The position numbers and the translations under genes were made by a program. DNA of 64,000 nt, taken from the NCBI RefSeq assembly GCF_021531055.1, contig NZ_JADYTL010000005.1, positions 124,001 to 188,000 on the forward strand, given 5' to 3'. Below, piece after piece: positions 1-64,000 of the stretch (positions are counted from its first letter, which is position 1; every line of letters begins with the position of its first letter). This DNA comes from Collinsella tanakaei (GTDB lineage: Bacteria; Actinomycetota; Coriobacteriia; Coriobacteriales; Coriobacteriaceae). Under the pieces are notes generated by a model that did no database searches, was not told the DNA's origin, and saw only the letters and a program-made list of their open reading frames with translations.

Positions 1-1575
<1,575 letters not shown>

Positions 1576-1674
1576 TCAAGAAATGTCCTTAACCTTCGAT
1601 ATTTTAGTTGATTGGGGAGGGTATGTTCCCACCATTCGCATACCCCTACAAGACCATCAGATGCCCTTAAACGC

Positions 1675-2238
1675 CTAGTTGCGACCATCCTTGGTTATTT
1701 TGTGCTCAAGACTCGCTTTCATCGCCTTTTTGAGCGCATCGCGCAAACGCGCGTCCTCGATGGGCGCGACCGTGGCGTCGAGCCTGCGGTCGGCGGACTC
1801 GCTCAAGGGATGCCGGGGCGCAGGACCCTTCTTGGCGGGGCGGGACGGTCCGGATGACGAGGTTTTCGTCGAAGGGGTCGATGCCGTGTAGCCGGGCTTG
1901 GTGAGCTGCACCTTGATCTGGGCGATATCGACGCCGAGCCGGTACATCCGAGCGCGGATGATCTCGCGCATCATGGAAAGCTCCGCCACCCATGCCGAAC
2001 CGTCGGCATACACGATAAGCTCGTTGTTTTCGGGGACGTAGTGCAAGCCGGTCACATGCGCGCCCTCGCGCGTGCCGGAGCACACCTCGTTCCACGCCCG
2101 ATACACGTCGCGTCGTGCCTCCGCCGCGCGCATCTGCCCGCGACGGACCTCGTTCGCACCATCCATGATGCGACGGCGCTCCGCGGGAAGGAAGTCCGCC
2201 AGGCTATGGGTCTCACCCGTGCGCTTCGACCGCATCAT
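1675..2238 (-). CDS. DUF721 / DciA-like helicase-loading protein
   Basis: 187-residue DUF721 protein. Residues about 20-115 form the DUF721 core (RRGQMRAAEARRDVYRAWNE, then GLHYVPENNELIVYADGSAWVAEL); the C-terminal third is a basic, Ser/Lys/Pro-rich tail. DUF721 defines DciA, which assists loading of the replicative helicase DnaB in bacteria lacking DnaC/DnaI, and the mycobacterial homologue between recF and gyrB is a replication factor. Position here is the same. The start overlaps the recF stop (ATGATG at 2233-2238), suggesting translational coupling. Family assignment is by sequence character and synteny; function is inferred. Confidence 0.85.
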   Translation of the reverse strand: MMRSKRTGETHSLADFLPAERRRIMDGANEVRRGQMRAAEARRDVYRAWNEVCSGTREGAHVTGLHYVPENNELIVYADGSAWVAELSMMREIIRARMYRLGVDIAQIKVQLTKPGYTASTPSTKTSSSGPSRPAKKGPAPRHPLSESADRRLDATVAPIEDARLRDALKKAMKASLEHKITKDGRN

Positions 2239-3362
2239 GCCGGCTCACCACCCCAGGCACCCTCGGCGTACGCACCGATTCGCACCACACGGGCGCGCAA
2301 GAGCAGCTCATCGGTGAAATAGCCGAGGTTGGTGGTGGTGATGACGGTCTGGATCTCACCGGCGATGAAGCGGACGACCGCCTCGCGGCGCGATGCATCG
2401 AGCTCGCTCATGACGTCGTCGAGCAACAGCAGGGGACTGTAGCCCAGGATGTCCCGCGTGACCTCGACCTCGGCGATCTTCCATGCGAGCACGAGGCTGC
2501 GTTGCTGCCCCTGACTTGCGAACGAACGGGCGTCGCGTCCATCGATCAAAAAGACGACCTCGTCGCGGTGCGGTCCCACGAGCGTCATGCCGCGGCGAAC
2601 CTCCTCGTCACGCGTCTCGGCAAGGGCGGCGGCGAGGTGCCGCGCGACCGCGTCACGGTCACGTGCCGAATCGGTCGGGATATCGCCGACCGAGGCGCGA
2701 TAGCGCACGTCGACCGTTTCACGTGGAGCGATGCTCGCGTACACGCGCACGAGGTGCTTGCGAATGCGCTCCAGCAGGGCCAGCCGATGCACGAGCACCG
2801 CGGCGCCCGCGGCGACGATGGTGTCGTCCCACGCCGCAAGAAGATCGCGCGAGGCGAAGCGGTCCTTAAGCAGGTTGTTGCGCTGCTCGAGGGCGCGTTC
2901 GTACGTCGACACGAGCTGGGCGTAGCTCTGATTGAGCTGCACGCCGAAATCATCGAGCGCGGCGCGGCGGACGCGGGCCGAGCGTTTGATCATGTCAAGA
3001 TGGTCCGGGCAGAACAGTACGCTCGGCAACACCCCGCGGATATCGGCGGCACGGACCTTCTTGCCGTTGCGCATGAAGGTCCGCCGACCGCGCTCGGAAA
3101 CCATCGCCATATCGAGATGCCGACCGTCCCCCTCGAGGGAAAGCGAGATATCCGCCCGCGCGGCACCATCGCGGACCACATCGGCGGGGGAGGGACGACG
3201 GAACGACGACGCGGCGGTCAGGAGCTGAAGCGCCTCGACGAGGTTGGTCTTCCCCGCGGCGTTGGGACCGACGAGCACGGTAATGCCCCGCTCGAGCACC
3301 AACTCGAACGACTCGTAGCTGCGAAAATCATGTGCGACAAGACGCTGCGCGTAGACGCCCAC
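2235..3362 (-). CDS. recF: DNA replication and repair protein RecF
   Basis: 375-residue SMC-like ATPase that binds gapped DNA and helps load RecA through RecFOR. The Walker A motif GPNAAGKT is at residues 32-39. An ABC-type signature SQGQQRSLVLAWKIA lies near residue 285 and Walker B with the D-loop, LLLLDDVMSELD, near residue 320. Length is normal for the family. It lies 112 bp after dnaN and overlaps the start of the DUF721 gene by 4 bp, so the two are probably co-transcribed and translationally coupled. Confidence 0.96.
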   Translation of the reverse strand: MGVYAQRLVAHDFRSYESFELVLERGITVLVGPNAAGKTNLVEALQLLTAASSFRRPSPADVVRDGAARADISLSLEGDGRHLDMAMVSERGRRTFMRNGKKVRAADIRGVLPSVLFCPDHLDMIKRSARVRRAALDDFGVQLNQSYAQLVSTYERALEQRNNLLKDRFASRDLLAAWDDTIVAAGAAVLVHRLALLERIRKHLVRVYASIAPRETVDVRYRASVGDIPTDSARDRDAVARHLAAALAETRDEEVRRGMTLVGPHRDEVVFLIDGRDARSFASQGQQRSLVLAWKIAEVEVTRDILGYSPLLLLDDVMSELDASRREAVVRFIAGEIQTVITTTNLGYFTDELLLRARVVRIGAYAEGAWGGEPA

Positions 3363-3474
3363 GGCGCATCACCCCCTCACTCCAACTCGCCGATATCCCT
3401 CGCGCGTGAAATCACATCACGCCCGCTGTCCCGATTTTCCTTAGCCCCTTTTTGGGACATTCTCGCACGGGCGG

Positions 3475-4578
3475 TTAGATGCGGACCGGCATGACCAGGT
3501 AGAGGTAGTTGATCTTGTCGTACGCCTTGAAGATGCCGGCCTGGCTGTAGGACTGCAGCTCGAGAGTGAGCTCCTTCTCGCGGGACAGCACGTTCAGGCA
3601 GCCGAAGATGTAGTGGTAATTGAACGCGATGACGCCGGATGCGCCCTCGACCTCGACGTCGATCGTCTCCTGAGCGCGATCCTGGTCGTTGGAGATCGCC
3701 GATAGGCCCATGGTCCCCGTCTCGGCGGAGATCTCGAACTTCACGGCGGAGTTCGCCTGGGCGACGACGGCCACGCGCTTGAGCGCCGCCGAGAACGCGT
3801 CGACATCGATCTTCACCGTGGTCGCGCAGGCCGCGGGCAGCAGCGCCTTGTAGTTGGGGTAGGTTCCCTCGATACGACGGGACACGTACGTCGTGTTGCC
3901 GGCGGCGAACACGACCTGCGTGTCGGTCGAACCGATCATGATGGTGCTCTGACCGCCCATGATGCTGAGCGCGTCGTTGAACGCGTCGGCGGGGACGTTC
4001 AGGGCGAAGCTCCCCTCGAGTGAGGAGGTCTCCACCTGCGTATCGCACACGGCGAGACGATAGGAATCGGTCGCGACGAGGCGCACGGTATTGTTCTCGA
4101 CGGTCATGTACACACCGTTCAGGACCGGACGGTTCTTATCGGTCGAGGTGACACGCCAAACGCGCGAGACCATCTCGCTCAAGATGTCGCACGGCAGCTC
4201 GACCGAGCGCTCGAGCGCGATGGTCGGAAACTCCGGGAAATCCGTCGGGTCGAGCGTGTTGAGCTTGAAGGAGCTCTTCTCGCAGGTGATAGACACCTGG
4301 CGGTCGACGACCTCGAACGACACCGGTGCGTCGGGCAGGGTCTTGGTGATGTTCGACAGCATCTTGCAGGGGATGACGATATCGCCCTCTTCCTCGACGC
4401 GGGCGGCGATGCGATGGCGGATCGAGATCGTGTAGTTGGACGTATGGAACTCCAGGACGCCCTCGGTCGCTCGAATCAACACGCCGGACAGGATGGGAAG
4501 GGTGCTGGCACTCGCCACACCCTTCATGACGATCGCGAGCGCTTCGGCGAGAGCGGGCTGGCTGACGGTGAATCTCAT
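3475..4578 (-). CDS. dnaN: DNA polymerase III subunit beta (sliding clamp)
   Basis: 367-residue beta clamp that tethers the replicative polymerase to DNA. The N-terminus MRFTVSQPALAEAL and the C-terminal MPVRI (the usual MPMR-like ending) fit DnaN, with three clamp domains of roughly 120 residues each. The open frame extends 41 codons upstream, but the ATG at 4576-4578 begins the conserved N-terminus, and the extra upstream residues would be translated from the DnaA-box region. It is separated from dnaA by 236 bp containing several DnaA-box-like nonamers. Confidence 0.97.
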   Translation of the reverse strand: MRFTVSQPALAEALAIVMKGVASASTLPILSGVLIRATEGVLEFHTSNYTISIRHRIAARVEEEGDIVIPCKMLSNITKTLPDAPVSFEVVDRQVSITCEKSSFKLNTLDPTDFPEFPTIALERSVELPCDILSEMVSRVWRVTSTDKNRPVLNGVYMTVENNTVRLVATDSYRLAVCDTQVETSSLEGSFALNVPADAFNDALSIMGGQSTIMIGSTDTQVVFAAGNTTYVSRRIEGTYPNYKALLPAACATTVKIDVDAFSAALKRVAVVAQANSAVKFEISAETGTMGLSAISNDQDRAQETIDVEVEGASGVIAFNYHYIFGCLNVLSREKELTLELQSYSQAGIFKAYDKINYLYLVMPVRI

Positions 4579-4646
4579 GTGCGCGTCCCTTTCTTTCTTC
4601 TCTGTATATATATCTAACAAAATAGTAGTAATAAGACGGTCGATAG

Positions 4647-4811
4647 GGTGGAAAAACGGAATCGTGCCTGATGAACCCCTCTGTTTCCGTTCGCAGGACA
4701 CGGTGGAAAACAGAGGTCGTTATCCACCTGACCGGCGTGCGTCCACGCCTCTCCACGGAGTCCTTTCGGTTCTCAACGGCTTTTCCCCAAGGTGTCCCGC
4801 GGTTTTCAACA
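4647..4811. promoter_or_regulatory. DnaA-box cluster between dnaN and dnaA (part of candidate oriC)
   Basis: Several nonamers close to the DnaA-box consensus TTATCCACA lie here: GGTGGAAAA (reverse TTTTCCACC) at 4647-4655 and 4702-4710, TTATCCACC at 4720-4728, TTTTCCCCA at 4781-4789 and TTTTCAACA at 4803-4811, the last ending just before the dnaA stop. In B. subtilis one half of the bipartite origin occupies the same dnaA-dnaN gap. It may also carry the dnaN promoter. The boxes are read by eye and none is perfect, so function is inferred. Confidence 0.65.
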
Positions 4812-4814
4812 GTA

Positions 4815-6461
4815 TCAGGATTTGATCAGGATGATGTTCTTGAGTTGCTGGATCTCCTCTCGGAAGCGCGTGTCCTCCTTCATCTTGGTCTCGATCTTCT
4901 CGATGCTATGCATGACGGTCGTGTGGTCGCGTCCGAACGCGCTGCCGACCGCCTTGAGCGACATCTCGCACATGGAGTTGACGAGATAGACCGCGACATG
5001 GCGTGGGAACACGATGTTCTTGGAGCGCTTGCGCCCGATCATGTCCTCGTGGCTCACGTGGTAGAACTCCTCGACCACGCTTTGGATGGTGTCCACCCGT
5101 ACGACCTTGTGGGCCGTGTCGAAGTACTCGTCGGCGATGGCGTCGATGTCGGTCGCGGTGAGCTCGGCGCCCGCCTGCTCCTTCTCGTAGGACAGTCCCG
5201 CGCAGCGCTCGCAGAAACTCTCGAGTTCGCGGATATTGTTGCCCGAGATCTCGGCCATGTGGCGCAGGTGGTCGTCGCTGAGCTTTCCCTCCTCGAGGGG
5301 GATGCCGTCCAGGATGGATAGGTCGGCGCCGGAAAGCTGCGCGTTGGATCCCGCGCAGATGATGTTCTCGTAGTAGTACTTGAGGATGCGGTACTTGGTC
5401 TCGAAGGTCGGCTCGGATACCAAACAGAGCATGCCGGAGTTGAAACGGCTGGTCAGGCGCTCGTCCATCCCGAGCTTCTTGGGAGCGCGGTCGCTTGCGA
5501 TGACGATCTTCTTGTTCTCGCGCAAAAACTCGTCCACCAGCTGGAAGAAGAACTCGATGGAGGCCTGGCGCCCGATGATGTTCTGGATATCGTCGATGAT
5601 CAGCACGTCGGCGGCGCGGTACTCGCGCATGATCGGCTCGCCCGGGCCGCGCTGGGACCCCAGATCGCGCATGTAGTCATCGATGTAGGCCTGGCTGTTG
5701 GCGTACTTGACGCGGATATAGGGCTTCTCGGCGGCGAGGTAGTTCTTGATGGCGAACAGCAGATGGGTCTTGCCCAGTCCCGAGTTGCCGTAAATGAACA
5801 GGCTCGTGCATTGGCCCGGATCGTCGGCGAACGCCGCGAAGCGCACGGCGGATTGGTAGGCGTGGCGGTTCTCGTCGCCGAGCACGAAGTTGTCGAAGGT
5901 GAATTTCGAGTTGATGCCGACGGAGGGGTATTCCTCGCGCGCCGGCATCTCCGCGGGGTTTCCCCGGGGTGTCGCCGCAGGCTGGACCTCGGCGACGGGC
6001 GCGCCTTTCATCTGCGCCATCATGCGACGGAAGGCCTCGGGTGACATGGTGTTGGCGACCTTCACCTTGCGTTCGCCGTCCTCGCCGGCGGCAAGCTTCG
6101 GCCCGCCGCGATGGATGCGCTGCTCGTCTAGCCCGCTTCCGTCGTCGGTCGCGCTCGGGGCGGTCTCGGTGGCGATGGGGCCATCCGTTCGCGAATTCGG
6201 TGCCGCCGCGGGAGGTTGCGGTACGGTTATGGTCAGTGCGAGCGGCGCGAATGCGATCTCCTCGAGGTAGCGCTCGATGACCTGGCGTTGTTTGACGAGA
6301 TACGAGTACGCGAAGCGACTCGGCGCTTCGATGGTCAACGCGTCGTCGGTGAGCTCGCAAGCGCGCGCACTTGCGAGCATGTTGATGAGCCGCGCGTCGA
6401 GGCCGTCGCGCGTGCAGCACGCGATGGCGTCGTCGAGCAACAGGGTCGCCTCGTTATCCAT
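4815..6461 (-). CDS. dnaA: Chromosomal replication initiator protein DnaA
   Basis: 548-residue AAA+ initiator that binds DnaA boxes and melts the origin. Domain I (about residues 1-85) is followed by a variable Pro/Ala-rich linker (about 90-190). The AAA+ domain has Walker A GNSGLGKT near residue 227 and Walker B VLIIDDIQ. The C-terminal DNA-binding domain carries the signature SAFGRDHTTVMHSIEKIE near residue 510. The ATG at 6459-6461 lies inside the end of the upstream GHKL gene (8-bp overlap), so dnaA is probably translated in coupling with it from a promoter near the 7.7-kb DnaA boxes. Confidence 0.98.
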   Translation of the reverse strand: MDNEATLLLDDAIACCTRDGLDARLINMLASARACELTDDALTIEAPSRFAYSYLVKQRQVIERYLEEIAFAPLALTITVPQPPAAAPNSRTDGPIATETAPSATDDGSGLDEQRIHRGGPKLAAGEDGERKVKVANTMSPEAFRRMMAQMKGAPVAEVQPAATPRGNPAEMPAREEYPSVGINSKFTFDNFVLGDENRHAYQSAVRFAAFADDPGQCTSLFIYGNSGLGKTHLLFAIKNYLAAEKPYIRVKYANSQAYIDDYMRDLGSQRGPGEPIMREYRAADVLIIDDIQNIIGRQASIEFFFQLVDEFLRENKKIVIASDRAPKKLGMDERLTSRFNSGMLCLVSEPTFETKYRILKYYYENIICAGSNAQLSGADLSILDGIPLEEGKLSDDHLRHMAEISGNNIRELESFCERCAGLSYEKEQAGAELTATDIDAIADEYFDTAHKVVRVDTIQSVVEEFYHVSHEDMIGRKRSKNIVFPRHVAVYLVNSMCEMSLKAVGSAFGRDHTTVMHSIEKIETKMKEDTRFREEIQQLKNIILIKS

Positions 6462-7644
6462 GCGTCACGTCGCCGCCTTTCGTCTGTCGGTTCTGCTGTA
6501 TCCAGAGGTTTCCCGCTTCGGTGGGGAAGCGCTTTTGCCCGCGTTTGACCACGAGGCCCGCGCGCCCGAGCGCGTCGAGCTCGCGCGACCACGTGGGCGC
6601 CGAGGAGCCGTATGCGCCTGCAAGGTCGGTCGGTCCGCAGCTGCCGTGCATCGCGAGATATTCGAGCGCCATCGCCCCGCGTTCGCTGACGAACGGCTGC
6701 TGGGACGGCGTTTGCGGCGTTTGCGGCGTCGCCCCCGGCCATGTCTGGCCATATCCGCCCGGCGTCTGGGGTGGCCAAACCGCGCCGGCGGCTTGGGGCA
6801 TCGACGCCACGCCGGGGTATGCGCCGATGGACATCGGGTAGCCGTAGGGCGAGGTCGCCTGCGGCGCCGGATACGCGCCTGCCATCTGGTACGGGTAGGC
6901 GCCGCCGGCGTTTTGCGGCCACGCCCCGTTCGGTGCGGGAGCAGGTGGATACGCGGGCGCCTCGTAGCCCGTCATCCCGCTCACCGGCGTCGCGACCGGT
7001 CCTGCGCCGCGCACGGCGGCACCTCGTGCCCCCGCGCCCTCGATCTCGGCCACGCGGGACGGGTCGATCGACACCGTGACCACGGTGCCCTGATGGAGGT
7101 TGTCCTCGATCGATATCGCTCCGCCGGCATGCTCGAGATACTGCTGCACCATGGGGAATCCGGCACCGGTGCCGCGGATATAGCGCTTCTGGTTGCGATC
7201 GGCGCTCGTGACGCCGAACTCGAACGCGCGCTCCTTGTCCTCGATTCCGGGGCCTTGGTCGGCAAACCGTATCGTGTTGCCGTCGTCGAGGATCGAGATG
7301 ATCGGCTCGACGAAGTCGGCGTGGATAAAGTTCTCCACGATCTCGCGGATGACCATGAGCGAGATGCCGCCACCCTGTTCCTTCATGCAGCGATAGACCG
7401 TGTTGGTGATCTCTTCAAGGTAGGCTCGCACGTCCTTGGGGGCGATCACGAGGACGCGCGGCGTGGAGAGCATGTCGTCGTAGACGGCGATCCTCGTGGC
7501 GAAGCCCGCCTGCTCAACCTCGGTGCGCATGGGTCCACCTGCGGTTTTTCCGTCGCCATCATCCATCGACGCCGACCCGGTGAGGTGGGTGTTGTCGGGG
7601 GCGGGATCGCCCGAATCCACGAAGGGGTAGAAGTCGTCAGGCAT
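6454..7644 (-). CDS. GHKL ATPase with C-terminal winged-helix domain, overlapping dnaA
   Basis: About 396 residues; function unknown. Residues about 70-190 form a GHKL/HATPase_c fold of the anti-sigma or histidine-kinase type: N-box IREIVENFIHADF, G1 box FADQGPGI, G2-like GTGAGFPMVQQYLEHAGG, then GTVVTVSID. A Pro/Tyr/Gly/Ala-rich linker of roughly 120 residues follows, then a C-terminal winged-helix-like domain (ALEYLAMHGSCGPTDLAGAYGSS...GLVVKRGQKRFPTEAG). No His-phosphotransfer domain or receiver is seen. It sits between the origin-like boxes and dnaA. The start is uncertain: a TTG at 7656 is also open and no strong ribosome-binding site precedes either. Confidence 0.8.
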   Translation of the reverse strand: MPDDFYPFVDSGDPAPDNTHLTGSASMDDGDGKTAGGPMRTEVEQAGFATRIAVYDDMLSTPRVLVIAPKDVRAYLEEITNTVYRCMKEQGGGISLMVIREIVENFIHADFVEPIISILDDGNTIRFADQGPGIEDKERAFEFGVTSADRNQKRYIRGTGAGFPMVQQYLEHAGGAISIEDNLHQGTVVTVSIDPSRVAEIEGAGARGAAVRGAGPVATPVSGMTGYEAPAYPPAPAPNGAWPQNAGGAYPYQMAGAYPAPQATSPYGYPMSIGAYPGVASMPQAAGAVWPPQTPGGYGQTWPGATPQTPQTPSQQPFVSERGAMALEYLAMHGSCGPTDLAGAYGSSAPTWSRELDALGRAGLVVKRGQKRFPTEAGNLWIQQNRQTKGGDVTHG

Positions 7645-7695
7645 CGGGAGTCGCAATCTGTGGACGGTGTGATCGAACCACTACAGAATATCATC

Positions 7696-7830
7696 GCGAG
7701 CAGCCTCCTGCACTTTTCAACAGCTTTTCCTAATTTGTTGAAAAGTTCGGAAAAGTGGCGAAAAGTTATTAACAATTTCCACTCGACCTGTGGAAAACCT
7801 GATGAAAGAATATGAAAGAATCTGAGACGG
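7696..7830. other. Candidate oriC (DnaA boxes, phased repeats, AT-rich tract)
   Basis: The longest gene-free stretch at the strand switch (7645-7988). DnaA-box-like nonamers: TTTTCAACA 7714-7722, its inverse TGTTGAAAA 7736-7744, TTATTAACA 7766-7774 and TGTGGAAAA (reverse TTTTCCACA, one base from consensus) 7789-7797. GAAAAGT recurs at 7740, 7750 and 7760, exactly one helical turn apart. ATGAAAGAAT is repeated in tandem at 7802-7821. Genes diverge from here on both sides, as expected for leading-strand coding. An AT-rich unwinding element is likely but unproven. Confidence 0.75.
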
Positions 7831-7895
7831 GAAGGATATGGTCGTGCGTCGACATACCGACCGTGAAAAGGTTGCGTGCTTTTGCGGGTCGTTCA

Positions 7896-7925
7896 TTGAC
7901 ATTCGCGCACTATATTCCCTACAAT
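7896..7925 (+). promoter_or_regulatory. Promoter of rpmH-rnpA-yidD-yidC
   Basis: A perfect TTGACA -35 box at 7896-7901 is followed after 18 bp by TACAAT at 7920-7925, an almost consensus -10 box for the main vegetative sigma factor. Transcription would start near 7932, about 57 bases before rpmH. Confidence 0.75.
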
Positions 7926-7988
7926 CTGTAAGCTCACGTGTCTATATCGTGCGAACAGCACACTAAATGTAGCAGGAGGACATCTACC

Positions 7989-8132
7989 ATGAAGCGTACG
8001 TATCAGCCCAACAAGCGTAAGCGTGCCAAGACCCACGGCTTCCGTGCCCGTATGGCCACCAAGGGCGGCCGCGCCGTGCTCGCTCGTCGTCGTGCCAAGG
8101 GTCGTCATCGTCTGACCGTCAGCGACAAGTAG
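7989..8132 (+). CDS. rpmH: 50S ribosomal protein L34
   Basis: 47-residue highly basic protein of the large ribosomal subunit. [22 protein letters not shown] is the family hallmark at the N-terminus, followed by the usual Arg/Lys-rich helix ending VSDK. The start is fixed by AGGAGG about 8 bases upstream and by the conserved N-terminus, although the frame is open to 7938. It is the first gene of the rightward block and shares the classic rpmH-rnpA order next to the origin. Confidence 0.97.
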
Positions 8133-8147
8133 TCGCATGCGTCTCGC

Positions 8148-8486
8148 ATGAGGACGATCAAGTCCCATCAGGACTTCGAACGCGTATTCCATCAGGGGAG
8201 AAGCTTCAAGCATCCGCTGATGCGCATGATAGTGTGCGATGCTCTTTCGGAAGGCGACTCGGGACGGGTCGCCTTCGTTGCAGCAAAGCGCCTCGGATGC
8301 GCGGTCGTTCGCAATCGTTCGAAGCGCGTGCTGCGCGAAGCCGCGCGCGCCTGTGCGTTTCCGCGCGACGGATTCGATGTGATCCTGTTCGCGACGCACA
8401 AGACCAAGACGTCCTCACCCGACGAGATGCAAGCTGCGCTCAGATCGCTGTGCAGGCGGGCGGGCATCCATGAACAAACGAGGTAA
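8148..8486 (+). CDS. rnpA: Ribonuclease P protein component
   Basis: 112-residue basic protein subunit of RNase P, which with the M1 RNA trims the 5' leader of tRNA precursors. The motif [14 protein letters not shown] is the RNR signature of the family, preceded by [18 protein letters not shown]. The ATG at 8148 gives a normal N-terminus ([15 protein letters not shown]). It begins 15 bp after rpmH and its end overlaps yidD by 17 bp. Confidence 0.95.
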
Positions 8487-8712
8487 CTCAGGTGCGCACC
8501 TGCCGCGACGCTGCGCCGTCGCAGCGGTGCGCTTTTACCAACGGTATATCTCGCCGCTCTTGCCCGCATCGTGTATCTACAGACCGACCTGTTCGCAGTA
8601 TGCCGTCGAGGCCATCACCTCGTACGGTGTGATGAAAGGTTGCTGGCTTGCCGTCCGGCGCATCCTGCGATGCAATCCGTGGCGTGCCGGTGGCTATGAC
8701 CCCGTGCCATAA
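8470..8712 (+). CDS. yidD: Membrane protein insertion efficiency factor YidD
   Basis: 80-residue member of the YidD/UPF0161 family, which helps insertion of membrane proteins together with YidC. It has the conserved [27 protein letters not shown] segment with the Cys pair, followed by [18 protein letters not shown]. The N-terminus is short and basic. The start overlaps rnpA by 17 bp and yidC follows 30 bp later, the usual operon order. Confidence 0.93.
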
Positions 8713-8742
8713 GCACGATTCGTTTACCGGAGGTTTGTTCAC

Positions 8743-9513
8743 ATGTGGGACTGGATCGTTGAAATCCTCTTCCAGGTTCTGAGGCTTATCCAGGGCTTTG
8801 CGGTCGACTGGGGCCTGTCCATCATCATCTTGGTCGTCATCGTGCGTCTGCTGCTGACGCCGCTGATGATCAAGTCCTCGCGTTCCACCGCACGCATGCA
8901 GGTGCTTCAGCCCAAGATGCAGGAGATCCAGGCGCGCTATGCGGACGATCCCCAGCGCCAGGCCGAGGAGATGCAGAAGTTCTATTCCGAGAACAAGTTC
9001 AACCCCTTCGGTAGCTGCCTGCCGCTCCTGATCCAGATGCCCATCCTGTTCGCCCTGTTCACGCTGCTGAACAATCTGCCGAACTACTTCTCGGGCGAGA
9101 ACTTCTCATTCTATCAGATCCTGCCCGACCTGACCACGTCCGCATCGAGGATGTTCGGTCAGGACCTGGGCGCTTCCGTGCCCTACCTCGTCGCGCTCGT
9201 GCTGTTCGCCGTGCTCACGCTCGTGCCGCAGCTGTACATGTCGCGCAACCAGACGGGCGAGCAGGCTTCCTCCATGCGCATGATGGCCGTCGTCATGTCC
9301 ATCATGATGCTGTGGATCGGCTGGGGTCTTCCCGCCGGCGTCCTGCTGTACTATGACGTGTCCTCCGCCTGGCAGGTGGCTCAGCAGCTGTTCGTGACCC
9401 AGAAGGTGATCGAGAAGGCCAAGGCCGAGGAAGAGGAGCGCATGCAGAACGCTCCGATCGAGGTCGACGTCGTGCGCCGCGAGCGCAAGCAGCGCCCGCA
9501 CAAGAAGAAATAG
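8743..9513 (+). CDS. yidC: Membrane protein insertase YidC
   Basis: 256-residue Oxa1/YidC insertase. It has the conserved transmembrane Arg in the first core segment (IILVVIVRLLLTPLMIKSS), the cytoplasmic hairpin (MQVLQPKMQEIQARYADDPQRQAEEMQKFY), the NPFGSCLPLLIQMPILFALF segment, two further membrane helices and a basic tail (RKQRPHKKK). No lipoprotein signal is present; it starts directly at the amphipathic first helix. GGAGG lies 7 bases upstream of the ATG. It acts in the inner membrane alone or with SecYEG. Confidence 0.96.
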   Translation: MWDWIVEILFQVLRLIQGFAVDWGLSIIILVVIVRLLLTPLMIKSSRSTARMQVLQPKMQEIQARYADDPQRQAEEMQKFYSENKFNPFGSCLPLLIQMPILFALFTLLNNLPNYFSGENFSFYQILPDLTTSASRMFGQDLGASVPYLVALVLFAVLTLVPQLYMSRNQTGEQASSMRMMAVVMSIMMLWIGWGLPAGVLLYYDVSSAWQVAQQLFVTQKVIEKAKAEEEERMQNAPIEVDVVRRERKQRPHKKK

Positions 9514-9555
9514 TGGTTCTGTCACTATTTAGGTACCTAACTAATGGAGTGTGCC

Positions 9556-10110
9556 ATGTCTGACGAGATTCAGGAGATCGAGGAATCTCCTACTGGGGAA
9601 TATGCTGCGATTGCCGAACGCTACAAGGCTGGCGAGGAGTTGACCGACGAGGAGCTCGACACAATCGCCGATGTTGCCGTTTCGGTCCTTCGCGACCTGC
9701 TGTCCTTCTTCGATGCCCGTGAGTCTCCCATCGATGAGTACGAGGGGGATGAGGGGGAGCTTATCCTCGATGTCACCGCTCCCGACCTCGCCGTGCTGAT
9801 CGGTCGCCATGGGCGTACGCTCGAGTCGCTCCAGACAATCTTCTCGCTGTTGGTAAGCCGCAAGCTTGGATTCCGTTTTCCTGTTGCTGTCGATGTCGAA
9901 GGCTATAAGAGCCGTCGACATGACAAGGTTATCTCCATGGCTCATTCTGCTGCCTCTCGTGCCGTTCGCCAGCACGGCACGGTGAGCCTGCCGCCGATGA
10001 GCGCTTATGAACGTCGCCTGGTGCATATCGCTCTTCGTGACAACGTCCGCGTCGATACGCACTCCGAAGGTGCGGAGCCTGAGCGTCGCGTTGTCATCAC
10101 GCTTGTGTAA
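9556..10110 (+). CDS. jag: Jag / KhpB RNA-binding protein (KH and R3H domains)
   Basis: About 184 residues. An acidic N-terminal part is followed by a KH domain with the GRHG loop (LAVLIGRHGRTLESLQ) and an R3H domain (MSAYERRLVHIALRDNVRVDTHSEG). Jag/KhpB homologues bind RNA, pair with KhpA and affect cell division and cell-wall synthesis in Gram-positive bacteria. I chose the ATG at 9556 because GGAG lies 5-6 bases before it; an in-frame ATG at 9544 lacks such a site. It follows yidC by 42 bp and is closed by a strong terminator. Confidence 0.92.
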   Translation: MSDEIQEIEESPTGEYAAIAERYKAGEELTDEELDTIADVAVSVLRDLLSFFDARESPIDEYEGDEGELILDVTAPDLAVLIGRHGRTLESLQTIFSLLVSRKLGFRFPVAVDVEGYKSRRHDKVISMAHSAASRAVRQHGTVSLPPMSAYERRLVHIALRDNVRVDTHSEGAEPERRVVITLV

Positions 10111-10132
10111 GCGCTGTTTCCAACGATGTTTT

Positions 10133-10163
10133 GAGGGCATGTCTTCGACATGCCCTCTTTTTT
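10133..10163 (+). terminator. Rho-independent terminator after jag
   Basis: An 11-bp perfect stem (GAGGGCATGTC / GACATGCCCTC) with a TTC loop is followed by a run of T. It separates the rpmH-jag operon from rsmG. Confidence 0.9.
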
Positions 10164-10213
10164 GTCTCAAGTTCTTGATACACTGGTTTCAGTCGCCAGT
10201 GCGGAAAGGTTGC

Positions 10214-10987
10214 ATGATGAGTGATACACAGTCACGTACGATCGTGCTTGAATCTCTTGAGTCCGATAGACCGTTTATCGATAAGCTTGCTGATGAGCTT
10301 CAGGAGCTTGTTGACACCCATCAAATCGATGTGTCCCATGATCAGCTCGTTCGCTGCGTTGAGCATCTGTGCTATGTGGAACAGGTTAATCGCTATATTA
10401 ATCTGACACGTATTTCAGATATGGAAGATGCACTTGTCCTCCATATTCTTGACTCGCTTCTATTCCTCCCGTATCTCAGTGACTCGTCTGGTTCTTTTCT
10501 TGATATCGGGACAGGCGCTGGTTACCCTGGTATTCCGCTTGCACTTTGCAGTTCCCTGACCGGCGTGCTTCTCGATTCGGTCGGGAAGAAAATTCGCGCC
10601 GTCCAAGCATTTGCGAATGAGCTCGGTCTCTCATCTGTTCTATGCGTCCATGATCGTGTCGAAGATTACGCCCGCGCTCATCGTGATTCATTTACATATG
10701 TCGTTGCTCGCGCTGTTGCACCGATCTCCGTTCTGATCGAGTATGCTACGCCGTTGCTGTGCAAGAACGGGTTGCTTGTCATCTCGAAGGGTCAGCTTAC
10801 GCAAGATGAGTTTGATACGGGTATGAAGACTGCTCGAATCTGCGGCCTTCAGCTTGTCCAACATGATACTTACGAGCTTCCACGAGAGATGGGTCATCGC
10901 GAGCTGCTCGTCTTTGCGAAGAATCGTGTATCATCCGTTAAGCTTCCGCGTGCTACCGGCTTAGCCCGTAAACAGCCGCTCGTCTGA
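10214..10987 (+). CDS. rsmG: 16S rRNA (guanine-N7) methyltransferase RsmG
   Basis: 257-residue GidB/RsmG family methyltransferase, which methylates G527 (E. coli numbering) of 16S rRNA using SAM. The glycine-rich SAM site FLDIGTGAGYPGIPLAL lies about residue 95, preceded by the family motif VNRYINLTRI. The ATG at 10214 follows GGAAAGG; the open frame extends further up but overlaps jag out of context. Its DNA is clearly less GC-rich than most of the window, as are the par genes that follow. The gene ends at the first parS site. Confidence 0.94.
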   Translation: MMSDTQSRTIVLESLESDRPFIDKLADELQELVDTHQIDVSHDQLVRCVEHLCYVEQVNRYINLTRISDMEDALVLHILDSLLFLPYLSDSSGSFLDIGTGAGYPGIPLALCSSLTGVLLDSVGKKIRAVQAFANELGLSSVLCVHDRVEDYARAHRDSFTYVVARAVAPISVLIEYATPLLCKNGLLVISKGQLTQDEFDTGMKTARICGLQLVQHDTYELPREMGHRELLVFAKNRVSSVKLPRATGLARKQPLV

Positions 10988-11003
10988 TGTTTCACGTGAA
11001 ACA
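10988..11003. promoter_or_regulatory. parS: parS centromere site 1 (perfect)
   Basis: TGTTTCACGTGAAACA matches the conserved bacterial 16-bp ParB-binding palindrome at every base. It begins directly after the rsmG stop codon. Confidence 0.97.
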
Positions 11004-11230
11004 ATCGCTTCGATTCAGTTTGTCATCGCATTAGAATTGATGGTGTGGATTCGGTTTGCATCGTGTTTTTGCTACGCATGCGCATTGCAATAGTATCTCA
11101 GCTATTCAGTACAGTGTTGCTGTGGAAGGTTGAATCAGGCAATAGTAATATCAATTCTGGGTTTTTCGATCGTCATGCTAAAACCAAACACAACTGATCT
11201 GAGCGGATCGCAAAGATTATCTTGATAATT

Positions 11231-11246
11231 GGTTTCACGTGAAACA
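11231..11246. promoter_or_regulatory. parS: parS centromere site 2
   Basis: GGTTTCACGTGAAACA differs from the consensus only at the first base. It lies in the parA leader region. Confidence 0.94.
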
Positions 11247-11296
11247 TAATGCTGATTAGATAAGCATGTGAAGCCTACTGCAGTATGGAAGCAGGC

Positions 11297-11312
11297 GGTT
11301 TCACGTGAAACA
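11297..11312. promoter_or_regulatory. parS: parS centromere site 3
   Basis: GGTTTCACGTGAAACA, identical to site 2, lies 51 bp after it and about 45 bp before parA. ParB bound here could also repress parAB. The remaining part of the 10988-11355 gap shows no other gene or clear structure. Confidence 0.94.
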
Positions 11313-11355
11313 TCATTCACTCGAGACGTACTATAGATGAACTTTGGAGGGTGAA

Positions 11356-12156
11356 GTGGGCTTTCGTGACGTGAAACGTTCGAAACGAGGAATTTCAACG
11401 CGCATCATTTCAATCATTAATCAGAAAGGTGGCGTTGGGAAGTCGACAACAGCGGTAAATCTTGCAGCCGCACTGGGAGAACTGAACTATAAGGTTCTCG
11501 TAGTCGATTTTGATCCACAGGGAAACACGACAAGTGGCTTCGGTATAGAAAAGGAACAGCTTGAAAACTGTGTGTATGACGCGCTTCTTCACGATGTTCC
11601 CGCTGAGGATATCATTCAGAGCACCGAATGCCCTAAAGTCTTTGTCGTTCCTGCGACGATTCAGCTTGCCGGCGCGGAAATCGAGCTTGTGTCAACAATG
11701 GCACGTGAAACGCGACTTAAGGATCTTCTGGATCCCGTAGTTGATGATTTCGACTTCATCTTTATCGATTGCCCGCCTTCACTTGGCCTGCTGACCATCA
11801 ATGCGCTGACGGCAGCAGATAGCGTTTTGATTCCGATTCAGTGCGAGTACTACGCGCTTGAGGGTGTTACGAAGCTACTGGAGTCCATGCGGATGGTAAA
11901 GGGGCGTATCAACAAGAATCTCGATACGTTCGGTGTCTTACTGACGATGTACGACTCACGTACCTCGCTTTCGAATCAGGTCGTGGAGGAAGTGCAAAAC
12001 TATTTCGGTGACAAGGCGTTCAAGACTTGTATTCCACGGTCAGTCAAAGTGTCTGAAGCGCCATCGTTCGGTATGCCGGTTGTTACCTATGCTCCAAACA
12101 ATAAGGGTGCACAGGCGTATATGAAGCTTGCGAAAGAGGTGGTCCGTCGTGCCTAG
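11356..12156 (+). CDS. parA: Chromosome partitioning ATPase ParA / Soj
   Basis: About 266 residues. Deviant Walker A KGGVGKSTT follows IISIINQ near the N-terminus, Walker A' is VLVVDFDPQGNTTSG, and Walker B is FIFIDCPPSLGLLTINAL. ParA-type ATPases bind DNA non-specifically as ATP dimers and move ParB-parS complexes apart. I favour the GTG at 11356, preceded by GGAGGG; a TTG at 11344 overlaps that site and a GTG at 11371 is also possible. It overlaps parB by 8 bp. Confidence 0.95.
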   Translation: MGFRDVKRSKRGISTRIISIINQKGGVGKSTTAVNLAAALGELNYKVLVVDFDPQGNTTSGFGIEKEQLENCVYDALLHDVPAEDIIQSTECPKVFVVPATIQLAGAEIELVSTMARETRLKDLLDPVVDDFDFIFIDCPPSLGLLTINALTAADSVLIPIQCEYYALEGVTKLLESMRMVKGRINKNLDTFGVLLTMYDSRTSLSNQVVEEVQNYFGDKAFKTCIPRSVKVSEAPSFGMPVVTYAPNNKGAQAYMKLAKEVVRRA

Positions 12157-13039
12157 TCCGAAGAAGAAAGCTCTGGGACGCGGTTTGGGCTCTTTGATTC
12201 AGGAAGCACAGACCGAAACTGGAGCGACAGCAGCGGCAGAGAATACCGTTTCGATCGAGCAGATCCATCCGAACCCGAATCAGCCTCGAACTCATTTCAA
12301 TGAAACCCAGCTTCAGGAGCTCAGTGAATCGATTCGTCTGAATGGTATTCTGCAACCACTGCTCGTTCGCAAGGACAAAGATGGCTACGAGATCATTGCC
12401 GGCGAGCGTCGCTATCAGGCTGCTAAGATTGCCGGTCTGACGGAGCTGCCGGTTATCGTGAAGGACGTCGATGATCAGCAGGTGCTTGAACTTGCGCTGA
12501 TCGAGAACCTTCAGCGTTCGGATTTGAATCCAATCGAAGAGGCGAAGGGGTATCGCCAACTTATCAAGGCAAGCGGCATGACGCAGGAGGCATTGTCAAA
12601 AGCTGTCTCCAAATCACGTTCTGCGATTACCAATTCGCTTCGCTTGCTTGATCTGCCTGAGGTCATCCAGGATATGTTGTTCGAGGGCAAGCTTACTGCA
12701 GGTCATGCCCGCGCCATCCTTGCTGTACCTTATGAGGATGGTCGCATCAAGCTTGCCGAGAAGGTCGTGGCGGACGGATTGTCGGTGCGTGCGACTGAAA
12801 ATCTTGCTCCATTGTTTTCAGTCGGAGAGCAGCCTAAAACGCCTCGTCCTGTGTTGCCTCAGTCCTATAAGAAGGCAGCGCGCATGTTGCGGCAGGCTCT
12901 CAATACGAATGTCCGTGTCAAATCGTCTCGCGGTAAGAATCGGATCGAGATCGAGTTTAAAGATGAAGATGAGCTCGCGCAGATTCTCGAGCATGTTGTT
13001 CATGGCAATACGGATGGGGAGATGAGCGATGAAGCCTAG
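12149..13039 (+). CDS. parB: Chromosome partitioning protein ParB / Spo0J
   Basis: About 296 residues. The N-terminus KKKALGRGLGSLI is the ParA-interaction motif. The ParB/Srx CTPase domain includes PNPNQPRTHFNE, GERRYQAAK (box of the CTP-binding site) and ENLQRSDLNPIEEAKGY. The helix-turn-helix follows (MTQEALSKAVSKSRSAITNSLRLLDLP), then a C-terminal dimerisation region. The GTG at 12149 overlaps the parA end and has GAGGTGG upstream. It binds the three parS sites upstream of parA. Confidence 0.96.
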   Translation: MPSPKKKALGRGLGSLIQEAQTETGATAAAENTVSIEQIHPNPNQPRTHFNETQLQELSESIRLNGILQPLLVRKDKDGYEIIAGERRYQAAKIAGLTELPVIVKDVDDQQVLELALIENLQRSDLNPIEEAKGYRQLIKASGMTQEALSKAVSKSRSAITNSLRLLDLPEVIQDMLFEGKLTAGHARAILAVPYEDGRIKLAEKVVADGLSVRATENLAPLFSVGEQPKTPRPVLPQSYKKAARMLRQALNTNVRVKSSRGKNRIEIEFKDEDELAQILEHVVHGNTDGEMSDEA

Positions 13040-13283
13040 CGTCGTCGGAATCGTGCTGTCGGGTATTGCGGTTGTCGCCGGAATAGCTGTCGGATATAAA
13101 GTTGCAACGGATCCGGAGCTTAGAGGGAGAATCTCGCGCGGTGCCCAAGATGTCTATCAGACATCCAAGCGGAAGGTTGGGGATATGACCGAGGATGTTG
13201 CCGTCCGTACGGCGCAGATGACCAAGAACCCCAAGATCAACCAAGAGTGGGTTTCAAACCAATGGAGTAATATAGGATATTAA
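13029..13283 (+). CDS. Small membrane protein of unknown function downstream of parB
   Basis: 84 residues, overlapping the parB end by 11 bp and therefore probably translationally coupled. One N-terminal transmembrane segment (VVGIVLSGIAVVAGIAVGYKVA) is followed by a mixed-charge amphipathic tail (RGAQDVYQTSKRKVGDMTEDVAVRTAQM). It resembles YtxH-like small envelope proteins only in layout; I do not recognise a family. A terminator follows. Confidence 0.75.
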   Translation: MKPSVVGIVLSGIAVVAGIAVGYKVATDPELRGRISRGAQDVYQTSKRKVGDMTEDVAVRTAQMTKNPKINQEWVSNQWSNIGY

Positions 13284-13315
13284 TCTATAAGTAGAATAAA
13301 GACTATAGTTAATAA

Positions 13316-13360
13316 AAGCACCCTGTCTTAATAGTCTATAAGACAGGGTGCTTCTTTTCA
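13316..13360. terminator. Bidirectional terminator between parB operon and rlmN
   Basis: A perfect 15-bp inverted repeat (13316-13330 / 13339-13353, arm AAGCACCCTGTCTTA, 8-base loop) has T-rich sequence on both exits. It serves the convergent rightward par operon and leftward rlmN. Confidence 0.92.
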
Positions 13361-13375
13361 TGTGGCGCGATTGCG

Positions 13376-14419
13376 TTACAGGTGCATGTGACGCTGCTTG
13401 AGCTGTCCGCATGCAGCGTCGATATCGTTGCCACGGGAGTTGCGAATCGTCGTTTCGACGCCATGCATCTGCAGACGCTTTTGTAGGGTCTCGACCTTCT
13501 TCATGGGCGAGGGTTTCATGAGACTGCCGGGTGTATCGTTGAGCTGGATGAGGTTCACATGGCACAGCGTGCCCTGGCAGAAGTCGATCAGCGCCTCCAT
13601 CTCGGGATTCGTGTCGTTGATACCGTCGATCATGGCGAACTCGTAGCTCGGTCGGCGACCCGTCTTCTCGACGTACAGCTGGATGGCCTCGTGCAGGCGG
13701 GGGAGCGTGTACTTCTTCACGCCGGGCATGAGCTTGTTGCGCGTGGCCTGTACGGCGGAGTGCAGCGAGATGGCGAGCGTGAACTGCTCGGGAAGCTCGG
13801 CGAACCGTCGGATACCGGGGATGACACCGCAGGTGGAGACGGTCAGATGGCGCGCCCCGATCGCGAGGCCGTCGGGGTCGTTAAGGATTCGCAGCGCGGC
13901 GACGGTCTCGTCGAAGTTGGCGAACGGCTCGCCCTGGCCCATGAAGACGACACTCGTGACCCGCTCGTCGAAGTCGCGGGCGACGTGGAGCACCTGGTCG
14001 ACGATCTCGCGGGCGGTAAGGGAGCGGGAAAGCCCGTTGAAGCCGGTGGCGCAAAACGCGCACCCCATGGCGCAGCCCGCCTGCGTGGAGACGCAGACCG
14101 ACAGCTTGTTGCGCGAGGGCATTCCGACGGTTTCCACTGAAGTGCCGTCTGCAAACTCAAGCAGATATTTACGGGAACCGTCGCGGGAGATCTGTTTGGC
14201 GACTTCGGTAGGGACACCGAAGACGAAGCGCTCGACAAGCTGATCACGCAGCTTCTTGGGCAGGTTGGTCATCTCGTCGAACGAGGTTGCCTGCTTGGCG
14301 AAAATCCATTCGCAGAGCTGCTTGGTGCGAAACGCGGGCTGACCGAGCTCGGCGACCACATCGGCAAGCTCGTCGCGGCTCAGCGTGCGGATGTCCTGCA
14401 GGCGGTGGGAACGCTCCAT
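13376..14419 (-). CDS. rlmN: 23S rRNA/tRNA C2-adenine methyltransferase RlmN
   Basis: 347-residue radical SAM enzyme that methylates A2503 of 23S rRNA and A37 of some tRNAs. The CX3CX2C cluster motif is CAMGCAFCATG, preceded by the RlmN-typical SVCVSTQAG. GQGEPFANFDET is the SAM-binding GGE-like motif. The second catalytic Cys is in the C-terminal AACGQL. The ATG at 14417-14419 is preceded by AAAGG; the open frame is longer but that part overlaps the divergent ddl promoter region and gene. It is a single-gene transcript ending at the shared terminator. Confidence 0.96.
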   Translation of the reverse strand: MERSHRLQDIRTLSRDELADVVAELGQPAFRTKQLCEWIFAKQATSFDEMTNLPKKLRDQLVERFVFGVPTEVAKQISRDGSRKYLLEFADGTSVETVGMPSRNKLSVCVSTQAGCAMGCAFCATGFNGLSRSLTAREIVDQVLHVARDFDERVTSVVFMGQGEPFANFDETVAALRILNDPDGLAIGARHLTVSTCGVIPGIRRFAELPEQFTLAISLHSAVQATRNKLMPGVKKYTLPRLHEAIQLYVEKTGRRPSYEFAMIDGINDTNPEMEALIDFCQGTLCHVNLIQLNDTPGSLMKPSPMKKVETLQKRLQMHGVETTIRNSRGNDIDAACGQLKQRHMHL

Positions 14420-14554
14420 ATCATGCCTTTCACAAATAGATACCAGCGAGATACTTATACAATAGGGTACTGCATGGCCCGCACGACGTGTGCGCAGGCC
14501 ACGGGATGAACACCATCCCAAAGCGACGACCGAACATGATGAAAGGTACACACC

Positions 14555-15511
14555 ATGGCGGATATGCAGCGACATGACATGAGGATCGCCGTGCTGGCGG
14601 GCGGTGCGTCTGCAGAGCGCGACGTGTCGCTCTCCTCCGGCGCGAATGTCGCGAACGCTTTGCGTAAAGCGGGATACGGCAAGGTCGATACCCTGGATCC
14701 TGCGACCGACACCTTCCTCGATGACGTGCGTGCCGGCTCCTACGACGCCGCCTTCATCGCCCTGCACGGCGTCGGCGGTGAGGACGGGATGGTCCAGCAC
14801 ATCCTCGAATACCTCGGTATCCCCTATACCGGCTCGGACGCGCTGGCAAGCGGTTGCGGGATGGACAAGGAGCTCTCCAAGGTTCTCTACGATCGTGCCG
14901 GCATCCCCACGGCGCGTGGCATGGCCATCGAGCGCGGTGAGACGTGGGATGCGGCGGCCATCGTCGAGCAGTTGGGAAGCCATCTGTTCGTGAAGCCCGC
15001 CTACAACGGGTCGAGCTACGGCGTGAGCAAGGTCGACGCTGTCGCCGACCTCGACGCCGCGATCGAGCAGGCGTTCGAATACGACACGAAGATCCTGGTG
15101 GAGGAGTGCCTGGTGGGCACCGAGATCTCCGTCGGTGTGTTCGGGGGCGATGAACTCGTGGCGCTACCGATCGTCGAGATCTGCTGTCCGGATGATGTCG
15201 ACTTCTACGACCTGAGCGTGAAGTACGTCGACCCGAAGGACATCCACCGCATTCCCGCGCGTCTGTCCGAGGCGGATTACGAGCGCGCTCAGCAGCTCGC
15301 GAAGGAGGCTCACGATGCCCTGGGGTGCTACGGCATCTCGCGCAGCGACTTCATCGTCGGCGAGCGTGGTCCGGTGATCCTCGAGACCAACACGATTCCA
15401 GGTATGACGGAAAGCTCGCTGTTTCCCGACGAGGTTCGCCACGCGGGGCTCGATTTCGCGAATGTCTGCGCTGAACTGGTTGAGCTTGCGCTCGCACGCG
15501 CTGACCGATAG
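14555..15511 (+). CDS. ddl: D-alanine--D-alanine ligase
   Basis: 318-residue ATP-grasp ligase making the D-Ala-D-Ala dipeptide for peptidoglycan. The N-terminus IAVLAGGASAERDVSLSSG is the substrate-binding signature. ALHGVGGEDGMVQ, FVKPAYNGSSYGVSKV (ATP-grasp lid/Lys) and the metal-binding ILETNTIPGMTESS near the end complete the family pattern. The start has an AAAGG about 8 bases upstream. It is divergent from rlmN and is followed after 18 bp by the DinG-like gene. Confidence 0.96.
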   Translation: MADMQRHDMRIAVLAGGASAERDVSLSSGANVANALRKAGYGKVDTLDPATDTFLDDVRAGSYDAAFIALHGVGGEDGMVQHILEYLGIPYTGSDALASGCGMDKELSKVLYDRAGIPTARGMAIERGETWDAAAIVEQLGSHLFVKPAYNGSSYGVSKVDAVADLDAAIEQAFEYDTKILVEECLVGTEISVGVFGGDELVALPIVEICCPDDVDFYDLSVKYVDPKDIHRIPARLSEADYERAQQLAKEAHDALGCYGISRSDFIVGERGPVILETNTIPGMTESSLFPDEVRHAGLDFANVCAELVELALARADR

Positions 15512-15529
15512 AAGATACGGAGCTAGTCT

Positions 15530-18424
15530 GTGACCCATATGGCCGATGCGGTGATGGCGGGAACTCCCGCGTTCGTCATCGAGCAGTACCGAACGCTCGC
15601 CGAGCGGGCCCGCACACGGACGTTCGGTGTGATCGAGGATGACGTGATCGTGCTCGATACCGAGACGACAGGTCTGTCCGTGCAGGATAACCGGCTGATC
15701 GAGATCGCAGCGGCGCGTCTGCGCGGCCGCGAGGTCGTCGAGCGCTTCGACACCTTCGTGCACCCCGGTATGCCGATTCCGCCCGAGATCGTCCAGCTCA
15801 CCGGTATTACCGATGCCGACGTCGCGGACGCTCCCTCGCCCGAGGAGGCCGTGGCGGCGCTCGAGCGGTTCGCGGGCGGCTGCCCGGTCATCGCGCACAA
15901 TGCGACGTTCGACCGCTCGTTTATCGAGGCGGTGCGCGGTGGCGTGCGCGTAAGCGATATCTGGATCGACTCTCTCGCCCTCTCACGCATCGCACTGCCT
16001 CGCCTGAGTTCGCATAAGCTTGCCGACCTGGCCGAGCTGTTCGGCTGCGCTGCGGTGTCGCACCGCGCCATTGACGATGTCGAGGCGTTGTGCGGCGTGT
16101 GGCGCATCCTGCTCGTCGCGCTCACCGATCTTCCCCGCGGGTTGATGCGGCGTCTTGCCGACATGCATCCCGATGTCCCGTGGAGCTATCGTCCCATCTT
16201 CTCCTATCTGGCCGGTGAGGATCCCGACGCCCATTTCTCGCTCGTGTCTGCCAGAACCGAGGTTTTGCGCGCGCAGGCGCCCGAGGAGCGCATGGACGCC
16301 GACGAGCTGCCCGGGCTTTCGATGCCCCCGGCGGACGAGATCCGTGCCCGGTATGCGCCGGGAGACCTGGTCAATCGGATGTATCCGGGCTACGAGCCGC
16401 GCGCCGAGCAGGTCGAGATGGCCTGTGAGGTACGCGATGCCCTGGCGACGGGCACCCATCGCGTCATCGAGGCGGGCACGGGCGTGGGCAAGTCCATCGC
16501 TTACCTCGTGCCGTTTGCCGAGGCGGCGCGTCGCAACGACGTGACGGTGGGTATCGCCACCAAATCCAATAATCTTGCCGACCAGCTCATGTACCACGAG
16601 CTGCCCAAGCTCGCCCGCGAGCTCGACGGCGGCCTGACGTTTTGCGCCCTCAAGGGCTATGATCACTATCCCTGCCTGCGCAAGCTCGAGCGCATGAGCC
16701 GTTCGACGACCGAGATCTCGACCACGCGCGATCCGGCGGATACGCTCACCGCCGTCGCGGTCATCTACGCATACGTTTGTCAGTCGCCCACCGGTGACCT
16801 CGACGGTCTTGGCATCCGGTGGCGCAGCGTCAATCGCGCCGATCTGACGACGTCCTCGCGTGAGTGTGCGCGCCGTCTCTGCCCGTTCTACCCCGATCGC
16901 TGCCTGGTGCACGGGGCCCGGCGCCGTGCGGCTCGCGTCGACGTGGTGGTGACGAACCATTCCCTGCTGTTCCGCAACGTCGCGGCCGATGGCAAGATCT
17001 TGCCGCCGATTCGCCACTGGGTCGTCGACGAGGCCCATTCGGTCGAACGCGAGGCGCGTCGTCAGTGGGCGGTTACGGTGTCCGCCGACGAGTCGCGATC
17101 GCTCTTCGAGCATCTCGGCGGCGAGCGGTCCGGTGTGATGGGGCAGCTGATCCGAAACTTGGCGGGATCGGACGCTGCCACGCTCTACATGGGGCTGTCG
17201 GCCAAGGCGACCTCGAGTGTCCAGCGCGCATCGCTCGCCATGGCAGAGGTGTTCGACGGAGTGCGCGAGCTGTCGCGCCGCGGTCGTGCTGACGGTTACG
17301 ATAACGCCAACATCTGGATCGGCCCCGAGATGCGTGCGAGCGCGGGCTGGCAGTACTTCCTGCCCGCTGCCCTGACGGCGATCGATGCGCTCGATGAAGC
17401 CCATAAGAACCTTTCCTCGCTGGTCGAGACGGTCGCACAGGACAAGCCCGAGTTCGTGGTGGACGCCGCCGACGCGGCTCGCCGCTTGGGCGAGATGCAT
17501 GACGCCCTTGACCTGATCGCCCAGGGGACCGACGACCGCTACGTGTACTCCCTGCAGGTGAACAGGAGGCTTCGTGCCGGCGGGGAGTCGCTCACCGCGG
17601 AGCTGCTCGATGTGGGCGAGATGCTTGCGACCAGGTGGCTTCCCGAGGTGCATACGGCCATCTTCACCTCGGCGACGATTTCGATCGCGGGGAATTTCTC
17701 GCACTTCAACCATGCTATCGGCTTGGACCGGCTCGATGCCCGTGCGTCGCGTGCCCTGCACCTGGATTCGAGTTACGACTTCGATGCGAACATGACGGTG
17801 GTCGTCGCGGGCGACGTCCCCGATCCGCGCAACCGCGACGCCTATCTCGACACGCTCGAGCGCCTGCTCGTCGACGTGCACCTCGCCATGGGCGGCTCGG
17901 CGCTCACCCTGTTCACCAACAGGCGCGACATGGAGGACCTCTACGCGCGCGTGGAGCCCAAGCTCGCCGCCGCCGGTCTCGAGTTGGCCTGCCAGCAGCG
18001 GATGACGTCCTCGCGCCAGCTGCGTGAGCGCTTCATCTCGCAGAAATCGTCCTCCCTGTTCGCACTCAAGGCGTTTTGGGAAGGGTTCGATGCGTCCGGG
18101 GACACCCTGCGCTGCGTTATCATCCCCAAGCTGCCGTTCTCGAGCCCGACCGATCCGTTGTCATGTGAGCGCAACCAGCGCGAGAAGCGCGCGTGGGCGC
18201 AATATGCCCTGCCCGAGGCGGTCATCGAGGTCAAACAGGCGGCGGGCAGGCTGATCCGCGCCTCGTCGGACGTCGGCGTGCTCGTGCTGGCGGATTCGCG
18301 CCTTGTGACCAAGGGGTACGGCAGGAAATTCCTCGACTCGCTACCCACGTCTGGCTACCAGCGTATCGAGAGCGCTCAAGTCGGTCGCTACCTCGAGCTG
18401 TGGCGCCGCGCCCACGATCGGTAG
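15530..18424 (+). CDS. DinG-like exonuclease/helicase fusion
   Basis: 964 residues. The N-terminal DnaQ-type 3'-5' exonuclease domain (about 35-205) has DTETTG, a later HNATFD and a late Asp (RAIDDVEAL). The C-terminal part is an XPD/DinG-type superfamily 2 helicase: Walker A AGTGVGKS near residue 320, DEAH box VVDEAHSVE, and motif VI-like QAAGRLIRASSD. Cysteines in KGYDHYPC and CARRLCPFYPDRC fit an iron-sulfur cluster site as in DinG. Such fusions occur in Gram-positive DinG; not all have helicase activity. GTG start with GGAG 7 bases upstream. Confidence 0.9.
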   Translation: MTHMADAVMAGTPAFVIEQYRTLAERARTRTFGVIEDDVIVLDTETTGLSVQDNRLIEIAAARLRGREVVERFDTFVHPGMPIPPEIVQLTGITDADVADAPSPEEAVAALERFAGGCPVIAHNATFDRSFIEAVRGGVRVSDIWIDSLALSRIALPRLSSHKLADLAELFGCAAVSHRAIDDVEALCGVWRILLVALTDLPRGLMRRLADMHPDVPWSYRPIFSYLAGEDPDAHFSLVSARTEVLRAQAPEERMDADELPGLSMPPADEIRARYAPGDLVNRMYPGYEPRAEQVEMACEVRDALATGTHRVIEAGTGVGKSIAYLVPFAEAARRNDVTVGIATKSNNLADQLMYHELPKLARELDGGLTFCALKGYDHYPCLRKLERMSRSTTEISTTRDPADTLTAVAVIYAYVCQSPTGDLDGLGIRWRSVNRADLTTSSRECARRLCPFYPDRCLVHGARRRAARVDVVVTNHSLLFRNVAADGKILPPIRHWVVDEAHSVEREARRQWAVTVSADESRSLFEHLGGERSGVMGQLIRNLAGSDAATLYMGLSAKATSSVQRASLAMAEVFDGVRELSRRGRADGYDNANIWIGPEMRASAGWQYFLPAALTAIDALDEAHKNLSSLVETVAQDKPEFVVDAADAARRLGEMHDALDLIAQGTDDRYVYSLQVNRRLRAGGESLTAELLDVGEMLATRWLPEVHTAIFTSATISIAGNFSHFNHAIGLDRLDARASRALHLDSSYDFDANMTVVVAGDVPDPRNRDAYLDTLERLLVDVHLAMGGSALTLFTNRRDMEDLYARVEPKLAAAGLELACQQRMTSSRQLRERFISQKSSSLFALKAFWEGFDASGDTLRCVIIPKLPFSSPTDPLSCERNQREKRAWAQYALPEAVIEVKQAAGRLIRASSDVGVLVLADSRLVTKGYGRKFLDSLPTSGYQRIESAQVGRYLELWRRAHDR

Positions 18425-18435
18425 CACATCCGCGA

Positions 18436-18475
18436 GCGCCACGGGTGCTCGTTCCGTGGCGCGCTTCTGCTTTAC
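18436..18475 (+). terminator. Hairpin terminator after the DinG-like gene
   Basis: A 9-bp stem (GCGCCACGG 18436-18444 / CCGTGGCGC 18454-18462) is followed by a weak T-rich tail. It lies in the 70-bp convergent gap with the WYL gene. Confidence 0.55.
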
Positions 18476-18494
18476 CGGGCTGTCACGCGTGACG

Positions 18495-19439
18495 CTACGC
18501 CCGTGTGACGGAAGGCTGCTCGAGCAGGATGGACGCATACGGAGCGAGCCCGGCGCGAAGTTCTGCCGGCTCGACGATCGTCAGCTCGCCGCCTGCGGCG
18601 AGCACTTGGTCATAGAGCCATGAGTTCGATGAATAGTTGACGTCGAACAGGTAGCTTCCATCTTGCTGCGGGGCTATATGGCCCACACCCGCCCAGTCGA
18701 TGCGCTGCATGGTGGATTCGTCGGCTGCACGCAGGTGCGCGACGGATCCCGTCCGCCTGAGGCAGTCCGCGGTCTTTTCCGCGCTCACCGTATGGGGGAC
18801 AACCGAATCGTCGGTGAACGAAAGGTCGCGGATGCGGTCGAGGCGGTAGCGGCGCTCCTCATCTCGCTCGACGTCCCACGCGATGAGGTACGATACGCCT
18901 CGCTCTTCGTCGATGCGTACGGGGTCGATCGTCCGCATGCGCGCGGCATCGTCGTTGAGCGAACGATACGTCAGCGTGCAGCGTATGCCATCGTCGATCG
19001 CTTCGCGGATCCGGGTGAGCCACGTTCCGTATCGAGACGTCTCCGCGATGTCGTCGCCCCTCTCGCCTCGGTCATCGTCACCCATGATGCCGTGTCTGAT
19101 GCGGGCCTTCGTGGAATCATCGAGGTGGAGCATATCGAGCATATGCTCGACGATCATGCTCTCCTCGACACTTAGGCGCAGCGGTTGCAACAACGCGGCG
19201 TTTCCCTGGACGTGCACATGGGTCTCCGTCATCTCGATGACCGCCCGCGCGCCACTCGTGCGGTCGGCGAGCGTTTCGAGTGTATCGATGACCTCGGGGA
19301 GCTGATCGGGTGCGACGCCGATGATACGGGAGGCCTCCTGCCGATCGAGAATGTGGTCCGGAGCTGACGAGAGCGCTTCCAGCAGATGGATGCCGGCGTC
19401 GACCATGCGGTCGGCGCTGAGCTTCGAGGATTTAGGCAT
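18495..19439 (-). CDS. WYL-domain transcriptional regulator (PafC-like)
   Basis: 314 residues. An N-terminal winged-helix part (about 1-70) is followed by a WYL domain: IDPVRIDEERGVSYLIAWDVERDEERRYRLDRIRDL. The C-terminal WCX-like region (DVNYSSNSWLYDQVLAAGGELTIVEP) completes the architecture. In mycobacteria PafB and PafC form a heterodimer that activates LexA-independent DNA-damage genes. Here a second WYL gene overlaps it upstream by 8 bp, matching that arrangement. Assignment as PafC is inferred from pairing and architecture. Confidence 0.8.
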   Translation of the reverse strand: MPKSSKLSADRMVDAGIHLLEALSSAPDHILDRQEASRIIGVAPDQLPEVIDTLETLADRTSGARAVIEMTETHVHVQGNAALLQPLRLSVEESMIVEHMLDMLHLDDSTKARIRHGIMGDDDRGERGDDIAETSRYGTWLTRIREAIDDGIRCTLTYRSLNDDAARMRTIDPVRIDEERGVSYLIAWDVERDEERRYRLDRIRDLSFTDDSVVPHTVSAEKTADCLRRTGSVAHLRAADESTMQRIDWAGVGHIAPQQDGSYLFDVNYSSNSWLYDQVLAAGGELTIVEPAELRAGLAPYASILLEQPSVTRA

Positions 19440-20457
19440 GGGCTTCGACCGCCTTTCCGATCAGATGGCGCCATGTGTCGACCAGGCGTTTCGGGGAGAG
19501 CGGGGCGACGATGATGTCATGGTGGGCGAGGGCGAACGCGGCGGCGGCCTGCAGGTCCCGCGCCTTGACGGTCCAGCGCCAGCAGGAATCCGCATTCGAA
19601 TAGTCGAGGTCGCCACGGCCGTGCGTCAGGGCCTCCGCCTCGTCGTGCGTGCAGTCGCCGCGAAGCGCGAAGCTCACGGGTGTCGCCATGCCGGCAGCCA
19701 GGTCGAAGGGCAGGAACAGGTAGCTTTTGATATCGAACCACGGCGGGACGGCGTAATGGCCGGTCGGTCGCCACGCGCGCACGATCCGGTCGTCGCGGAA
19801 CGTGCGAACACCTCCGCTCTGCTCGTCGAGGCCGACGAAATACGTATGGCCTCCCTGCATGAACATGCCCCATACCTCCAGCGTGCGGGTGCTTTCGCGC
19901 CCTTTTGCGTCGAGATAGGTGAAGCGGATCTTGCGTTTGAGCACAAAGGCGCTCCATAGGGCTTCGGCCCCACGTCGCTCGCTCGCGTCTCCCGGCGTGC
20001 TCGGCTCGTCGGCGTCGGCGATCGGGTCGATCAGACGATGCAGCTTACGACGGATGCCGAGCAGGCCCTGGCGAAAGGGGATCTCGTCGCGGGCGAGGCA
20101 TTCGTCGACGGCGCAGAGCAGGGCCTCCGCGTCGGCTCTGGTGATGGACCCCGCCGCAGCATAGGTGGTTTCGGCATCGATGGCCCACGAACTCTCCTCG
20201 TTGAGCTGGGAACCCGCTTCACGGACCTCGATGACGTGTATGCCGCGCTCCGCGAGCTTTTCGCGGTCGCGCTTGAACTTCTTGAGATCGGATGCCCGGT
20301 TCGCGGAGCCGTATCCCAAGTCGGAATCGGAGACGATCTGTTCGGTCGTCAGGGGCGTTGCCGAAGAATTGAGGATAAACAGAAGGTTGAGGATACGTCG
20401 CGCGGTGTCACGGGCGGGCGCCTCGTCGCGCGCTGTGTCGGGGTTGCGGGAATCCAT
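19432..20457 (-). CDS. WYL-domain transcriptional regulator (PafB-like)
   Basis: 341 residues. The N-terminal helix-turn-helix (ILNLLFILNSSATPLTTEQIV...RASDLKKFKRDREKLAERGIHV) is followed by a WYL domain with KIRFTYLDAKGRESTRTLEVWGMFMQGGHTYFVGLDE and a C-terminal WCX-like part. The ATG at 20455-20457 has GGAAGGA upstream. It overlaps the next WYL gene by 8 bp, as pafB and pafC do. It is divergent from the large M28-like gene, with a 349-bp intergenic region between them. Confidence 0.8.
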   Translation of the reverse strand: MDSRNPDTARDEAPARDTARRILNLLFILNSSATPLTTEQIVSDSDLGYGSANRASDLKKFKRDREKLAERGIHVIEVREAGSQLNEESSWAIDAETTYAAAGSITRADAEALLCAVDECLARDEIPFRQGLLGIRRKLHRLIDPIADADEPSTPGDASERRGAEALWSAFVLKRKIRFTYLDAKGRESTRTLEVWGMFMQGGHTYFVGLDEQSGGVRTFRDDRIVRAWRPTGHYAVPPWFDIKSYLFLPFDLAAGMATPVSFALRGDCTHDEAEALTHGRGDLDYSNADSCWRWTVKARDLQAAAAFALAHHDIIVAPLSPKRLVDTWRHLIGKAVEAHA

Positions 20458-20806
20458 ATGCGTGTCCTTCCGGGTGCATCGACAGCCCATGTCTGCATGG
20501 TGACCATTGTACCCAAGCGTTCCGTGCCTTCGCGAGGTTCGGCTGCCGGCTGCATGGTGTTCCCATGTGGCTCGATCGAACCGGGCTCACGTCCTCTTGG
20601 GCGACGTTGACCTGCGAGAAGGCTTTGAAACATGCCATATAGACACAGGGGTGACGCCGCGCCTCGCTGCCGAACGGGTGGCTTTTGTCGGTAAGAGGGA
20701 TGAAAAGTCGCAGGTACCATCCGTTCAGGGTATACTTTCGACTACGTACGGACGCTGTGCGCGAGCATGGCGCCCGCATATTCGGACAATACGATGTGGA
20801 GCCACC
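20458..20806. other. Divergent intergenic region, pafB-like / M28-like
   Basis: No convincing gene is seen. A TATACT at about 20740-20745 is a plausible -10 box for the rightward gene. A TTGTCGGTA at about 20687 resembles half of the PafBC-associated promoter element but lacks the matching TANNNT. Confidence 0.4.
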
Positions 20807-23800
20807 ATGGCGAATACCCAAAAGTACCTGAACCACCTTCTGCAGACCGTCGGCATCACTCCGGCGTGCAGCGAAGAGGAACGCGAAGCGGCCGACGAGA
20901 TCGCCCGTATCTTCTCGAACCATGGGTTCGACCCTGAGATCCAGGAGTTCACCTCCTCCGCCTCCCCGAAGACGATGCGCGCCATCCTGTGCTGCGTCAT
21001 GTTCGTTGCAGCGATTCTCATGGGTATCGGCGGCTTGATCGGTGTCGTGGGCACGATCCTCGTGGTTGCGAGTGGCATCCTGTTCGTGCTCGAGCGCTTC
21101 GGTCGCATTTCCTTCCCGCAGGTCGGTGCCGGTGGTCTTTCGCAGAACGTGATCGCCTACCACAAGGCGTCCGGCCCGCTCGCCTCGCCGCGCAACCGTC
21201 CGGTTGTCGTGATCGCCCACTATGATTCGCCGCGTGGCGACATTCTGGCGTCCGGCCCGCTTGCCGCCTATCGACCGCTGCTCGTCAAGCTGCTGCCGTT
21301 CACCATGGCGGCTCCGGTGATCATCGCGGTCGTGAGGCTTTTGCCCCTGCCCGAGCCCGCAAAAATCGCCTTGTGGGTCGCGGCCATCGTCGTGTCGCTG
21401 ATTCCGCTGCTCAACGGCGTTGCGCTCATTCTCAATCGCTTCGCGCTGCCGTATACCTCCGGTTCGGTGTGCAATAAGTCCTCCGTCGCCGCCATGCTCG
21501 GCGTCATGGATGCCGTGTCGCCGTTCGCCGGACGCGACGAGTTCCCCGGCGACCTTCCGTTTGACGAGTACATGGAAGAGCAACGCAGCATGTACGCCGT
21601 CGACGAATACGACGAGGGCGTAGTGCCGCCCATCCCGACCGGCGAGCATGTCGAGGACGAATATGCTGCCGAAGACGAGACCCTCATCGAGCAGCCGATC
21701 GAGCAGCTTTCCCAGGAATCCGCAGGATATGAGGATGAATTCGACGACGAGCCCACGGACGCGTTCGAGTCCGACTACGACGAGATTCCGCTCGAGGGCG
21801 ATACCGTTGTGATGCCGGCGATCGACACCGCCGGCCGCATCGAGGTCGAGTCGGCTGCCGACGCCGCCGTCTCGGACGACGAAGCGCCCGTCGTCAACGT
21901 GGAGCCTGCTGCCGACGAGCCCGAGCCTGAGGAGTCCGGCCTTCCCATCAATGATGCCGGGTGCATTCGTTTTGGTGTCGACACCCTGCGCTCCTTGGGT
22001 ATGGTGGCGTCGAGCTGTGCGATCGAGTACGAGGAGGGGGCGCTTCCCGCCGTGGCTCCGATCGCCGACAAGGTTGTCTTTGAGCCCGCCGTCGAACAGG
22101 TTCCCGCTGAGCCTGTTCGCTCGGTGGTCGATGTTCCGTCGCCGGAGAAGCCGGTTCAGGAAGCGCCGCGTGCCGAGCGCCCGATTGAAACCCCGGTGGC
22201 GCCGGTCGTCGTGCCTCCGGTTGCGCCCGAGGTCATCCCCATCGTGACCGCGCCTGCCGATCAGATGGATGACGAGGCGGAGGTTTCCCAGCATGAGGAG
22301 GAGCCGATCGACGAGGTTGCGGTGACAGCGGACGAGACCGTCGCTTTCGCTGCCCAGATCGATGACGTGTTCGCTGATCAGGATGATTCCGACGTCGATA
22401 TCGTCGATCCCTTCGCCGATGTGCCCGACATGGAGCGAGAGCCCATCGACGATCAGATCGACTGGGCGTACCACGAGGATGCCGAGGTCGAGGAGGATGT
22501 CGAGCTTGAGGAGCTCGACGATATCGAGGATGTCGACGGTGCCATCGAGGCCGAATTCGAGCTGCTCGATGACGACCAGCTCGCCGATGAGGCCGGATAC
22601 GACCTCGAAGGCGGTTTCGTGTCGGATGAGGACGCCATGGAGCCTGTGGACGAGGGTGCCATTGCGGACGATGAGGTCGAGGTGCTCGGTACCCCTGATG
22701 CGATGGAGGGTGTCGTCGAGGATATCGATGTGTTCGAGTCCGAATCCGATGCCGTCGAGGTCGAGCCCGAGGAAACCGAAGATGGCCAGGGCGAAGCCGA
22801 ATCCGTTGATGACGAGACTGCCTTTGAAGACGATGCATACATCGATGATGAGGTTTCCGATGCGGTCGAGGGCTTCGTCGAGGGTGATGAGGAGTTCGAG
22901 GTCGAGCAGGATGAGGGCGTCGATGCCGTCGAGTTTGACGGCGATGCGGTCGAGGATGATGATTTCTACGAGGGTGCTACCCAGCAATTCCAACCGATAG
23001 CCGACGAGGAGCTCGGCGAGCGCATCGAAACCGAGACGCTCGTGTACGACCAGCTTGAGTCCGATGGGCTCGAATCTCCCGAGACCGAAGATGTCAACGA
23101 GGCTTACGACGAGGCCGAATACGTTGATGAGACCGAGCTTACCGACGAGGCCGAGGAGGAGTTCGAGGTCGAGCCCGATATCATGGAGGCCCTCTACGAG
23201 GTCATCGATGATGAGGAGCCGACTGAGACCGACGATGAGGGTGAGCTCATCGAGGGTGAGGACGTCCAGCTCGACACGATGACCGGGTTCGTCGCCCCCG
23301 AGGAAGAGCTTGCCGCCGAGGATTCCGCCGATGCTGAACCTACCGAGGATGAGGTGGGTGATGTCGACGCCGCAGAGGATGAACCCGTTGACGAGCAGAC
23401 GGTCGTCGATGAGGATGAGTTCGTCGACGAGCCGGTCATCGATGGCGATGAAACCGTCGGCGACCTCGAACCCGAGGCGGTGCTTGATTCCGAGCGGGAT
23501 GAGCCCGAGCATGATGAGATCGATCGGAGCGTTCCGCTTGGAGGTGCCACGCAGACGTTCGACGTCTCCACGCTTATCCAGGGCACGCAGCCGTTCGTGG
23601 AGCAGCCGCTCGATGCGACGCTGCCGCGCACTCAGGAGACGGTCGACAGCCTGATGGATCAGATTTCCACCGAGCCTGCAGCTCGTCCGCGGCGTTCGCT
23701 CAACATCCCCGACATCTCGTCGACATCGCCCTATATCCCGAGGACGGTTCCCCCGAACGTTCCCGAGATCGACCCGGCGCCGCGTACCATCGCGTCGGCG

Positions 23801-24709
23801 GTCCAGCAACAGAAGTCCGGTTCCATCGCGAATCGCTCGACCCTGTTCGACCTGCCCGATCCTTCTGCGTCGGCATCCGATCCCCTTGCGAATGTGGGGG
23901 CGACGGGCGGCATGCGCATGACTTCCGGTTCGACATCGCAGTTCACGGTCATCGGACCGAACGATGTCGTGCCGCCTTCGGCCCCGGCACCCGGAACCTT
24001 CGAGACCATCTCCGCTCCGGCGCCCCAGCCCAAAAAGAAGAAGCGCGGCTTGGGTGGATTGTTCGGTCGGAAGAAGAAACGCGAGGAGTCGAGCATGAGC
24101 GATTGGCTCGGTGTCGATGAGGATTTCGATGCCAAGCGCTCCGGTCGCGATATCGGATCGTGGGACAACTTCGAGGGTGACGATGGCTGGAAGGGCGGTG
24201 CTACCGGCGATGCGTCGCTGACCGAGGCCGAGCTCCGCGAGGCCATCACCTCCATGGGCGATGATGAATTGCTCGGTCATGATATCTGGTTCGTTGCCAC
24301 GGGTTCCTCCGAGCACGCTAACGCCGGTGCCCGTGCGTTCCTCGAGTCCCATCGCGACAAGCTTCGCGGCGTCTTCCTCATCAACCTCGAGTGCGTCGGT
24401 TCCGGCATGCTCTCCATGTTGGCCACCGAGGGCGAGCGTCGTGTCCTCAAGGGCGACAAGCGCATCATGGGTCTCGTGTCCCGCGTCTCGTCCGACTTCC
24501 ATCACGAGATCGCCTCGGTCGACATGCCCTTCGTCGACACCGATGCGCACGCCGCGATGGAGATGAGCCTCCGCGCGCTGACCATCGCCGGCGTCGACGG
24601 CGTGAACTTCGCGTGCTCTCACGGTGCGGAGGATATCCCGGTCAATATCGACGCCGCAAACGTCGAGCTTACCGCTGAGGTGGTGACCGAGGTCATCCGC
24701 CGTTCGTAA
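20807..24709 (+). CDS. M28-like membrane peptidase split by a very long acidic insertion
   Basis: 1300 residues. Residues 1-240 hold the first half of an M28 zinc-peptidase fold with two hydrophobic clusters (about 60-85 and 155-210). The metal motif is VVVIAHYDSPRGD near 136; the position of the bridging DNxSG motif reads CNKSS near 220. Residues about 245-1135 are an acidic, low-complexity stretch dominated by Glu/Asp, with one basic patch (KKKKRGLGGLFGRKKKRE near 1075). The fold resumes with FVATGSSEHANAGARAF, INLECVGSG and a final SHGAEDIP His. Missing ligands make catalysis uncertain. Start chosen from TGGAG 6 bases upstream; upstream open codons are ignored. Confidence 0.75.
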   Translation: MANTQKYLNHLLQTVGITPACSEEEREAADEIARIFSNHGFDPEIQEFTSSASPKTMRAILCCVMFVAAILMGIGGLIGVVGTILVVASGILFVLERFGRISFPQVGAGGLSQNVIAYHKASGPLASPRNRPVVVIAHYDSPRGDILASGPLAAYRPLLVKLLPFTMAAPVIIAVVRLLPLPEPAKIALWVAAIVVSLIPLLNGVALILNRFALPYTSGSVCNKSSVAAMLGVMDAVSPFAGRDEFPGDLPFDEYMEEQRSMYAVDEYDEGVVPPIPTGEHVEDEYAAEDETLIEQPIEQLSQESAGYEDEFDDEPTDAFESDYDEIPLEGDTVVMPAIDTAGRIEVESAADAAVSDDEAPVVNVEPAADEPEPEESGLPINDAGCIRFGVDTLRSLGMVASSCAIEYEEGALPAVAPIADKVVFEPAVEQVPAEPVRSVVDVPSPEKPVQEAPRAERPIETPVAPVVVPPVAPEVIPIVTAPADQMDDEAEVSQHEEEPIDEVAVTADETVAFAAQIDDVFADQDDSDVDIVDPFADVPDMEREPIDDQIDWAYHEDAEVEEDVELEELDDIEDVDGAIEAEFELLDDDQLADEAGYDLEGGFVSDEDAMEPVDEGAIADDEVEVLGTPDAMEGVVEDIDVFESESDAVEVEPEETEDGQGEAESVDDETAFEDDAYIDDEVSDAVEGFVEGDEEFEVEQDEGVDAVEFDGDAVEDDDFYEGATQQFQPIADEELGERIETETLVYDQLESDGLESPETEDVNEAYDEAEYVDETELTDEAEEEFEVEPDIMEALYEVIDDEEPTETDDEGELIEGEDVQLDTMTGFVAPEEELAAEDSADAEPTEDEVGDVDAAEDEPVDEQTVVDEDEFVDEPVIDGDETVGDLEPEAVLDSERDEPEHDEIDRSVPLGGATQTFDVSTLIQGTQPFVEQPLDATLPRTQETVDSLMDQISTEPAARPRRSLNIPDISSTSPYIPRTVPPNVPEIDPAPRTIASAVQQQKSGSIANRSTLFDLPDPSASASDPLANVGATGGMRMTSGSTSQFTVIGPNDVVPPSAPAPGTFETISAPAPQPKKKKRGLGGLFGRKKKREESSMSDWLGVDEDFDAKRSGRDIGSWDNFEGDDGWKGGATGDASLTEAELREAITSMGDDELLGHDIWFVATGSSEHANAGARAFLESHRDKLRGVFLINLECVGSGMLSMLATEGERRVLKGDKRIMGLVSRVSSDFHHEIASVDMPFVDTDAHAAMEMSLRALTIAGVDGVNFACSHGAEDIPVNIDAANVELTAEVVTEVIRRS

Positions 24710-24734
24710 GACGTCGGTCGTATAGTTCGAAACC

Positions 24735-24768
24735 ATGGCCCCCGATGACGGCTGTCGTCGGGGGCCAT
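24735..24768 (+). terminator. Hairpin after the M28-like gene
   Basis: An 11-bp stem (ATGGCCCCCGA 24735-24745 / TCGGGGGCCAT 24758-24768) lies 26 bp after the stop. The T tail is poor, so it may be a terminator or an RNA-stabilising hairpin. The rest of 24710-24925 holds no gene. Confidence 0.55.
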
Positions 24769-24925
24769 GTTCGTATCGACGCATTCCGAAAGTCTTGCCG
24801 GTCTGCAGTTTGCGCTCTTGGGCATCTATCGTGAAGTCGGTGCAATGTGCGTTGCGTCGTGATACCCTGAACGTGGTAATAGCTGCGGGAACGTGAGGCA
24901 GTCTTTGCTTCACCAAGGAGGGAAC

Positions 24926-25210
24926 GTGTTCTCGTTCATCAAGCGTCATTGGATCGTCTATCTCGTCGGCGCAGTCGTGGCGCTTGCGCTCGGGTTCGCA
25001 CTTGCCTATGCGGTCGGTGTCGCCGGATCCACGCCGGAGGCGGTTCGTGTCGAGCGGAACGAGGCGGAGCAGACCCAGGACGTTGCGGCCATCGAGGAAG
25101 AGCTCGAGAATCTTGGGGATTCCCAGGACTCCGATAACGACGATTCGGGTGACAAGGATGCGTCGAGCACCGACGACGCCACCGATCAGGAGGATGTTCA
25201 GGAGGACTGA
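24926..25210 (+). CDS. Small single-pass membrane protein with acidic tail, unknown function
   Basis: 94 residues from a GTG preceded by AAGGAGGG. One transmembrane helix (WIVYLVGAVVALALGFALAYAVG, about residues 10-32) is followed by an extracytoplasmic or cytoplasmic tail that becomes almost purely Asp/Glu/Ser (DSDNDDSGDKDASSTDDATDQED in part). The acidic character echoes the insertion of the peptidase gene upstream. Its 3' end overlaps the convergent sortase gene by 13 bp. No family recognised. Confidence 0.7.
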   Translation: MFSFIKRHWIVYLVGAVVALALGFALAYAVGVAGSTPEAVRVERNEAEQTQDVAAIEEELENLGDSQDSDNDDSGDKDASSTDDATDQEDVQED

Positions 25211-25956
25211 TCCTTATCGACCTCGATGAAGACCACGAGAGTTCTCCATCCCATACCCGCATAGGGCCCCGTGCAGGTGACGAGCGTCATCGCTGAGCTT
25301 GCTGAATCGATGAGCTCGACCGAATCCGGCGCCAGAGCGTTTGCCTGCGCTTTCAGGCCGCCGAGCCATCGGCGAAGGTCCGTTTGTCCTTGGAAGGAAA
25401 ACGACTGGATGGGTTGAAACGAGGCGTCGACGCGCATCGCGAATAACGGTAGGAACCGTGTGTTCACGCGTGAGGGTCGTTTCCACGTCGCCGATCCCAA
25501 CCGATCGAACGTTTCCTGTCGGTAGGCATCCGCAAGCTCGCCGAACATCCGGTCGGTACCGACGATGTGATGGCCGTAGATCATCAGATGGAGTCCGTCC
25601 GGCGACGATCGTGTGTCGAGATAGGGGCATCCTCCTTCGCTTGCGTCACCCCAGAAATCATGGGTGAGGTACCATGTGCGCGGCTTGTCACGCGGGACTT
25701 GGACGACCGGATACGATATGTCCGTCCCCTCGACCTCAAGCCAGCCGATCGCGTCGTCGTTTACATCGGTAAGCGATGGCGTGTCCGATGTCCCTTCGGG
25801 GGAATCCCGATCGACGCTATGCGTCAGACCGAGATTCCGGTAGGAGAGTTCGGCCATGTCTGCTCGTCCGAACCTCACCGCGAGCGCCGAGACGAACAGA
25901 AGGGCGAAAAACCAGCTGGTAACGAGAAGTTTGGGGCGGTAGTGATGGGCGCTCAT
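25198..25956 (-). CDS. Class B sortase
   Basis: 252-residue membrane transpeptidase. An N-terminal membrane anchor (LLVTSWFFALLFVSALAVRFG) is followed by the sortase beta-barrel: IGWLEVEGTDISYPVVQ, catalytic His in MIYGHH (about 128), catalytic Cys in LVTCTGP (about 227) and the active-site Arg in GMGWRTLVVF (about 236). The extended region before the Cys and the spacing fit class B rather than class A or C. The ATG at 25954-25956 starts one base after the stop of the adhesin gene, so both are surely co-transcribed; the adhesin is its probable substrate. Confidence 0.92.
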   Translation of the reverse strand: MSAHHYRPKLLVTSWFFALLFVSALAVRFGRADMAELSYRNLGLTHSVDRDSPEGTSDTPSLTDVNDDAIGWLEVEGTDISYPVVQVPRDKPRTWYLTHDFWGDASEGGCPYLDTRSSPDGLHLMIYGHHIVGTDRMFGELADAYRQETFDRLGSATWKRPSRVNTRFLPLFAMRVDASFQPIQSFSFQGQTDLRRWLGGLKAQANALAPDSVELIDSASSAMTLVTCTGPYAGMGWRTLVVFIEVDKDQSS

Positions 25957-25957
25957 A

Positions 25958-28900
25958 TCAGCGTATGGTCCGAATTGCACCGCGCGTGATGCCGACGACC
26001 GCGACGATCAGCCCCACGACGAGCCCGGCGCTGCCCAAGGCGACGATTCCGGTCTGGTCGAGAAAGCGAATGGTCGTGCGCGGAACCTGGACGACCTCGT
26101 CCTCATCATGGTCTTCGAGGTCATCGCCCCCTCCGTTTCGATACAGATCGAGCGATGCGCGGTTGATCAGCTCGGTGCCGTCGCGATGCGCATCCGTCAC
26201 GCGCATATGGAGGATGGCGGGGGCGCGGAAGGCGTTGGCACCGTCTTCGGTCGCGAACGCTTCGTCGCGGTAGATAAGAGGCGGCTCGTGTACATCGTCG
26301 TGTTCATCCTTGAGATCATCTCGTTCCCAAAGGTCGTTACGCGTGGAGAATCCGGCCTCCACGCGACCGTATTCGAATCGAATCGCGGTGACGACTTCAT
26401 CTTCCGCAAGGTCGAGTTCGTCGACGGACAGTTTCGTCGCCTGTTCGGTCGGTATGTCGGCGCGCCACAGATGCCAGCCGGTGTAATTCAGGGCGCGCCC
26501 ATCGCTTCCGAGTGTGGAGACGGTGCTCTCATCGGAGAGCCACGGATTCTCGTGGCCGTCATAGATCGTGGCATTGGCGCTTGAGTCCTCGATGCGGTCG
26601 GATGATGACGATGTGCGATACCAGACGTTCATGAGCCCGTCGAAGTCGCCATGAGCCTGCGGCGTGGTGATGCCGGTAAGCTCGACGAGCCCCTTGTCCG
26701 CGCCATCGATCTCGTCGGTCATCGTGAATTCATCAACCCAGGTCGTGCTCGTGTTGCGCATATCGATGAGGTAGGAGAAGCGACCTTTGTCGGACCGGGT
26801 GACCTCGGCACGGTTGCTACCGTCGCCGTTTTCCTCGGTGTCACTCGCCACGGGGTCGGCGATCTCCTGTCGTTTGTCGACGTCTCCTGTGATGCGGATC
26901 GGTTCATCGTACATGACGACCGGTTGCACCTCACCCGTTTCCTCCACGGTGAACTCGATTTCGGTCGCTTTGTCGTGCGTACGCGGCTCGAAGGTCTCGA
27001 CGAGCCGGTAGGTTCCCGGCGCAAGGAAGGTGATGAGATGCGGGGACGATTCGGATACCCAGCTGTCGACGGTGTCGCCATCCGCATCGAGGACCGTCAG
27101 ATGCGCTCCTTCGAGTTCCTCCTCATCGGTGATATCGCGTTTGGATACCTCGATTTTCGTGAAATCGTCCTCCATCTCGATCGTCGCAGTCGGGGAGCCG
27201 TCTATGGTTCCCTGCTCTGAGACCGAGAACTCGATCAGATCGCTGTTGATAAGGTACCCGGCGGGGGCGGCTATCTCGATCATCCGATAGGTGCCGGCAA
27301 CCAGATGATCGATGGCGATGACTCCGTCCTCACCCGTTTCGAGTATCTGCGGTTCCTGGCCTTCTTGCAGCTCCGGTGGCGCTCCCGGTGCGATCTGGGA
27401 GCCCCCGGCCTCCTGATCGACGCGCCAGAGAGCGAACTGCGCTCCCGAGACGGCATGTCCTTCGATACCCAGTGCCGATTTGTGCAATTCGATTCGGTTC
27501 GGAGCGTTCGTGGCTTCGAGCTCGGTAGAGACCACCGCCGTATCCTTATCTTGCCATGTGAGCGTGAACTCGATCGGCGTGGCGTCGAGAACATGGCCTT
27601 CGGGGGCTTTCGTCTCGATGAAGGCGTAGGACGTCTCATCGCATCCGAGTGGAAGCCCCTCGATGCTGGCGATTCCGTCCTCGTCGGTCACCGCGTGCCC
27701 GATGACCGTGCCGGCGAGCACCTCGACCGCACCGCTCGGACCTACGATATCCTGTCGCGCGATGATGTCATACTCCGCCCCGGAGAGACGCTTTCCATCG
27801 TCCGCGCACGTCTTGACAAGCGATGCCGATCCTGTGGCACGGATGTCGTCCACCTCGACAACCACCACGGGCGTATCCGTCGTTTCGTCGATGGTAAAGA
27901 CCGTCTCTTCACCGTTGACGAGGTAGGGGGCGGGGCACTCGATCTCCCGTATCCGATATGTTCCTGCCCGCAGCAGTTCGGGCAGCGTGACTGCACCCGA
28001 TTCGTCGGTGGTGAACACTGCGGTGTCGACATGGTTCGGATACCAGGCGTCCTGTGATATCGCCTTGCCGCTCTCATCGAGGATCTCGAACGAGAAGCCG
28101 GCCAACGGCACGCGCTCACCGGTGCCTGCGTCATGTTTTACGATTTGGAGGCGCGTGGCGATGACTTGGTTGTCCACGATATAGCGAAGGGCCGCCCCAT
28201 CGATGAGCTGCGAGGCGGATATGCTCCACTCGTCGAGGGGCTCGAAGCCCTCGGGAGTCGTTTGCGGATTCTCCCTCACCGTGTAACCCTCGCGATCATA
28301 GGGAAGGGCGCCATGTGACGCTTCCGGTCGATCACCGGAGCCGAACCATTCGCCCTCGGTGGAAGCGTATCCATCGTCTCCAGTGGTGATCGATCCGACG
28401 ACGTCGCCGGTCGTATTCGAGATGATCTCGAATACGACGCCGACCGCGGGCGTCTGGTGTCCCGAGCCGTCATCGCTCCTGTCATCGAGGAACTTGGCTA
28501 TCTCCACATCGCAGGCTATGGGTACCTCGAGGAAGTCGGCTTCGGGGGCAAGGGTGATACTGGCCTTACCGTCGAGGTCGTCCGCCGTGACGGAGTAGCT
28601 ATGCACGGTCTCGTCGAGCAAGTATCCTTCCGGTGCCTTGGTTTCAACGACGCGGATGTCACCGAGGGGGATGTTCTCGAAGGTCAGCATGCCCTGCTCG
28701 TCTGTCGTTCCCGTGAGTTCGAACCCCGCTGTGGCATCCGATACGAGATGAAACTCGGCGCCGGCGAGCGATGCGCCGGTCTGCGCGGCGCCGCGCGTCG
28801 CCGCATCCCGTTTGGATACGACGAGCTTGAAGGTACCCGGGCTATCGGAAAGTTCCACCCTCGACGGTTCGGTGCCCGTCGAGAATTCAACCTTCTTCTC

Positions 28901-29881
28901 GCTTTTCACGAATCCCGCAGGGGCTTTCGTCTCGATGGCGTAGTAATCGGTATTCGGTGCCAGCGTAAGCGACGCCCGGCCCTGCTCATCCGTTGAGATG
29001 GAGGCGACCTTCGAATCGTCGTCGGCTCGATAGATGTCATAGGACGCACCGGCGTAGCTGTACGATTCGTTGCCGGCGGTCGTGCTTACCTCTGCCGACA
29101 CCTTGGTAAAGCGGACGGTGACGCGCTTCTCGGCGGTAACGAGGCATTGGTAGTCGAAGGTTCCGGCGGTGCCCTTCGTTTTGTTGACCCACAGGATGGC
29201 GCATCCCTCCTCGTCGCCTTCTCCACCATCCTTTTTGTATGCGAGTCCCTCTTGGTACAAACGCCAAGCGGCATCCTTCGTGTCCTCGTCCTCGATGAGT
29301 TGCCAGCGCTCCAGATACATCTGATTGCCGTGGAACGATCCTCCGCTTGCCGTCTCGTAGTCGAGGACATCTCCGCGTTGGTCGGCGATGGCGAGCCAGA
29401 TCGCGGCGGCGGTCGCCGCTTCCGAGCGTTTCTTATCCAAGCCGTACAACGATGTGACGATCTTCCCGTCGTATCCGTGATACATGACGTAGTCGAGTTC
29501 CGGGATGTCCAACGTGCCGTAGCGGTCCAGCTTCTGGTCGACGTTCGGCGTCCGCAGCCAGCCCTGCGCGCAGTATGCGACGGAGGAGGTCGACCCGCTC
29601 ACGCGAAAGAAATGACCGTCGCCGCCGGGATAGTAGGGGTTCGACGGTACCGACGTGACCGTGATCGTACCCGAAGCGGCGTTTGCGGTGGAGACGGTGA
29701 GCACAGGGATGAGAGCGGTCAAGGCGAGCATCACGATCGCACCGAGAGCGATGATCAGCCGAGCCTGCAGCGGTGATCCATCCGTCATCCAGGGGTGTGT
29801 CGTGTCGCGTGGGAAAGGCCCACAGCGTCTCCGATGTTTCGAATGACATGTGATTCGCTTGATATGTGACCAAGCATCCAT
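25958..29881 (-). CDS. Large CnaB-repeat surface adhesin with N-terminal thioester-like domain
   Basis: 1307 residues. A long signal region (positive stretch, then IIALGAIVMLALTALIPVL, cleavage near ANA-ASG at about 68) leads to a thioester-like domain with YCAQG (Cys about 104) and TAAAIW (about 157). Roughly seven CnaB/SpaA-type repeats follow, recognisable by recurring VVETKAPEGY, FIETKAPEGH and IEIAAPAGYL strands and Lys-bearing first strands; a larger beta domain precedes the C-terminus. The end has VPRTT, a hydrophobic helix and a short basic tail, a possible variant sorting signal. The ATG at 29879-29881 has AAGGAGG 7 bases upstream. It is a cell-wall-anchored adhesin or pilin by inference. 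Confidence 0.88.
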   Translation of the reverse strand: MDAWSHIKRITCHSKHRRRCGPFPRDTTHPWMTDGSPLQARLIIALGAIVMLALTALIPVLTVSTANAASGTITVTSVPSNPYYPGGDGHFFRVSGSTSSVAYCAQGWLRTPNVDQKLDRYGTLDIPELDYVMYHGYDGKIVTSLYGLDKKRSEAATAAAIWLAIADQRGDVLDYETASGGSFHGNQMYLERWQLIEDEDTKDAAWRLYQEGLAYKKDGGEGDEEGCAILWVNKTKGTAGTFDYQCLVTAEKRVTVRFTKVSAEVSTTAGNESYSYAGASYDIYRADDDSKVASISTDEQGRASLTLAPNTDYYAIETKAPAGFVKSEKKVEFSTGTEPSRVELSDSPGTFKLVVSKRDAATRGAAQTGASLAGAEFHLVSDATAGFELTGTTDEQGMLTFENIPLGDIRVVETKAPEGYLLDETVHSYSVTADDLDGKASITLAPEADFLEVPIACDVEIAKFLDDRSDDGSGHQTPAVGVVFEIISNTTGDVVGSITTGDDGYASTEGEWFGSGDRPEASHGALPYDREGYTVRENPQTTPEGFEPLDEWSISASQLIDGAALRYIVDNQVIATRLQIVKHDAGTGERVPLAGFSFEILDESGKAISQDAWYPNHVDTAVFTTDESGAVTLPELLRAGTYRIREIECPAPYLVNGEETVFTIDETTDTPVVVVEVDDIRATGSASLVKTCADDGKRLSGAEYDIIARQDIVGPSGAVEVLAGTVIGHAVTDEDGIASIEGLPLGCDETSYAFIETKAPEGHVLDATPIEFTLTWQDKDTAVVSTELEATNAPNRIELHKSALGIEGHAVSGAQFALWRVDQEAGGSQIAPGAPPELQEGQEPQILETGEDGVIAIDHLVAGTYRMIEIAAPAGYLINSDLIEFSVSEQGTIDGSPTATIEMEDDFTKIEVSKRDITDEEELEGAHLTVLDADGDTVDSWVSESSPHLITFLAPGTYRLVETFEPRTHDKATEIEFTVEETGEVQPVVMYDEPIRITGDVDKRQEIADPVASDTEENGDGSNRAEVTRSDKGRFSYLIDMRNTSTTWVDEFTMTDEIDGADKGLVELTGITTPQAHGDFDGLMNVWYRTSSSSDRIEDSSANATIYDGHENPWLSDESTVSTLGSDGRALNYTGWHLWRADIPTEQATKLSVDELDLAEDEVVTAIRFEYGRVEAGFSTRNDLWERDDLKDEHDDVHEPPLIYRDEAFATEDGANAFRAPAILHMRVTDAHRDGTELINRASLDLYRNGGGDDLEDHDEDEVVQVPRTTIRFLDQTGIVALGSAGLVVGLIVAVVGITRGAIRTIR

Positions 29882-30107
29882 TGGTCGACCTCCTTCTCTC
29901 GGGTGGAAGGTCGACTGTACGGTGCGCATCTTACCTGCGTATGCAGGGTATCGGACAGGACGGGGACGGCAGATGGAAGCAATCCGACAGGATTCCGACA
30001 CCGCAGCGTGCGGACGGGCGTTATGGCCGCATCGGCGGCCGGACGGTGATGTTAGCCGGAAAACATCACGGCGACTCCATAGCCCGCCCACCCGGTTCTT
30101 CCGCTCC

Positions 30108-30136
30108 TTGCCCCGCGCCGGAGCGCACGGTATACT
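30108..30136 (+). promoter_or_regulatory. Promoter of tRNA-Gly
   Basis: TTGCCC at 30108-30113 and TATACT at 30131-30136 are spaced by 17 bp and lie about 27 bp before the mature tRNA. The rest of 29882-30162 shows no gene. Confidence 0.6.
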
Positions 30137-30162
30137 ACTTCCTGCACCTACGTGCACCACAT

Positions 30163-30237
30163 GCGGGCATCGCCAAGTGGTAAGGCATCAGCTTCCCAAG
30201 CTGACACTCGCGGGTTCGAGTCCCGTTGCCCGCTCCA
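30163..30237 (+). tRNA. tRNA-Gly (anticodon CCC)
   Basis: Complete cloverleaf: acceptor GCGGGCA / TGCCCGC, D arm GCC..GGC, anticodon loop TTCCCAA giving CCC (reads GGG), T arm with GGTTCGAGT, discriminator T and an encoded CCA at 30235-30237. The last part of the gene from position 30217 recurs at 30397. Confidence 0.95.
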
Positions 30238-30433
30238 GGATCATCACGGCACCTACTGGGTGCCGTTTCCTTTTTCGGGCTTGTTTCACGGACTCGAACC
30301 CGTTTGGGTCGCGAGGCTGAGCAAACGCGTGAGCGTTTGCCAGCGAGCGTGCGAGGGCGCGTGAGCGCCCGAAGCTGCGGACGGCGCAGCCGGACGCGAG
30401 TCCCGTTGCCCGCTCCAGGATCATCACGGCACC
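30217..30433 (+). repeat. tRNA-Gly-associated hairpin element flanked by a 37-bp duplication of the tRNA 3' end
   Basis: The 37 bp from 30217 to 30253 (T-arm 3' half, acceptor, CCA and start of the terminator) recur exactly at 30397-30433, 180 bp away. Between them, 30290-30302 is the exact reverse complement of the tRNA T arm (30211-30223). Then come three hairpins: CAAACGC-GTGA-GCGTTTG (30322-30339), GGGCGC-GTGA-GCGCCC (30355-30370) and GCTGC...GCAGC (30374-30390). Copies of the same architecture adjoin tRNA-Ser near 44.6-44.9 kb. Confidence 0.85.
30246..30273 (+). terminator. Terminator directly after tRNA-Gly
   Basis: CGGCACC and GGTGCCG pair around a short loop, followed by TTTCCTTTTT. 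It is partly inside the duplicated 37-bp block. Confidence 0.75.
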
Positions 30434-30453
30434 AGCGATGGTGCCGTTTTTTG
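30427..30453 (+). terminator. Second terminator after the tRNA-Gly element
   Basis: CGGCACC and GGTGCCG flank a short loop and are followed by TTTTTT. It is a paralogous copy of the terminator at 30246, placed behind the duplicated tRNA 3' end. Confidence 0.8.
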
Positions 30454-30455
30454 TT

Positions 30456-30519
30456 GGGAAAATAGGGACAGGCACCTTTTTCCCACCAGTGGGAAAAAGG
30501 TGCCTGTCCCTATTTTCCC
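30456..30519. repeat. Long perfect inverted repeat of the GGTGCCTGTCCC family
   Basis: 30-bp perfect arms (30456-30485 / 30490-30519) with a 4-base loop. The arm contains GGGACAGGCACC next to GGGAAAAT. Related copies occur at 36736-36808, 52306-52433 and, shortened, at 63120. It lies 60 bp before purB. Confidence 0.92.
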
Positions 30520-30579
30520 GGGCGAGCGCGTACAATATGTGCGTACCGTCAGCGTGCCACTACACAAAAAGGAGCCGCA

Positions 30580-31923
30580 ATGATCGACCGCTACACGCGC
30601 CCCGAGATGGGTCACATCTTCTCCCTTGAGAACAAGTACGCCATCTGGCAGGAGATCGAGGTGCTTGCCTGCGAGGCCCAGGCGGAGCTCGGCAAGATCG
30701 GCATCACCAAGGAGGAGGCCGCGTGGATCCGTGAGAACGCCGCCTTCAACAAGGAGGAGGTCGACGCCATCGAGGCCGTGACCAACCACGACGTCATCGC
30801 CTTCCTCACCAATATGGGCGAGTACATCGACAAGGACGTTCCTGCCGGTGAGCCCAAACCGTCCCGCTGGGTCCACTTCGGTATGACGTCCTCCGACCTC
30901 GGTGACACGGCCCTGTGCTACCAGCTCGTCCAGGCCACCGACATCCTGATCGAGGACTGCAGGAAGCTCGGCGAGATCTGCAAGCGCCGCGCCTTCGAGG
31001 AGCGCGAGACCCTCTGCGTCGGTCGTACCCACGGCATCCATGCCGAGCCCATGACCTTCGGCATGAAGTTCGGCAGCTGGGCCTGGGAGCTCCGCCGCGA
31101 CCTCGATCGTCTGATCGACGCTCGCGCCAACGTGGCCTTTGGCGCCATCTCCGGCGCAGTGGGCACCTACTCCTCCATCGACCCGTTTGTCGAGGAATAC
31201 GTCTGCGAGCACCTGGGTCTGGTCCACGACCCGCTGTCCACGCAGGTCATCTCCCGCGACCACCACGCCTATCTCGCCGGCGTCCTGGCCACCACCGCTG
31301 CGACCTGCGAGCGTATCGCCACCGAGATCCGCAACCTCCAGAAGACCGACACCCTCGAGGCCGAGGAGCCTTTCAAGAAGGGCCAGAAGGGCAGCTCCGC
31401 CATGCCGCACAAGCGCAATCCCATCACGGTGGAGAAGGTCTGCGGCCTCTCCCGCGTGGTGAAGGCCAACGCGCAGGTCGCCTTCGACAACGTGGCGCTG
31501 TGGCACGAGCGCGATATCTCGCACAGCTCCGCCGAGCGCGTGGCGCAGGCCGACAGCTTCATCGCGCTCGACCACATGTTCCAGTGCCTCACGCGCATCG
31601 TGGACGGGCTCATCCTGTATCCGGAGCAGATGAAGGCCAACCTCAACAAGACGCGCGGCCTCATCTTCTCGTCCAAGGTCCTTCTCGCCCTCGTTGAGAC
31701 GGGCATTACGCGCGAGGAGGCCTACGCCATCGTGCAGGAAAACGCCATGGCCACGTGGCGTGAGGTTCAGCAGTGCGCCGGCGGCACCACGTTCCGCGAA
31801 AAGCTCGAGGCCGACCCGCGCTGCACGGTCGCGCCCGAGAAGCTCGACGGGATCTTCGATCCGTGGGACTTCCTGACCCGCGTCGATCGCGTCTTCGACC
31901 GTCTGGAGCAGCTCGAGTTCTAA
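30580..31923 (+). CDS. purB: Adenylosuccinate lyase
   Basis: 447-residue fumarase/aspartase-superfamily lyase that acts twice in purine synthesis: SAICAR to AICAR plus fumarate, and adenylosuccinate to AMP plus fumarate. The signature GSSAMPHKRNPI (loop with catalytic Ser) is present, with the conserved VGRTHGIHAEP and MTSSDLGDT. AAGGAG lies 6-7 bases before the ATG. Length is that of the short PurB class. It is a single-gene unit with its own terminator. Confidence 0.97.
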   Translation: MIDRYTRPEMGHIFSLENKYAIWQEIEVLACEAQAELGKIGITKEEAAWIRENAAFNKEEVDAIEAVTNHDVIAFLTNMGEYIDKDVPAGEPKPSRWVHFGMTSSDLGDTALCYQLVQATDILIEDCRKLGEICKRRAFEERETLCVGRTHGIHAEPMTFGMKFGSWAWELRRDLDRLIDARANVAFGAISGAVGTYSSIDPFVEEYVCEHLGLVHDPLSTQVISRDHHAYLAGVLATTAATCERIATEIRNLQKTDTLEAEEPFKKGQKGSSAMPHKRNPITVEKVCGLSRVVKANAQVAFDNVALWHERDISHSSAERVAQADSFIALDHMFQCLTRIVDGLILYPEQMKANLNKTRGLIFSSKVLLALVETGITREEAYAIVQENAMATWREVQQCAGGTTFREKLEADPRCTVAPEKLDGIFDPWDFLTRVDRVFDRLEQLEF

Positions 31924-31943
31924 CGTGGAACTCATGGAGGCGA

Positions 31944-31980
31944 GGGGCCCGCTGGATTCCGGCGGGCCCCTTGTTTGTCT
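31944..31980 (+). terminator. Terminator after purB
   Basis: GGGGCCCGC (31944-31952) pairs with GCGGGCCCC (31962-31970), with the stem continuing inwards, followed by TTGTTTGTCT. Confidence 0.85.
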
Positions 31981-32106
31981 ATCGGCATGCGATAGAGGGG
32001 CGCTCGTGCGCGTGCGCCGGAATAGGTGTGGGGTTCGTGCGGGGCGGTCGTGCCGGCAGGGTGCCGCGTCTATAATGGCCTGCAGGAAACAGCGTTAGGA
32101 GCAAGC

Positions 32107-32373
32107 ATGATCGAGACCGATTTCATTCCCAAGGGCGTGTGCTCGCGCCTGATCCATGTGGAACTGTCCGATGACGGCAAGACGGTCGAGCGCGTGGCCT
32201 TCACCGGTGGTTGCAACGGCAATCTCAAGGCCATCTCCAAGCTTGTTACCGGCATGCCGGTCGAGCAGGTCGTCAAGACCCTCGAGGGCAATACCTGCGG
32301 TCCGCGCCCCACGTCGTGCGCCGACCAGCTGACCCGCGCTCTCACCCAGGCGGCTTCCAAGGCGACGGCATGA
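32107..32373 (+). CDS. TSCPD domain-containing protein
   Basis: 88 residues. The sequence has the small TSCPD fold seen as a C-terminal appendage of some ribonucleotide reductases and as stand-alone proteins: FTGGCNGNLKAISKLVTGM and CGPRPTSCADQLTRAL, with conserved cysteines that could bind metal. Exact role unknown. AGGA precedes the ATG by 7 bases. Its stop overlaps the start of the next gene (ATGA), so the two are translationally coupled. Confidence 0.85.
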   Translation: MIETDFIPKGVCSRLIHVELSDDGKTVERVAFTGGCNGNLKAISKLVTGMPVEQVVKTLEGNTCGPRPTSCADQLTRALTQAASKATA

Positions 32374-33596
32374 GTTTTCTGAGCTCATTGTTCGGCAAAA
32401 AGGGTGTGACCCGCCGCTCGTTCGTGGCTGGTAGTGCCGCCGCCGCGGCGGCGACGGCTGCCGCCGTGTCGGTTGCCGGTTGCTCGGACGAATCGAGCGT
32501 GCAGCCGACGACCGGTGAGCCGCAGTTCATCGATGATGAATCGCAGATCATCGATGCGCTCGAGGAATATAAGGCGGTCGATGAGACCTTCGAGGCGTCC
32601 AACAGCTGGACCCTGCCGCTCGGAACGCTTCTGTTCCACAGCGACGGTGTCTGGGCCGCGGCGATGATGGCGCCCGAGTCCGCGTCGTCGGTCAACACGA
32701 TCGGCGTGCTATCCCTGACCTCGGGCGACCTTGTCACCCTCGAATCGGTACCCACCAAAGGGACGTCGTTCGACTTCTTCGACGTTCGGTGCGGCAGCGG
32801 CGTGTTCGCGTGGGTCGAGATCGACTATGCGACCCTCGACTGGACGCTGCTGGCGGCCGGATTCGCCGATGGACAGCTCACAAGCGATCCCGTCGAGCTG
32901 GACCAAGGCGACGCCGATTGGGATCCCAGTATGTTCACGACGGTCGGCTCGACCGTCTATTGGCTCAAGATGCCGAGCGCGTCGGGCTCGCACACCTCCG
33001 ACGCGAGCCATTGCTACCGCTGGTCGGTGGGAGATGCCGAGCATCAAGAGGTCTACGAGTCCCCAGGCCGCTTCGCCACCCATCCGCGGGTGTGCGCCGG
33101 CGTGTTGACCATCGCTCCCCGTGTCCATGCCGACGAGGGCACCTATTACGGCTTGACCGCCCTCGATGTGAGCGACGCCAATCTCAAGCGGATCGATCAG
33201 CTGGTGCTACCCGCCGGCGTCCGTCCGTTTGAGGCCGTGTACATGGGCGAGTCCTTCGCGTTCGCCATCGAGGCGAGCTATACCGGCAGCGGTAGCCTGG
33301 GCAACATGGGTACCTTCATCGGACGCGAGGGCGGACCGTACGTGTATGTCAGCCGCGAGCCCGCCGCCTGTCCGGCGGGAATGGGGTCGCGTTACGCGAT
33401 CAAGGCCCGCTCGTCGCATTTCGTGATCGACACGGCCGAGCAGACCTACACCACCCTGTCGTGTCCCGACCGCTCGCTCGACTACGGCGATTACCCGGCA
33501 AGCGAGGGGGCCTGCGACATGTTCGTGACCTATGCGACGGTCAAGGACAGGCAGGGTATTCCGACCCATGTGACCGCCCGCGTGTTCACGCTGTAG
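32370..33596 (+). CDS. Tat-exported lipoprotein of unknown function
   Basis: 408 residues. The twin-arginine signal TRRSFVAGSAAAAAATAAAV is followed by a lipobox SVAGC, with the lipid-bearing Cys near residue 42. The mature part is beta-rich and Trp/Tyr-rich with repeating strands (for example SSVNTIGVLSLTSGDLVTLESV), suggesting a beta-propeller-like fold, but no motif gives a function. The start overlaps the TSCPD gene stop. It is probably folded in the cytoplasm before export and anchored outside. Confidence 0.8.
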   Translation: MSFLSSLFGKKGVTRRSFVAGSAAAAAATAAAVSVAGCSDESSVQPTTGEPQFIDDESQIIDALEEYKAVDETFEASNSWTLPLGTLLFHSDGVWAAAMMAPESASSVNTIGVLSLTSGDLVTLESVPTKGTSFDFFDVRCGSGVFAWVEIDYATLDWTLLAAGFADGQLTSDPVELDQGDADWDPSMFTTVGSTVYWLKMPSASGSHTSDASHCYRWSVGDAEHQEVYESPGRFATHPRVCAGVLTIAPRVHADEGTYYGLTALDVSDANLKRIDQLVLPAGVRPFEAVYMGESFAFAIEASYTGSGSLGNMGTFIGREGGPYVYVSREPAACPAGMGSRYAIKARSSHFVIDTAEQTYTTLSCPDRSLDYGDYPASEGACDMFVTYATVKDRQGIPTHVTARVFTL

Positions 33597-33656
33597 GTTC
33601 CGCCGGGCGCCACGCCGCCGCGCCGCCTGACGTAGCGTCGCCGAACCGAGCGCGCC

Positions 33657-34166
33657 TCACGCTTCCGGCATGAGGTCCTTTTCCATCCAGATGATCGAGA
33701 GCCAGCGGTCGAACTTGTAGCCGCAGGTGTGTTGCTCTCCGCATACCCGGTATCCGTGGCGCTCGTGAAACGCGACCGACCCGGCGTTGTCCGAGGTGAT
33801 GCACGCCTCGCTCATCCGCATGCCCTGGGCGCGCATGCGGTCTTCGAGCTCGTCGAGCAGGCGGGATCCCAGGCCGTGTCCCTGGTGCTCGGGCGCGATG
33901 TAGATCGAGATCTCGGAGGCGCGGTCATAAGCGGGTCGCGAACGAAACGTGCTGTTGTACGCATAGCCGGCGATCGCGCCGGTCGCGGCATCCTCGGCGA
34001 CCAGGTAGGCGAAGCGCGCGGCGGTCCGCTCGATGCGCGCGGCGAATTCCTCGACGCTCGGCACCTCGAGCTCGAAGCTCACCGTCGTGTCGGTGACGAA
34101 GGGCGCGTAGATGGCGAGCAGCTCCTCGGCATCCCCGGGGCGCGCGTCGCGGATTGTGTAGCGCAT
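33657..34166 (-). CDS. GNAT-family N-acetyltransferase (phosphinothricin acetyltransferase-like)
   Basis: 169 residues. MRYTIRDARPGDAEELLAIYAPFV is typical of the Pat/YwnH subgroup. The acetyl-CoA site is EISIYIAPEHQGHGLGSRLL (Q/RxxGxG/A type), followed by ACITSDNAGSVAFHERHGY, the usual strand 5 region. The substrate may be an amino-acid-like compound, but cannot be set. ATG at 34164-34166 with GAGG 8 bases upstream. It is divergent from the two-component genes. Confidence 0.88.
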   Translation of the reverse strand: MRYTIRDARPGDAEELLAIYAPFVTDTTVSFELEVPSVEEFAARIERTAARFAYLVAEDAATGAIAGYAYNSTFRSRPAYDRASEISIYIAPEHQGHGLGSRLLDELEDRMRAQGMRMSEACITSDNAGSVAFHERHGYRVCGEQHTCGYKFDRWLSIIWMEKDLMPEA

Positions 34167-34335
34167 GGATGTGCCTCGATTCCTCAGGTAGAAAAACGTG
34201 GTCGTGGGAATAATGTACAGCAACGAGGCGCCCGTCGGACGTACGGGTGCGTTCGCGCGCGCATGGAGCGCAAAGCGTGGAATGTGCGCTAAAATGAGCA
34301 GTTAGGTTTTGTCAGTGAGTAGAAGGAGGCCTCGT

Positions 34336-35064
34336 ATGGCTTCGGATGCACGAAAGATTCTGCTGGTCGAAGACGAAAAGGCCATTCGCGATGCCGTGGC
34401 CGCCTATCTTGAGCGTGAAGGATACTGGGTCGTCGGTGTCGGCGACGGTCAATCTGCTGTTGAGGAGTTCGAGAAGCATCAGTTCGACCTGATCGTGCTC
34501 GACCTCATGTTGCCCAAGCTGTCGGGCGAGCGCGTATGCCGCGCCATCCGCGACACCTCCGATGTGCCCATCATCATGCTGACCGCCAAGGGCGAGGTCG
34601 AGGACCGCATCATCGGTCTCGAGCTCGGTGCGGACGACTACCTGATCAAGCCGTTCTCGCCGCGTGAGCTGGTCGCCCGCGTGCGCGCGCTGTTCCGTCG
34701 CGCGCATCAGACCGACGAGCCCCAGGTCGAGGTGCTCGACTTCGGCGACCTGGTGATCGACATCTCCGGTCACAAGATCCTGGTCGAGGGCAAGGAGGTC
34801 GACCTCACGGCGTCCGAGTTCAAACTGCTGACCACGCTCGCCCGTCATCCGGGTCGCGTGTACAACCGCATGGAGCTGGTCGAGAAGGTGCTCGGCTACG
34901 ACTTCGAGGGCTACGAGCGCACGATCGACTCCCACGTCAAGAACCTGCGCGCCAAACTCGGCGACGATCCCAAGCATCCGCGCTGGCTGTTCACGGTGCA
35001 CGGCGTGGGTTACCGCTTCGAGGCGCCGCAGCAGCCCAAGGGCGATGAGGGTAGCGCTCGGTAA
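34336..35064 (+). CDS. OmpR-family response regulator
   Basis: 242 residues. The receiver domain (about 6-118) has the acidic pair EDE, the phosphorylation Asp in LIVLDLMLPKLSG, Thr in MLTAKG and Lys in YLIKPFSP. The C-terminal winged helix (about 140-235) ends with the typical HVKNLRAKLGDDP...TVHGVGYRFE. AGAAGGAGG precedes the ATG. It overlaps the kinase gene by one base (TAATG), so the pair works as a two-component system. Confidence 0.95.
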   Translation: MASDARKILLVEDEKAIRDAVAAYLEREGYWVVGVGDGQSAVEEFEKHQFDLIVLDLMLPKLSGERVCRAIRDTSDVPIIMLTAKGEVEDRIIGLELGADDYLIKPFSPRELVARVRALFRRAHQTDEPQVEVLDFGDLVIDISGHKILVEGKEVDLTASEFKLLTTLARHPGRVYNRMELVEKVLGYDFEGYERTIDSHVKNLRAKLGDDPKHPRWLFTVHGVGYRFEAPQQPKGDEGSAR

Positions 35065-36722
35065 TGATGCCCGCCCGTATGGTCGTCGGACAGAAGAATA
35101 AGCACGATAACGAGGCGAGTTCCCGCGCGAGCTGGAACACGCCTCGTTCCGATTCGCGTACGCGCATGTCGTACGGCACGCGCATGGCGCTGTCGTTCGC
35201 GTTGACCTCGCTCATGACCGTGTTGATCCTGGTCTGCGTCATCTCGGTGGTGTGGGGCGGTGTCTTCAGCGAGTACACGCGCGCGAACGTGGCGGAACTC
35301 GCACAGCTCACCAGCAAGAAGCTCGCCAGCATCTACGAGACGAACGGCGAATGGAGCCTGTCCGATCTGGCGTCGCTCGCCGAGTCGACCATGGTGTCCG
35401 ACGATATCGGCCTGCAGGTGATGGACGTGGACGGCACCGTGCTCTACGACGACACGTGGCCCGCCGCCCCGGTTGCCGCCGAGCTCAAGCGTCTCCAGGA
35501 AGAGGAGGAGGCCGCGCTCGCGCGCGAGCAGGCCGAGGCCCGTGGCGATGCGGACGATGACGCTGATGGAAAAAAGACGCAGGCCGATGCTGCGACCGCG
35601 TCACGTGACGCAGCCGAGGACTGGATCACCGAGACGCACAGCCTCACCTCGTCCGCACCGACCGACGCGGACGGTGCGGTGACCGAACCGGTCGTCACCG
35701 CCGACGGCACGGTCGTGGGATCCGTCCGCCTGTGGGTGATGGGCAGCGACGTCCTGCTCACCAAGGCCGATGCGGCGTTCCGCGACCGGACGTTCAATGC
35801 CGTCGCCATCGCGGCGGTCGTCGCCGTGGCGATCTCGCTGCTGATCGGTCTGTTGGTGTCGCGCATGCTCGTCAAGCCCATCGGTCGGATCACGAGCACC
35901 GCAAAACAGATCCGCGACGGCGATCTGTCGGCGCGCACCAATCTGCGCGGCGAGGACGAGATCGACCAGCTCGGCGAGACGTTCGACGAGATGGCGACCT
36001 CGCTCGAGAAGGATCTCAAGCACGAGCGCCGCCTGACCTCCGACGTCGCCCATGAGCTGCGTACGCCGCTCATGGCCATGCTCGCCACGGTCGAGGCGAT
36101 GCAGGACGGCGTGTATCCCACCGACGCCGAGCATCTCGAGACGGTGGCGTCCGAGACGCGCCGCCTGGCCCGTCTGGTGCAGCAGATGCTCGATCTGTCG
36201 CGCATGGAGAACCGGACCGCCCCGCTCAACCTGGAGCCGGTCGATATCGTCTCGCTCGTGCGCAACATCGTCAACGCGCAGGAGCAGCTGTTCATCGCGC
36301 GCGACCTGCGGCTGCGCTTCTCGGACGAGACTGAGGGCCGCAGCGCGACCATCGAGGTCGATCCGGACATGATCACGCAGGCGGTCATCAACCTCATGAG
36401 CAACGCCATGCGCTATACGCCCGAGGGCGGTTGGGTCGTCGTGACGGTCCTGCTCGATCGCAAGGGCGTGCTGATCTCGGTCGCCGACACCGGCATCGGC
36501 ATCGCCAAGGAAGACCTCTCGCGGATCTTCGGCCGCTTCTGGCGCGCCGACTCGAGCCGCGCGCGCGAGGCGGGTGGTCTGGGCGTGGGCCTTGCCGTGA
36601 CCAAACAGATCATCGAGCGTCACCACGGGTTCATCTCGGTCGAGTCCGAACTCGGCAAAGGCACGACCTTCACGATCCATCTGCCGCGCGAGCATGCCCC
36701 GGAGCAGCCCGCCAAGGCGTAG
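35064..36722 (+). CDS. Two-component sensor histidine kinase
   Basis: 552 residues. A short cytoplasmic N-terminus is followed by a transmembrane helix (SFALTSLMTVLILVCVISVVWG), an extracytoplasmic sensor region of roughly 190 residues with an acidic Ala-rich middle, a second transmembrane helix (FNAVAIAAVVAVAISLLIGLLV), a HAMP linker, the DHp box DVAHELRTPLMA (phospho-His near 330), and the ATPase domain with N box NLMSNAMRYT and G boxes DTGIGIA and GGLGVGLA. The input signal is unknown. Its partner is the regulator immediately upstream. Confidence 0.95.
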   Translation: MMPARMVVGQKNKHDNEASSRASWNTPRSDSRTRMSYGTRMALSFALTSLMTVLILVCVISVVWGGVFSEYTRANVAELAQLTSKKLASIYETNGEWSLSDLASLAESTMVSDDIGLQVMDVDGTVLYDDTWPAAPVAAELKRLQEEEEAALAREQAEARGDADDDADGKKTQADAATASRDAAEDWITETHSLTSSAPTDADGAVTEPVVTADGTVVGSVRLWVMGSDVLLTKADAAFRDRTFNAVAIAAVVAVAISLLIGLLVSRMLVKPIGRITSTAKQIRDGDLSARTNLRGEDEIDQLGETFDEMATSLEKDLKHERRLTSDVAHELRTPLMAMLATVEAMQDGVYPTDAEHLETVASETRRLARLVQQMLDLSRMENRTAPLNLEPVDIVSLVRNIVNAQEQLFIARDLRLRFSDETEGRSATIEVDPDMITQAVINLMSNAMRYTPEGGWVVVTVLLDRKGVLISVADTGIGIAKEDLSRIFGRFWRADSSRAREAGGLGVGLAVTKQIIERHHGFISVESELGKGTTFTIHLPREHAPEQPAKA

Positions 36723-36735
36723 GCGGCGGCAGCGC

Positions 36736-36808
36736 GGGAAAAAAGGTGCCTGTCCCCATTTTCCCATCCTGTACAGCGTGGGAAATACGTGCCTGTCCCC
36801 ATTTTCCC
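36736..36808. repeat. Tandem GGTGCCTGTCCCC repeats before purC
   Basis: Two direct near-identical units (36736-36765 and 36780-36808), each a GGGAAA start, GTGCCTGTCCCC core and ATTTTCCC end, lie just after the kinase gene. They belong to the same family as the inverted repeats at 30456 and 52306. Confidence 0.9.
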
Positions 36809-36947
36809 GCGTGTTCCACTACAATGGTCGATTAGCCTGTGTTGTGCCGGTTAAGGAGGACGGGGTCCTACCGCTCCGGCTGGCCGGGTCGCGTGCCGCG
36901 CCCGCGGTGCGGTCGTTGTACAACGAAGGTGTTAGGAGTTGACCAAC

Positions 36948-37835
36948 GTGACTCAGATGGAGCGTCGCCCGGACTCTCGCGGTAAGGTTCGTGACATCTA
37001 CGATGCCGGCGACAACCTGCTCATGGTTGCCACCGACCGTCTGTCGGCATTCGATTACATCCTGCCCGACGAGATCCCCTATAAGGGCGAAGTGCTGAAT
37101 CGCATCTCGGCGTTTTGGTTCGACAAGTTCTCGGATATCGTCCCCAACCACATGGTGACCATCGACGCCTCGCAGTTCCCCGAGGAGTTCGCCGAGTACC
37201 GCAGCTACCTGTCCGGCCGTGCGATGCTGGTCAAGAAGGCCCAGCCTATCATGATCGAGTGCATCGTTCGCGGCTACCTGACCGGCAGCGGCAAGAAGAC
37301 CTATGACCAGGACGGCACCGTGTGCGGCATCAAGCTGCCCGCCGGCCTCGTCGAGGCGTCCAAGCTGTCCGAGCCGCTGTTCACGCCGTCGACCAAGGCC
37401 GCCATCGGCGATCACGACGAGAACATCTCCTACGAGCGCTGCGTCGAGATCGTGGGCGAGGATATCGCCTCCCAGATCCGCGACCTCTCGCTCAAGATCT
37501 ACACCGCCGCCGCCGACTACGCCGCCACGCGCGGCATCATCATCGCCGACACCAAGTTCGAGTTCGGTCTGATCGACGGCAAGGTCACCCTGATCGATGA
37601 GTGCCTGACGCCCGATTCCAGCCGCTTCTGGCCTGCAGCCGAGTACGAGGAGGGCAAGGTTCAGGGCAGCTACGACAAGCAGTACGTCCGCGATTGGCTG
37701 AAGGCGAACTGGGACATGACCGGCGACGCGCCGCATCTGCCCGCCGACGTCATCGAGGGCACCGCGGCCCGCTACCGTGAGGCCTACGAGCTTCTCACCG
37801 GCACCGCGTTCGAGTCCATGAAGGAGAACGACTAA
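36948..37835 (+). CDS. purC: Phosphoribosylaminoimidazole-succinocarboxamide synthase
   Basis: 295-residue SAICAR synthetase, which joins CAIR and aspartate with ATP in purine synthesis. Signature parts: RGKVRDIYDAGDNLLMVATDRLSAFD, a glycine/Lys loop, VRGYLTGSG and VTLIDECLTPDSSRFWP. It is the larger class of PurC (about 290 residues). The GTG at 36948 is the best start relative to TTAGGAG; a TTG at 36939 overlaps that site. A small membrane-protein gene follows without a gap. Confidence 0.96.
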   Translation: MTQMERRPDSRGKVRDIYDAGDNLLMVATDRLSAFDYILPDEIPYKGEVLNRISAFWFDKFSDIVPNHMVTIDASQFPEEFAEYRSYLSGRAMLVKKAQPIMIECIVRGYLTGSGKKTYDQDGTVCGIKLPAGLVEASKLSEPLFTPSTKAAIGDHDENISYERCVEIVGEDIASQIRDLSLKIYTAAADYAATRGIIIADTKFEFGLIDGKVTLIDECLTPDSSRFWPAAEYEEGKVQGSYDKQYVRDWLKANWDMTGDAPHLPADVIEGTAARYREAYELLTGTAFESMKEND

Positions 37836-38417
37836 GTGAGTACCCGCAACCCCATGAACAAGCGCAGCCAGGCTCAGCAGTCCGGCGAGGCCAGCGGCTT
37901 CACGCGCAAGTCCGTCGCCTCGGCCAAGCCCGCCCGCAGCGCCGCCTCGTCGGTGCGCGTCGTGCCGGCCTCGTCCAAGGAGAAGCGCCGTCAGGCGCAG
38001 CGCGGCGAGTCGCTGGTGGGACTTTCCAAGGAGGAGAAGCGCGCCCGCAAGAAGGAGCAGCGCCTGCGTGAGGACCGCGCGTACGCCGTGTCCAACGAGC
38101 TGCTTCGCGGCGAGCCCGAGTACAAGTCCCGCCGTCGCGTGTTCTGGGCGTTGCTCGCCGTCGGTATCGTCGCCACGCTGTTCGTGTGGGCCATGATGGT
38201 CTTCGCGCCGTCCGAGAATGCCGGTACGATGCAGATTGCCCAGATCGCCGGCCTGGTCGTCGCCTATGCGGCGATCATCGGTTCGTTCATCTACGATATC
38301 GTGCGCATCCGTCCGCTGCGCAACGACGCACGCAGCCGCGCGGAGGGCATGTCCGAGTCCAAGCAGATCGCCCTGCTGGAGCAGGTGGCCGCCGAGAGGG
38401 CCAGCAAGAAGAAGTAG
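37836..38417 (+). CDS. Small two-pass membrane protein, unknown function
   Basis: 193 residues from a GTG immediately after the purC stop. The first 100 residues are Ser/Ala/Lys/Arg-rich and probably cytoplasmic and disordered (KSVASAKPARSAASSVRVV, KEEKRARKKEQRLRED). Two hydrophobic segments follow (VFWALLAVGIVATLFVWAMMVFA and IAQIAGLVVAYAAIIGSFIYDIV), then a basic tail ending SKKK. No family recognised; co-translated with purC by position. Confidence 0.75.
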   Translation: MSTRNPMNKRSQAQQSGEASGFTRKSVASAKPARSAASSVRVVPASSKEKRRQAQRGESLVGLSKEEKRARKKEQRLREDRAYAVSNELLRGEPEYKSRRRVFWALLAVGIVATLFVWAMMVFAPSENAGTMQIAQIAGLVVAYAAIIGSFIYDIVRIRPLRNDARSRAEGMSESKQIALLEQVAAERASKKK

Positions 38418-38445
38418 TCGGGACGACATGCTTCCGAGAATGCGA

Positions 38446-38481
38446 ACGGGGTGCGACCGAAAGCGGTCGCGCCCCGTTTTT
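38446..38481 (+). terminator. Terminator after the purC operon
   Basis: A 14-bp stem (38446-38459 / 38464-38477, one G-T pair) with a 4-base loop is followed by TTTTT. Confidence 0.92.
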
Positions 38482-38585
38482 CATGCGGCTTGCTTTGGGC
38501 GGACGACCCCGCTTGGGCGGCGATGGCAAGTCATGCGATAATGGAAGTTGGGCTCCACGGATGCCCGTACACGATAGGAGAGTGC

Positions 38586-39866
38586 ATGATCAAGTCCGAA
38601 CTGACCGCCGAGGATGCCCGCATGGCCATCAAGGCCCTCGATCCCCAGATCGATCGCTACGCCAGTCTCGTCGTCCGCACCGGCGTGAACGTCAAGCCCG
38701 GGCAGGAAGTGGTGATCCAGGCTCCCGTCGAGACGCAGGCGTTCGTCCGCAAGCTCGTGAAGCACGCCTACGGGGCCGGCGCCGGCCACGTCACGGTGAT
38801 CTGGGGCGACGACGAGGTGACGCGCCTGACCTACGAGCATGTGGATGCCGCGTATTTCGAGCAGACGCCCGAGTGGCAGCGCGTCCAGCTCGATTCGCTG
38901 GCCGAGATGGGTGCGTGCTTCATCTTCGTCGAGGGCGCCGATCCGCAGGCGCTTGCCGGCATCGATCCGGCCAAGCCGGCCGCTGCCTCCAAGGCGCGTA
39001 ACACGCAGTGCCGCGCGTTCCGCCGCGGACTCGACTTCAACATCAACCCCTGGTGCATCGCCGGTGCGCCGGTGGCCGCGTGGGCGCGCCAGGTGTTCCC
39101 CGGCATGTGCGACGAGGCGGCGATCTATCGCCTGTGGTGCGCCATCCTGTCCGTCGCGCGCGCCGACGGCGACGACCCCGAAAGCGACTGGGAGCTGCAC
39201 GACGCGACCTTCGAGAAGAACCTGCGCTTTTTGAACGAGCAGCACTTCGTCGCCCTGCACTACACGTCCGAGAACGGCACCGACCTCACGGTCGGCCTGA
39301 CCGATAAGCACCTGTGGGCCGGCGGCTGCGGGGAGACGCCGGACGGACACCCGTTCTTCCCCAACATCCCGACCGAGGAGGTCTTCACCTCACCCGATTG
39401 CGAGCGTGTCGACGGTATCGTGTACTCTGCGCTGCCCCTGATCCGTTACGGGAGCAAAGTCGACGGGTTCTGGCTGCGCTTTGAGAACGGCGTGGTGGTC
39501 GACTACGACGCCGTCGTCGGTCGCGACGTGCTGACGGCCATCCTGAATACCGACGAGGGTGCGCGTCGTTTGGGCGAGGTCGCGCTCATCTCCAAGAACA
39601 CGCCGATCAGCGAGAGCGGCATCCTGTTCTACGATACCCTCTACGACGAGAACGCGAGCTGTCATCTGGCGCTCGGCATCGGATTCGCCGAGTGCTACGA
39701 GGGTGGTTACGAGATGACGCCCGAGGAGCTGCGAGCGCACGGCGTGAACACGTCGAGCACCCACGTCGACTTCATGATCGGCACCGATGACATGGATATC
39801 ATGGGCATCTGCGCCGATGGCACGGAGGTGCCGGTGTTCGTGAACGGCCAGTGGAGCTGGGAGTAG
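38586..39866 (+). CDS. M29-family aminopeptidase (AmpS/PepS-like)
   Basis: 426 residues. The M29 pattern is present: YASLVVRTGVNVKPGQEV near the start, a metal-ligand Glu in NIPTEEVFTSPD, a later Glu in DEGARRLGEVAL, and the C-terminal His and Asp clusters in DENASCHLALG and STHVDFMIGTDDMDI. Such enzymes are cytosolic dizinc or dicobalt aminopeptidases that remove N-terminal residues from peptides. TAGGAGAG precedes the ATG. It stands alone between a terminator and tRNA-Lys. Confidence 0.93.
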   Translation: MIKSELTAEDARMAIKALDPQIDRYASLVVRTGVNVKPGQEVVIQAPVETQAFVRKLVKHAYGAGAGHVTVIWGDDEVTRLTYEHVDAAYFEQTPEWQRVQLDSLAEMGACFIFVEGADPQALAGIDPAKPAAASKARNTQCRAFRRGLDFNINPWCIAGAPVAAWARQVFPGMCDEAAIYRLWCAILSVARADGDDPESDWELHDATFEKNLRFLNEQHFVALHYTSENGTDLTVGLTDKHLWAGGCGETPDGHPFFPNIPTEEVFTSPDCERVDGIVYSALPLIRYGSKVDGFWLRFENGVVVDYDAVVGRDVLTAILNTDEGARRLGEVALISKNTPISESGILFYDTLYDENASCHLALGIGFAECYEGGYEMTPEELRAHGVNTSSTHVDFMIGTDDMDIMGICADGTEVPVFVNGQWSWE

Positions 39867-39938
39867 GCAGGCGGGTTCCGCGCGGCGCCGTCAAATGACG
39901 GGAGGTATCAACCCGACGCGTGGTACAATGCCTTTCGC

Positions 39939-40011
39939 GGGCCGTTAGCTCAGCTGGCAGAGCAGGGGACTTTTAATCCCAAGGTCTAGGGTTCGAACCC
40001 CTAACGGCCCA
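39939..40011 (+). tRNA. tRNA-Lys (anticodon TTT)
   Basis: Acceptor GGGCCGT / ACGGCCC, D arm GCTC..GAGC, anticodon loop CTTTTAA giving TTT (reads AAA/AAG), T arm with GGTTCGAAC and discriminator A. The 3' CCA is not encoded (ACCC). TACAAT at 39924-39929 is a probable -10 box. Confidence 0.95.
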
Positions 40012-40025
40012 CCCTTTGCATGATG

Positions 40026-40049
40026 AAAGCCCCGGCGACGGGGCTTTTT
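40026..40049 (+). terminator. Terminator after tRNA-Lys
   Basis: GCCCC and GGGGC pair around GGCGAC with flanking A and T runs (AAAGCCCC...GGGGCTTTTT). Confidence 0.9.
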
Positions 40050-40110
40050 CGTATCACGGGATGGCGAGCGGACCGGGTGGTTGCCCCTCACGTCCCGCAG
40101 GAGGTGGAAG

Positions 40111-40707
40111 ATGACGCGCGAGGAGGCGCTGGGCGTGCTCGGACTCGGTGCCGATGCCGGCCGCGACGAGATTTCCGCGGCGTATCGCGAGCTCGCGCAG
40201 ATGCTCCATCCCGACAAGTACGGCGACAACAAACGGCTTCGCGCTCGTGCCGAGCAGCAGATGCGCGCTCTCAACGAGGCGCGCGACGTGCTGCTCAAGG
40301 GTGCGCGGACCTCCTCGCGCGGGTCGGCACGCCCTTCCGGCGGCGCACGCCGGGGTTCCGCGACGTCCGCGGCGTCGATCGCGTTCGAGGCGACGGCGCG
40401 GGCCAATGCGGCGGAGACGGCGCGCTTGAGCGTGGTGGCGGAGCTGCGCACCATGCGCGAGCGCCGTCGATCCGTGTTGGTGATGGCCGCGATCGCCGCC
40501 GTGGTCGCGCTGGTCTTCTCGCGCCTGCGCGGAGGGCTCGGCACGACCGTCTTCTCCATCGGTTCCATGGTGGCGGTATGGGGCGTGGTCGACGCGGCGC
40601 TGCTCTCGAGCCAGATCGAGGCGCTGCGGACGCGCTCGCGCGAGTTGCTCCAGACGCGCGACGCCGCGCGCAGAATCGCCGAGGAGGCCTCCCAGCTCGG
40701 GGCGTGA
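40111..40707 (+). CDS. J-domain membrane protein
   Basis: 198 residues. Residues 2-65 form a J domain with the HPD motif (AAYRELAQMLHPDKYGDN). A Ser/Arg/Ala-rich linker leads to two hydrophobic segments (SVLVMAAIAAVVALVFS and TVFSIGSMVAVWGVVDAALL) and a charged C-terminal helix. It lacks the Gly/Phe and zinc-finger regions of true DnaJ, so it is a membrane-bound co-chaperone that would stimulate a DnaK-type Hsp70. AGGAGG lies 6 bases before the ATG. Confidence 0.85.
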   Translation: MTREEALGVLGLGADAGRDEISAAYRELAQMLHPDKYGDNKRLRARAEQQMRALNEARDVLLKGARTSSRGSARPSGGARRGSATSAASIAFEATARANAAETARLSVVAELRTMRERRRSVLVMAAIAAVVALVFSRLRGGLGTTVFSIGSMVAVWGVVDAALLSSQIEALRTRSRELLQTRDAARRIAEEASQLGA

Positions 40708-40821
40708 TGCTCGCCGTGCCCCTTGCCACCTGCACGTTCTATGGGTTCGCGCTCCTGTGGCGCGCATGCCGATACGGTGCGCTACAATGATTCGCTAGCC
40801 TGACAGAGGGGAGACCGGGAC

Positions 40822-41274
40822 ATGTCCGACAACAACCACCAGGCCGGCGCCGTGTCGCCGGAGCTCGATGCCATGACCTGCGACATGATCGGTCTGTTCC
40901 TCGATGCGCTCGCCGAGGGGGACGACCCCGGCGTCGTCGTATGCGTGGAGGATGCTGCCGGTACCCGCTACCAGGCGGCGTTCTCGGACGATGGCGAGGA
41001 GGCGTGCCTTGCCGCCGCGCAGGCGTTCGTGTCCGAGCACGCGGCGCACGGCATCTCCGATGAGGGCGTGGGCAAGCTCGTGCGTTATGCCATCGCCTAT
41101 ACGGGGTGCGTCAACATCGACGGCGAGTACGCCAACGCGGTGCTCGTGAGCTTCTTCGAGCGCGGCCTGCCGAGCGGGTATTCCGCCTATGTCCTCTACG
41201 ACAACGTGGGCGCAGGCGATGAGTTTATGTGGAGCGACCCTGAACCTGCAGGTGAGGAGCCTTCGCTCTTCTGA
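40822..41274 (+). CDS. Conserved-looking cytosolic protein of unknown function upstream of typA
   Basis: 150 residues, acidic and without signal or membrane segments. Typical stretches are [30 protein letters not shown] and [52 protein letters not shown] lies upstream and a TACAAT -10 box near 40785. It is 99 bp before typA and may be in the same transcript. I do not recognise the family. Confidence 0.75.
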
Positions 41275-41373
41275 GGTCCGCTACTATAGAGACGTTTTTT
41301 CAAACCGATTACCGAGAATATCGCGCGTCTGCCGATTGGGCATGGCGTGCGCCGCAATGGGGAAGAGGGATAT

Positions 41374-43209
<1,836 letters not shown>

Positions 43210-43339
43210 CGTCTTTTCCGCTGGGGGATGCGTTGTTGCGCCGCCGTATCGGGCGATCTTCGGGTCGCTCGGTACGGCGGCGCTATGCGTTGCAGGGCAT
43301 ATTCGGGGCGGTTTGGGAGCTGGAAATCAATAATGCTGC

Positions 43340-43461
43340 TTACGGTTCGGTTTTGGGAGCACCTGCCGGGTAGGCAACGATCGTAAGATGGAAAAATCGC
43401 AGGTAGAACTTGTTCGAATATCTGTAGCTACTCAAAGGGTGACCTTAAAACCGAACCGTAA
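43340..43461. repeat. MITE-like element 1
   Basis: About 122 bp bounded by 15-bp perfect terminal inverted repeats (43340-43354 TTACGGTTCGGTTTT / 43447-43461). It has no coding capacity. A second element with almost the same ends and length lies at 53330-53452, and both carry CAGGTAG...CTACTCA in the same inner position. Confidence 0.8.
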
Positions 43462-43500
43462 ACTTCTATTCCGTGCCGTGATGGCGCCAAATGACAGGAT

Positions 43501-43575
43501 GGTGCCAGGTACAAACTTGTCGCCGGGTTGCTTCGACAAGATAGTGCCAGGTACAAACTTGTCGCCCGGTTGCTT
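43501..43575. repeat. Direct repeat with GTGCCAGGTACAAACTTGTCG
   Basis: Two copies of an approximately 31-bp unit (starting near 43501 and 43545) contain CCAGGTACAAACTTGTCGCC followed by GGTTGCTT. The reverse complement of its core (GGCGACAAGTTTGTACCTGG) recurs twice at 63.16-63.24 kb. Together with MITE-like element 1 it fills most of the gene-free stretch 43210-43574. Confidence 0.85.
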
Positions 43576-44462
43576 TAAAGGTCGAGTTTCCGGTGCGCAC
43601 GGGCCTTACGGTGGCGGTTGAGCCGGTCGAGCGCGGCCTTGCGACGCTCGCGATGGCGACGGCGCTCGATGTCGGCCTGCACGCGCTCACGACGGCCTTC
43701 GAGTTCCTCGGGGGAGCGGGTCGTCGTCTCGGGACGTGTGGCGCGCGGCTTGCGGCGGGATCGGTGGATAGCCACGGCGATATCCATGTCAGCCGGGCTC
43801 TTGATGTCGTAGGCGAGCGAGATGAAGCGCAAAAGCATCGTGGTGGCGACGCACACGATGACGGCGATGATATGGTCGACGCCCATATCGGCGAGCACGA
43901 CGTAGGTGATGGCGCCGGCGATCGCCGCGACGGCGTACAGGTTGCTGCGCTGGAAGATACCGGGTGTGCGGCCGAGGCAGATGTCGCGCAGCATGCCGCC
44001 GCCGACGGCGGTGAAGAAGCCCATGGTGACGCAGATGATGGGCTCGAAATCGTAGACATAGGCCTTGTCGGCACCGGTGGCGGCGAACAGGCCGACGGAG
44101 AAGATGTCGAGCACCGCGATGAGTCGATCCTGTTTTTCGATGAGCGAGGGGATCATGAACGTCACGGCCGCGGTGATGACCGCAGCGGGCATGGCGAGCG
44201 GCTGATCGAGGATGTAGACGCTGCCGACCTGCAGGATGACATCACGGATGAGGCCGCCTCCCAAGCTGCAGAACACGGCGAGCGCGATGGCGCCGATAAG
44301 GTCGAGCTTTTGCTCGCGTGCGGTGAGCGCGCCGGTGACCGAGGCGATGACGACGGCTGCCATCTCGAAGCCGATGGGGATGGGGACCATCTGATAATCG
44401 GCGCCGCCCCCGGAGAACAGGCTTGCGACGACGGGGACGGTGATGGCGAGCAGAGCGGGCAT
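43575..44462 (-). CDS. TRIC/UPF0126-family membrane channel protein
   Basis: About 295 residues. Two UPF0126 repeats of three helices each are visible, each with the GGG-x-LRD/IRD motif: SLGGGLIRDVI and AVGGGMLRDICLG, the second followed by TPGIF. Bacterial TRIC channels of this family conduct monovalent cations. After the seventh helix (about residue 220) a long basic Arg-rich cytoplasmic tail is added, which standard members lack. I favour the ATG at 44462 because GGAAAG lies 6 bases upstream; ATG 44468 abuts that site. Confidence 0.9.
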   Translation of the reverse strand: MPALLAITVPVVASLFSGGGADYQMVPIPIGFEMAAVVIASVTGALTAREQKLDLIGAIALAVFCSLGGGLIRDVILQVGSVYILDQPLAMPAAVITAAVTFMIPSLIEKQDRLIAVLDIFSVGLFAATGADKAYVYDFEPIICVTMGFFTAVGGGMLRDICLGRTPGIFQRSNLYAVAAIAGAITYVVLADMGVDHIIAVIVCVATTMLLRFISLAYDIKSPADMDIAVAIHRSRRKPRATRPETTTRSPEELEGRRERVQADIERRRHRERRKAALDRLNRHRKARAHRKLDL

Positions 44463-44601
44463 GGGCATCTTTCCGGAATGCGAACGTGGATAGGCGCATC
44501 GCTATCTTACACGCTTTGTGTCAGAGGGGATGACGATATTCGGCGGTCGAATCGGGGCGCAACGGGTGGCCAGTTATGTCCCGATGATGTGTCTCGCTCG
44601 G

Positions 44602-44739
44602 GGCGGAGAGAGAGGGATGTCGGCCGCCGCTTCGCGGCGACCTCCCGCTGTGGAGGCCTGCGGCCTCCTTGCGCGCTTCGCTGGAAAATGCTCACGCATT
44701 TTCGCAGCTTCGCGCCCTGCGGGTTCGAATCCCTCTCGC
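44602..44739 (-). repeat. tRNA-Ser-associated hairpin element, distal copy
   Basis: In plus orientation: tRNA-Ser 3'-end sequence (44602-44617), hairpin CGCCGC-TTC-GCGGCG (44625-44639), hairpin GGAGGCC-TGC-GGCCTCC (44652-44668), hairpin GAAAATGC-TCAC-GCATTTTC (44684-44703) and an inverted T-arm/acceptor copy (44721-44739). Reading in the tRNA direction, it starts with antisense tRNA and ends with sense tRNA. It has no open frame of note. Confidence 0.85.
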
Positions 44740-44794
44740 ATCTGGTCGAAGCGGGCCCCGGGCCTTAAGTCATTGCGTTGTCGTAAAGGTGGCT

Positions 44795-44936
44795 GGCGGA
44801 GAGAGAGGGATGTCGGCCGCCGCTTCGCGGCGACCTCCCGCTGCGGGCGGCTGCGCCGCCCTTGCGACTCATGCTGGCAAAGACGCTCACGCGCTTTGCG
44901 CAGCATGAGGCCCTGCGGGTTCGAATCCCTCTCGCC
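44795..44936 (-). repeat. tRNA-Ser-associated hairpin element, proximal copy
   Basis: Same layout 193 bp further on: tRNA 3'-end copy 44795-44810, hairpin 44818-44832, GGGCGGC-TGC-GCCGCCC 44845-44861, a long stem CTCATGCTG/CAGCATGAG (44868-44876 / 44901-44909) enclosing GCTCACGC (44885-44892), and the inverted tRNA copy 44917-44936. Stem sequences differ from the distal copy but pairing is kept. The stretch that follows the CCA end of the tRNA is also duplicated at 44773-44794. Confidence 0.85.
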
Positions 44937-44989
44937 CTCAGTTGAAGCGGGCTGCTGGCCTCAGACTATTTCGTTGTCGTAAAGGTGGC

Positions 44990-45079
44990 TGGCGGAGAGA
45001 GAGGGATTCGAACCCTCGGAACGCTCGCGCGCTCAACGGTTTTCAAGACCGCCGCATTCAACCGCTCTGCCATCTCTCC
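44990..45079 (-). tRNA. tRNA-Ser (anticodon TGA)
   Basis: On the minus strand: acceptor GGAGAGA / TCTCTCC, D arm, anticodon loop CTTGAAA giving TGA (reads UCA), a long variable arm typical of serine tRNAs, T arm GGGTTCGAATCCC, discriminator G and encoded CCA at 44990-44992. Confidence 0.95.
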
Positions 45080-45130
45080 GTGAGATGTAATAATAGCATC
45101 GAATCCGTGTACGCAGAGGATGAGGTCGAC

Positions 45131-46846
45131 GTGGACGCAAACGAGTTGGATGAGCTGTACATGCGCGAGGCGCTCGCGGAGGCGCGCGTCGCAGCGGAGA
45201 TGGGCGAGGTGCCCATCGGAGCCGTTGTCGTGTGCGACGGCAAGATCGTCGCGCGTGCCCACAACCTGCGCGAACACGACGAGGACCCCTCCGCGCATGC
45301 GGAGTTTTCGGCGATGGTCGCCGCCGCTCGCGCGCTCGGACGCTGGCGTCTGACGGGCTGCACGGTCTACGTGACGCTCGAGCCGTGCACCATGTGCGCA
45401 GGACTCATGGTCAACGCCCGCATCGATCGGTGTGTGTACGGAGCCGCCGACCCCAAGGCCGGCGCGGTCGGGTCGCTCTACAACCTGAGCCGTGATGCGC
45501 GGCTCAACCATACGTTCGAGGTGCGCGGCGGCGTGCTCGAGCGGGAATGCGCAGATACCCTGCGAGCCTTTTTCGCCGCCGCCCGTGCCCGCGAGCTGCC
45601 GCGCGAGATTCCCGACGATGTGCCCCGTGCGGCGCGTCGGACACCTGCGCCCGCCCCCGCCCTAGCGCCGCGCATCCTGCTCGCCATCGATTCCTTCAAG
45701 GAGTGCGCGTCGAGCGCCGATATCGAATCTTGGGTCGAGCGGGGCATCCGTCGCGTCGTTCCGGACGCATGCGTGGCCAGCGTGCCGGTCGCCGATGGCG
45801 GCGAAGGTACGCTCGAAGCCGTGCATGCCGCGATGGGCGGTCGATTCGTGCCGTGCGAGGTGACGGGTCCGCTGGGCGAGCACGTTGCCGCGCGCTACCT
45901 GTTGACCGAGGATGCCCGCGCCGTCATCGAGATGGCGGAAGCGGCGGGCATCGAGTATTCGCCCTGCACGCACGACGCCGCGTTGCGCGCCACGACGCGC
46001 GGCGTGGGCGAGCTTGTGCTCGATGCCGTCGCGCACGGTGCGCGCACGGTCTACTTTGCCATCGGGGGTAGTGCGACAAACGACGGCGGCGCGGGCTTTT
46101 TGCAGGCACTCGGCGCGCGTGTGCTTGACGGGGCGGGCCATGATGTCGATCCGGGGTTGGCCGGTCTGCGAGACGTGACGTCGATCGACTTGGACCCGGC
46201 GTTCGAGGCGCTGCGCGGCTGCGAGCTCGTCGTGCTTTCCGATGTGGACAACCCGCTGGTCGGCAAGCGCGGGGCGCTGCGCGTGTTCGGCCCGCAGAAG
46301 GGGTTGGACCTCGATGCTGATCCCGCTTGCGAGGTATGGATGCTCGCATACGGCCGGGCACTCGACGAGGCCCGTACCGCGTGTGAGGGCGCCGACCGGC
46401 AGGTGACGCCGGGCGCGAAGCGTTTCCGTTCCGTGCTGGGCGTCCCGGGCGCAGGGGCGGCGGGCGGTCTGGGGGCGGCGCTGCTCGCCTTGGGCGCCGC
46501 CTCGGTATCGGGTGCCGATACCGTGCTCGACCTCGTGGGATTCGACGCGCTGCTCGCGCAGGCGGATATAGTCGTGACCGGCGAGGGCATGATCGACGGG
46601 CAGACCGCCGGCGGCAAGGTCCCGGTCCGTGTGGCACAGCGGGCAAAGCGTGCGCACAAGCCGGTATTCGCGCTGGTCGGGGGACGCGAGGATGACCTCG
46701 ATGCCGTGTATCGGGCGGGGATCGACGTCGTGTTGCCGGTTCTGCGCAAGCCCATGGCGCTCGCCTGCGCCCTGTCGCGCGAAGAAGCGGAGCGCAACCT
46801 CATGTGTGCCGGCGAGACGCTCGCTCGCATCGCGCTCACGCGGTAG
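45131..46846 (+). CDS. Fusion of tRNA adenosine deaminase (TadA) and glycerate kinase (GarK type)
   Basis: 571 residues. Residues 5-160 are a TadA-like deaminase: HAE at 56-58, PCTMC at 85-89, and ARIDRCVYGAADPKAGAVGSLYNL; TadA makes inosine at the wobble base of tRNA-Arg. A Pro/Ala-rich linker (about 163-180) joins it to a glycerate 2-kinase domain: ILLAIDSFKECASSADI, VADGGEGTLEAV, GGSATNDGGAGFLQALGA and GEGMIDGQTAGGKVP. The kinase has no own start codon or ribosome-binding site. GTG 45131 follows GAGG; an upstream GTG is possible. tadA next to ffs is usual, the kinase is not. Confidence 0.88.
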   Translation: MDANELDELYMREALAEARVAAEMGEVPIGAVVVCDGKIVARAHNLREHDEDPSAHAEFSAMVAAARALGRWRLTGCTVYVTLEPCTMCAGLMVNARIDRCVYGAADPKAGAVGSLYNLSRDARLNHTFEVRGGVLERECADTLRAFFAAARARELPREIPDDVPRAARRTPAPAPALAPRILLAIDSFKECASSADIESWVERGIRRVVPDACVASVPVADGGEGTLEAVHAAMGGRFVPCEVTGPLGEHVAARYLLTEDARAVIEMAEAAGIEYSPCTHDAALRATTRGVGELVLDAVAHGARTVYFAIGGSATNDGGAGFLQALGARVLDGAGHDVDPGLAGLRDVTSIDLDPAFEALRGCELVVLSDVDNPLVGKRGALRVFGPQKGLDLDADPACEVWMLAYGRALDEARTACEGADRQVTPGAKRFRSVLGVPGAGAAGGLGAALLALGAASVSGADTVLDLVGFDALLAQADIVVTGEGMIDGQTAGGKVPVRVAQRAKRAHKPVFALVGGREDDLDAVYRAGIDVVLPVLRKPMALACALSREEAERNLMCAGETLARIALTR

Positions 46847-46923
46847 TCGCCGAGGCGGCATACGGGACGGGCGCACCGCGTGGTACGATGCCTATCGTTT
46901 ACCGTTGAGCGATGGGAGCGCGT

Positions 46924-48162
46924 ATGGCAGGGCATGTCACCTACAATTTCGACGAGGTCATCGACCGCCGGCACGACCGGTGGAGCTATTCCGAAAAGTG
47001 GAGTGCCGCGCCCGAGACCGCCGCGCACTGCGGCGTGTCCGCTATCGCCGACGACCATATCGCGCTGTTCACCGCCGACATGGACTTCCGCTGCGCCCAG
47101 CCTATCCTGGATGCGCTCCATGCGACCGTCGACCACGGCATCTTCGGCTATTCGGGGCTGGAGGGAAACGACCGGTACTTCGGTGCGCTGCACGACTGGT
47201 TCTTGCACCGGGACGGTTGGGATATCGATACCTCGCTCGTGGCGTACTGCGCCGGGACCGTGTCCGCGCTCAACACCTGCGTACGGGTCTTCACCGAACC
47301 TGGTGACGCCGTTATCATTCAGCGCCCGGTCTACCCGCCGTTCACGCGTGCGGTCGAGACGGGCGGGCGCGTCGTGCTCGACAACCACCTCGTACGCCAT
47401 ACCGCGGACGATGAGCAGGGCGACCTGCACTACACGATGGATTTCGAAGGGTTGGAGGAGCTGGCCGCGCGGCCAGATGCCCGCATGCTCATCCTGTGCA
47501 ACCCGCACAACCCGGTCGGGCGCGTGTGGAGCGAAGACGAGCTGGCCCGCATGGCCAAGATCTGCATGCGCCACGACGTGCTCATCGTAGCCGACGAGAT
47601 CCACGGCGACCTGATGGCGCCCGGCGTGTCGATGCATCACATGGCGCAGGTGGCGCCGGATGCGCGCGTGGTCACGTGCACGGCGACGAACAAGACGTTC
47701 AACCTGGCGGGTCTCCCCGCGACGAATATGGTGTTCTCGAACGCGGCGGACAAGGAAGCCTTCGAGGCCGCGCGCGGGTTTGCGGGCCCGTCGCCGTTTG
47801 CCATCAGCGCCGCGATCGCCGCCTATGAGGAGGGCGAGGACTGGCTCGAGCAGTGCCTGGCGTATCTGGACGGCAACATCCGTACGGTCGTCGGGTATTT
47901 CGCCGAGCACCTGCCCGACGTGGGGGTTCGTGCGCCTGAAGGCACCTACATCCTGTGGTTCGATTTCACCGAACGCTGCCGCGCACTCGGTATCGACGGT
48001 GCCGAGCTGCATCGTCGTATCTACGAGGAGGCGCGCGTGCTGCTGCAGGACGGCGTGAACTTCGACCCCGAGGGCGGCGAATTCTTCCAGCGCATGGTGG
48101 TGCCGAGCCCGCGTCGCGTACTGCTCGACGCCTGCGAGCGCATCGCCCGCGTACTCTCCTAG
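46924..48162 (+). CDS. PatB/MalY-type PLP-dependent cystathionine beta-lyase or aminotransferase
   Basis: 412-residue fold-type I PLP enzyme. YNFDEVIDRRHDRWSYSEKW is the MalY/PatB N-terminus, followed by ADMDFRCAQPILDAL, FGYSG, LCNPHNPVGRVWSEDEL, VADEIHGDLM (Asp for the pyridine N) and the PLP Lys in TATNKTFNLAGL. MalY/PatB enzymes cleave cystathionine or similar C-S bonds to give pyruvate, ammonia and a thiol. GGGAG lies just before the ATG at 46924. The 35-bp inverted repeat follows directly. Confidence 0.9.
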   Translation: MAGHVTYNFDEVIDRRHDRWSYSEKWSAAPETAAHCGVSAIADDHIALFTADMDFRCAQPILDALHATVDHGIFGYSGLEGNDRYFGALHDWFLHRDGWDIDTSLVAYCAGTVSALNTCVRVFTEPGDAVIIQRPVYPPFTRAVETGGRVVLDNHLVRHTADDEQGDLHYTMDFEGLEELAARPDARMLILCNPHNPVGRVWSEDELARMAKICMRHDVLIVADEIHGDLMAPGVSMHHMAQVAPDARVVTCTATNKTFNLAGLPATNMVFSNAADKEAFEAARGFAGPSPFAISAAIAAYEEGEDWLEQCLAYLDGNIRTVVGYFAEHLPDVGVRAPEGTYILWFDFTERCRALGIDGAELHRRIYEEARVLLQDGVNFDPEGGEFFQRMVVPSPRRVLLDACERIARVLS

Positions 48163-48168
48163 CAGCAA

Positions 48169-48239
48169 AGGGGTTGGTTGGGGACGTGTTCCTTCCAACC
48201 CATTATGGGTTGGAAGGAACACGTCCCCAACCAACCCCT
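48169..48239. repeat. 35-bp perfect inverted repeat (GGGGACGTGTTCCTT family)
   Basis: Arms 48169-48203 and 48205-48239 are perfect complements around a single T, containing GGGGACGTGTTCCTTCC. No T tail follows, so it is not an ordinary terminator. It separates the PLP enzyme from ffs. Confidence 0.93.
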
Positions 48240-48276
48240 CCCAAAAATGCACGGGGTCTGCTAGTATGGAGCAACA

Positions 48277-48393
48277 GCGCTTGCGCGTTCGATGGGTTCG
48301 GGTGACGATATGTTCCGAACCTGGTCAGGTCCGGGAGGAAGCAGCCATAAGGAGCCTCTGCCGGGCACCCGTTCCCATCGAGTGCACAGGCGC
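48277..48393 (+). ncRNA. ffs: Signal recognition particle RNA (small bacterial 4.5S type)
   Basis: The apical SRP domain is clear: GGTCAGGTCCGGGAGGAAG near 48333-48350 with GCAGCCATAAG just after, the conserved Ffh-binding internal loops. Flanking segments CGATGGG and CCCATCG pair, and an outer GCGC/GCGC pair closes the rod, followed by TTTTT. TAGTAT at 48262-48267 is a probable -10 box. The RNA works with Ffh to target nascent membrane proteins. The ends are set from the pairing and may be off by a few bases. Confidence 0.93.
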
Positions 48394-48506
48394 TTTTTGC
48401 TGCGCTGGCATCAGGTGAATAACGTTTGACCTGATCTCACATGGGTTCGTATCTTCAATACCGGATGAAATGACCTGCGCTTTACCCGAGCACCATGAGA
48501 GTGTCG

Positions 48507-48528
48507 TATGATAGACAGTCAGTCTGTC
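48507..48528 (+). promoter_or_regulatory. Probable promoter and operator palindrome before the ABC exporter
   Basis: TATGAT (48507-48512) may be a -10 box. It abuts GACAG-TCAGT-CTGTC (48514-48528), a short palindrome of the kind bound by TetR-type repressors. No regulator gene lies beside it. Confidence 0.45.
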
Positions 48529-48550
48529 CGCGCTGGTACGAGGGGTTCTG

Positions 48551-50428
48551 ATGCTCGAGCTGCTCAAGCGTTTCTCCGGCGGCTTTCGTCGCTATTTCAT
48601 CATCGGTCCTGCGTGCAAGCTGCTCGAGGTGTTCTTCGACCTGCTGACGCCGCTGGTCATCGCCCGCATGATCGACGAGGGCGTCGGTTCGCGCGACGCC
48701 GGTGTCGTGTTGCGCTACGGCGTGCTGCTGATCGGCATGGCGATCATCGGCATGGGATTCACCCTCATCTGCCAGAAGATGGCGGCGCTCGCGTCGCAAG
48801 GCATGGGCACGGCGATCCGTTCGTCGCTGTTCGCCCGCATCAACGAGTTCTCCTACGCTGAGCTCGACCGCTTCGGCACGCCGTCGCTCATCACGCGCAT
48901 CACCAACGACGTCAACCAGGTGCAGCTCGCCATCGCCCTCGGCGTGCGCCAGCTCATCCGCTGGCCGTTTCTCGCCGTGGGGTCCATGATCGCCGCGCTG
49001 CTGATCGATCTGAAGCTCGGCTTGATCTTCCTCATCTCGACCCCGCTGATCGGCCTGGTGTTCTGGCTGGTCATGGCGAGGTGCGTGCCGTACTTCAAGC
49101 AGATGCAGGCACGGCTCGACCGCATCGGCCTCATCACGCGCGAGGGGCTGTCGGGCGTGCGCGTCGTGCGCGCCTTCGTGCGCGAGGACCACGAGCGCGA
49201 GCGCTTCCGCAAGGCCGCCTTCGATCAGGCCACCGTCGCCATCGCGGTGGGCAAGCTCTCGAGCGTGCTCAACCCCGTGACCTTCCTCGTCATGAACCTC
49301 GGCGTGTGCGCCATCCTGTGGATGGGCGGCATCCAGGTCGATACCGGCGCGCTCACGCAAGGTGAGGTCATGGCGTTCGTGAACTACATGACGCAGACCC
49401 TGCTCTCCATCGTCTACGTGGCGAATCTCGTCGTGGTGTTCACCAAGGCGAGCGCCTCGGCCTCGCGTGTCAACGAGGTGCTCGAGTGCGAGCCGAGCAT
49501 CACCGACCGGGGGAATGCGCCCGTTGCCCTGCCCGCGGCATCGGATGTTTCACGTGGGACGGCCGCGCCCGCACTGCGCATGGACAAGGCATGCTTCGCC
49601 TTCGGCGACGCCGAGGTCAACACGCTCGAACGGGTGACCCTCACGCTGGGGCTCGGCCAGACGCTCGGCATCATCGGCGGTACGGGTTCGGGTAAATCGA
49701 CGCTCGTGTCGCTCATCCCGCGTCTGTACGATACGCGCTCCGGATCGGTCGAGGTCATGGGCACCGATGTGCGCCGCTGGCCGCTCGAGCAGCTCCGGCA
49801 CGTGGTGGGCATCGTGCCGCAGCGAGCCTCGCTGCTCTCGGGTACGATCCGTTCCAACCTGCTGTGGCGTGACGCCGATGCGACCGACGAGGAGCTGTGG
49901 GCCGCGCTGGAGATCGCGCAGGCTGCCGACTTCGTGCGCAAGCTGCCGAAGGGTCTGGATGCCCCCGTCGAGGCGGGTGGCAAGAACTTCTCGGGCGGTC
50001 AACGCCAGCGCCTCACCATCGCCCGCGCGCTGGTGGGCGAGCCGCTGCTGCTGATCTTGGACGATTCGGCCTCGGCGCTCGACTTCAAGACCGATGCCGC
50101 TTTGCGTCACGCGATCCGAGAGCGTTCGGCCGCGGGTTCGGCGGCCGGCGGCCTGCCGCTCACGACCGTGATCGTGAGTCAACGCGTCTCATCGGTGCGC
50201 GATGCGGATCTAATCTGCGTCATGTCGCATGGCAGCGTCGCCGGCCTCGGCACGCACGATGAGCTGCTGGCGACCTGCCCGCTCTACGAGGAGATCTGCC
50301 TGTCGCAGCTCAAGCGCGAGGAGTTGGGGAGCGCCGCCGCGCCGACGTCCGCCGGTGCCCCCACGCCGACCGTCGCCACCTCGCACGATCTGCCCGTCCA
50401 GTCCGCAGAAGAGGAGGGCGCCCGATGA
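48551..50428 (+). CDS. ABC exporter subunit 1 (degenerate-site half)
   Basis: 625 residues: six transmembrane helices (about 1-320) and a nucleotide-binding domain. Walker A is GGTGSGKS, Q loop VPQRAS and the signature is canonical FSGGQRQR. However, Walker B is LLLILDDSASALD with Asp where the catalytic Glu is expected, and the switch His is Gln (VIVSQRV). This pattern marks the degenerate-site member of a heterodimeric type IV exporter such as TM287 or BmrC. The stop overlaps the start of the partner gene (ATGA). Confidence 0.92.
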   Translation: MLELLKRFSGGFRRYFIIGPACKLLEVFFDLLTPLVIARMIDEGVGSRDAGVVLRYGVLLIGMAIIGMGFTLICQKMAALASQGMGTAIRSSLFARINEFSYAELDRFGTPSLITRITNDVNQVQLAIALGVRQLIRWPFLAVGSMIAALLIDLKLGLIFLISTPLIGLVFWLVMARCVPYFKQMQARLDRIGLITREGLSGVRVVRAFVREDHERERFRKAAFDQATVAIAVGKLSSVLNPVTFLVMNLGVCAILWMGGIQVDTGALTQGEVMAFVNYMTQTLLSIVYVANLVVVFTKASASASRVNEVLECEPSITDRGNAPVALPAASDVSRGTAAPALRMDKACFAFGDAEVNTLERVTLTLGLGQTLGIIGGTGSGKSTLVSLIPRLYDTRSGSVEVMGTDVRRWPLEQLRHVVGIVPQRASLLSGTIRSNLLWRDADATDEELWAALEIAQAADFVRKLPKGLDAPVEAGGKNFSGGQRQRLTIARALVGEPLLLILDDSASALDFKTDAALRHAIRERSAAGSAAGGLPLTTVIVSQRVSSVRDADLICVMSHGSVAGLGTHDELLATCPLYEEICLSQLKREELGSAAAPTSAGAPTPTVATSHDLPVQSAEEEGAR

Positions 50429-52296
50429 ACCCGTATGCTTCCGCCGGTTCGGTCTCCACGGTGACCGCCAGCGTTTCCGGCAACGATAACCTCAACGGCG
50501 ACAACAACGACTCCGGCATTCCGCGCCAGAACATCAGCGGTGAGCGTCTCTCGACCGCCGAGGTCACGCGTCGGTTGCTGTCCTACGTGCGCCCGCATGC
50601 CGGGTCGTTCTTCATCTCCTTCATCTCGGCGGCGATCTCGGTGGTGCTGCAGCTGTACACGCCGATCCTGATCGGCCGCGGCATCGACCTCATCATCGAC
50701 GCGGGCCGCGTGGACTTTGCGGCCCTCATGCCGCTGGTGCAGACGCTCGCGCTGGTCGTCGTGGGCGCGGCGGTCTTCCAGTGGCTGCAGGGCTACTGCG
50801 TGAACCGCCTGTGCTACGAGACGGTACGCGACATGCGCATCCAGGCGAGCGAGAAGCTCGGCCGCATGCCGCTGTCGTTTATCGATGCGCATCCGCACGG
50901 CGACCTGATCTCGCGCGTGGTCAACGATGTCGACCAGGTGGGCGACGGCCTGCTCCAGGGCTTCACGCAGCTGTTCACCGGTGTCGTCACCATCGTGGGC
51001 ACGCTCGTGTTCATGCTCTCCATCTCGGTGCCCATGGCGATCGTCGTGGTGCTCGTGACGCCGCTGTCCGTGCTCGCCGCGTCGCTCATCGCCAAGTTCT
51101 CCAACCGTAGCTTTGGCGATCAGCAGCGCATCCAGGGTCAGCTGGGCGGATACATCGAGGAGTACGTGGGCAACCAGAAGCTCGTCGAGGCGTTCGCGCA
51201 TGGGCCCGAGGCGCGCCACGGATTCGACGGCATCAACGACGAGCTGTATACCGCAGGTGAGCGCGCGCAGTTCTTAAGCTCGCTGTCCAACCCGGGCACG
51301 CGCTTCATCAACAACATCATCTACGCGGTCGTGGCGATCATCGGTTGCGTCGGCGTGATCACGGGCGTCCCCGCCGCGCTCACGGTGGGCGAGGTCCAGA
51401 CGTTTTTGAGCTACGCCAACCAGTACACCAAACCCTTTAACGAGGTCACGAGCGTCATCACGCAGATCCAGACGGCCTATGCCTCGGCGCGCCGCCTGTT
51501 CGCGTTGCTCGATGCGACCGAGGAGGTGCCCGACGCTCCCGACGCGCTCGAGATTTCCGATGCCCGCGGCGACGTGACGCTGTCGCACGTGGACTTCTCC
51601 TACGTCAAGGATCGCAAGCTGCTGCAGGATATCTGCATCGATGCACGCTCCGGTATGCGCTTCGCGCTTGTCGGCCCGACGGGTTGCGGCAAGACGACCC
51701 TCATCAACCTGTTGCTGCGCTTTTACGATGTGGACGCCGGCACGATCGAGCTCGACGGCATGGACACGCAGGGCATCACGCGCGCGAGCCTGCGCCGGAG
51801 CTTTGGCATGGTGCTGCAGGATACCTGGCTGTTCGAGGGCACGGTGCACGACAACATCGCCTACGGCAAGCCCGACGCCACACGCGAGGAGGTCGTGGAG
51901 GCGGCGCGCCGGGCGCATGCCGACAAGTTCATCGCGGCGCTGCCCGACGGCTACGACACCGTGATCGGCGAGGACGGCGGGTCGTTCTCGGCCGGCCAGA
52001 AGCAGCTGCTGTGCATCGCTCGCGTCATGCTCACCGACCCGGCGATCCTGCTGCTCGACGAGGCGACGTCGAGCATCGATACCCGCACCGAGCTGCAGGT
52101 GCAGGCAGCGTTCGACGAGCTGATGGCCGGGCGTACGAGCTTTGTGGTGGCGCACCGTCTGAGCACGATCCGCAACTCGGATTGCATCCTGTACATGCGC
52201 GACGGCGTGATCGAGGAGCGCGGCACCCACGACGAGCTGCTCGCGCTGGGCGGCGCCTATGCGGAGCTGTACAACTCGCAGTTCGCCGAAGCCTAA
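50425..52296 (+). CDS. ABC exporter subunit 2 (catalytic half)
   Basis: 623 residues: six transmembrane helices (about 55-350) after a Ser/Asn-rich N-terminus, then a nucleotide-binding domain. Walker A is GPTGCGKTT, Walker B with catalytic Glu LLLDEATSSID and switch His VAHRLSTI are intact. The signature is altered to FSAGQKQ. Paired with subunit 1, which has the good signature but poor Walker B, this gives one active and one inactive ATP site. Substrate unknown; drugs or lipids are usual for the class. Confidence 0.93.
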   Translation: MNPYASAGSVSTVTASVSGNDNLNGDNNDSGIPRQNISGERLSTAEVTRRLLSYVRPHAGSFFISFISAAISVVLQLYTPILIGRGIDLIIDAGRVDFAALMPLVQTLALVVVGAAVFQWLQGYCVNRLCYETVRDMRIQASEKLGRMPLSFIDAHPHGDLISRVVNDVDQVGDGLLQGFTQLFTGVVTIVGTLVFMLSISVPMAIVVVLVTPLSVLAASLIAKFSNRSFGDQQRIQGQLGGYIEEYVGNQKLVEAFAHGPEARHGFDGINDELYTAGERAQFLSSLSNPGTRFINNIIYAVVAIIGCVGVITGVPAALTVGEVQTFLSYANQYTKPFNEVTSVITQIQTAYASARRLFALLDATEEVPDAPDALEISDARGDVTLSHVDFSYVKDRKLLQDICIDARSGMRFALVGPTGCGKTTLINLLLRFYDVDAGTIELDGMDTQGITRASLRRSFGMVLQDTWLFEGTVHDNIAYGKPDATREEVVEAARRAHADKFIAALPDGYDTVIGEDGGSFSAGQKQLLCIARVMLTDPAILLLDEATSSIDTRTELQVQAAFDELMAGRTSFVVAHRLSTIRNSDCILYMRDGVIEERGTHDELLALGGAYAELYNSQFAEA

Positions 52297-52305
52297 CCGC
52301 CACGC

Positions 52306-52433
52306 GGGAAAATGGGGACGGGCGCTGGGAAAATGGGGACGGGCACTTATTTCCCACCGCGTGGGAAATAAGTGCCCGTCCCCATTTTCCCAGCGCCCGT
52401 CCCCATTTTCCCAGCGCCCGTCCCCATTTTCCC
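52306..52433. repeat. 52-bp perfect inverted repeat, compound GGGGACGGGC family
   Basis: Arms 52306-52357 and 52361-52412 are perfect complements around CGC. Each arm holds two GGGAAAATGGGGACGGGC units. An extra 21-bp unit (52413-52433) follows on the right. It fills the whole gap between the ABC exporter and the convergent DeoR gene and could form a very long hairpin in either transcript. Confidence 0.95.
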
Positions 52434-52435
52434 GC

Positions 52436-53188
52436 CTACAGCACCTCGACGCCGTTGGTGGCACATGCCTGCAGGAACTCCTCGGGCAGGTTGCCGTCGC
52501 TCACGATGATGTCGACGCGGTCGAGCCCACAGACCGAGAACGTGCTGCGTACGCCCACTTTGCTGGAGTCCATGAGCGCGATGACCTCGTCGGCATGCTC
52601 GATGCAGGCGCGCTTGAGGCTCGCCTCATCGCTGGAACCGCAGGCGAAGCCGGTCTTGGGCGAGTAGCCCGTCACACCCATGAAGTACTGGTCGAACGCC
52701 AGGCCCTTGATGGCATCCACGCTGCTGCTGCCGTTGACGCTCATGCTGTAGCGGTTGAACTTGCCTCCGACCAGGTAGGTCGTGGGCCGCTCGAGGTGTG
52801 CGAGCTCGGCGGCGCAGGTGAGACCCGAGGTGAAGATCAGCATGTCCTTGTCGGGGAGCGCACCGGCAAACGCCGTGGTCGTGCTGCCGGAGTCCAAAAA
52901 GACCGTGGTGTTGGGCTGGATGAGCGACAGGGCCTTGCGGGCGATGAGGTTCTTGGCGTCGATGTTCTTGGCGGTTCGGGTGCTGAGCATGCCGTCGGTG
53001 CCGATGATCTGCTCGACGGAGCGCGCGCCGCCGTGGATGCGGACGATGCGGCCCTCGGCGTCGAGCGCTTTGAGGTCGGTGCGCAACGTCATCTCCGAGA
53101 CGTTCGGGAATGCCTCCTTGAGCTGTCGGAACGAAACCGTTCCACGTGCATTGACCAGTTCGACGATGGCGTCACGACGCTCTTCCAT
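52436..53188 (-). CDS. DeoR-family transcriptional regulator
   Basis: 250 residues. N-terminal DeoR helix-turn-helix (RDAIVELVNARGTVSFRQLKEAFPNVSEMTLRTDLKALDAEGRIVRIHGGA) and a C-terminal DeoR sugar-phosphate sensor domain (IQPNTTVFLDSGSTTTAFA, then AFDQYFMGVTGYS and LMDSSKVG). Members sense phosphorylated sugars and mostly repress sugar catabolic genes. AAGGAG lies 7 bases before the ATG. The sorE-like, fruK-like and mtlA genes next to it are its likely targets. Confidence 0.92.
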   Translation of the reverse strand: MEERRDAIVELVNARGTVSFRQLKEAFPNVSEMTLRTDLKALDAEGRIVRIHGGARSVEQIIGTDGMLSTRTAKNIDAKNLIARKALSLIQPNTTVFLDSGSTTTAFAGALPDKDMLIFTSGLTCAAELAHLERPTTYLVGGKFNRYSMSVNGSSSVDAIKGLAFDQYFMGVTGYSPKTGFACGSSDEASLKRACIEHADEVIALMDSSKVGVRSTFSVCGLDRVDIIVSDGNLPEEFLQACATNGVEVL

Positions 53189-53329
53189 GGAAAACTCCTT
53201 GCATAGATAGCTTGGGTACCACCGGACTTCTCGCCAGTATGATAACAGCTTTTCGAAATGACAGTCTGGATTATGACAAGCAGGCGCAGCGCCGAGAGCC
53301 TGCCGCGGTGCCGGTCCTGCAGCGTCGTG

Positions 53330-53452
53330 TTTATGGTTCGGTTTTCGGTCTCGGGTCTGAGTATGCGGGCGACATGCTTCAATAAACCTACAGGTAGCAA
53401 GGTCGCCCTTATTGCGTCTACTCAGCAGATCCCGCTAAAACCGAACCATAAA
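53330..53452. repeat. MITE-like element 2
   Basis: About 123 bp with 16-bp perfect terminal inverted repeats (53330-53345 TTTATGGTTCGGTTTT / 53437-53452). Ends, length and the inner CAGGTAG...CTACTCA pair match element 1 at 43340; the rest has diverged. It lies in the 427-bp gap between the DeoR gene and the dehydrogenase; the remaining part of that gap (53453-53615) shows no gene. Confidence 0.8.
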
Positions 53453-53615
53453 CGCCTTCATTCGTTTTTGAGGGCGAATCGGGGGCAAAACGGGGCGTTT
53501 CGGTTGTCCGGCGCGACCGTTTTGCAGCTTCTGTCCAGTATGAAGCGCGGCGGACGATGGGGTTGCATGCCATCGTCCGCCGCGAATGCCGGAAGGTCAA
53601 CGTGCGGGGTCGTCG

Positions 53616-54884
53616 TTATTCGGTCTCGGCCCAGTTCTCGAGCAGGTAGCGCTCGGCGGCGGGGCACCACAGGCCGCGGTTGGCCTCGACGATGTCGGCC
53701 AGGCCGGCGAAGCGCTCGTCCTCGGCGGCGCGGTCGCGCAGCTCGTCGAGTGCGGTCAGCGGCATGTTGATGTGCGTGTAGATGAGCTTCTTGCCACCGG
53801 GGATCTTGGGCAGGTTGAGCGTCGTCTCGGCGGCGGCGTCCAAGCCGCCCACGTGCGTCACCATGACGGAGGGGTCGACGCGATCGGCCGCGGTGAGCTC
53901 GAGCGACTCGACCATGTCGGCGGTGTTGCCGCCCGTGGTGCCCATGACGTGGTGGCTGCCGTAGTGCACCTCGTAGAAGTTGATCGGCGCGCTGAACTGC
54001 TTGTCGGTGGGGCCGGCGAAGAAGTTCAGGCAGCCGTCGCGTCCCATGATAGCAGACGACAGCGTGACCACCGGCGCCACGGGCGCGTAGCACAACACGT
54101 CATCGAAGCCCTCGCCGCCGGCGATGGCGCGCAGTTCGGTCACGGGGTCGGCCATCGTGCCGTTGTTGGCGAACACGAGCTCGATACCCGTCTGCTCCTT
54201 GATTTCCGCGGGATCGAACAGCTCGGCGGCGCGGTCCAGACGATCCTGGTTGATGTCGGCCACGCACACGAGCGACGGGCGACGGTCGCAATGCAGCGCA
54301 TAGGTGAGCGCGCCCAGGCCCATGGGGCCCGCACCGGCCACGATGGCGAGCTTGCCGCCCTCGCGGATGCCCATCTCGTGGGTGTAGACGCCCATCTGCG
54401 TGTGGTACGCGGCATGGAACGCGCCGATCGAGCAGCTCATGGGCTCGGCAAGCGATGCCTGGTAGTAGGCCTCGCCGGTGTACTCGAGCAGGCAGTCGCA
54501 CTCCATGACCTCGGCGGGCAGGATGCAGTAGGTGGCGTCGCCGCCGCAGAACTCGTAGGAGTAGCCGGGGCTCCACATGGTGCCCTTGTAGTTGAGGGCG
54601 GGCTGGATCGTGAACTTCATGCCTGGCTTGAAGCGATCGGCCCACTTGGCGCCCACCTCGACGATGTCGCCGGCGAACTCGTGGCCCATGATCGCGGGGT
54701 GCTCGGCCACGTCCTCGTGGACGCGTTTGTGGTCGACGCCCAAGGTGGCGCACTTGTAGGTGGACATGCAGATGCTGTCGGAGACGACGCGCACGAGCAC
54801 CTCGTCATCCTTGATCTGCGGGAGCTCGAACTCCTCGAGACGCAGATCGTTGGCCGCGTGAAGACGCACTGCCTTGGCTTTCAT
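53616..54884 (-). CDS. Zinc-dependent dehydrogenase, L-sorbose-1-phosphate reductase (SorE)-like
   Basis: 422-residue medium-chain dehydrogenase. KAKAVRLHAANDLRLEEFELPQIKDDEVLVRVVSDSICMSTYK is close to SorE N-termini. GHEFAGDIVEVG is the zinc-binding MDR motif, and KLAIVAGAGPMGLGAL is the NAD(P)-binding Rossmann turn. SorE reduces L-sorbose-1-phosphate to glucitol-6-phosphate. Next to MtlA it may act on hexitol phosphates instead of a classic MtlD. AAAGGAG precedes the ATG at 54884. Confidence 0.85.
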   Translation of the reverse strand: MKAKAVRLHAANDLRLEEFELPQIKDDEVLVRVVSDSICMSTYKCATLGVDHKRVHEDVAEHPAIMGHEFAGDIVEVGAKWADRFKPGMKFTIQPALNYKGTMWSPGYSYEFCGGDATYCILPAEVMECDCLLEYTGEAYYQASLAEPMSCSIGAFHAAYHTQMGVYTHEMGIREGGKLAIVAGAGPMGLGALTYALHCDRRPSLVCVADINQDRLDRAAELFDPAEIKEQTGIELVFANNGTMADPVTELRAIAGGEGFDDVLCYAPVAPVVTLSSAIMGRDGCLNFFAGPTDKQFSAPINFYEVHYGSHHVMGTTGGNTADMVESLELTAADRVDPSVMVTHVGGLDAAAETTLNLPKIPGGKKLIYTHINMPLTALDELRDRAAEDERFAGLADIVEANRGLWCPAAERYLLENWAETE

Positions 54885-54900
54885 ACTGACTCCTTTCTCT

Positions 54901-54992
54901 CGCGTCCCGGATGGGACGCGGTAGTACCTGATTGGGCGACACGTGACCGAATCGGACCGCGTCACACCGCACCGGACCGCATCACACGGATG
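54901..54992. repeat. Hairpin and 20-bp tandem repeat between fruK-like and sorE-like genes
   Basis: CGCGTCCC-GGAT-GGGACGCG (54901-54920) is a perfect hairpin. An imperfect 20-bp tandem starting CGGACCGCGTCACACC follows at 54953-54972 and 54973-54992. Both lie in the leader of the leftward dehydrogenase gene. Confidence 0.75.
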
Positions 54993-54998
54993 CGCGAC

Positions 54999-55928
54999 CT
55001 AGAACGCCTCGACGCTGACCTGCGGCAACAGCGCGTCGATATCCTCGCGGTGCGCCGGTTCGGTGCCGGGGCGCATGACGGTGGCGGCACCCGTCGCCAT
55101 GGCGAGCCGCGCCGCCTCGACGGGCTCCATGCCGGCATCGAGCGCGTAGGCGAGCGCCGCCACGACGGAATCGCCCGCACCGACGGTCGAGATGACCTCG
55201 ACGACGGGTTGGCGCAGGCGCCAGGCGCCGGCAGCGGTCGCATATACCGCGCCTTCGCCGCCCATCGAGACCATGACCTGCGGGATTCCCTGAGCGAGCA
55301 GCTCGCGTGCCGCCCCGACGATCTTGTCGACCGTGTCGAGTTCGCGTCCGAGCATGCGGCCTAGCTCCACCTCGTTGGGCTTCACGAGCTCGGGTTTGGC
55401 GGCAAGGCCCTCTTTGAGCACATCGCCGTCGGCATCGAGGAACACCCGCGCTCCGGCCTTGCGGCATGCACGGGTCCAGGTGGCATAGGTGTTGATGGGG
55501 GCGCCCGCCGGCAGGCTGCCCGAGAGCACGACGATGTCGCCGGGGGAGACCTGCAGCGCGAGGATGGCGAGGGCGTCGTCGAGCAGCGTCTGGGTGACCG
55601 AGGCGCCGGGCTCGTTGATATCGGTGTACGTGCCGAGCGCGAGATCGACGATCTTGGTGTTGGTGCGCGTGGAGCCGCTTCCCTCGAACACCTGCTTGGC
55701 GATGTCGAGCGCATCGAGCGCCGCGGCGATCTGCGCGCCTGTGGCGCCGCCGACGATGGCGAAGGCGGTGCTCGTGCCACCGAGGCTGCGGATGGTCTTG
55801 GAGACGTTGATGCCCTTGCCGCCCGGGTCCTGGCGGACCTCCGTGGCGCGGTTCACGGCGTCGAGGGTGAAGTTGTCGACGTAGACCGTTTTGTCGATGG
55901 CCGGGTTGAGCGTGACGGTGTAGATCAT
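54999..55928 (-). CDS. PfkB-family 1-phosphofructokinase / tagatose-6-phosphate kinase
   Basis: 309 residues of the FruK/LacC subgroup. MIYTVTLNPAIDKTVYVDNF is the typical start, QDPGGKGINVSKTI the substrate-binding motif and STVGAGDSVVAALAYAL holds the catalytic Asp. FruK phosphorylates fructose-1-phosphate to fructose-1,6-bisphosphate; LacC does the same with tagatose-6-phosphate. Context with the dehydrogenase and MtlA suggests a ketose phosphate made from a hexitol or sorbose. GAAAGGAA precedes the ATG. It leads the leftward fruK-sorE pair. Confidence 0.88.
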   Translation of the reverse strand: MIYTVTLNPAIDKTVYVDNFTLDAVNRATEVRQDPGGKGINVSKTIRSLGGTSTAFAIVGGATGAQIAAALDALDIAKQVFEGSGSTRTNTKIVDLALGTYTDINEPGASVTQTLLDDALAILALQVSPGDIVVLSGSLPAGAPINTYATWTRACRKAGARVFLDADGDVLKEGLAAKPELVKPNEVELGRMLGRELDTVDKIVGAARELLAQGIPQVMVSMGGEGAVYATAAGAWRLRQPVVEVISTVGAGDSVVAALAYALDAGMEPVEAARLAMATGAATVMRPGTEPAHREDIDALLPQVSVEAF

Positions 55929-56217
55929 GGCGGGTTCCTTTCCGTCGGACGCGCGGCACATCGTCGGCCGCGTTCGGGGCGCGGTGGTCCGAAGAACAAC
56001 AAATACTTTCGAACCAAAAGCTGAGACCATAGTAATTCCGGCGAAAAGATTGTCAATACAACATAATTAATCTTTGAAAATGACAGCCAAAATCGACGTT
56101 CACCGACCAAAACATACCGTTCACGCCAGAATATCGCTACTAACCTGCTAACTGTTGAAACAATAATCTAAGATGCCAGCTATCGAATCGATGGCAACAA
56201 TCGAAAGGGAGGACACG
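55929..56217. promoter_or_regulatory. Divergent promoter region of fruK-like and mtlA genes
   Basis: AT-rich for this genome (56010-56165). GAAAATGACAG at 56076-56086 resembles GAAATGACAG upstream of the DeoR gene (53255-53264), a candidate shared operator. No open frame is credible here. Confidence 0.5.
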
Positions 56218-58095
56218 ATGGCGATCAAAGACAAGGTGTCGTCATTCGGAAAGTTCCTGAGCGGTATGGTTATGCCGAACATCGGCGCTTTCATCGCATG
56301 GGGCTTCTTGACGGCGCTGTTCATAGAGACGGGGTGGCTGCCCAACGAGCAGTTCGCCAGCATCACGGGCCCGATGCTGAGCTACCTCATCCCCGTGCTC
56401 ATCGCGGCGCAGGGCGGATTCCTCACGGGCGGCGACCGCGGACGCATCGTCGGCGCCATCGCCGTGATCGGCTGCATCGCCGGCGCGCCGGACACCACGA
56501 TGCTCATGGGCGCTATGGTCATGGGCCCGTTCGCGGGATGGGTCATCAAGATGTTCGACAAGCTCATGGAGGGCAAGACCCCTGCGGGCTTCGAGATGCT
56601 GATCGACAACTTCTCCGTCGGCATCATCGGCATGCTGCTCGCCATGCTCGGCTATGTGCTCGTCGGCCCGGTCATGACCGCGATCCTCGCGGTGCTCATG
56701 GGCGGCGTGACCATCCTCGTCCAGTACGGGCTCATGCCGCTGCTCGCCATCTTCATCGAGCCGGCCAAGGTGCTGTTCCTCAACAACGCGCTCAACCACG
56801 GCATCTTCACGCCGATCGGCATCGCGCAGGCCGAGGAGACGGGCCGCTCGATCATGTACATGCTCGAGGCCAACCCCGGCCCCGGTCTGGGCGTGCTGCT
56901 CGCGTACTGCTTCTTCTGCAAGGACGCCAAGACCCGCCAGTCCGCCCCCGGTGCGGTCATCATCCATTTCTTCGGCGGCATCCACGAGATCTATTTCCCC
57001 TACGTGCTCATGAACCCCAAGGTCATCGTCGCGCCGATCGTGGGCAACATGTGCGCCATCGCGTGGTTCAGCTTCACGGGCACCGGCCTGACCTCGGCCG
57101 CCTCGCCCGGCTCGATCATCGCCTTCCTGTCCATGACCCCGCCTGAGTTCCTGATCACCAACATCATCGGCGTGGCCATCGCCGCGGGCGTGTCGTTCGT
57201 GATCGCCGTGCCGCTCGTGCGCTCCATGGCGGCGGCCGACCTCGATGCCGCCAGCGAGCAGATGCGCGAGATGAAGGGGACGTCCGAGGCCGCCGTCATC
57301 TCCGACACGCAGGGCGGCAAGATCGTGTTCGCGTGCGACGCCGGCATGGGCTCGTCGGCCATGGGTGCCACGCGCTTCCGCAACCGCATCAAGGCCGAGC
57401 GCCCCGATCTCACCGTGGAGCATTCGAGCGTGGACACCGTGCCCGCCGACGCCGCGATCGTCGTGTGCCAGCGCGTGCTGTCCGAGCGTGCCCGCAAGAG
57501 CGCTCCGACCGCGCAGATCGTGACGATCGACAACTTCCTGGACGACCCTGCCCTCGACGCTCTCTACAAGGCGCTGACCGAGCTTGCGAGCGCCCATGGG
57601 CTCAAGGGCGATGCCGTCGCGGCACCCGCACTCAAGGAGGAGCCGGCTAAGGACAAGCCGGCGCCCGTGTTGAGCGTGACTGCCGACGACATCCAAGTCG
57701 GCTGCGCAAGCTTGCCGCGCGAGGACGCTATCCGCGCCTCCGGCGAGCTGCTCGTCGAAAAGGGCTGCGTCGATACGGACTACATCGACGCCATGGTCGA
57801 GCGCGACAAGCTGACCAGCGTGTACATGGGCATGGGCGTGGCGATCCCGCACGGGACCAACGAGGCCAAGGACGCCGTGCGCCGGACCGGCGTGGTGCTG
57901 CAGCAGTACCCCGAGGGCGTGGACTTCGACGGCGAGAAGGCATATCTGCTGTTCGGCATCGCCGGTAAGGGCAACGAGCATCTGGAGGTCCTGGCGGCCG
58001 TCTGCAAGGCTATCGAGGACGAGGCTGTGCTCGAGAAGATGAAGACCACCGACGACGTGGATTGGATCGTCTCGGTGCTCAACCAGGCCAAGTAG
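56218..58095 (+). CDS. mtlA: PTS mannitol-type transporter subunit IICBA
   Basis: 625 residues in the E. coli MtlA order. EIIC (about 1-345) begins GKFLSGMVMPNIGAFIAWG and has IHFFGGIHEIYFPYVLMNP. EIIB has the phospho-Cys in IVFACDAGMGSSAMG (about 374). A Pro/Ala/Lys linker leads to EIIA with the phospho-His in GVAIPHGTNEAK (about 544). It imports and phosphorylates mannitol or a related hexitol, taking phosphate from HPr. GGGAGG lies 6 bases before the ATG. No MtlD or MtlR lies nearby in the window. Confidence 0.93.
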   Translation: MAIKDKVSSFGKFLSGMVMPNIGAFIAWGFLTALFIETGWLPNEQFASITGPMLSYLIPVLIAAQGGFLTGGDRGRIVGAIAVIGCIAGAPDTTMLMGAMVMGPFAGWVIKMFDKLMEGKTPAGFEMLIDNFSVGIIGMLLAMLGYVLVGPVMTAILAVLMGGVTILVQYGLMPLLAIFIEPAKVLFLNNALNHGIFTPIGIAQAEETGRSIMYMLEANPGPGLGVLLAYCFFCKDAKTRQSAPGAVIIHFFGGIHEIYFPYVLMNPKVIVAPIVGNMCAIAWFSFTGTGLTSAASPGSIIAFLSMTPPEFLITNIIGVAIAAGVSFVIAVPLVRSMAAADLDAASEQMREMKGTSEAAVISDTQGGKIVFACDAGMGSSAMGATRFRNRIKAERPDLTVEHSSVDTVPADAAIVVCQRVLSERARKSAPTAQIVTIDNFLDDPALDALYKALTELASAHGLKGDAVAAPALKEEPAKDKPAPVLSVTADDIQVGCASLPREDAIRASGELLVEKGCVDTDYIDAMVERDKLTSVYMGMGVAIPHGTNEAKDAVRRTGVVLQQYPEGVDFDGEKAYLLFGIAGKGNEHLEVLAAVCKAIEDEAVLEKMKTTDDVDWIVSVLNQAK

Positions 58096-58276
58096 CGTGC
58101 GGCCGGGTATCAGATAGGGAGCGGATCGTCCGTTTCCGCGTGCGGCGGGGGTATGGAGCAGGGCCATGCCCCCGCCGCGTCGTGTACGCGGCGTCCGCTG
58201 CGCGCAGTACCGTCCTCGCCCGCGTTCGAAACCAGTCGCAGCTGCTAAGATACAGCGGGAAAGCAAGGAGGCAGAT

Positions 58277-59164
58277 GTGGCGAAGTTCGATTTGATCGCG
58301 TTCGACCTGGACGGCACGGTGTTTCCGGAGCCCTCGGCCAAAAGCATTCGCCCGCGTGTCGTGGCGGCGCTGCAGGCCGCACACGATGCGGGTGTCATCA
58401 CGGCGGTGGCGAGCGGCCGCACGGTCGGCATGCTCGGCCCGACGCTGACGGGTGCACCGTGGGTCGACTGGCTCATCACGGTCAACGGGGCCTGCGTGTC
58501 GCCGGCGCACGGCGGTGACGCCGTCAGCGAGCGCATGATGCCGCGCGAGCAGGTCCGTGCGGTCGTGTCGTGCATCCGTTCGGTCGCGCCCGGCGCGGGC
58601 GACAACGGGTGGAGCCTGTTCGCACCCGGGCACGCGTGCTTCGATCGCGGTCTGAACGAGCGGTTCCGCGAGCGACTGCCGGAAGGGCCCGAGCGCGAGA
58701 GCTTCAGCTTCGTGGAGAGCGTGCTCGCCGAGGGCGGCAAGGTCGAGGAGATCGACGGCATCGACACGATCTTGGGCGAGCTCACGACCGACATCTACAA
58801 GATCGGCTGCATGCTCGATACCGTCGAGCTGTTCGATGCGACGTGTCGCGAGCTGACGGCAAGCGCGCACACCGGCGGCTTGGAGCTGGCATCGGTCGGC
58901 CCGACGGAGCTCGAGATCACGAAGGCCGGCGTCAACAAGGGGTCGGCGCTCAGCATCCTTTGCCGTCATCTGGGCATCGACGAGCACCGTGCGGTGGCGT
59001 TCGGCGACTCCGGTAACGACGCGACGTTTGCGGACAGCGCGTGCACGTTCGTGGCGATGGGCAACGCGACGCCCGAGATCAAGGCGGTCGCCGACGACAT
59101 TTGCCCTTCGGTCAAACAGGACGGCGTCGCGGTTTGGCTCGAGGACCATCTGGGCTTGGTGTGA
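58277..59164 (+). CDS. HAD-superfamily phosphatase, Cof type
   Basis: 295 residues. Nucleophile motif FDLDGTVFPE at the start, Thr/Ser motif TAVASGR, Lys motif ending NKGSAL and the acidic motif AFGDSGNDATF. The C2 cap in between is that of Cof/YbjI-type hydrolases of sugar phosphates or cofactors. GTG start with AAGGAGG upstream. Located after mtlA, where it could dephosphorylate surplus sugar phosphates, but this is inference. Confidence 0.9.
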   Translation: MAKFDLIAFDLDGTVFPEPSAKSIRPRVVAALQAAHDAGVITAVASGRTVGMLGPTLTGAPWVDWLITVNGACVSPAHGGDAVSERMMPREQVRAVVSCIRSVAPGAGDNGWSLFAPGHACFDRGLNERFRERLPEGPERESFSFVESVLAEGGKVEEIDGIDTILGELTTDIYKIGCMLDTVELFDATCRELTASAHTGGLELASVGPTELEITKAGVNKGSALSILCRHLGIDEHRAVAFGDSGNDATFADSACTFVAMGNATPEIKAVADDICPSVKQDGVAVWLEDHLGLV

Positions 59165-59245
59165 GAAACGCGGGCGCGCCTGCGCCTCCCGCGCCGCGAT
59201 GGGTAGAAGAGCGGTGCGGCAACGTCGGATAGATGGAGGCATGCC

Positions 59246-59788
59246 ATGGAAACCAAGCACAGCGATATCGCGATTCTCTACAACAGCAACAGCGGCAACA
59301 CGCGCATGGTCGCCGAGGCGCTCGAGCGGTCGCTCGCCGGCGACGGTACGCAGGCCGCCGTGGTCGAGATCACTGCGGAATCGGTCGCGCGGGCTGCCGA
59401 GGCCGCAGCGGCGGCAGATGCCGTGCTCGTCGGATTTTGGTGCGACAAGGGATCATGCACCGACGAGGTCGCCCAGGTGCTTTCCGGGTTGAGCGGCAAG
59501 CGGGTGTTCCTGTTCGGCACGGCGGGCTTCGGCGGGGCGCCGGCGTATTTCGAGCGGATCTTGTCGGCGGTCCGTACCAAGCTGCCCGAAGATGCGACGT
59601 ACCTCGGCGGTGCGATGTGCCAGGGCAAGATGGGGCAGGGTGTCCTTGCGCGCTACGAGGCGATGCTCGCCGAGAAACCCGGCGACGCGCGCATCACCTC
59701 GATGATCGACAACTTCCATGCCGCTCTCGGCCATCCCGACGAGGCCGATCTCGCGGCAATTGTCAGGGCGGCCCGCGTCGCGCTCTAA
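59246..59788 (+). CDS. Flavodoxin-family protein
   Basis: 180 residues. ILYNSNSGNTRMVAEALERSL is the FMN phosphate-binding loop; VFLFGTAGFGGAPAYFERIL and CQGKMGQGVLARYEAML are later flavodoxin-like parts, the last also seen in flavodoxin domains of anaerobes. Cytosolic electron carrier by family. The stop is 24 bp before a strong inverted repeat. Confidence 0.88.
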   Translation: METKHSDIAILYNSNSGNTRMVAEALERSLAGDGTQAAVVEITAESVARAAEAAAAADAVLVGFWCDKGSCTDEVAQVLSGLSGKRVFLFGTAGFGGAPAYFERILSAVRTKLPEDATYLGGAMCQGKMGQGVLARYEAMLAEKPGDARITSMIDNFHAALGHPDEADLAAIVRAARVAL

Positions 59789-59812
59789 GCCTTCTTACGC
59801 CGGAACGCAAAC

Positions 59813-59862
59813 GGGGCGGGTCGCTTCCGGTCGACACCTGTCGGCTGAAAGCGACCCGCCCC
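59813..59862. terminator. Hairpin between convergent flavodoxin and LTA-synthase-like genes
   Basis: 14-bp perfect stem (GGGGCGGGTCGCTT 59813-59826 / 59849-59862) with a 22-base loop. T runs are poor, but the position between convergent stops suggests termination from both sides. Confidence 0.7.
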
Positions 59863-59889
59863 GCCTCATGTGGCGATACCTCGCCGCCG

Positions 59890-62103
59890 CTACTTGATCT
59901 TGGTCGTGCCCGGCACCAGGTTGGGATCCGTCTCGTTTGCCGCCGACTGGTAGCGTTTGGTGTAGACGTCCTTGCCGTCGTAGAACAGCTCGTAGTACTG
60001 CATCGTCGCGTAGTCGCTATGCGCGCGTTCGACCGCCTGTTGCGCGGCGTCGCCATCCTCGGGCAGAGCGCTGCCGGTCAGGTACCAACGGCCCTCGGCG
60101 TCCTCATAGCCCGAGGAGTTGATGGCGGGCATCGCTTCGCGCAGCACGGCCTGCGCCTTCTGGTAGTCGTTTATCGGCGCGCCGATGAGGTCCATGAGCA
60201 CGGAGCCCAGGTAGTTGGTCGAGAGGTCGACCTCCTCGCTCACCTGGTCGTTGCCCGCGACATCGTAGTTCGCCCAGATCACGTAGTCGGTCTGCCACAG
60301 ACGCTCCTGGTGGGTCGCCTCGTCCTCGTCCGTGAACCACAGGTCGTTGTAGGTCGAGGGGAAGAACGGCTGGTGGTCGCCGAAGAACACCACGATCACC
60401 TTGCGGTCGAGCTGGCGCAGCTGGTCGATGAAGTACTCGAGCGCGCGGTCGGACTCCTGGATGAGCGACACGTACTCGTTGACCTCGGCGTCGTACATCC
60501 CGTCGATCGAGAGGTTCAGCTGCTTGTTCTGCGGCACCATGCCGGTGTCGTAGCCGGAGTGGTTCTGCATCGTCACGTCGAAGATGAACTGCGGGTTGCT
60601 GTTGGTCTCCAGCAACTCGAGGATCTTGTCATAGGTCTCGCGGTCGGTCACCATGCCGCGCAGGGTCTCGGCGTCCTCGAAGTCCTCGATCGCCAGGAAC
60701 TGATCGAACCCGAAGTCCTCGTAGACGTTCTCGCGGTTCCAGTTGGTCGCATGGTTGGGGTGCATGGCGGTCGTGTCGTAGCCGAGCTCCTTGAACTGAG
60801 AGGCCAGGTTGTCGGTCTCGGTGAGGTCGTAGATCGTGTAGGGATAGACGCCCGAGCCGAGGTTGGCCATGGAGTTGCCGGTCAAAAACTCGAACTCGGA
60901 GTTGGCGGTGCCGCCGCCGTAGGCCGAGACGTAGAGCGTGCCGCGTGACAGGCAGTCCGAGATGCTGTTGAAGTACTCGGGGCCCTCGTAGTCGGCGTGG
61001 AGCTTCTGGTAGATGGAGAGGTCCGAGAACGTCTCGTTCATGACGGCGATGACGGTGGGCTTCTCCTTGTCGAACTGCGTTTCTGCCGCGGTGCGGTCCT
61101 TATCCGCGCCGCGCGTGGCGTCGAACTCGGCGGCGTAGTCGTCGAGCAGCTGCTCGGCGTCGTCGGTCGAGTAGTCGTCGGGGCGCGGCGGCTTGACGGT
61201 CTGGGCGCCCGAGATGAACGCCGGCAGGAAGCCCTGGCGGTAGTAGCTCTCGAGCGGGCGCCACGTGTAGACCTGGATGCCGAGCGTGTGGTAGTAGTCG
61301 ACAAGCGTCACGTGCGCGGTCACGCCTCCCAGGCACAGCAGGGCCACGCCAAGGTTGACAAGCAGCGCACGGCGGGTGCGCGGGCGCGGCGAGGGCGCGA
61401 TGAGGGCGGCGAGCTGCAGCGCGAGCATCGACAGCGCGGCACATGCGAAGCCGACCAGGCAGAACGCGGAGAGGGTGTAGGTGTAGCCGGTGCCCGCGAC
61501 AGCGGCGGCGGTCGAGATGGCGGTCATGTCGCCGGGCGTGATGGGCATGGACTTGAACGTGATGACGAAGTACTCCGCCACGCCGAGGATGAAGAAGGCG
61601 AGCGCGAAGAAGGCCGACAGTCCGGCGCGGCGCTGCGTGAGGAAGAACATGCCGGCGAGCACGCCCGTGATCAGCGCGATCTCGAGCAGCAGGCACAGCG
61701 GGTACATCCACAGCAGGTTGTGGTTGGAGGGAAGCTCGAGCCCGAGCGTGGCGAGGATGCCGGCGAGCACGAGCATGACGGTCATCGCCACGGCGGGGTG
61801 CGCAAAGCGGCCTTCCGGCCCGACGAGGGCGGCGAAACGCTGCTGTACGACGGCGCGGTTGAAGCTCACCCATGCGCAGCCGCATGCGGCGATGTTGAAC
61901 ACGAATGCGGGCAGCATGCCGTCCTGAACCAGGCCGATGCCCGACCAGATGGCGATGAACAGCTGCAGCAGGGCGAACGCCGTGCCCCAGACCATGGGTA
62001 CGGCGCCGAGCGACGTGCCGCGCTGGTGCGCCGATCGTGTGGCGAATACGCCGCATGCGATAGTGCACACAAGGCCCATGCAGGTGATGGTGGTGACAAG
62101 CAT
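59890..62103 (-). CDS. LTA synthase family membrane sulfatase/phosphotransferase
   Basis: 737 residues. Several N-terminal membrane helices (about residues 1-275) precede an alkaline-phosphatase-like extracytoplasmic domain from about 345: PTVIAVMNETFSDLSIY with the expected nucleophile Thr, EFEFLTGNSMANLGSG, MHPNHATNWNRENVYEDFGF, and metal-binding FFGDHQPFFP. Such proteins transfer glycerol phosphate or similar groups to cell-surface glycopolymers. AAAAGGAGA precedes the ATG. The exact polymer is unknown. Confidence 0.9.
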   Translation of the reverse strand: MLVTTITCMGLVCTIACGVFATRSAHQRGTSLGAVPMVWGTAFALLQLFIAIWSGIGLVQDGMLPAFVFNIAACGCAWVSFNRAVVQQRFAALVGPEGRFAHPAVAMTVMLVLAGILATLGLELPSNHNLLWMYPLCLLLEIALITGVLAGMFFLTQRRAGLSAFFALAFFILGVAEYFVITFKSMPITPGDMTAISTAAAVAGTGYTYTLSAFCLVGFACAALSMLALQLAALIAPSPRPRTRRALLVNLGVALLCLGGVTAHVTLVDYYHTLGIQVYTWRPLESYYRQGFLPAFISGAQTVKPPRPDDYSTDDAEQLLDDYAAEFDATRGADKDRTAAETQFDKEKPTVIAVMNETFSDLSIYQKLHADYEGPEYFNSISDCLSRGTLYVSAYGGGTANSEFEFLTGNSMANLGSGVYPYTIYDLTETDNLASQFKELGYDTTAMHPNHATNWNRENVYEDFGFDQFLAIEDFEDAETLRGMVTDRETYDKILELLETNSNPQFIFDVTMQNHSGYDTGMVPQNKQLNLSIDGMYDAEVNEYVSLIQESDRALEYFIDQLRQLDRKVIVVFFGDHQPFFPSTYNDLWFTDEDEATHQERLWQTDYVIWANYDVAGNDQVSEEVDLSTNYLGSVLMDLIGAPINDYQKAQAVLREAMPAINSSGYEDAEGRWYLTGSALPEDGDAAQQAVERAHSDYATMQYYELFYDGKDVYTKRYQSAANETDPNLVPGTTKIK

Positions 62104-62319
62104 GTATCGGTCTCCTTTTGCCGCGCCGCTTCCGTGCCGGTCGCGAGCTTGGATGAATCCTTACGGACACGTAACATCGTCTTAATGTCGCGAAAGCATA
62201 TGGTACCGTGCGGTTGTCAAGATTCTGTCGAATCGAGGGGCTTTCGTGCAAAATACCGAGGATCATAAGATGCCCCGGAGCACGTTGACGCCATAGGGCG
62301 CGTCGAAAGGATGATGGCG

Positions 62320-63129
62320 ATGGATGCACGGGAACATGACGGCGGCTCGTGGGATCGCGCGACGCTCGATTTGATCGATCGCAGGAGCTCCACGCGGCGC
62401 TTCGATGCGGATCGTGGCGTCGACGACGCGCAGCGCGAGGCGGTGCTCCATGCGGCGTCGCGCGCCCCGTCCGCCGGCGCGATGATGATGTACTCGATCA
62501 TCGATATTCGCGAGCAGGCGACACTCGACCGCCTGGCGGTGCTCTGCGACGACCAGCCCATGATTGCGCGGGCGCCGTGGGCGCTCGTGTTCGTGGTCGA
62601 TTATTGCAAGTGGATCGACCTGTTCGAGCACATCGGATGCTTTGCCGAGGCGTACGTTGCGCGAACGGGCAGGCCGCCGCGTCGTACGCCGGGGCTCGGT
62701 GAGTTTGCCATCGCGGCGCAGGATGCGGTCATCGCGGCGCAAAACGCGGTGATCGCCGCGGAGGCGGTCGGGCTCGGCAGCTGCTATATCGGCGATATCG
62801 TGGAGAACGACGAGGACGTTCGCGACCTGCTCGATCTGCCTGAGCATACGGTTCCGTTGTCCATGCTCATTCTGGGTCCGCGGGCAAAGGAGCGCCCTGC
62901 GACGCCGCATCCCACGGTGAACCTCGTCATGTCCGAGCGTTACCGCCGGGCGGACGCCGCGACGCTCGATGCGCAGGTCGCCGAGATGGATGCGATGTTC
63001 CGCCCGCACGCGATGGCTGCGGGAGAGCGTGTGCTCGACATCTACGAGCGCAAGCACACCTCCGATTTCATGGCCGAGATGGGCCGCTCCATGGAGCTGT
63101 GGCTCAAGAACTGGGGCTTGGGAAAATAG
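62320..63129 (+). CDS. Nitroreductase-family oxidoreductase
   Basis: About 269 residues. RRSSTRRFD is the N-terminal FMN-binding motif, with APSAGAMMMY and, later, AAEAVGLGSCYIGDI, typical of NfsA/FRP-type nitroreductases. The start is unsettled: AAAGG directly precedes ATG 62311 and lies 9 bases before ATG 62320, which I prefer. The last codons and the stop TAG lie inside an inverted repeat at 63120-63148. Confidence 0.88.
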   Translation: MDAREHDGGSWDRATLDLIDRRSSTRRFDADRGVDDAQREAVLHAASRAPSAGAMMMYSIIDIREQATLDRLAVLCDDQPMIARAPWALVFVVDYCKWIDLFEHIGCFAEAYVARTGRPPRRTPGLGEFAIAAQDAVIAAQNAVIAAEAVGLGSCYIGDIVENDEDVRDLLDLPEHTVPLSMLILGPRAKERPATPHPTVNLVMSERYRRADAATLDAQVAEMDAMFRPHAMAAGERVLDIYERKHTSDFMAEMGRSMELWLKNWGLGK

Positions 63130-63240
63130 GGACAGTCCCTATTTTCCCGCGTGGACAGGCGACAAGTCTGTACCTGGAAAAAAGGGGACTGTCCCTATTT
63201 TCCCGCGCGGATAGGCGACAAGTTTGTACCTGGCCCCATC
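63120..63240. repeat. Compound repeat: GGGAAAATAGGGAC inverted repeat and GACAAGTTTGTACCTGG direct repeat
   Basis: GGGAAAATAGGGAC (63120-63133) is inverted at 63135-63148. An approximately 45-bp unit beginning GTCCCTATTTTCCC and ending GTACCTGG follows twice (63133-63177 and 63189-63233, period 56 bp). The second half matches, in reverse, the repeat at 43501-43575; the first half matches the arms at 30456. Confidence 0.9.
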
Positions 63241-63280
63241 TTGTCTACCTGGCCTCGTCTTGTCGCCGTCGTACCGCGAA

Positions 63281-63320
63281 CAAAAAACCCGCCGCCCCGG
63301 CGATGCGGGAGCGGCGGGTT
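63281..63320 (-). terminator. Terminator of the leftward kup gene
   Basis: AACCCGCCGC (63286-63295) pairs with GCGGCGGGTT (63311-63320); reading leftward the stem is followed by TTTTTTG. Confidence 0.9.
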
Positions 63321-63342
63321 GCATGCGGCTGCGGATCGCGCG

Positions 63343-64000
63343 CTACTTCTTGTTCGGGTAGACGCGCGTCAGGTGGTCGACTGCCTTGAACTTGGTGAAC
63401 AACGGCACGTACTCGTAGATGACGTTGGAGTTTTCCAAGCCGTACCACTGGACCGGCGAGCCGGCGTGGCGACGGATCGCGTACTTGAGAGCAATGGCGG
63501 AGCGCTCGCGCGGGTCGACGTCGGACTCGGGTGCCAGTGTCTTGTACACCATGCAGAAGCGGAACGAGCCGATGGGGCCGGGCGTCTTGTACACGGAGTA
63601 GTCGCTCTTCTGCGGGGGCAGCTCGCCGGAGGCGGACAGCTCGCCCACGATCTGGCGCAGGTAGGCGTTGACGCGCTGGTTGACCTTATAGCCCAGGTAC
63701 AGATGCACGCGGAAGAAGTAATCCGTGCCGAAGTTCTCGACGGAGTACTCGAACGTGTGCGGCTGGTCGGTGACCTTGACGTTCACGAACCAATACGCGT
63801 TGGCGCGCTTGGGGTGCTTGTCGAAGATCGAGTACAGGATGTCGCGATCCAGGTAGTTGGTGCGCCCGTTGTTGGTGAGATACACCAGGTTGTCGCACAG
63901 CTTGTCGTAGGTGGAGTCGTGGCGCAGGCGGTCGAGCTGGGCGAGGTAGTCGCGCACGGGCAGCAGGTTGGCCTGGCGGCGCTCGACGGCGCTGCCGTAG
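63343..64000 (-). CDS. kup: Kup-type potassium transporter, C-terminal part (5' end outside window)
   Basis: The last 218 residues or so are in the window; the frame stays open to the right edge. LVYLTNNGRTNYLDRDILYSIFDKHPKRANAYWFVNVKVTD and YFFRVHLYLGYKVNQRVNAYLRQIVGEL match the cytoplasmic C-terminal domain of Kup/HAK potassium-proton symporters. The membrane part lies beyond the window. Confidence 0.9.
   Translation of the reverse strand, partial: YGSAVERRQANLLPVRDYLAQLDRLRHDSTYDKLCDNLVYLTNNGRTNYLDRDILYSIFDKHPKRANAYWFVNVKVTDQPHTFEYSVENFGTDYFFRVHLYLGYKVNQRVNAYLRQIVGELSASGELPPQKSDYSVYKTPGPIGSFRFCMVYKTLAPESDVDPRERSAIALKYAIRRHAGSPVQWYGLENSNVIYEYVPLFTKFKAVDHLTRVYPNKK

Follow-up and report, generated by a model that had tools for sequence, protein, structure and literature searches.

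What are the two tandem hairpin elements that follow a tRNA-Ser gene in Collinsella tanakaei, and how do they keep their pairing while their sequence changes? A preliminary description of the 64,000-nucleotide stretch analysed here (the window) placed the two copies 193 bp apart, with the end of the tRNA another 196 bp on, and offered two answers: that selection acts on structure, or that each copy was remade from a folding template. The copies do start at 44602 and 44795, 193 apart, and GGCGGAGAGAGAGGGAT, the 17-mer that opens both, occurs again at 44991, 196 on, inside the tRNA-Ser(UGA) gene that hosts the array (44990..45079, minus strand; ARAGORN and Rfam). This 17-mer is the complement of the tRNA-Ser(UGA) 3' end. 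Since the repeat starts with the tRNA 3' end itself, the array begins with the tRNA, whose T-loop-to-CCA stretch supplies the end sequence that recurs in the units. The tRNA as array member, the minus strand as the relevant one, a third copy at 30284 and the identity of the outer parts as pieces of the local tRNA all go beyond what had been described.

The array behind tRNA-Ser(UGA) and a third unit

Read on the tRNA strand, the tRNA ends in GGTTCGAATCCCTCTCTCTCCGCCA and is followed by a 53-nt trailer between its CCA and the first unit (44937..44989, minus), in which no clear intrinsic terminator is found, then by the proximal unit with its ATCCCTCTCTCTCCGCCA copy, a partial copy of the trailer, the distal unit and lastly an ATCCCTCTCTCTCCGCC copy. 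It is the first ~18-20 nt of the trailer that recur, at ~44776-44793, with 95% identity over 20 nt. The proximal unit (copy 2 of the preliminary description) measures 143 nt from antisense T-arm to CCA (44794..44936, minus), and the distal unit (copy 1) lies at 44602..44739 (minus). Each starts with GAGAGGGATTCGAACCC, the antisense of that tRNA's own T-arm, so the two strands of the outer stem both represent the local tRNA end, one in antisense and one in sense. In the proximal unit the left strand of this stem, seen as an inverted repeat, is GGCGAGAGGGATTCGAACCC (44917..44936, minus), antisense to the tRNA-Ser T-arm and part of the acceptor, and the right end is an exact copy of the tRNA-Ser 3' end (44794..44811, minus). 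The distal unit has its antisense T-arm strand at 44721..44739 and its tRNA-Ser 3'-end copy, with CCA decayed to CCC, at 44602..44618 (both minus).

Inside each array unit are a tiny CCC/GGG hairpin and three larger hairpins, A, B and C, all given here on the minus strand. Hairpin A, the third hairpin as originally reported, is confirmed at 44868-44909 in the proximal unit (CTCATGCTG/CAGCATGAG type) and at 44673-44715 in the distal one (GAAAATGC/GCATTTTC type). The stems reported for the second hairpin, here hairpin B, are exact: GGGCGGC-TGC-GCCGCCC at 44845-44861 in the proximal unit and GGAGGCC-TGC-GGCCTCC at 44652-44668 in the distal unit. Hairpin C (44815..44835 proximal, 44622..44642 distal) is identical in both. 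The minus-strand folds have z-scores of -5.8 (proximal) and -6.5 (distal), with 0 shuffles as stable, and the plus-strand folds of the two copies -4.6 and -3.3; the relevant strand of the array is the minus strand, that of the tRNA.

A third unit stands behind tRNA-Gly(CCC) (30163..30237, plus; ARAGORN) at 30284..30417 (plus). Here the antisense Gly T-arm at 30287-30300 precedes the core, and the right end, GAGTCCCGTTGCCCGCTCCA at 30398-30417, exactly copies the tRNA-Gly 3' end, whose original lies at 30218-30237. The tRNA-Gly terminator is doubled too, with CACGGCACC at 30245 and again at 30425, after the unit. A covariance model, R1, scores the three window copies at 111-133 bits (113.5 proximal, 133.3 distal, 110.8 behind tRNA-Gly) against 13.7 bits for the next window match, and a plasmid search returned one short Collinsella aerofaciens match.

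Other features also lie in the window. The GTCCCTATTTTCCC / GGGAAAATAGGGAC palindromes at 30456-30519, 36737-36808 and 52306-52433, some of them in short tandem clusters, are a REP-like family separate from the units behind tRNAs, and the translation of a 1400-aa open frame at 25958-30160 (minus) resembles a surface protein in which adhesin-type domains recur.

A structured family behind tRNA and tmRNA genes

The array copies belong to what is apparently an undescribed family of small structured non-coding units of gut Coriobacteriia, called tRNA-tail units here. A unit is ~190 bp long. Its structured core of ~95-100 nt contains four hairpins, one small and the other three larger; to the left of the core lies the local T-arm/acceptor strand, copied in antisense, and to its right a sense copy of the local tRNA 3' end, T-loop to CCA, after which a copy of the local trailer/terminator often comes. 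Rfam scans of the units gave no family above threshold, and a search confined to the open-access literature found no description of units behind tRNAs in these bacteria.

BLAST of the source genome and 60 relatives turned up many copies, and in the 60 loci fetched they lie ~55 nt downstream of a tRNA, whose orientation they share. R1 was built from 31 of the fetched copies and a second model, R2, from compact divergent members; the two were kept separate because all subfamilies in one alignment give a poor consensus. R1 finds 13 clear copies in the source genome, behind tRNA-Ser(UGA) (two), Val, Gly, Ala (two), Arg, Glu, Thr (two), Leu (two) and tmRNA, and 15 in the complete relative G184, all behind tRNA or tmRNA. 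The two copies that lack an upstream tRNA (source genome, G184) come after tmRNA, which has a tRNA-like 3' end, and it is the tmRNA T-arm that their ends match. Matches to R1 occur in 47 of 199 sampled genomes of the class Coriobacteriia: 29 of the 31 genomes of the same genus, the majority of those in the family and a few in the order. Matches to R2 occur in 73 of 298 class genomes from six families and in 2 of 296 genomes of a phylum-wide sample, where one match, from another actinobacterial class (L188), lies behind tRNA-Ser with a matching end. Many copies are shortened or interrupted, and in two genomes (G015, G033) no units were detected.

The tRNA/tmRNA context is essentially exclusive and the orientation fixed. 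A same-strand tRNA or tmRNA lies upstream of 117 of 122 model matches, at a median of 52 nt; the remaining five are two at a cut contig and three opposite-strand matches that overlap a tRNA or a unit. Phylum- and class-wide R2 searches gave 32 loci, a few of them overlapping R2 training loci, with an intact tRNA directly upstream in 29, a tRNA 3' fragment in two and a contig end in one. The tRNA hosts seen are Ser, Ala, Gln, Arg, Glu, Thr, Val, Lys, Leu, Gly, Phe, Trp and SeC. Ordinary REP palindromes with no preferred tRNA context, which the preliminary description named as a finding that would overturn it, are thus not what these units are. At L193 and L195 the unit is preceded by no more than a 3' fragment of a tRNA, a layout that integration of an island between tRNA and unit would produce.

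The suspicion that pairing is preserved under sequence change is borne out across the family. Among 121 distinct copies of the R1 set, 95.1% of cells pair and 27 of 30 pairs have changed on both sides, with a covariation score of 0.389 against 0.116 +/- 0.005 for shuffled alignments; among R2 matches, 94.9% pair, 23 of 28 pairs have changed on both sides and the score is 0.652 against 0.166, all of these numbers leaning upward with alignments fitted to the models and shuffles that ignore relatedness. None of 500 shuffles of the R1 set comes close, and sliding the partners leaves 33-49% paired; because of these slid controls the covariation is safe in kind, if not in exact size, and it lies far above the background that had been set as the refuting test. 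On the tRNA strand G-U pairs outnumber A-C pairs 79 to 18 (a count in which the model somewhat favours G-U), 334 of 597 hairpin loops are GNA or GNRA, and this strand folds more stably than its complement in 142 of 159 copies under RNA parameters and in 140 of 159 under DNA parameters. On covariation, G-U excess, loop types and strand stability together, single-stranded folding of the tRNA strand, as RNA or as single-stranded DNA, appears to be selected; since both parameter sets favour that strand, the fold test decides for neither.

Ends matching the local gene, and the apparent spread of cores

Both ends of a unit match the local gene. Right ends, shortened copies included, are on average 0.88 identical to their own upstream tRNA and 0.56 to other tRNAs, and the antisense run of the left strand to the local T-arm averages 13.9 nt against 9.3 nt for other tRNA types (p = 9e-21). 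This left-strand fit could alternatively reflect later selection on pairing, not copying. Of 96 copies, 40 repeat the trailer/terminator behind the copied CCA with >= 80% identity across 40 nt, where random pairs give a null with mean 0.29 and 95th percentile 0.475; in another 45 the 40-nt stretches that follow the two CCA ends are < 60% identical, so the terminator duplication is not always seen. At the tRNA-Gln loci L054 and L068 the antisense copy extends through CCA and trailer; at both loci a symmetric terminator hairpin sits between near-perfect inverted duplicates of the tRNA-Gln 3' end with its CCA and trailer. The proposal that copies were remade from a template fits the ends, with the local tRNA as template; for the hairpins it would be conjecture.

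What of the cores? In the source genome, the units behind Arg(CCU), Glu, Gly(CCC) and Ala(UGC) have a common ~97-nt core with few differing positions, while the flanks of these four differ, each fitting its own tRNA. Conversely, one orthologous tRNA-Gly carries different cores in different species groups, with the same Gly ends. Sites without a unit are also to be found. In G015 the tRNA-Ser(UGA) gene has one tRNA end, one terminator and no unit; at the G005 locus, 90% identical to it, tRNA end and terminator are doubled with a core between them. A unit at tRNA-Ser(UGA) is missing in many other relatives as well, G005 and G015 have none at tRNA-Gly, and the sets of unit-bearing tRNAs vary between species, with many orthologous tRNAs lacking a unit. 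The empty and filled sites fit insertion with a target duplication of ~60 bp that starts at the T-loop and takes in the whole terminator. Near-identical cores at different tRNAs, together with local ends and empty loci with a single end, make the units look like spreading units with target-derived ends. Gene conversion among old resident units could alternatively account for core similarity within a genome, and loss of old units would also give sites without one; either process is a possible partial contributor.

Proposed origin of the units and comparison with known systems

Taken as a whole, the data are probably best explained by cores that spread or are exchanged between tRNA genes and acquire ends from the local gene and a duplicated terminator. 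Insertion would carry the local tRNA end and terminator along as a long target duplication. How might this come about? Template switching during host DNA synthesis is a speculative route, and a rather doubtful one, with switch points at the near-universal, near-palindromic T-arm (GGTTCGAATCC) and at the terminator, both common to the targets. Switches at these two places would account for the unit's position, for a right end taken from the local tRNA and for the doubling of the terminator; fold-back copying of the local tRNA end would account for the antisense left strand; and once a unit is present, slippage or unequal exchange could yield tandem copies. Host DNA synthesis is favoured because the candidate enzymes are scarce or patchy and no gene-bearing larger version was found. 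An RVT_1 reverse transcriptase is absent in 13 of 14 genomes tested, including the source genome and other unit-bearing ones. Y1 transposase genes are present in the source genome and several relatives, and the unit-bearing genomes G026, G219, G140 and G065 give no Y1 match. At six loci, the 15 kb downstream contain no larger 'autonomous' version, in which a gene would separate the left part from the right. Beside a unit the tRNA itself is intact and its terminator is usually kept, so the unit probably costs the host little and may be regarded as a selfish hitch-hiker first. Processing of tRNA 3' ends in read-through transcripts could nonetheless produce a CCA-ended RNA, by analogy with RttR of E. 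coli.

Could the units instead be resident functional RNAs, regulatory or processing RNAs on tRNA genes that are inherited vertically and homogenised by gene conversion, their tRNA-like end retained for 3' processing or for binding tRNA enzymes? The strong covariation, the strand-specific loops, the presence throughout the class and RttR, an annotated small RNA ending at the CCA of a copied tRNA end, are all in keeping with this. It is nevertheless unlikely: unit-bearing tRNA sets vary by species, and many orthologous tRNAs are unit-free; many copies are shortened or interrupted; some genomes (G015, G033) have none detected; and a terminator precedes most units. A duplicated tRNA 3' end also recalls the attL/attR pair of a tyrosine integrase, and tRNA and tmRNA genes, where the units lie, are classic integrase targets. 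That the units are miniature integrative elements akin to genomic islands, with this direct repeat on both sides of each, is nonetheless improbable. They are ~190 bp long and gene-free, and their ends follow the local tRNA, whereas an integrated element brings its own att half. The terminator is often doubled too, no enlarged version with a right end appears in 15 kb downstream at six loci, and the core alignment, with cores at different tRNA types bearing changed ends, speaks against it.

The two remaining rivals invoke specific enzymes. A retro-element, moving by reverse transcription of a CCA-ended unit RNA and its target-primed insertion at tRNA genes, would have a plausible substrate in such a structured RNA and would fit the long target duplication, but with RVT_1 wanting in the source genome and all but one of the 14 tested it is very improbable. 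Mobilisation of ordinary REP/REPIN palindromes by a RAYT (Y1) transposase, with tRNA proximity arising by chance, has GC-rich palindromes and the Y1 genes of the source genome and several relatives on its side; since tRNA/tmRNA context and orientation are too regular to be incidental, and four unit-bearing genomes are without a Y1 match, it is scarcely credible. In four genomes a Y1 transposase (RAYT-like) gene does lie a few kb from a His-Lys-Lys tRNA cluster (G000:C13:15500, G036:C24:87278, G022:C12:94144, G184:C1:881179), apparently as a conserved neighbour.

The closest counterpart to the units is found in E. coli K-12, where three tandem 178-bp RtT units follow a tRNA-Tyr gene in the tyrT region. 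Each RtT unit has an outer strand, GGGGAAGGAT, antisense to the tRNA-Tyr T-stem/acceptor, several hairpins and an exact AATCCTTCCCCCACCACCA copy to CCA; the copied CCA is also the exact end point of the annotated RttR RNA. As in RtT (RF00391), the tandem units behind tRNA-Ser each contain a copy of the tRNA's 3'-terminal ~19 bp, and in E. coli and Coriobacteriia alike the fold is opened by an antisense T-stem/acceptor copy. Unlike RtT, the Coriobacteriia units stand behind many tRNAs and tmRNA, not tyrT alone, and apparently move between them. Aligned along the full length of RF00391, the two copies behind tRNA-Ser score 15.8 and 14.7 bits, below the 45-bit gathering score; the units hence have the RtT anatomy without belonging to that family by its defining test. 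In the 1.4-kb E. coli tyrT region the best three R1 matches are the three RtT repeats, with marginal E values of 0.01-0.04. Any sequence homology or common descent between the units and RtT is conjectural. With one genome per species, the RtT core pattern occurs in Enterobacteriaceae and, where the tRNA is visible, only behind tRNA-Tyr, two of the 20 stretches found looking like unrelated coding DNA.

Other known systems resemble the units in part. Genomic islands at tRNA/tmRNA genes likewise have the tRNA 3' end as a direct repeat on both sides; unlike them, the units are 190 bp long, have no integrase gene or cargo, and take their ends, and often a terminator, from the local gene. Like REP/REPIN sequences, they are non-coding, hairpin-forming and present in several copies per genome, but they occur only behind tRNA/tmRNA in a single orientation, with ends copied from the host gene and a five-way-junction-like fold. 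The Collinsella-1 RNA (RF01700), a structured RNA candidate from Actinobacteria and the human gut (PMC2864571), is comparable as a structured RNA candidate in Actinobacteria/gut. The link to it raised in the preliminary description gained no support, as its covariance model has 0 matches in the window scan, in a permissive locus scan and in 16 related loci.

In sum, the units make up an apparently mobile family that extends through the class and has ends derived from the host; it is a new variant of the RtT arrangement, and a much broader one. To our knowledge, RtT was known behind one tRNA; the E. coli repeats had long been an isolated oddity, and we know of no explanation of their arrangement since the 1970s. 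RtT-type anatomy is now multi-copy, class-wide and found behind many tRNAs and tmRNA. It suggests how a mobile unit can target essential genes harmlessly, by copying the piece that would otherwise be disrupted, and its tRNA-end copies can mislead the annotation of tRNAs and of genomic islands. Because filled, empty and truncated sites coexist, the origin, movement and transcription of such units are directly testable. A bolder reading, which we put forward tentatively and hold to be a real possibility short of a probability, is that they are bacterial mobile units of a new class, one that has no enzyme of its own and in which host DNA synthesis spreads the core and the target gene rewrites both ends, RtT being a stranded relative at a single locus; were it true, the RtT arrangement would be explained.

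Other repeats meet the units at their edges. Two shortened last copies end at such repeats, one with TGGGCAATTTGTTCAGATATGAAGGTT and one with GTCCCATTTTC. The former belongs to a ~190-bp MITE-like repeat with inverted ends TGGGCAATTTGTTCAGATATGAAGGTT (L181 5962-6155 and 12620-12813; L184 5327-5526), part of one of which adjoins a truncated unit behind tRNA-Ala (L052; L182 about 600); the latter repeat, related to the GTCCCTATTTTCCC / GGGAAAATAGGGAC palindromes of the window, adjoins a truncated unit at L056. Lastly, a very divergent unit-like stretch behind tRNA-Gly in another family of the order (L267, genome G044) has the tRNA end copied and a different core, and on this locus the phenomenon may be wider than R1 and R2 show.
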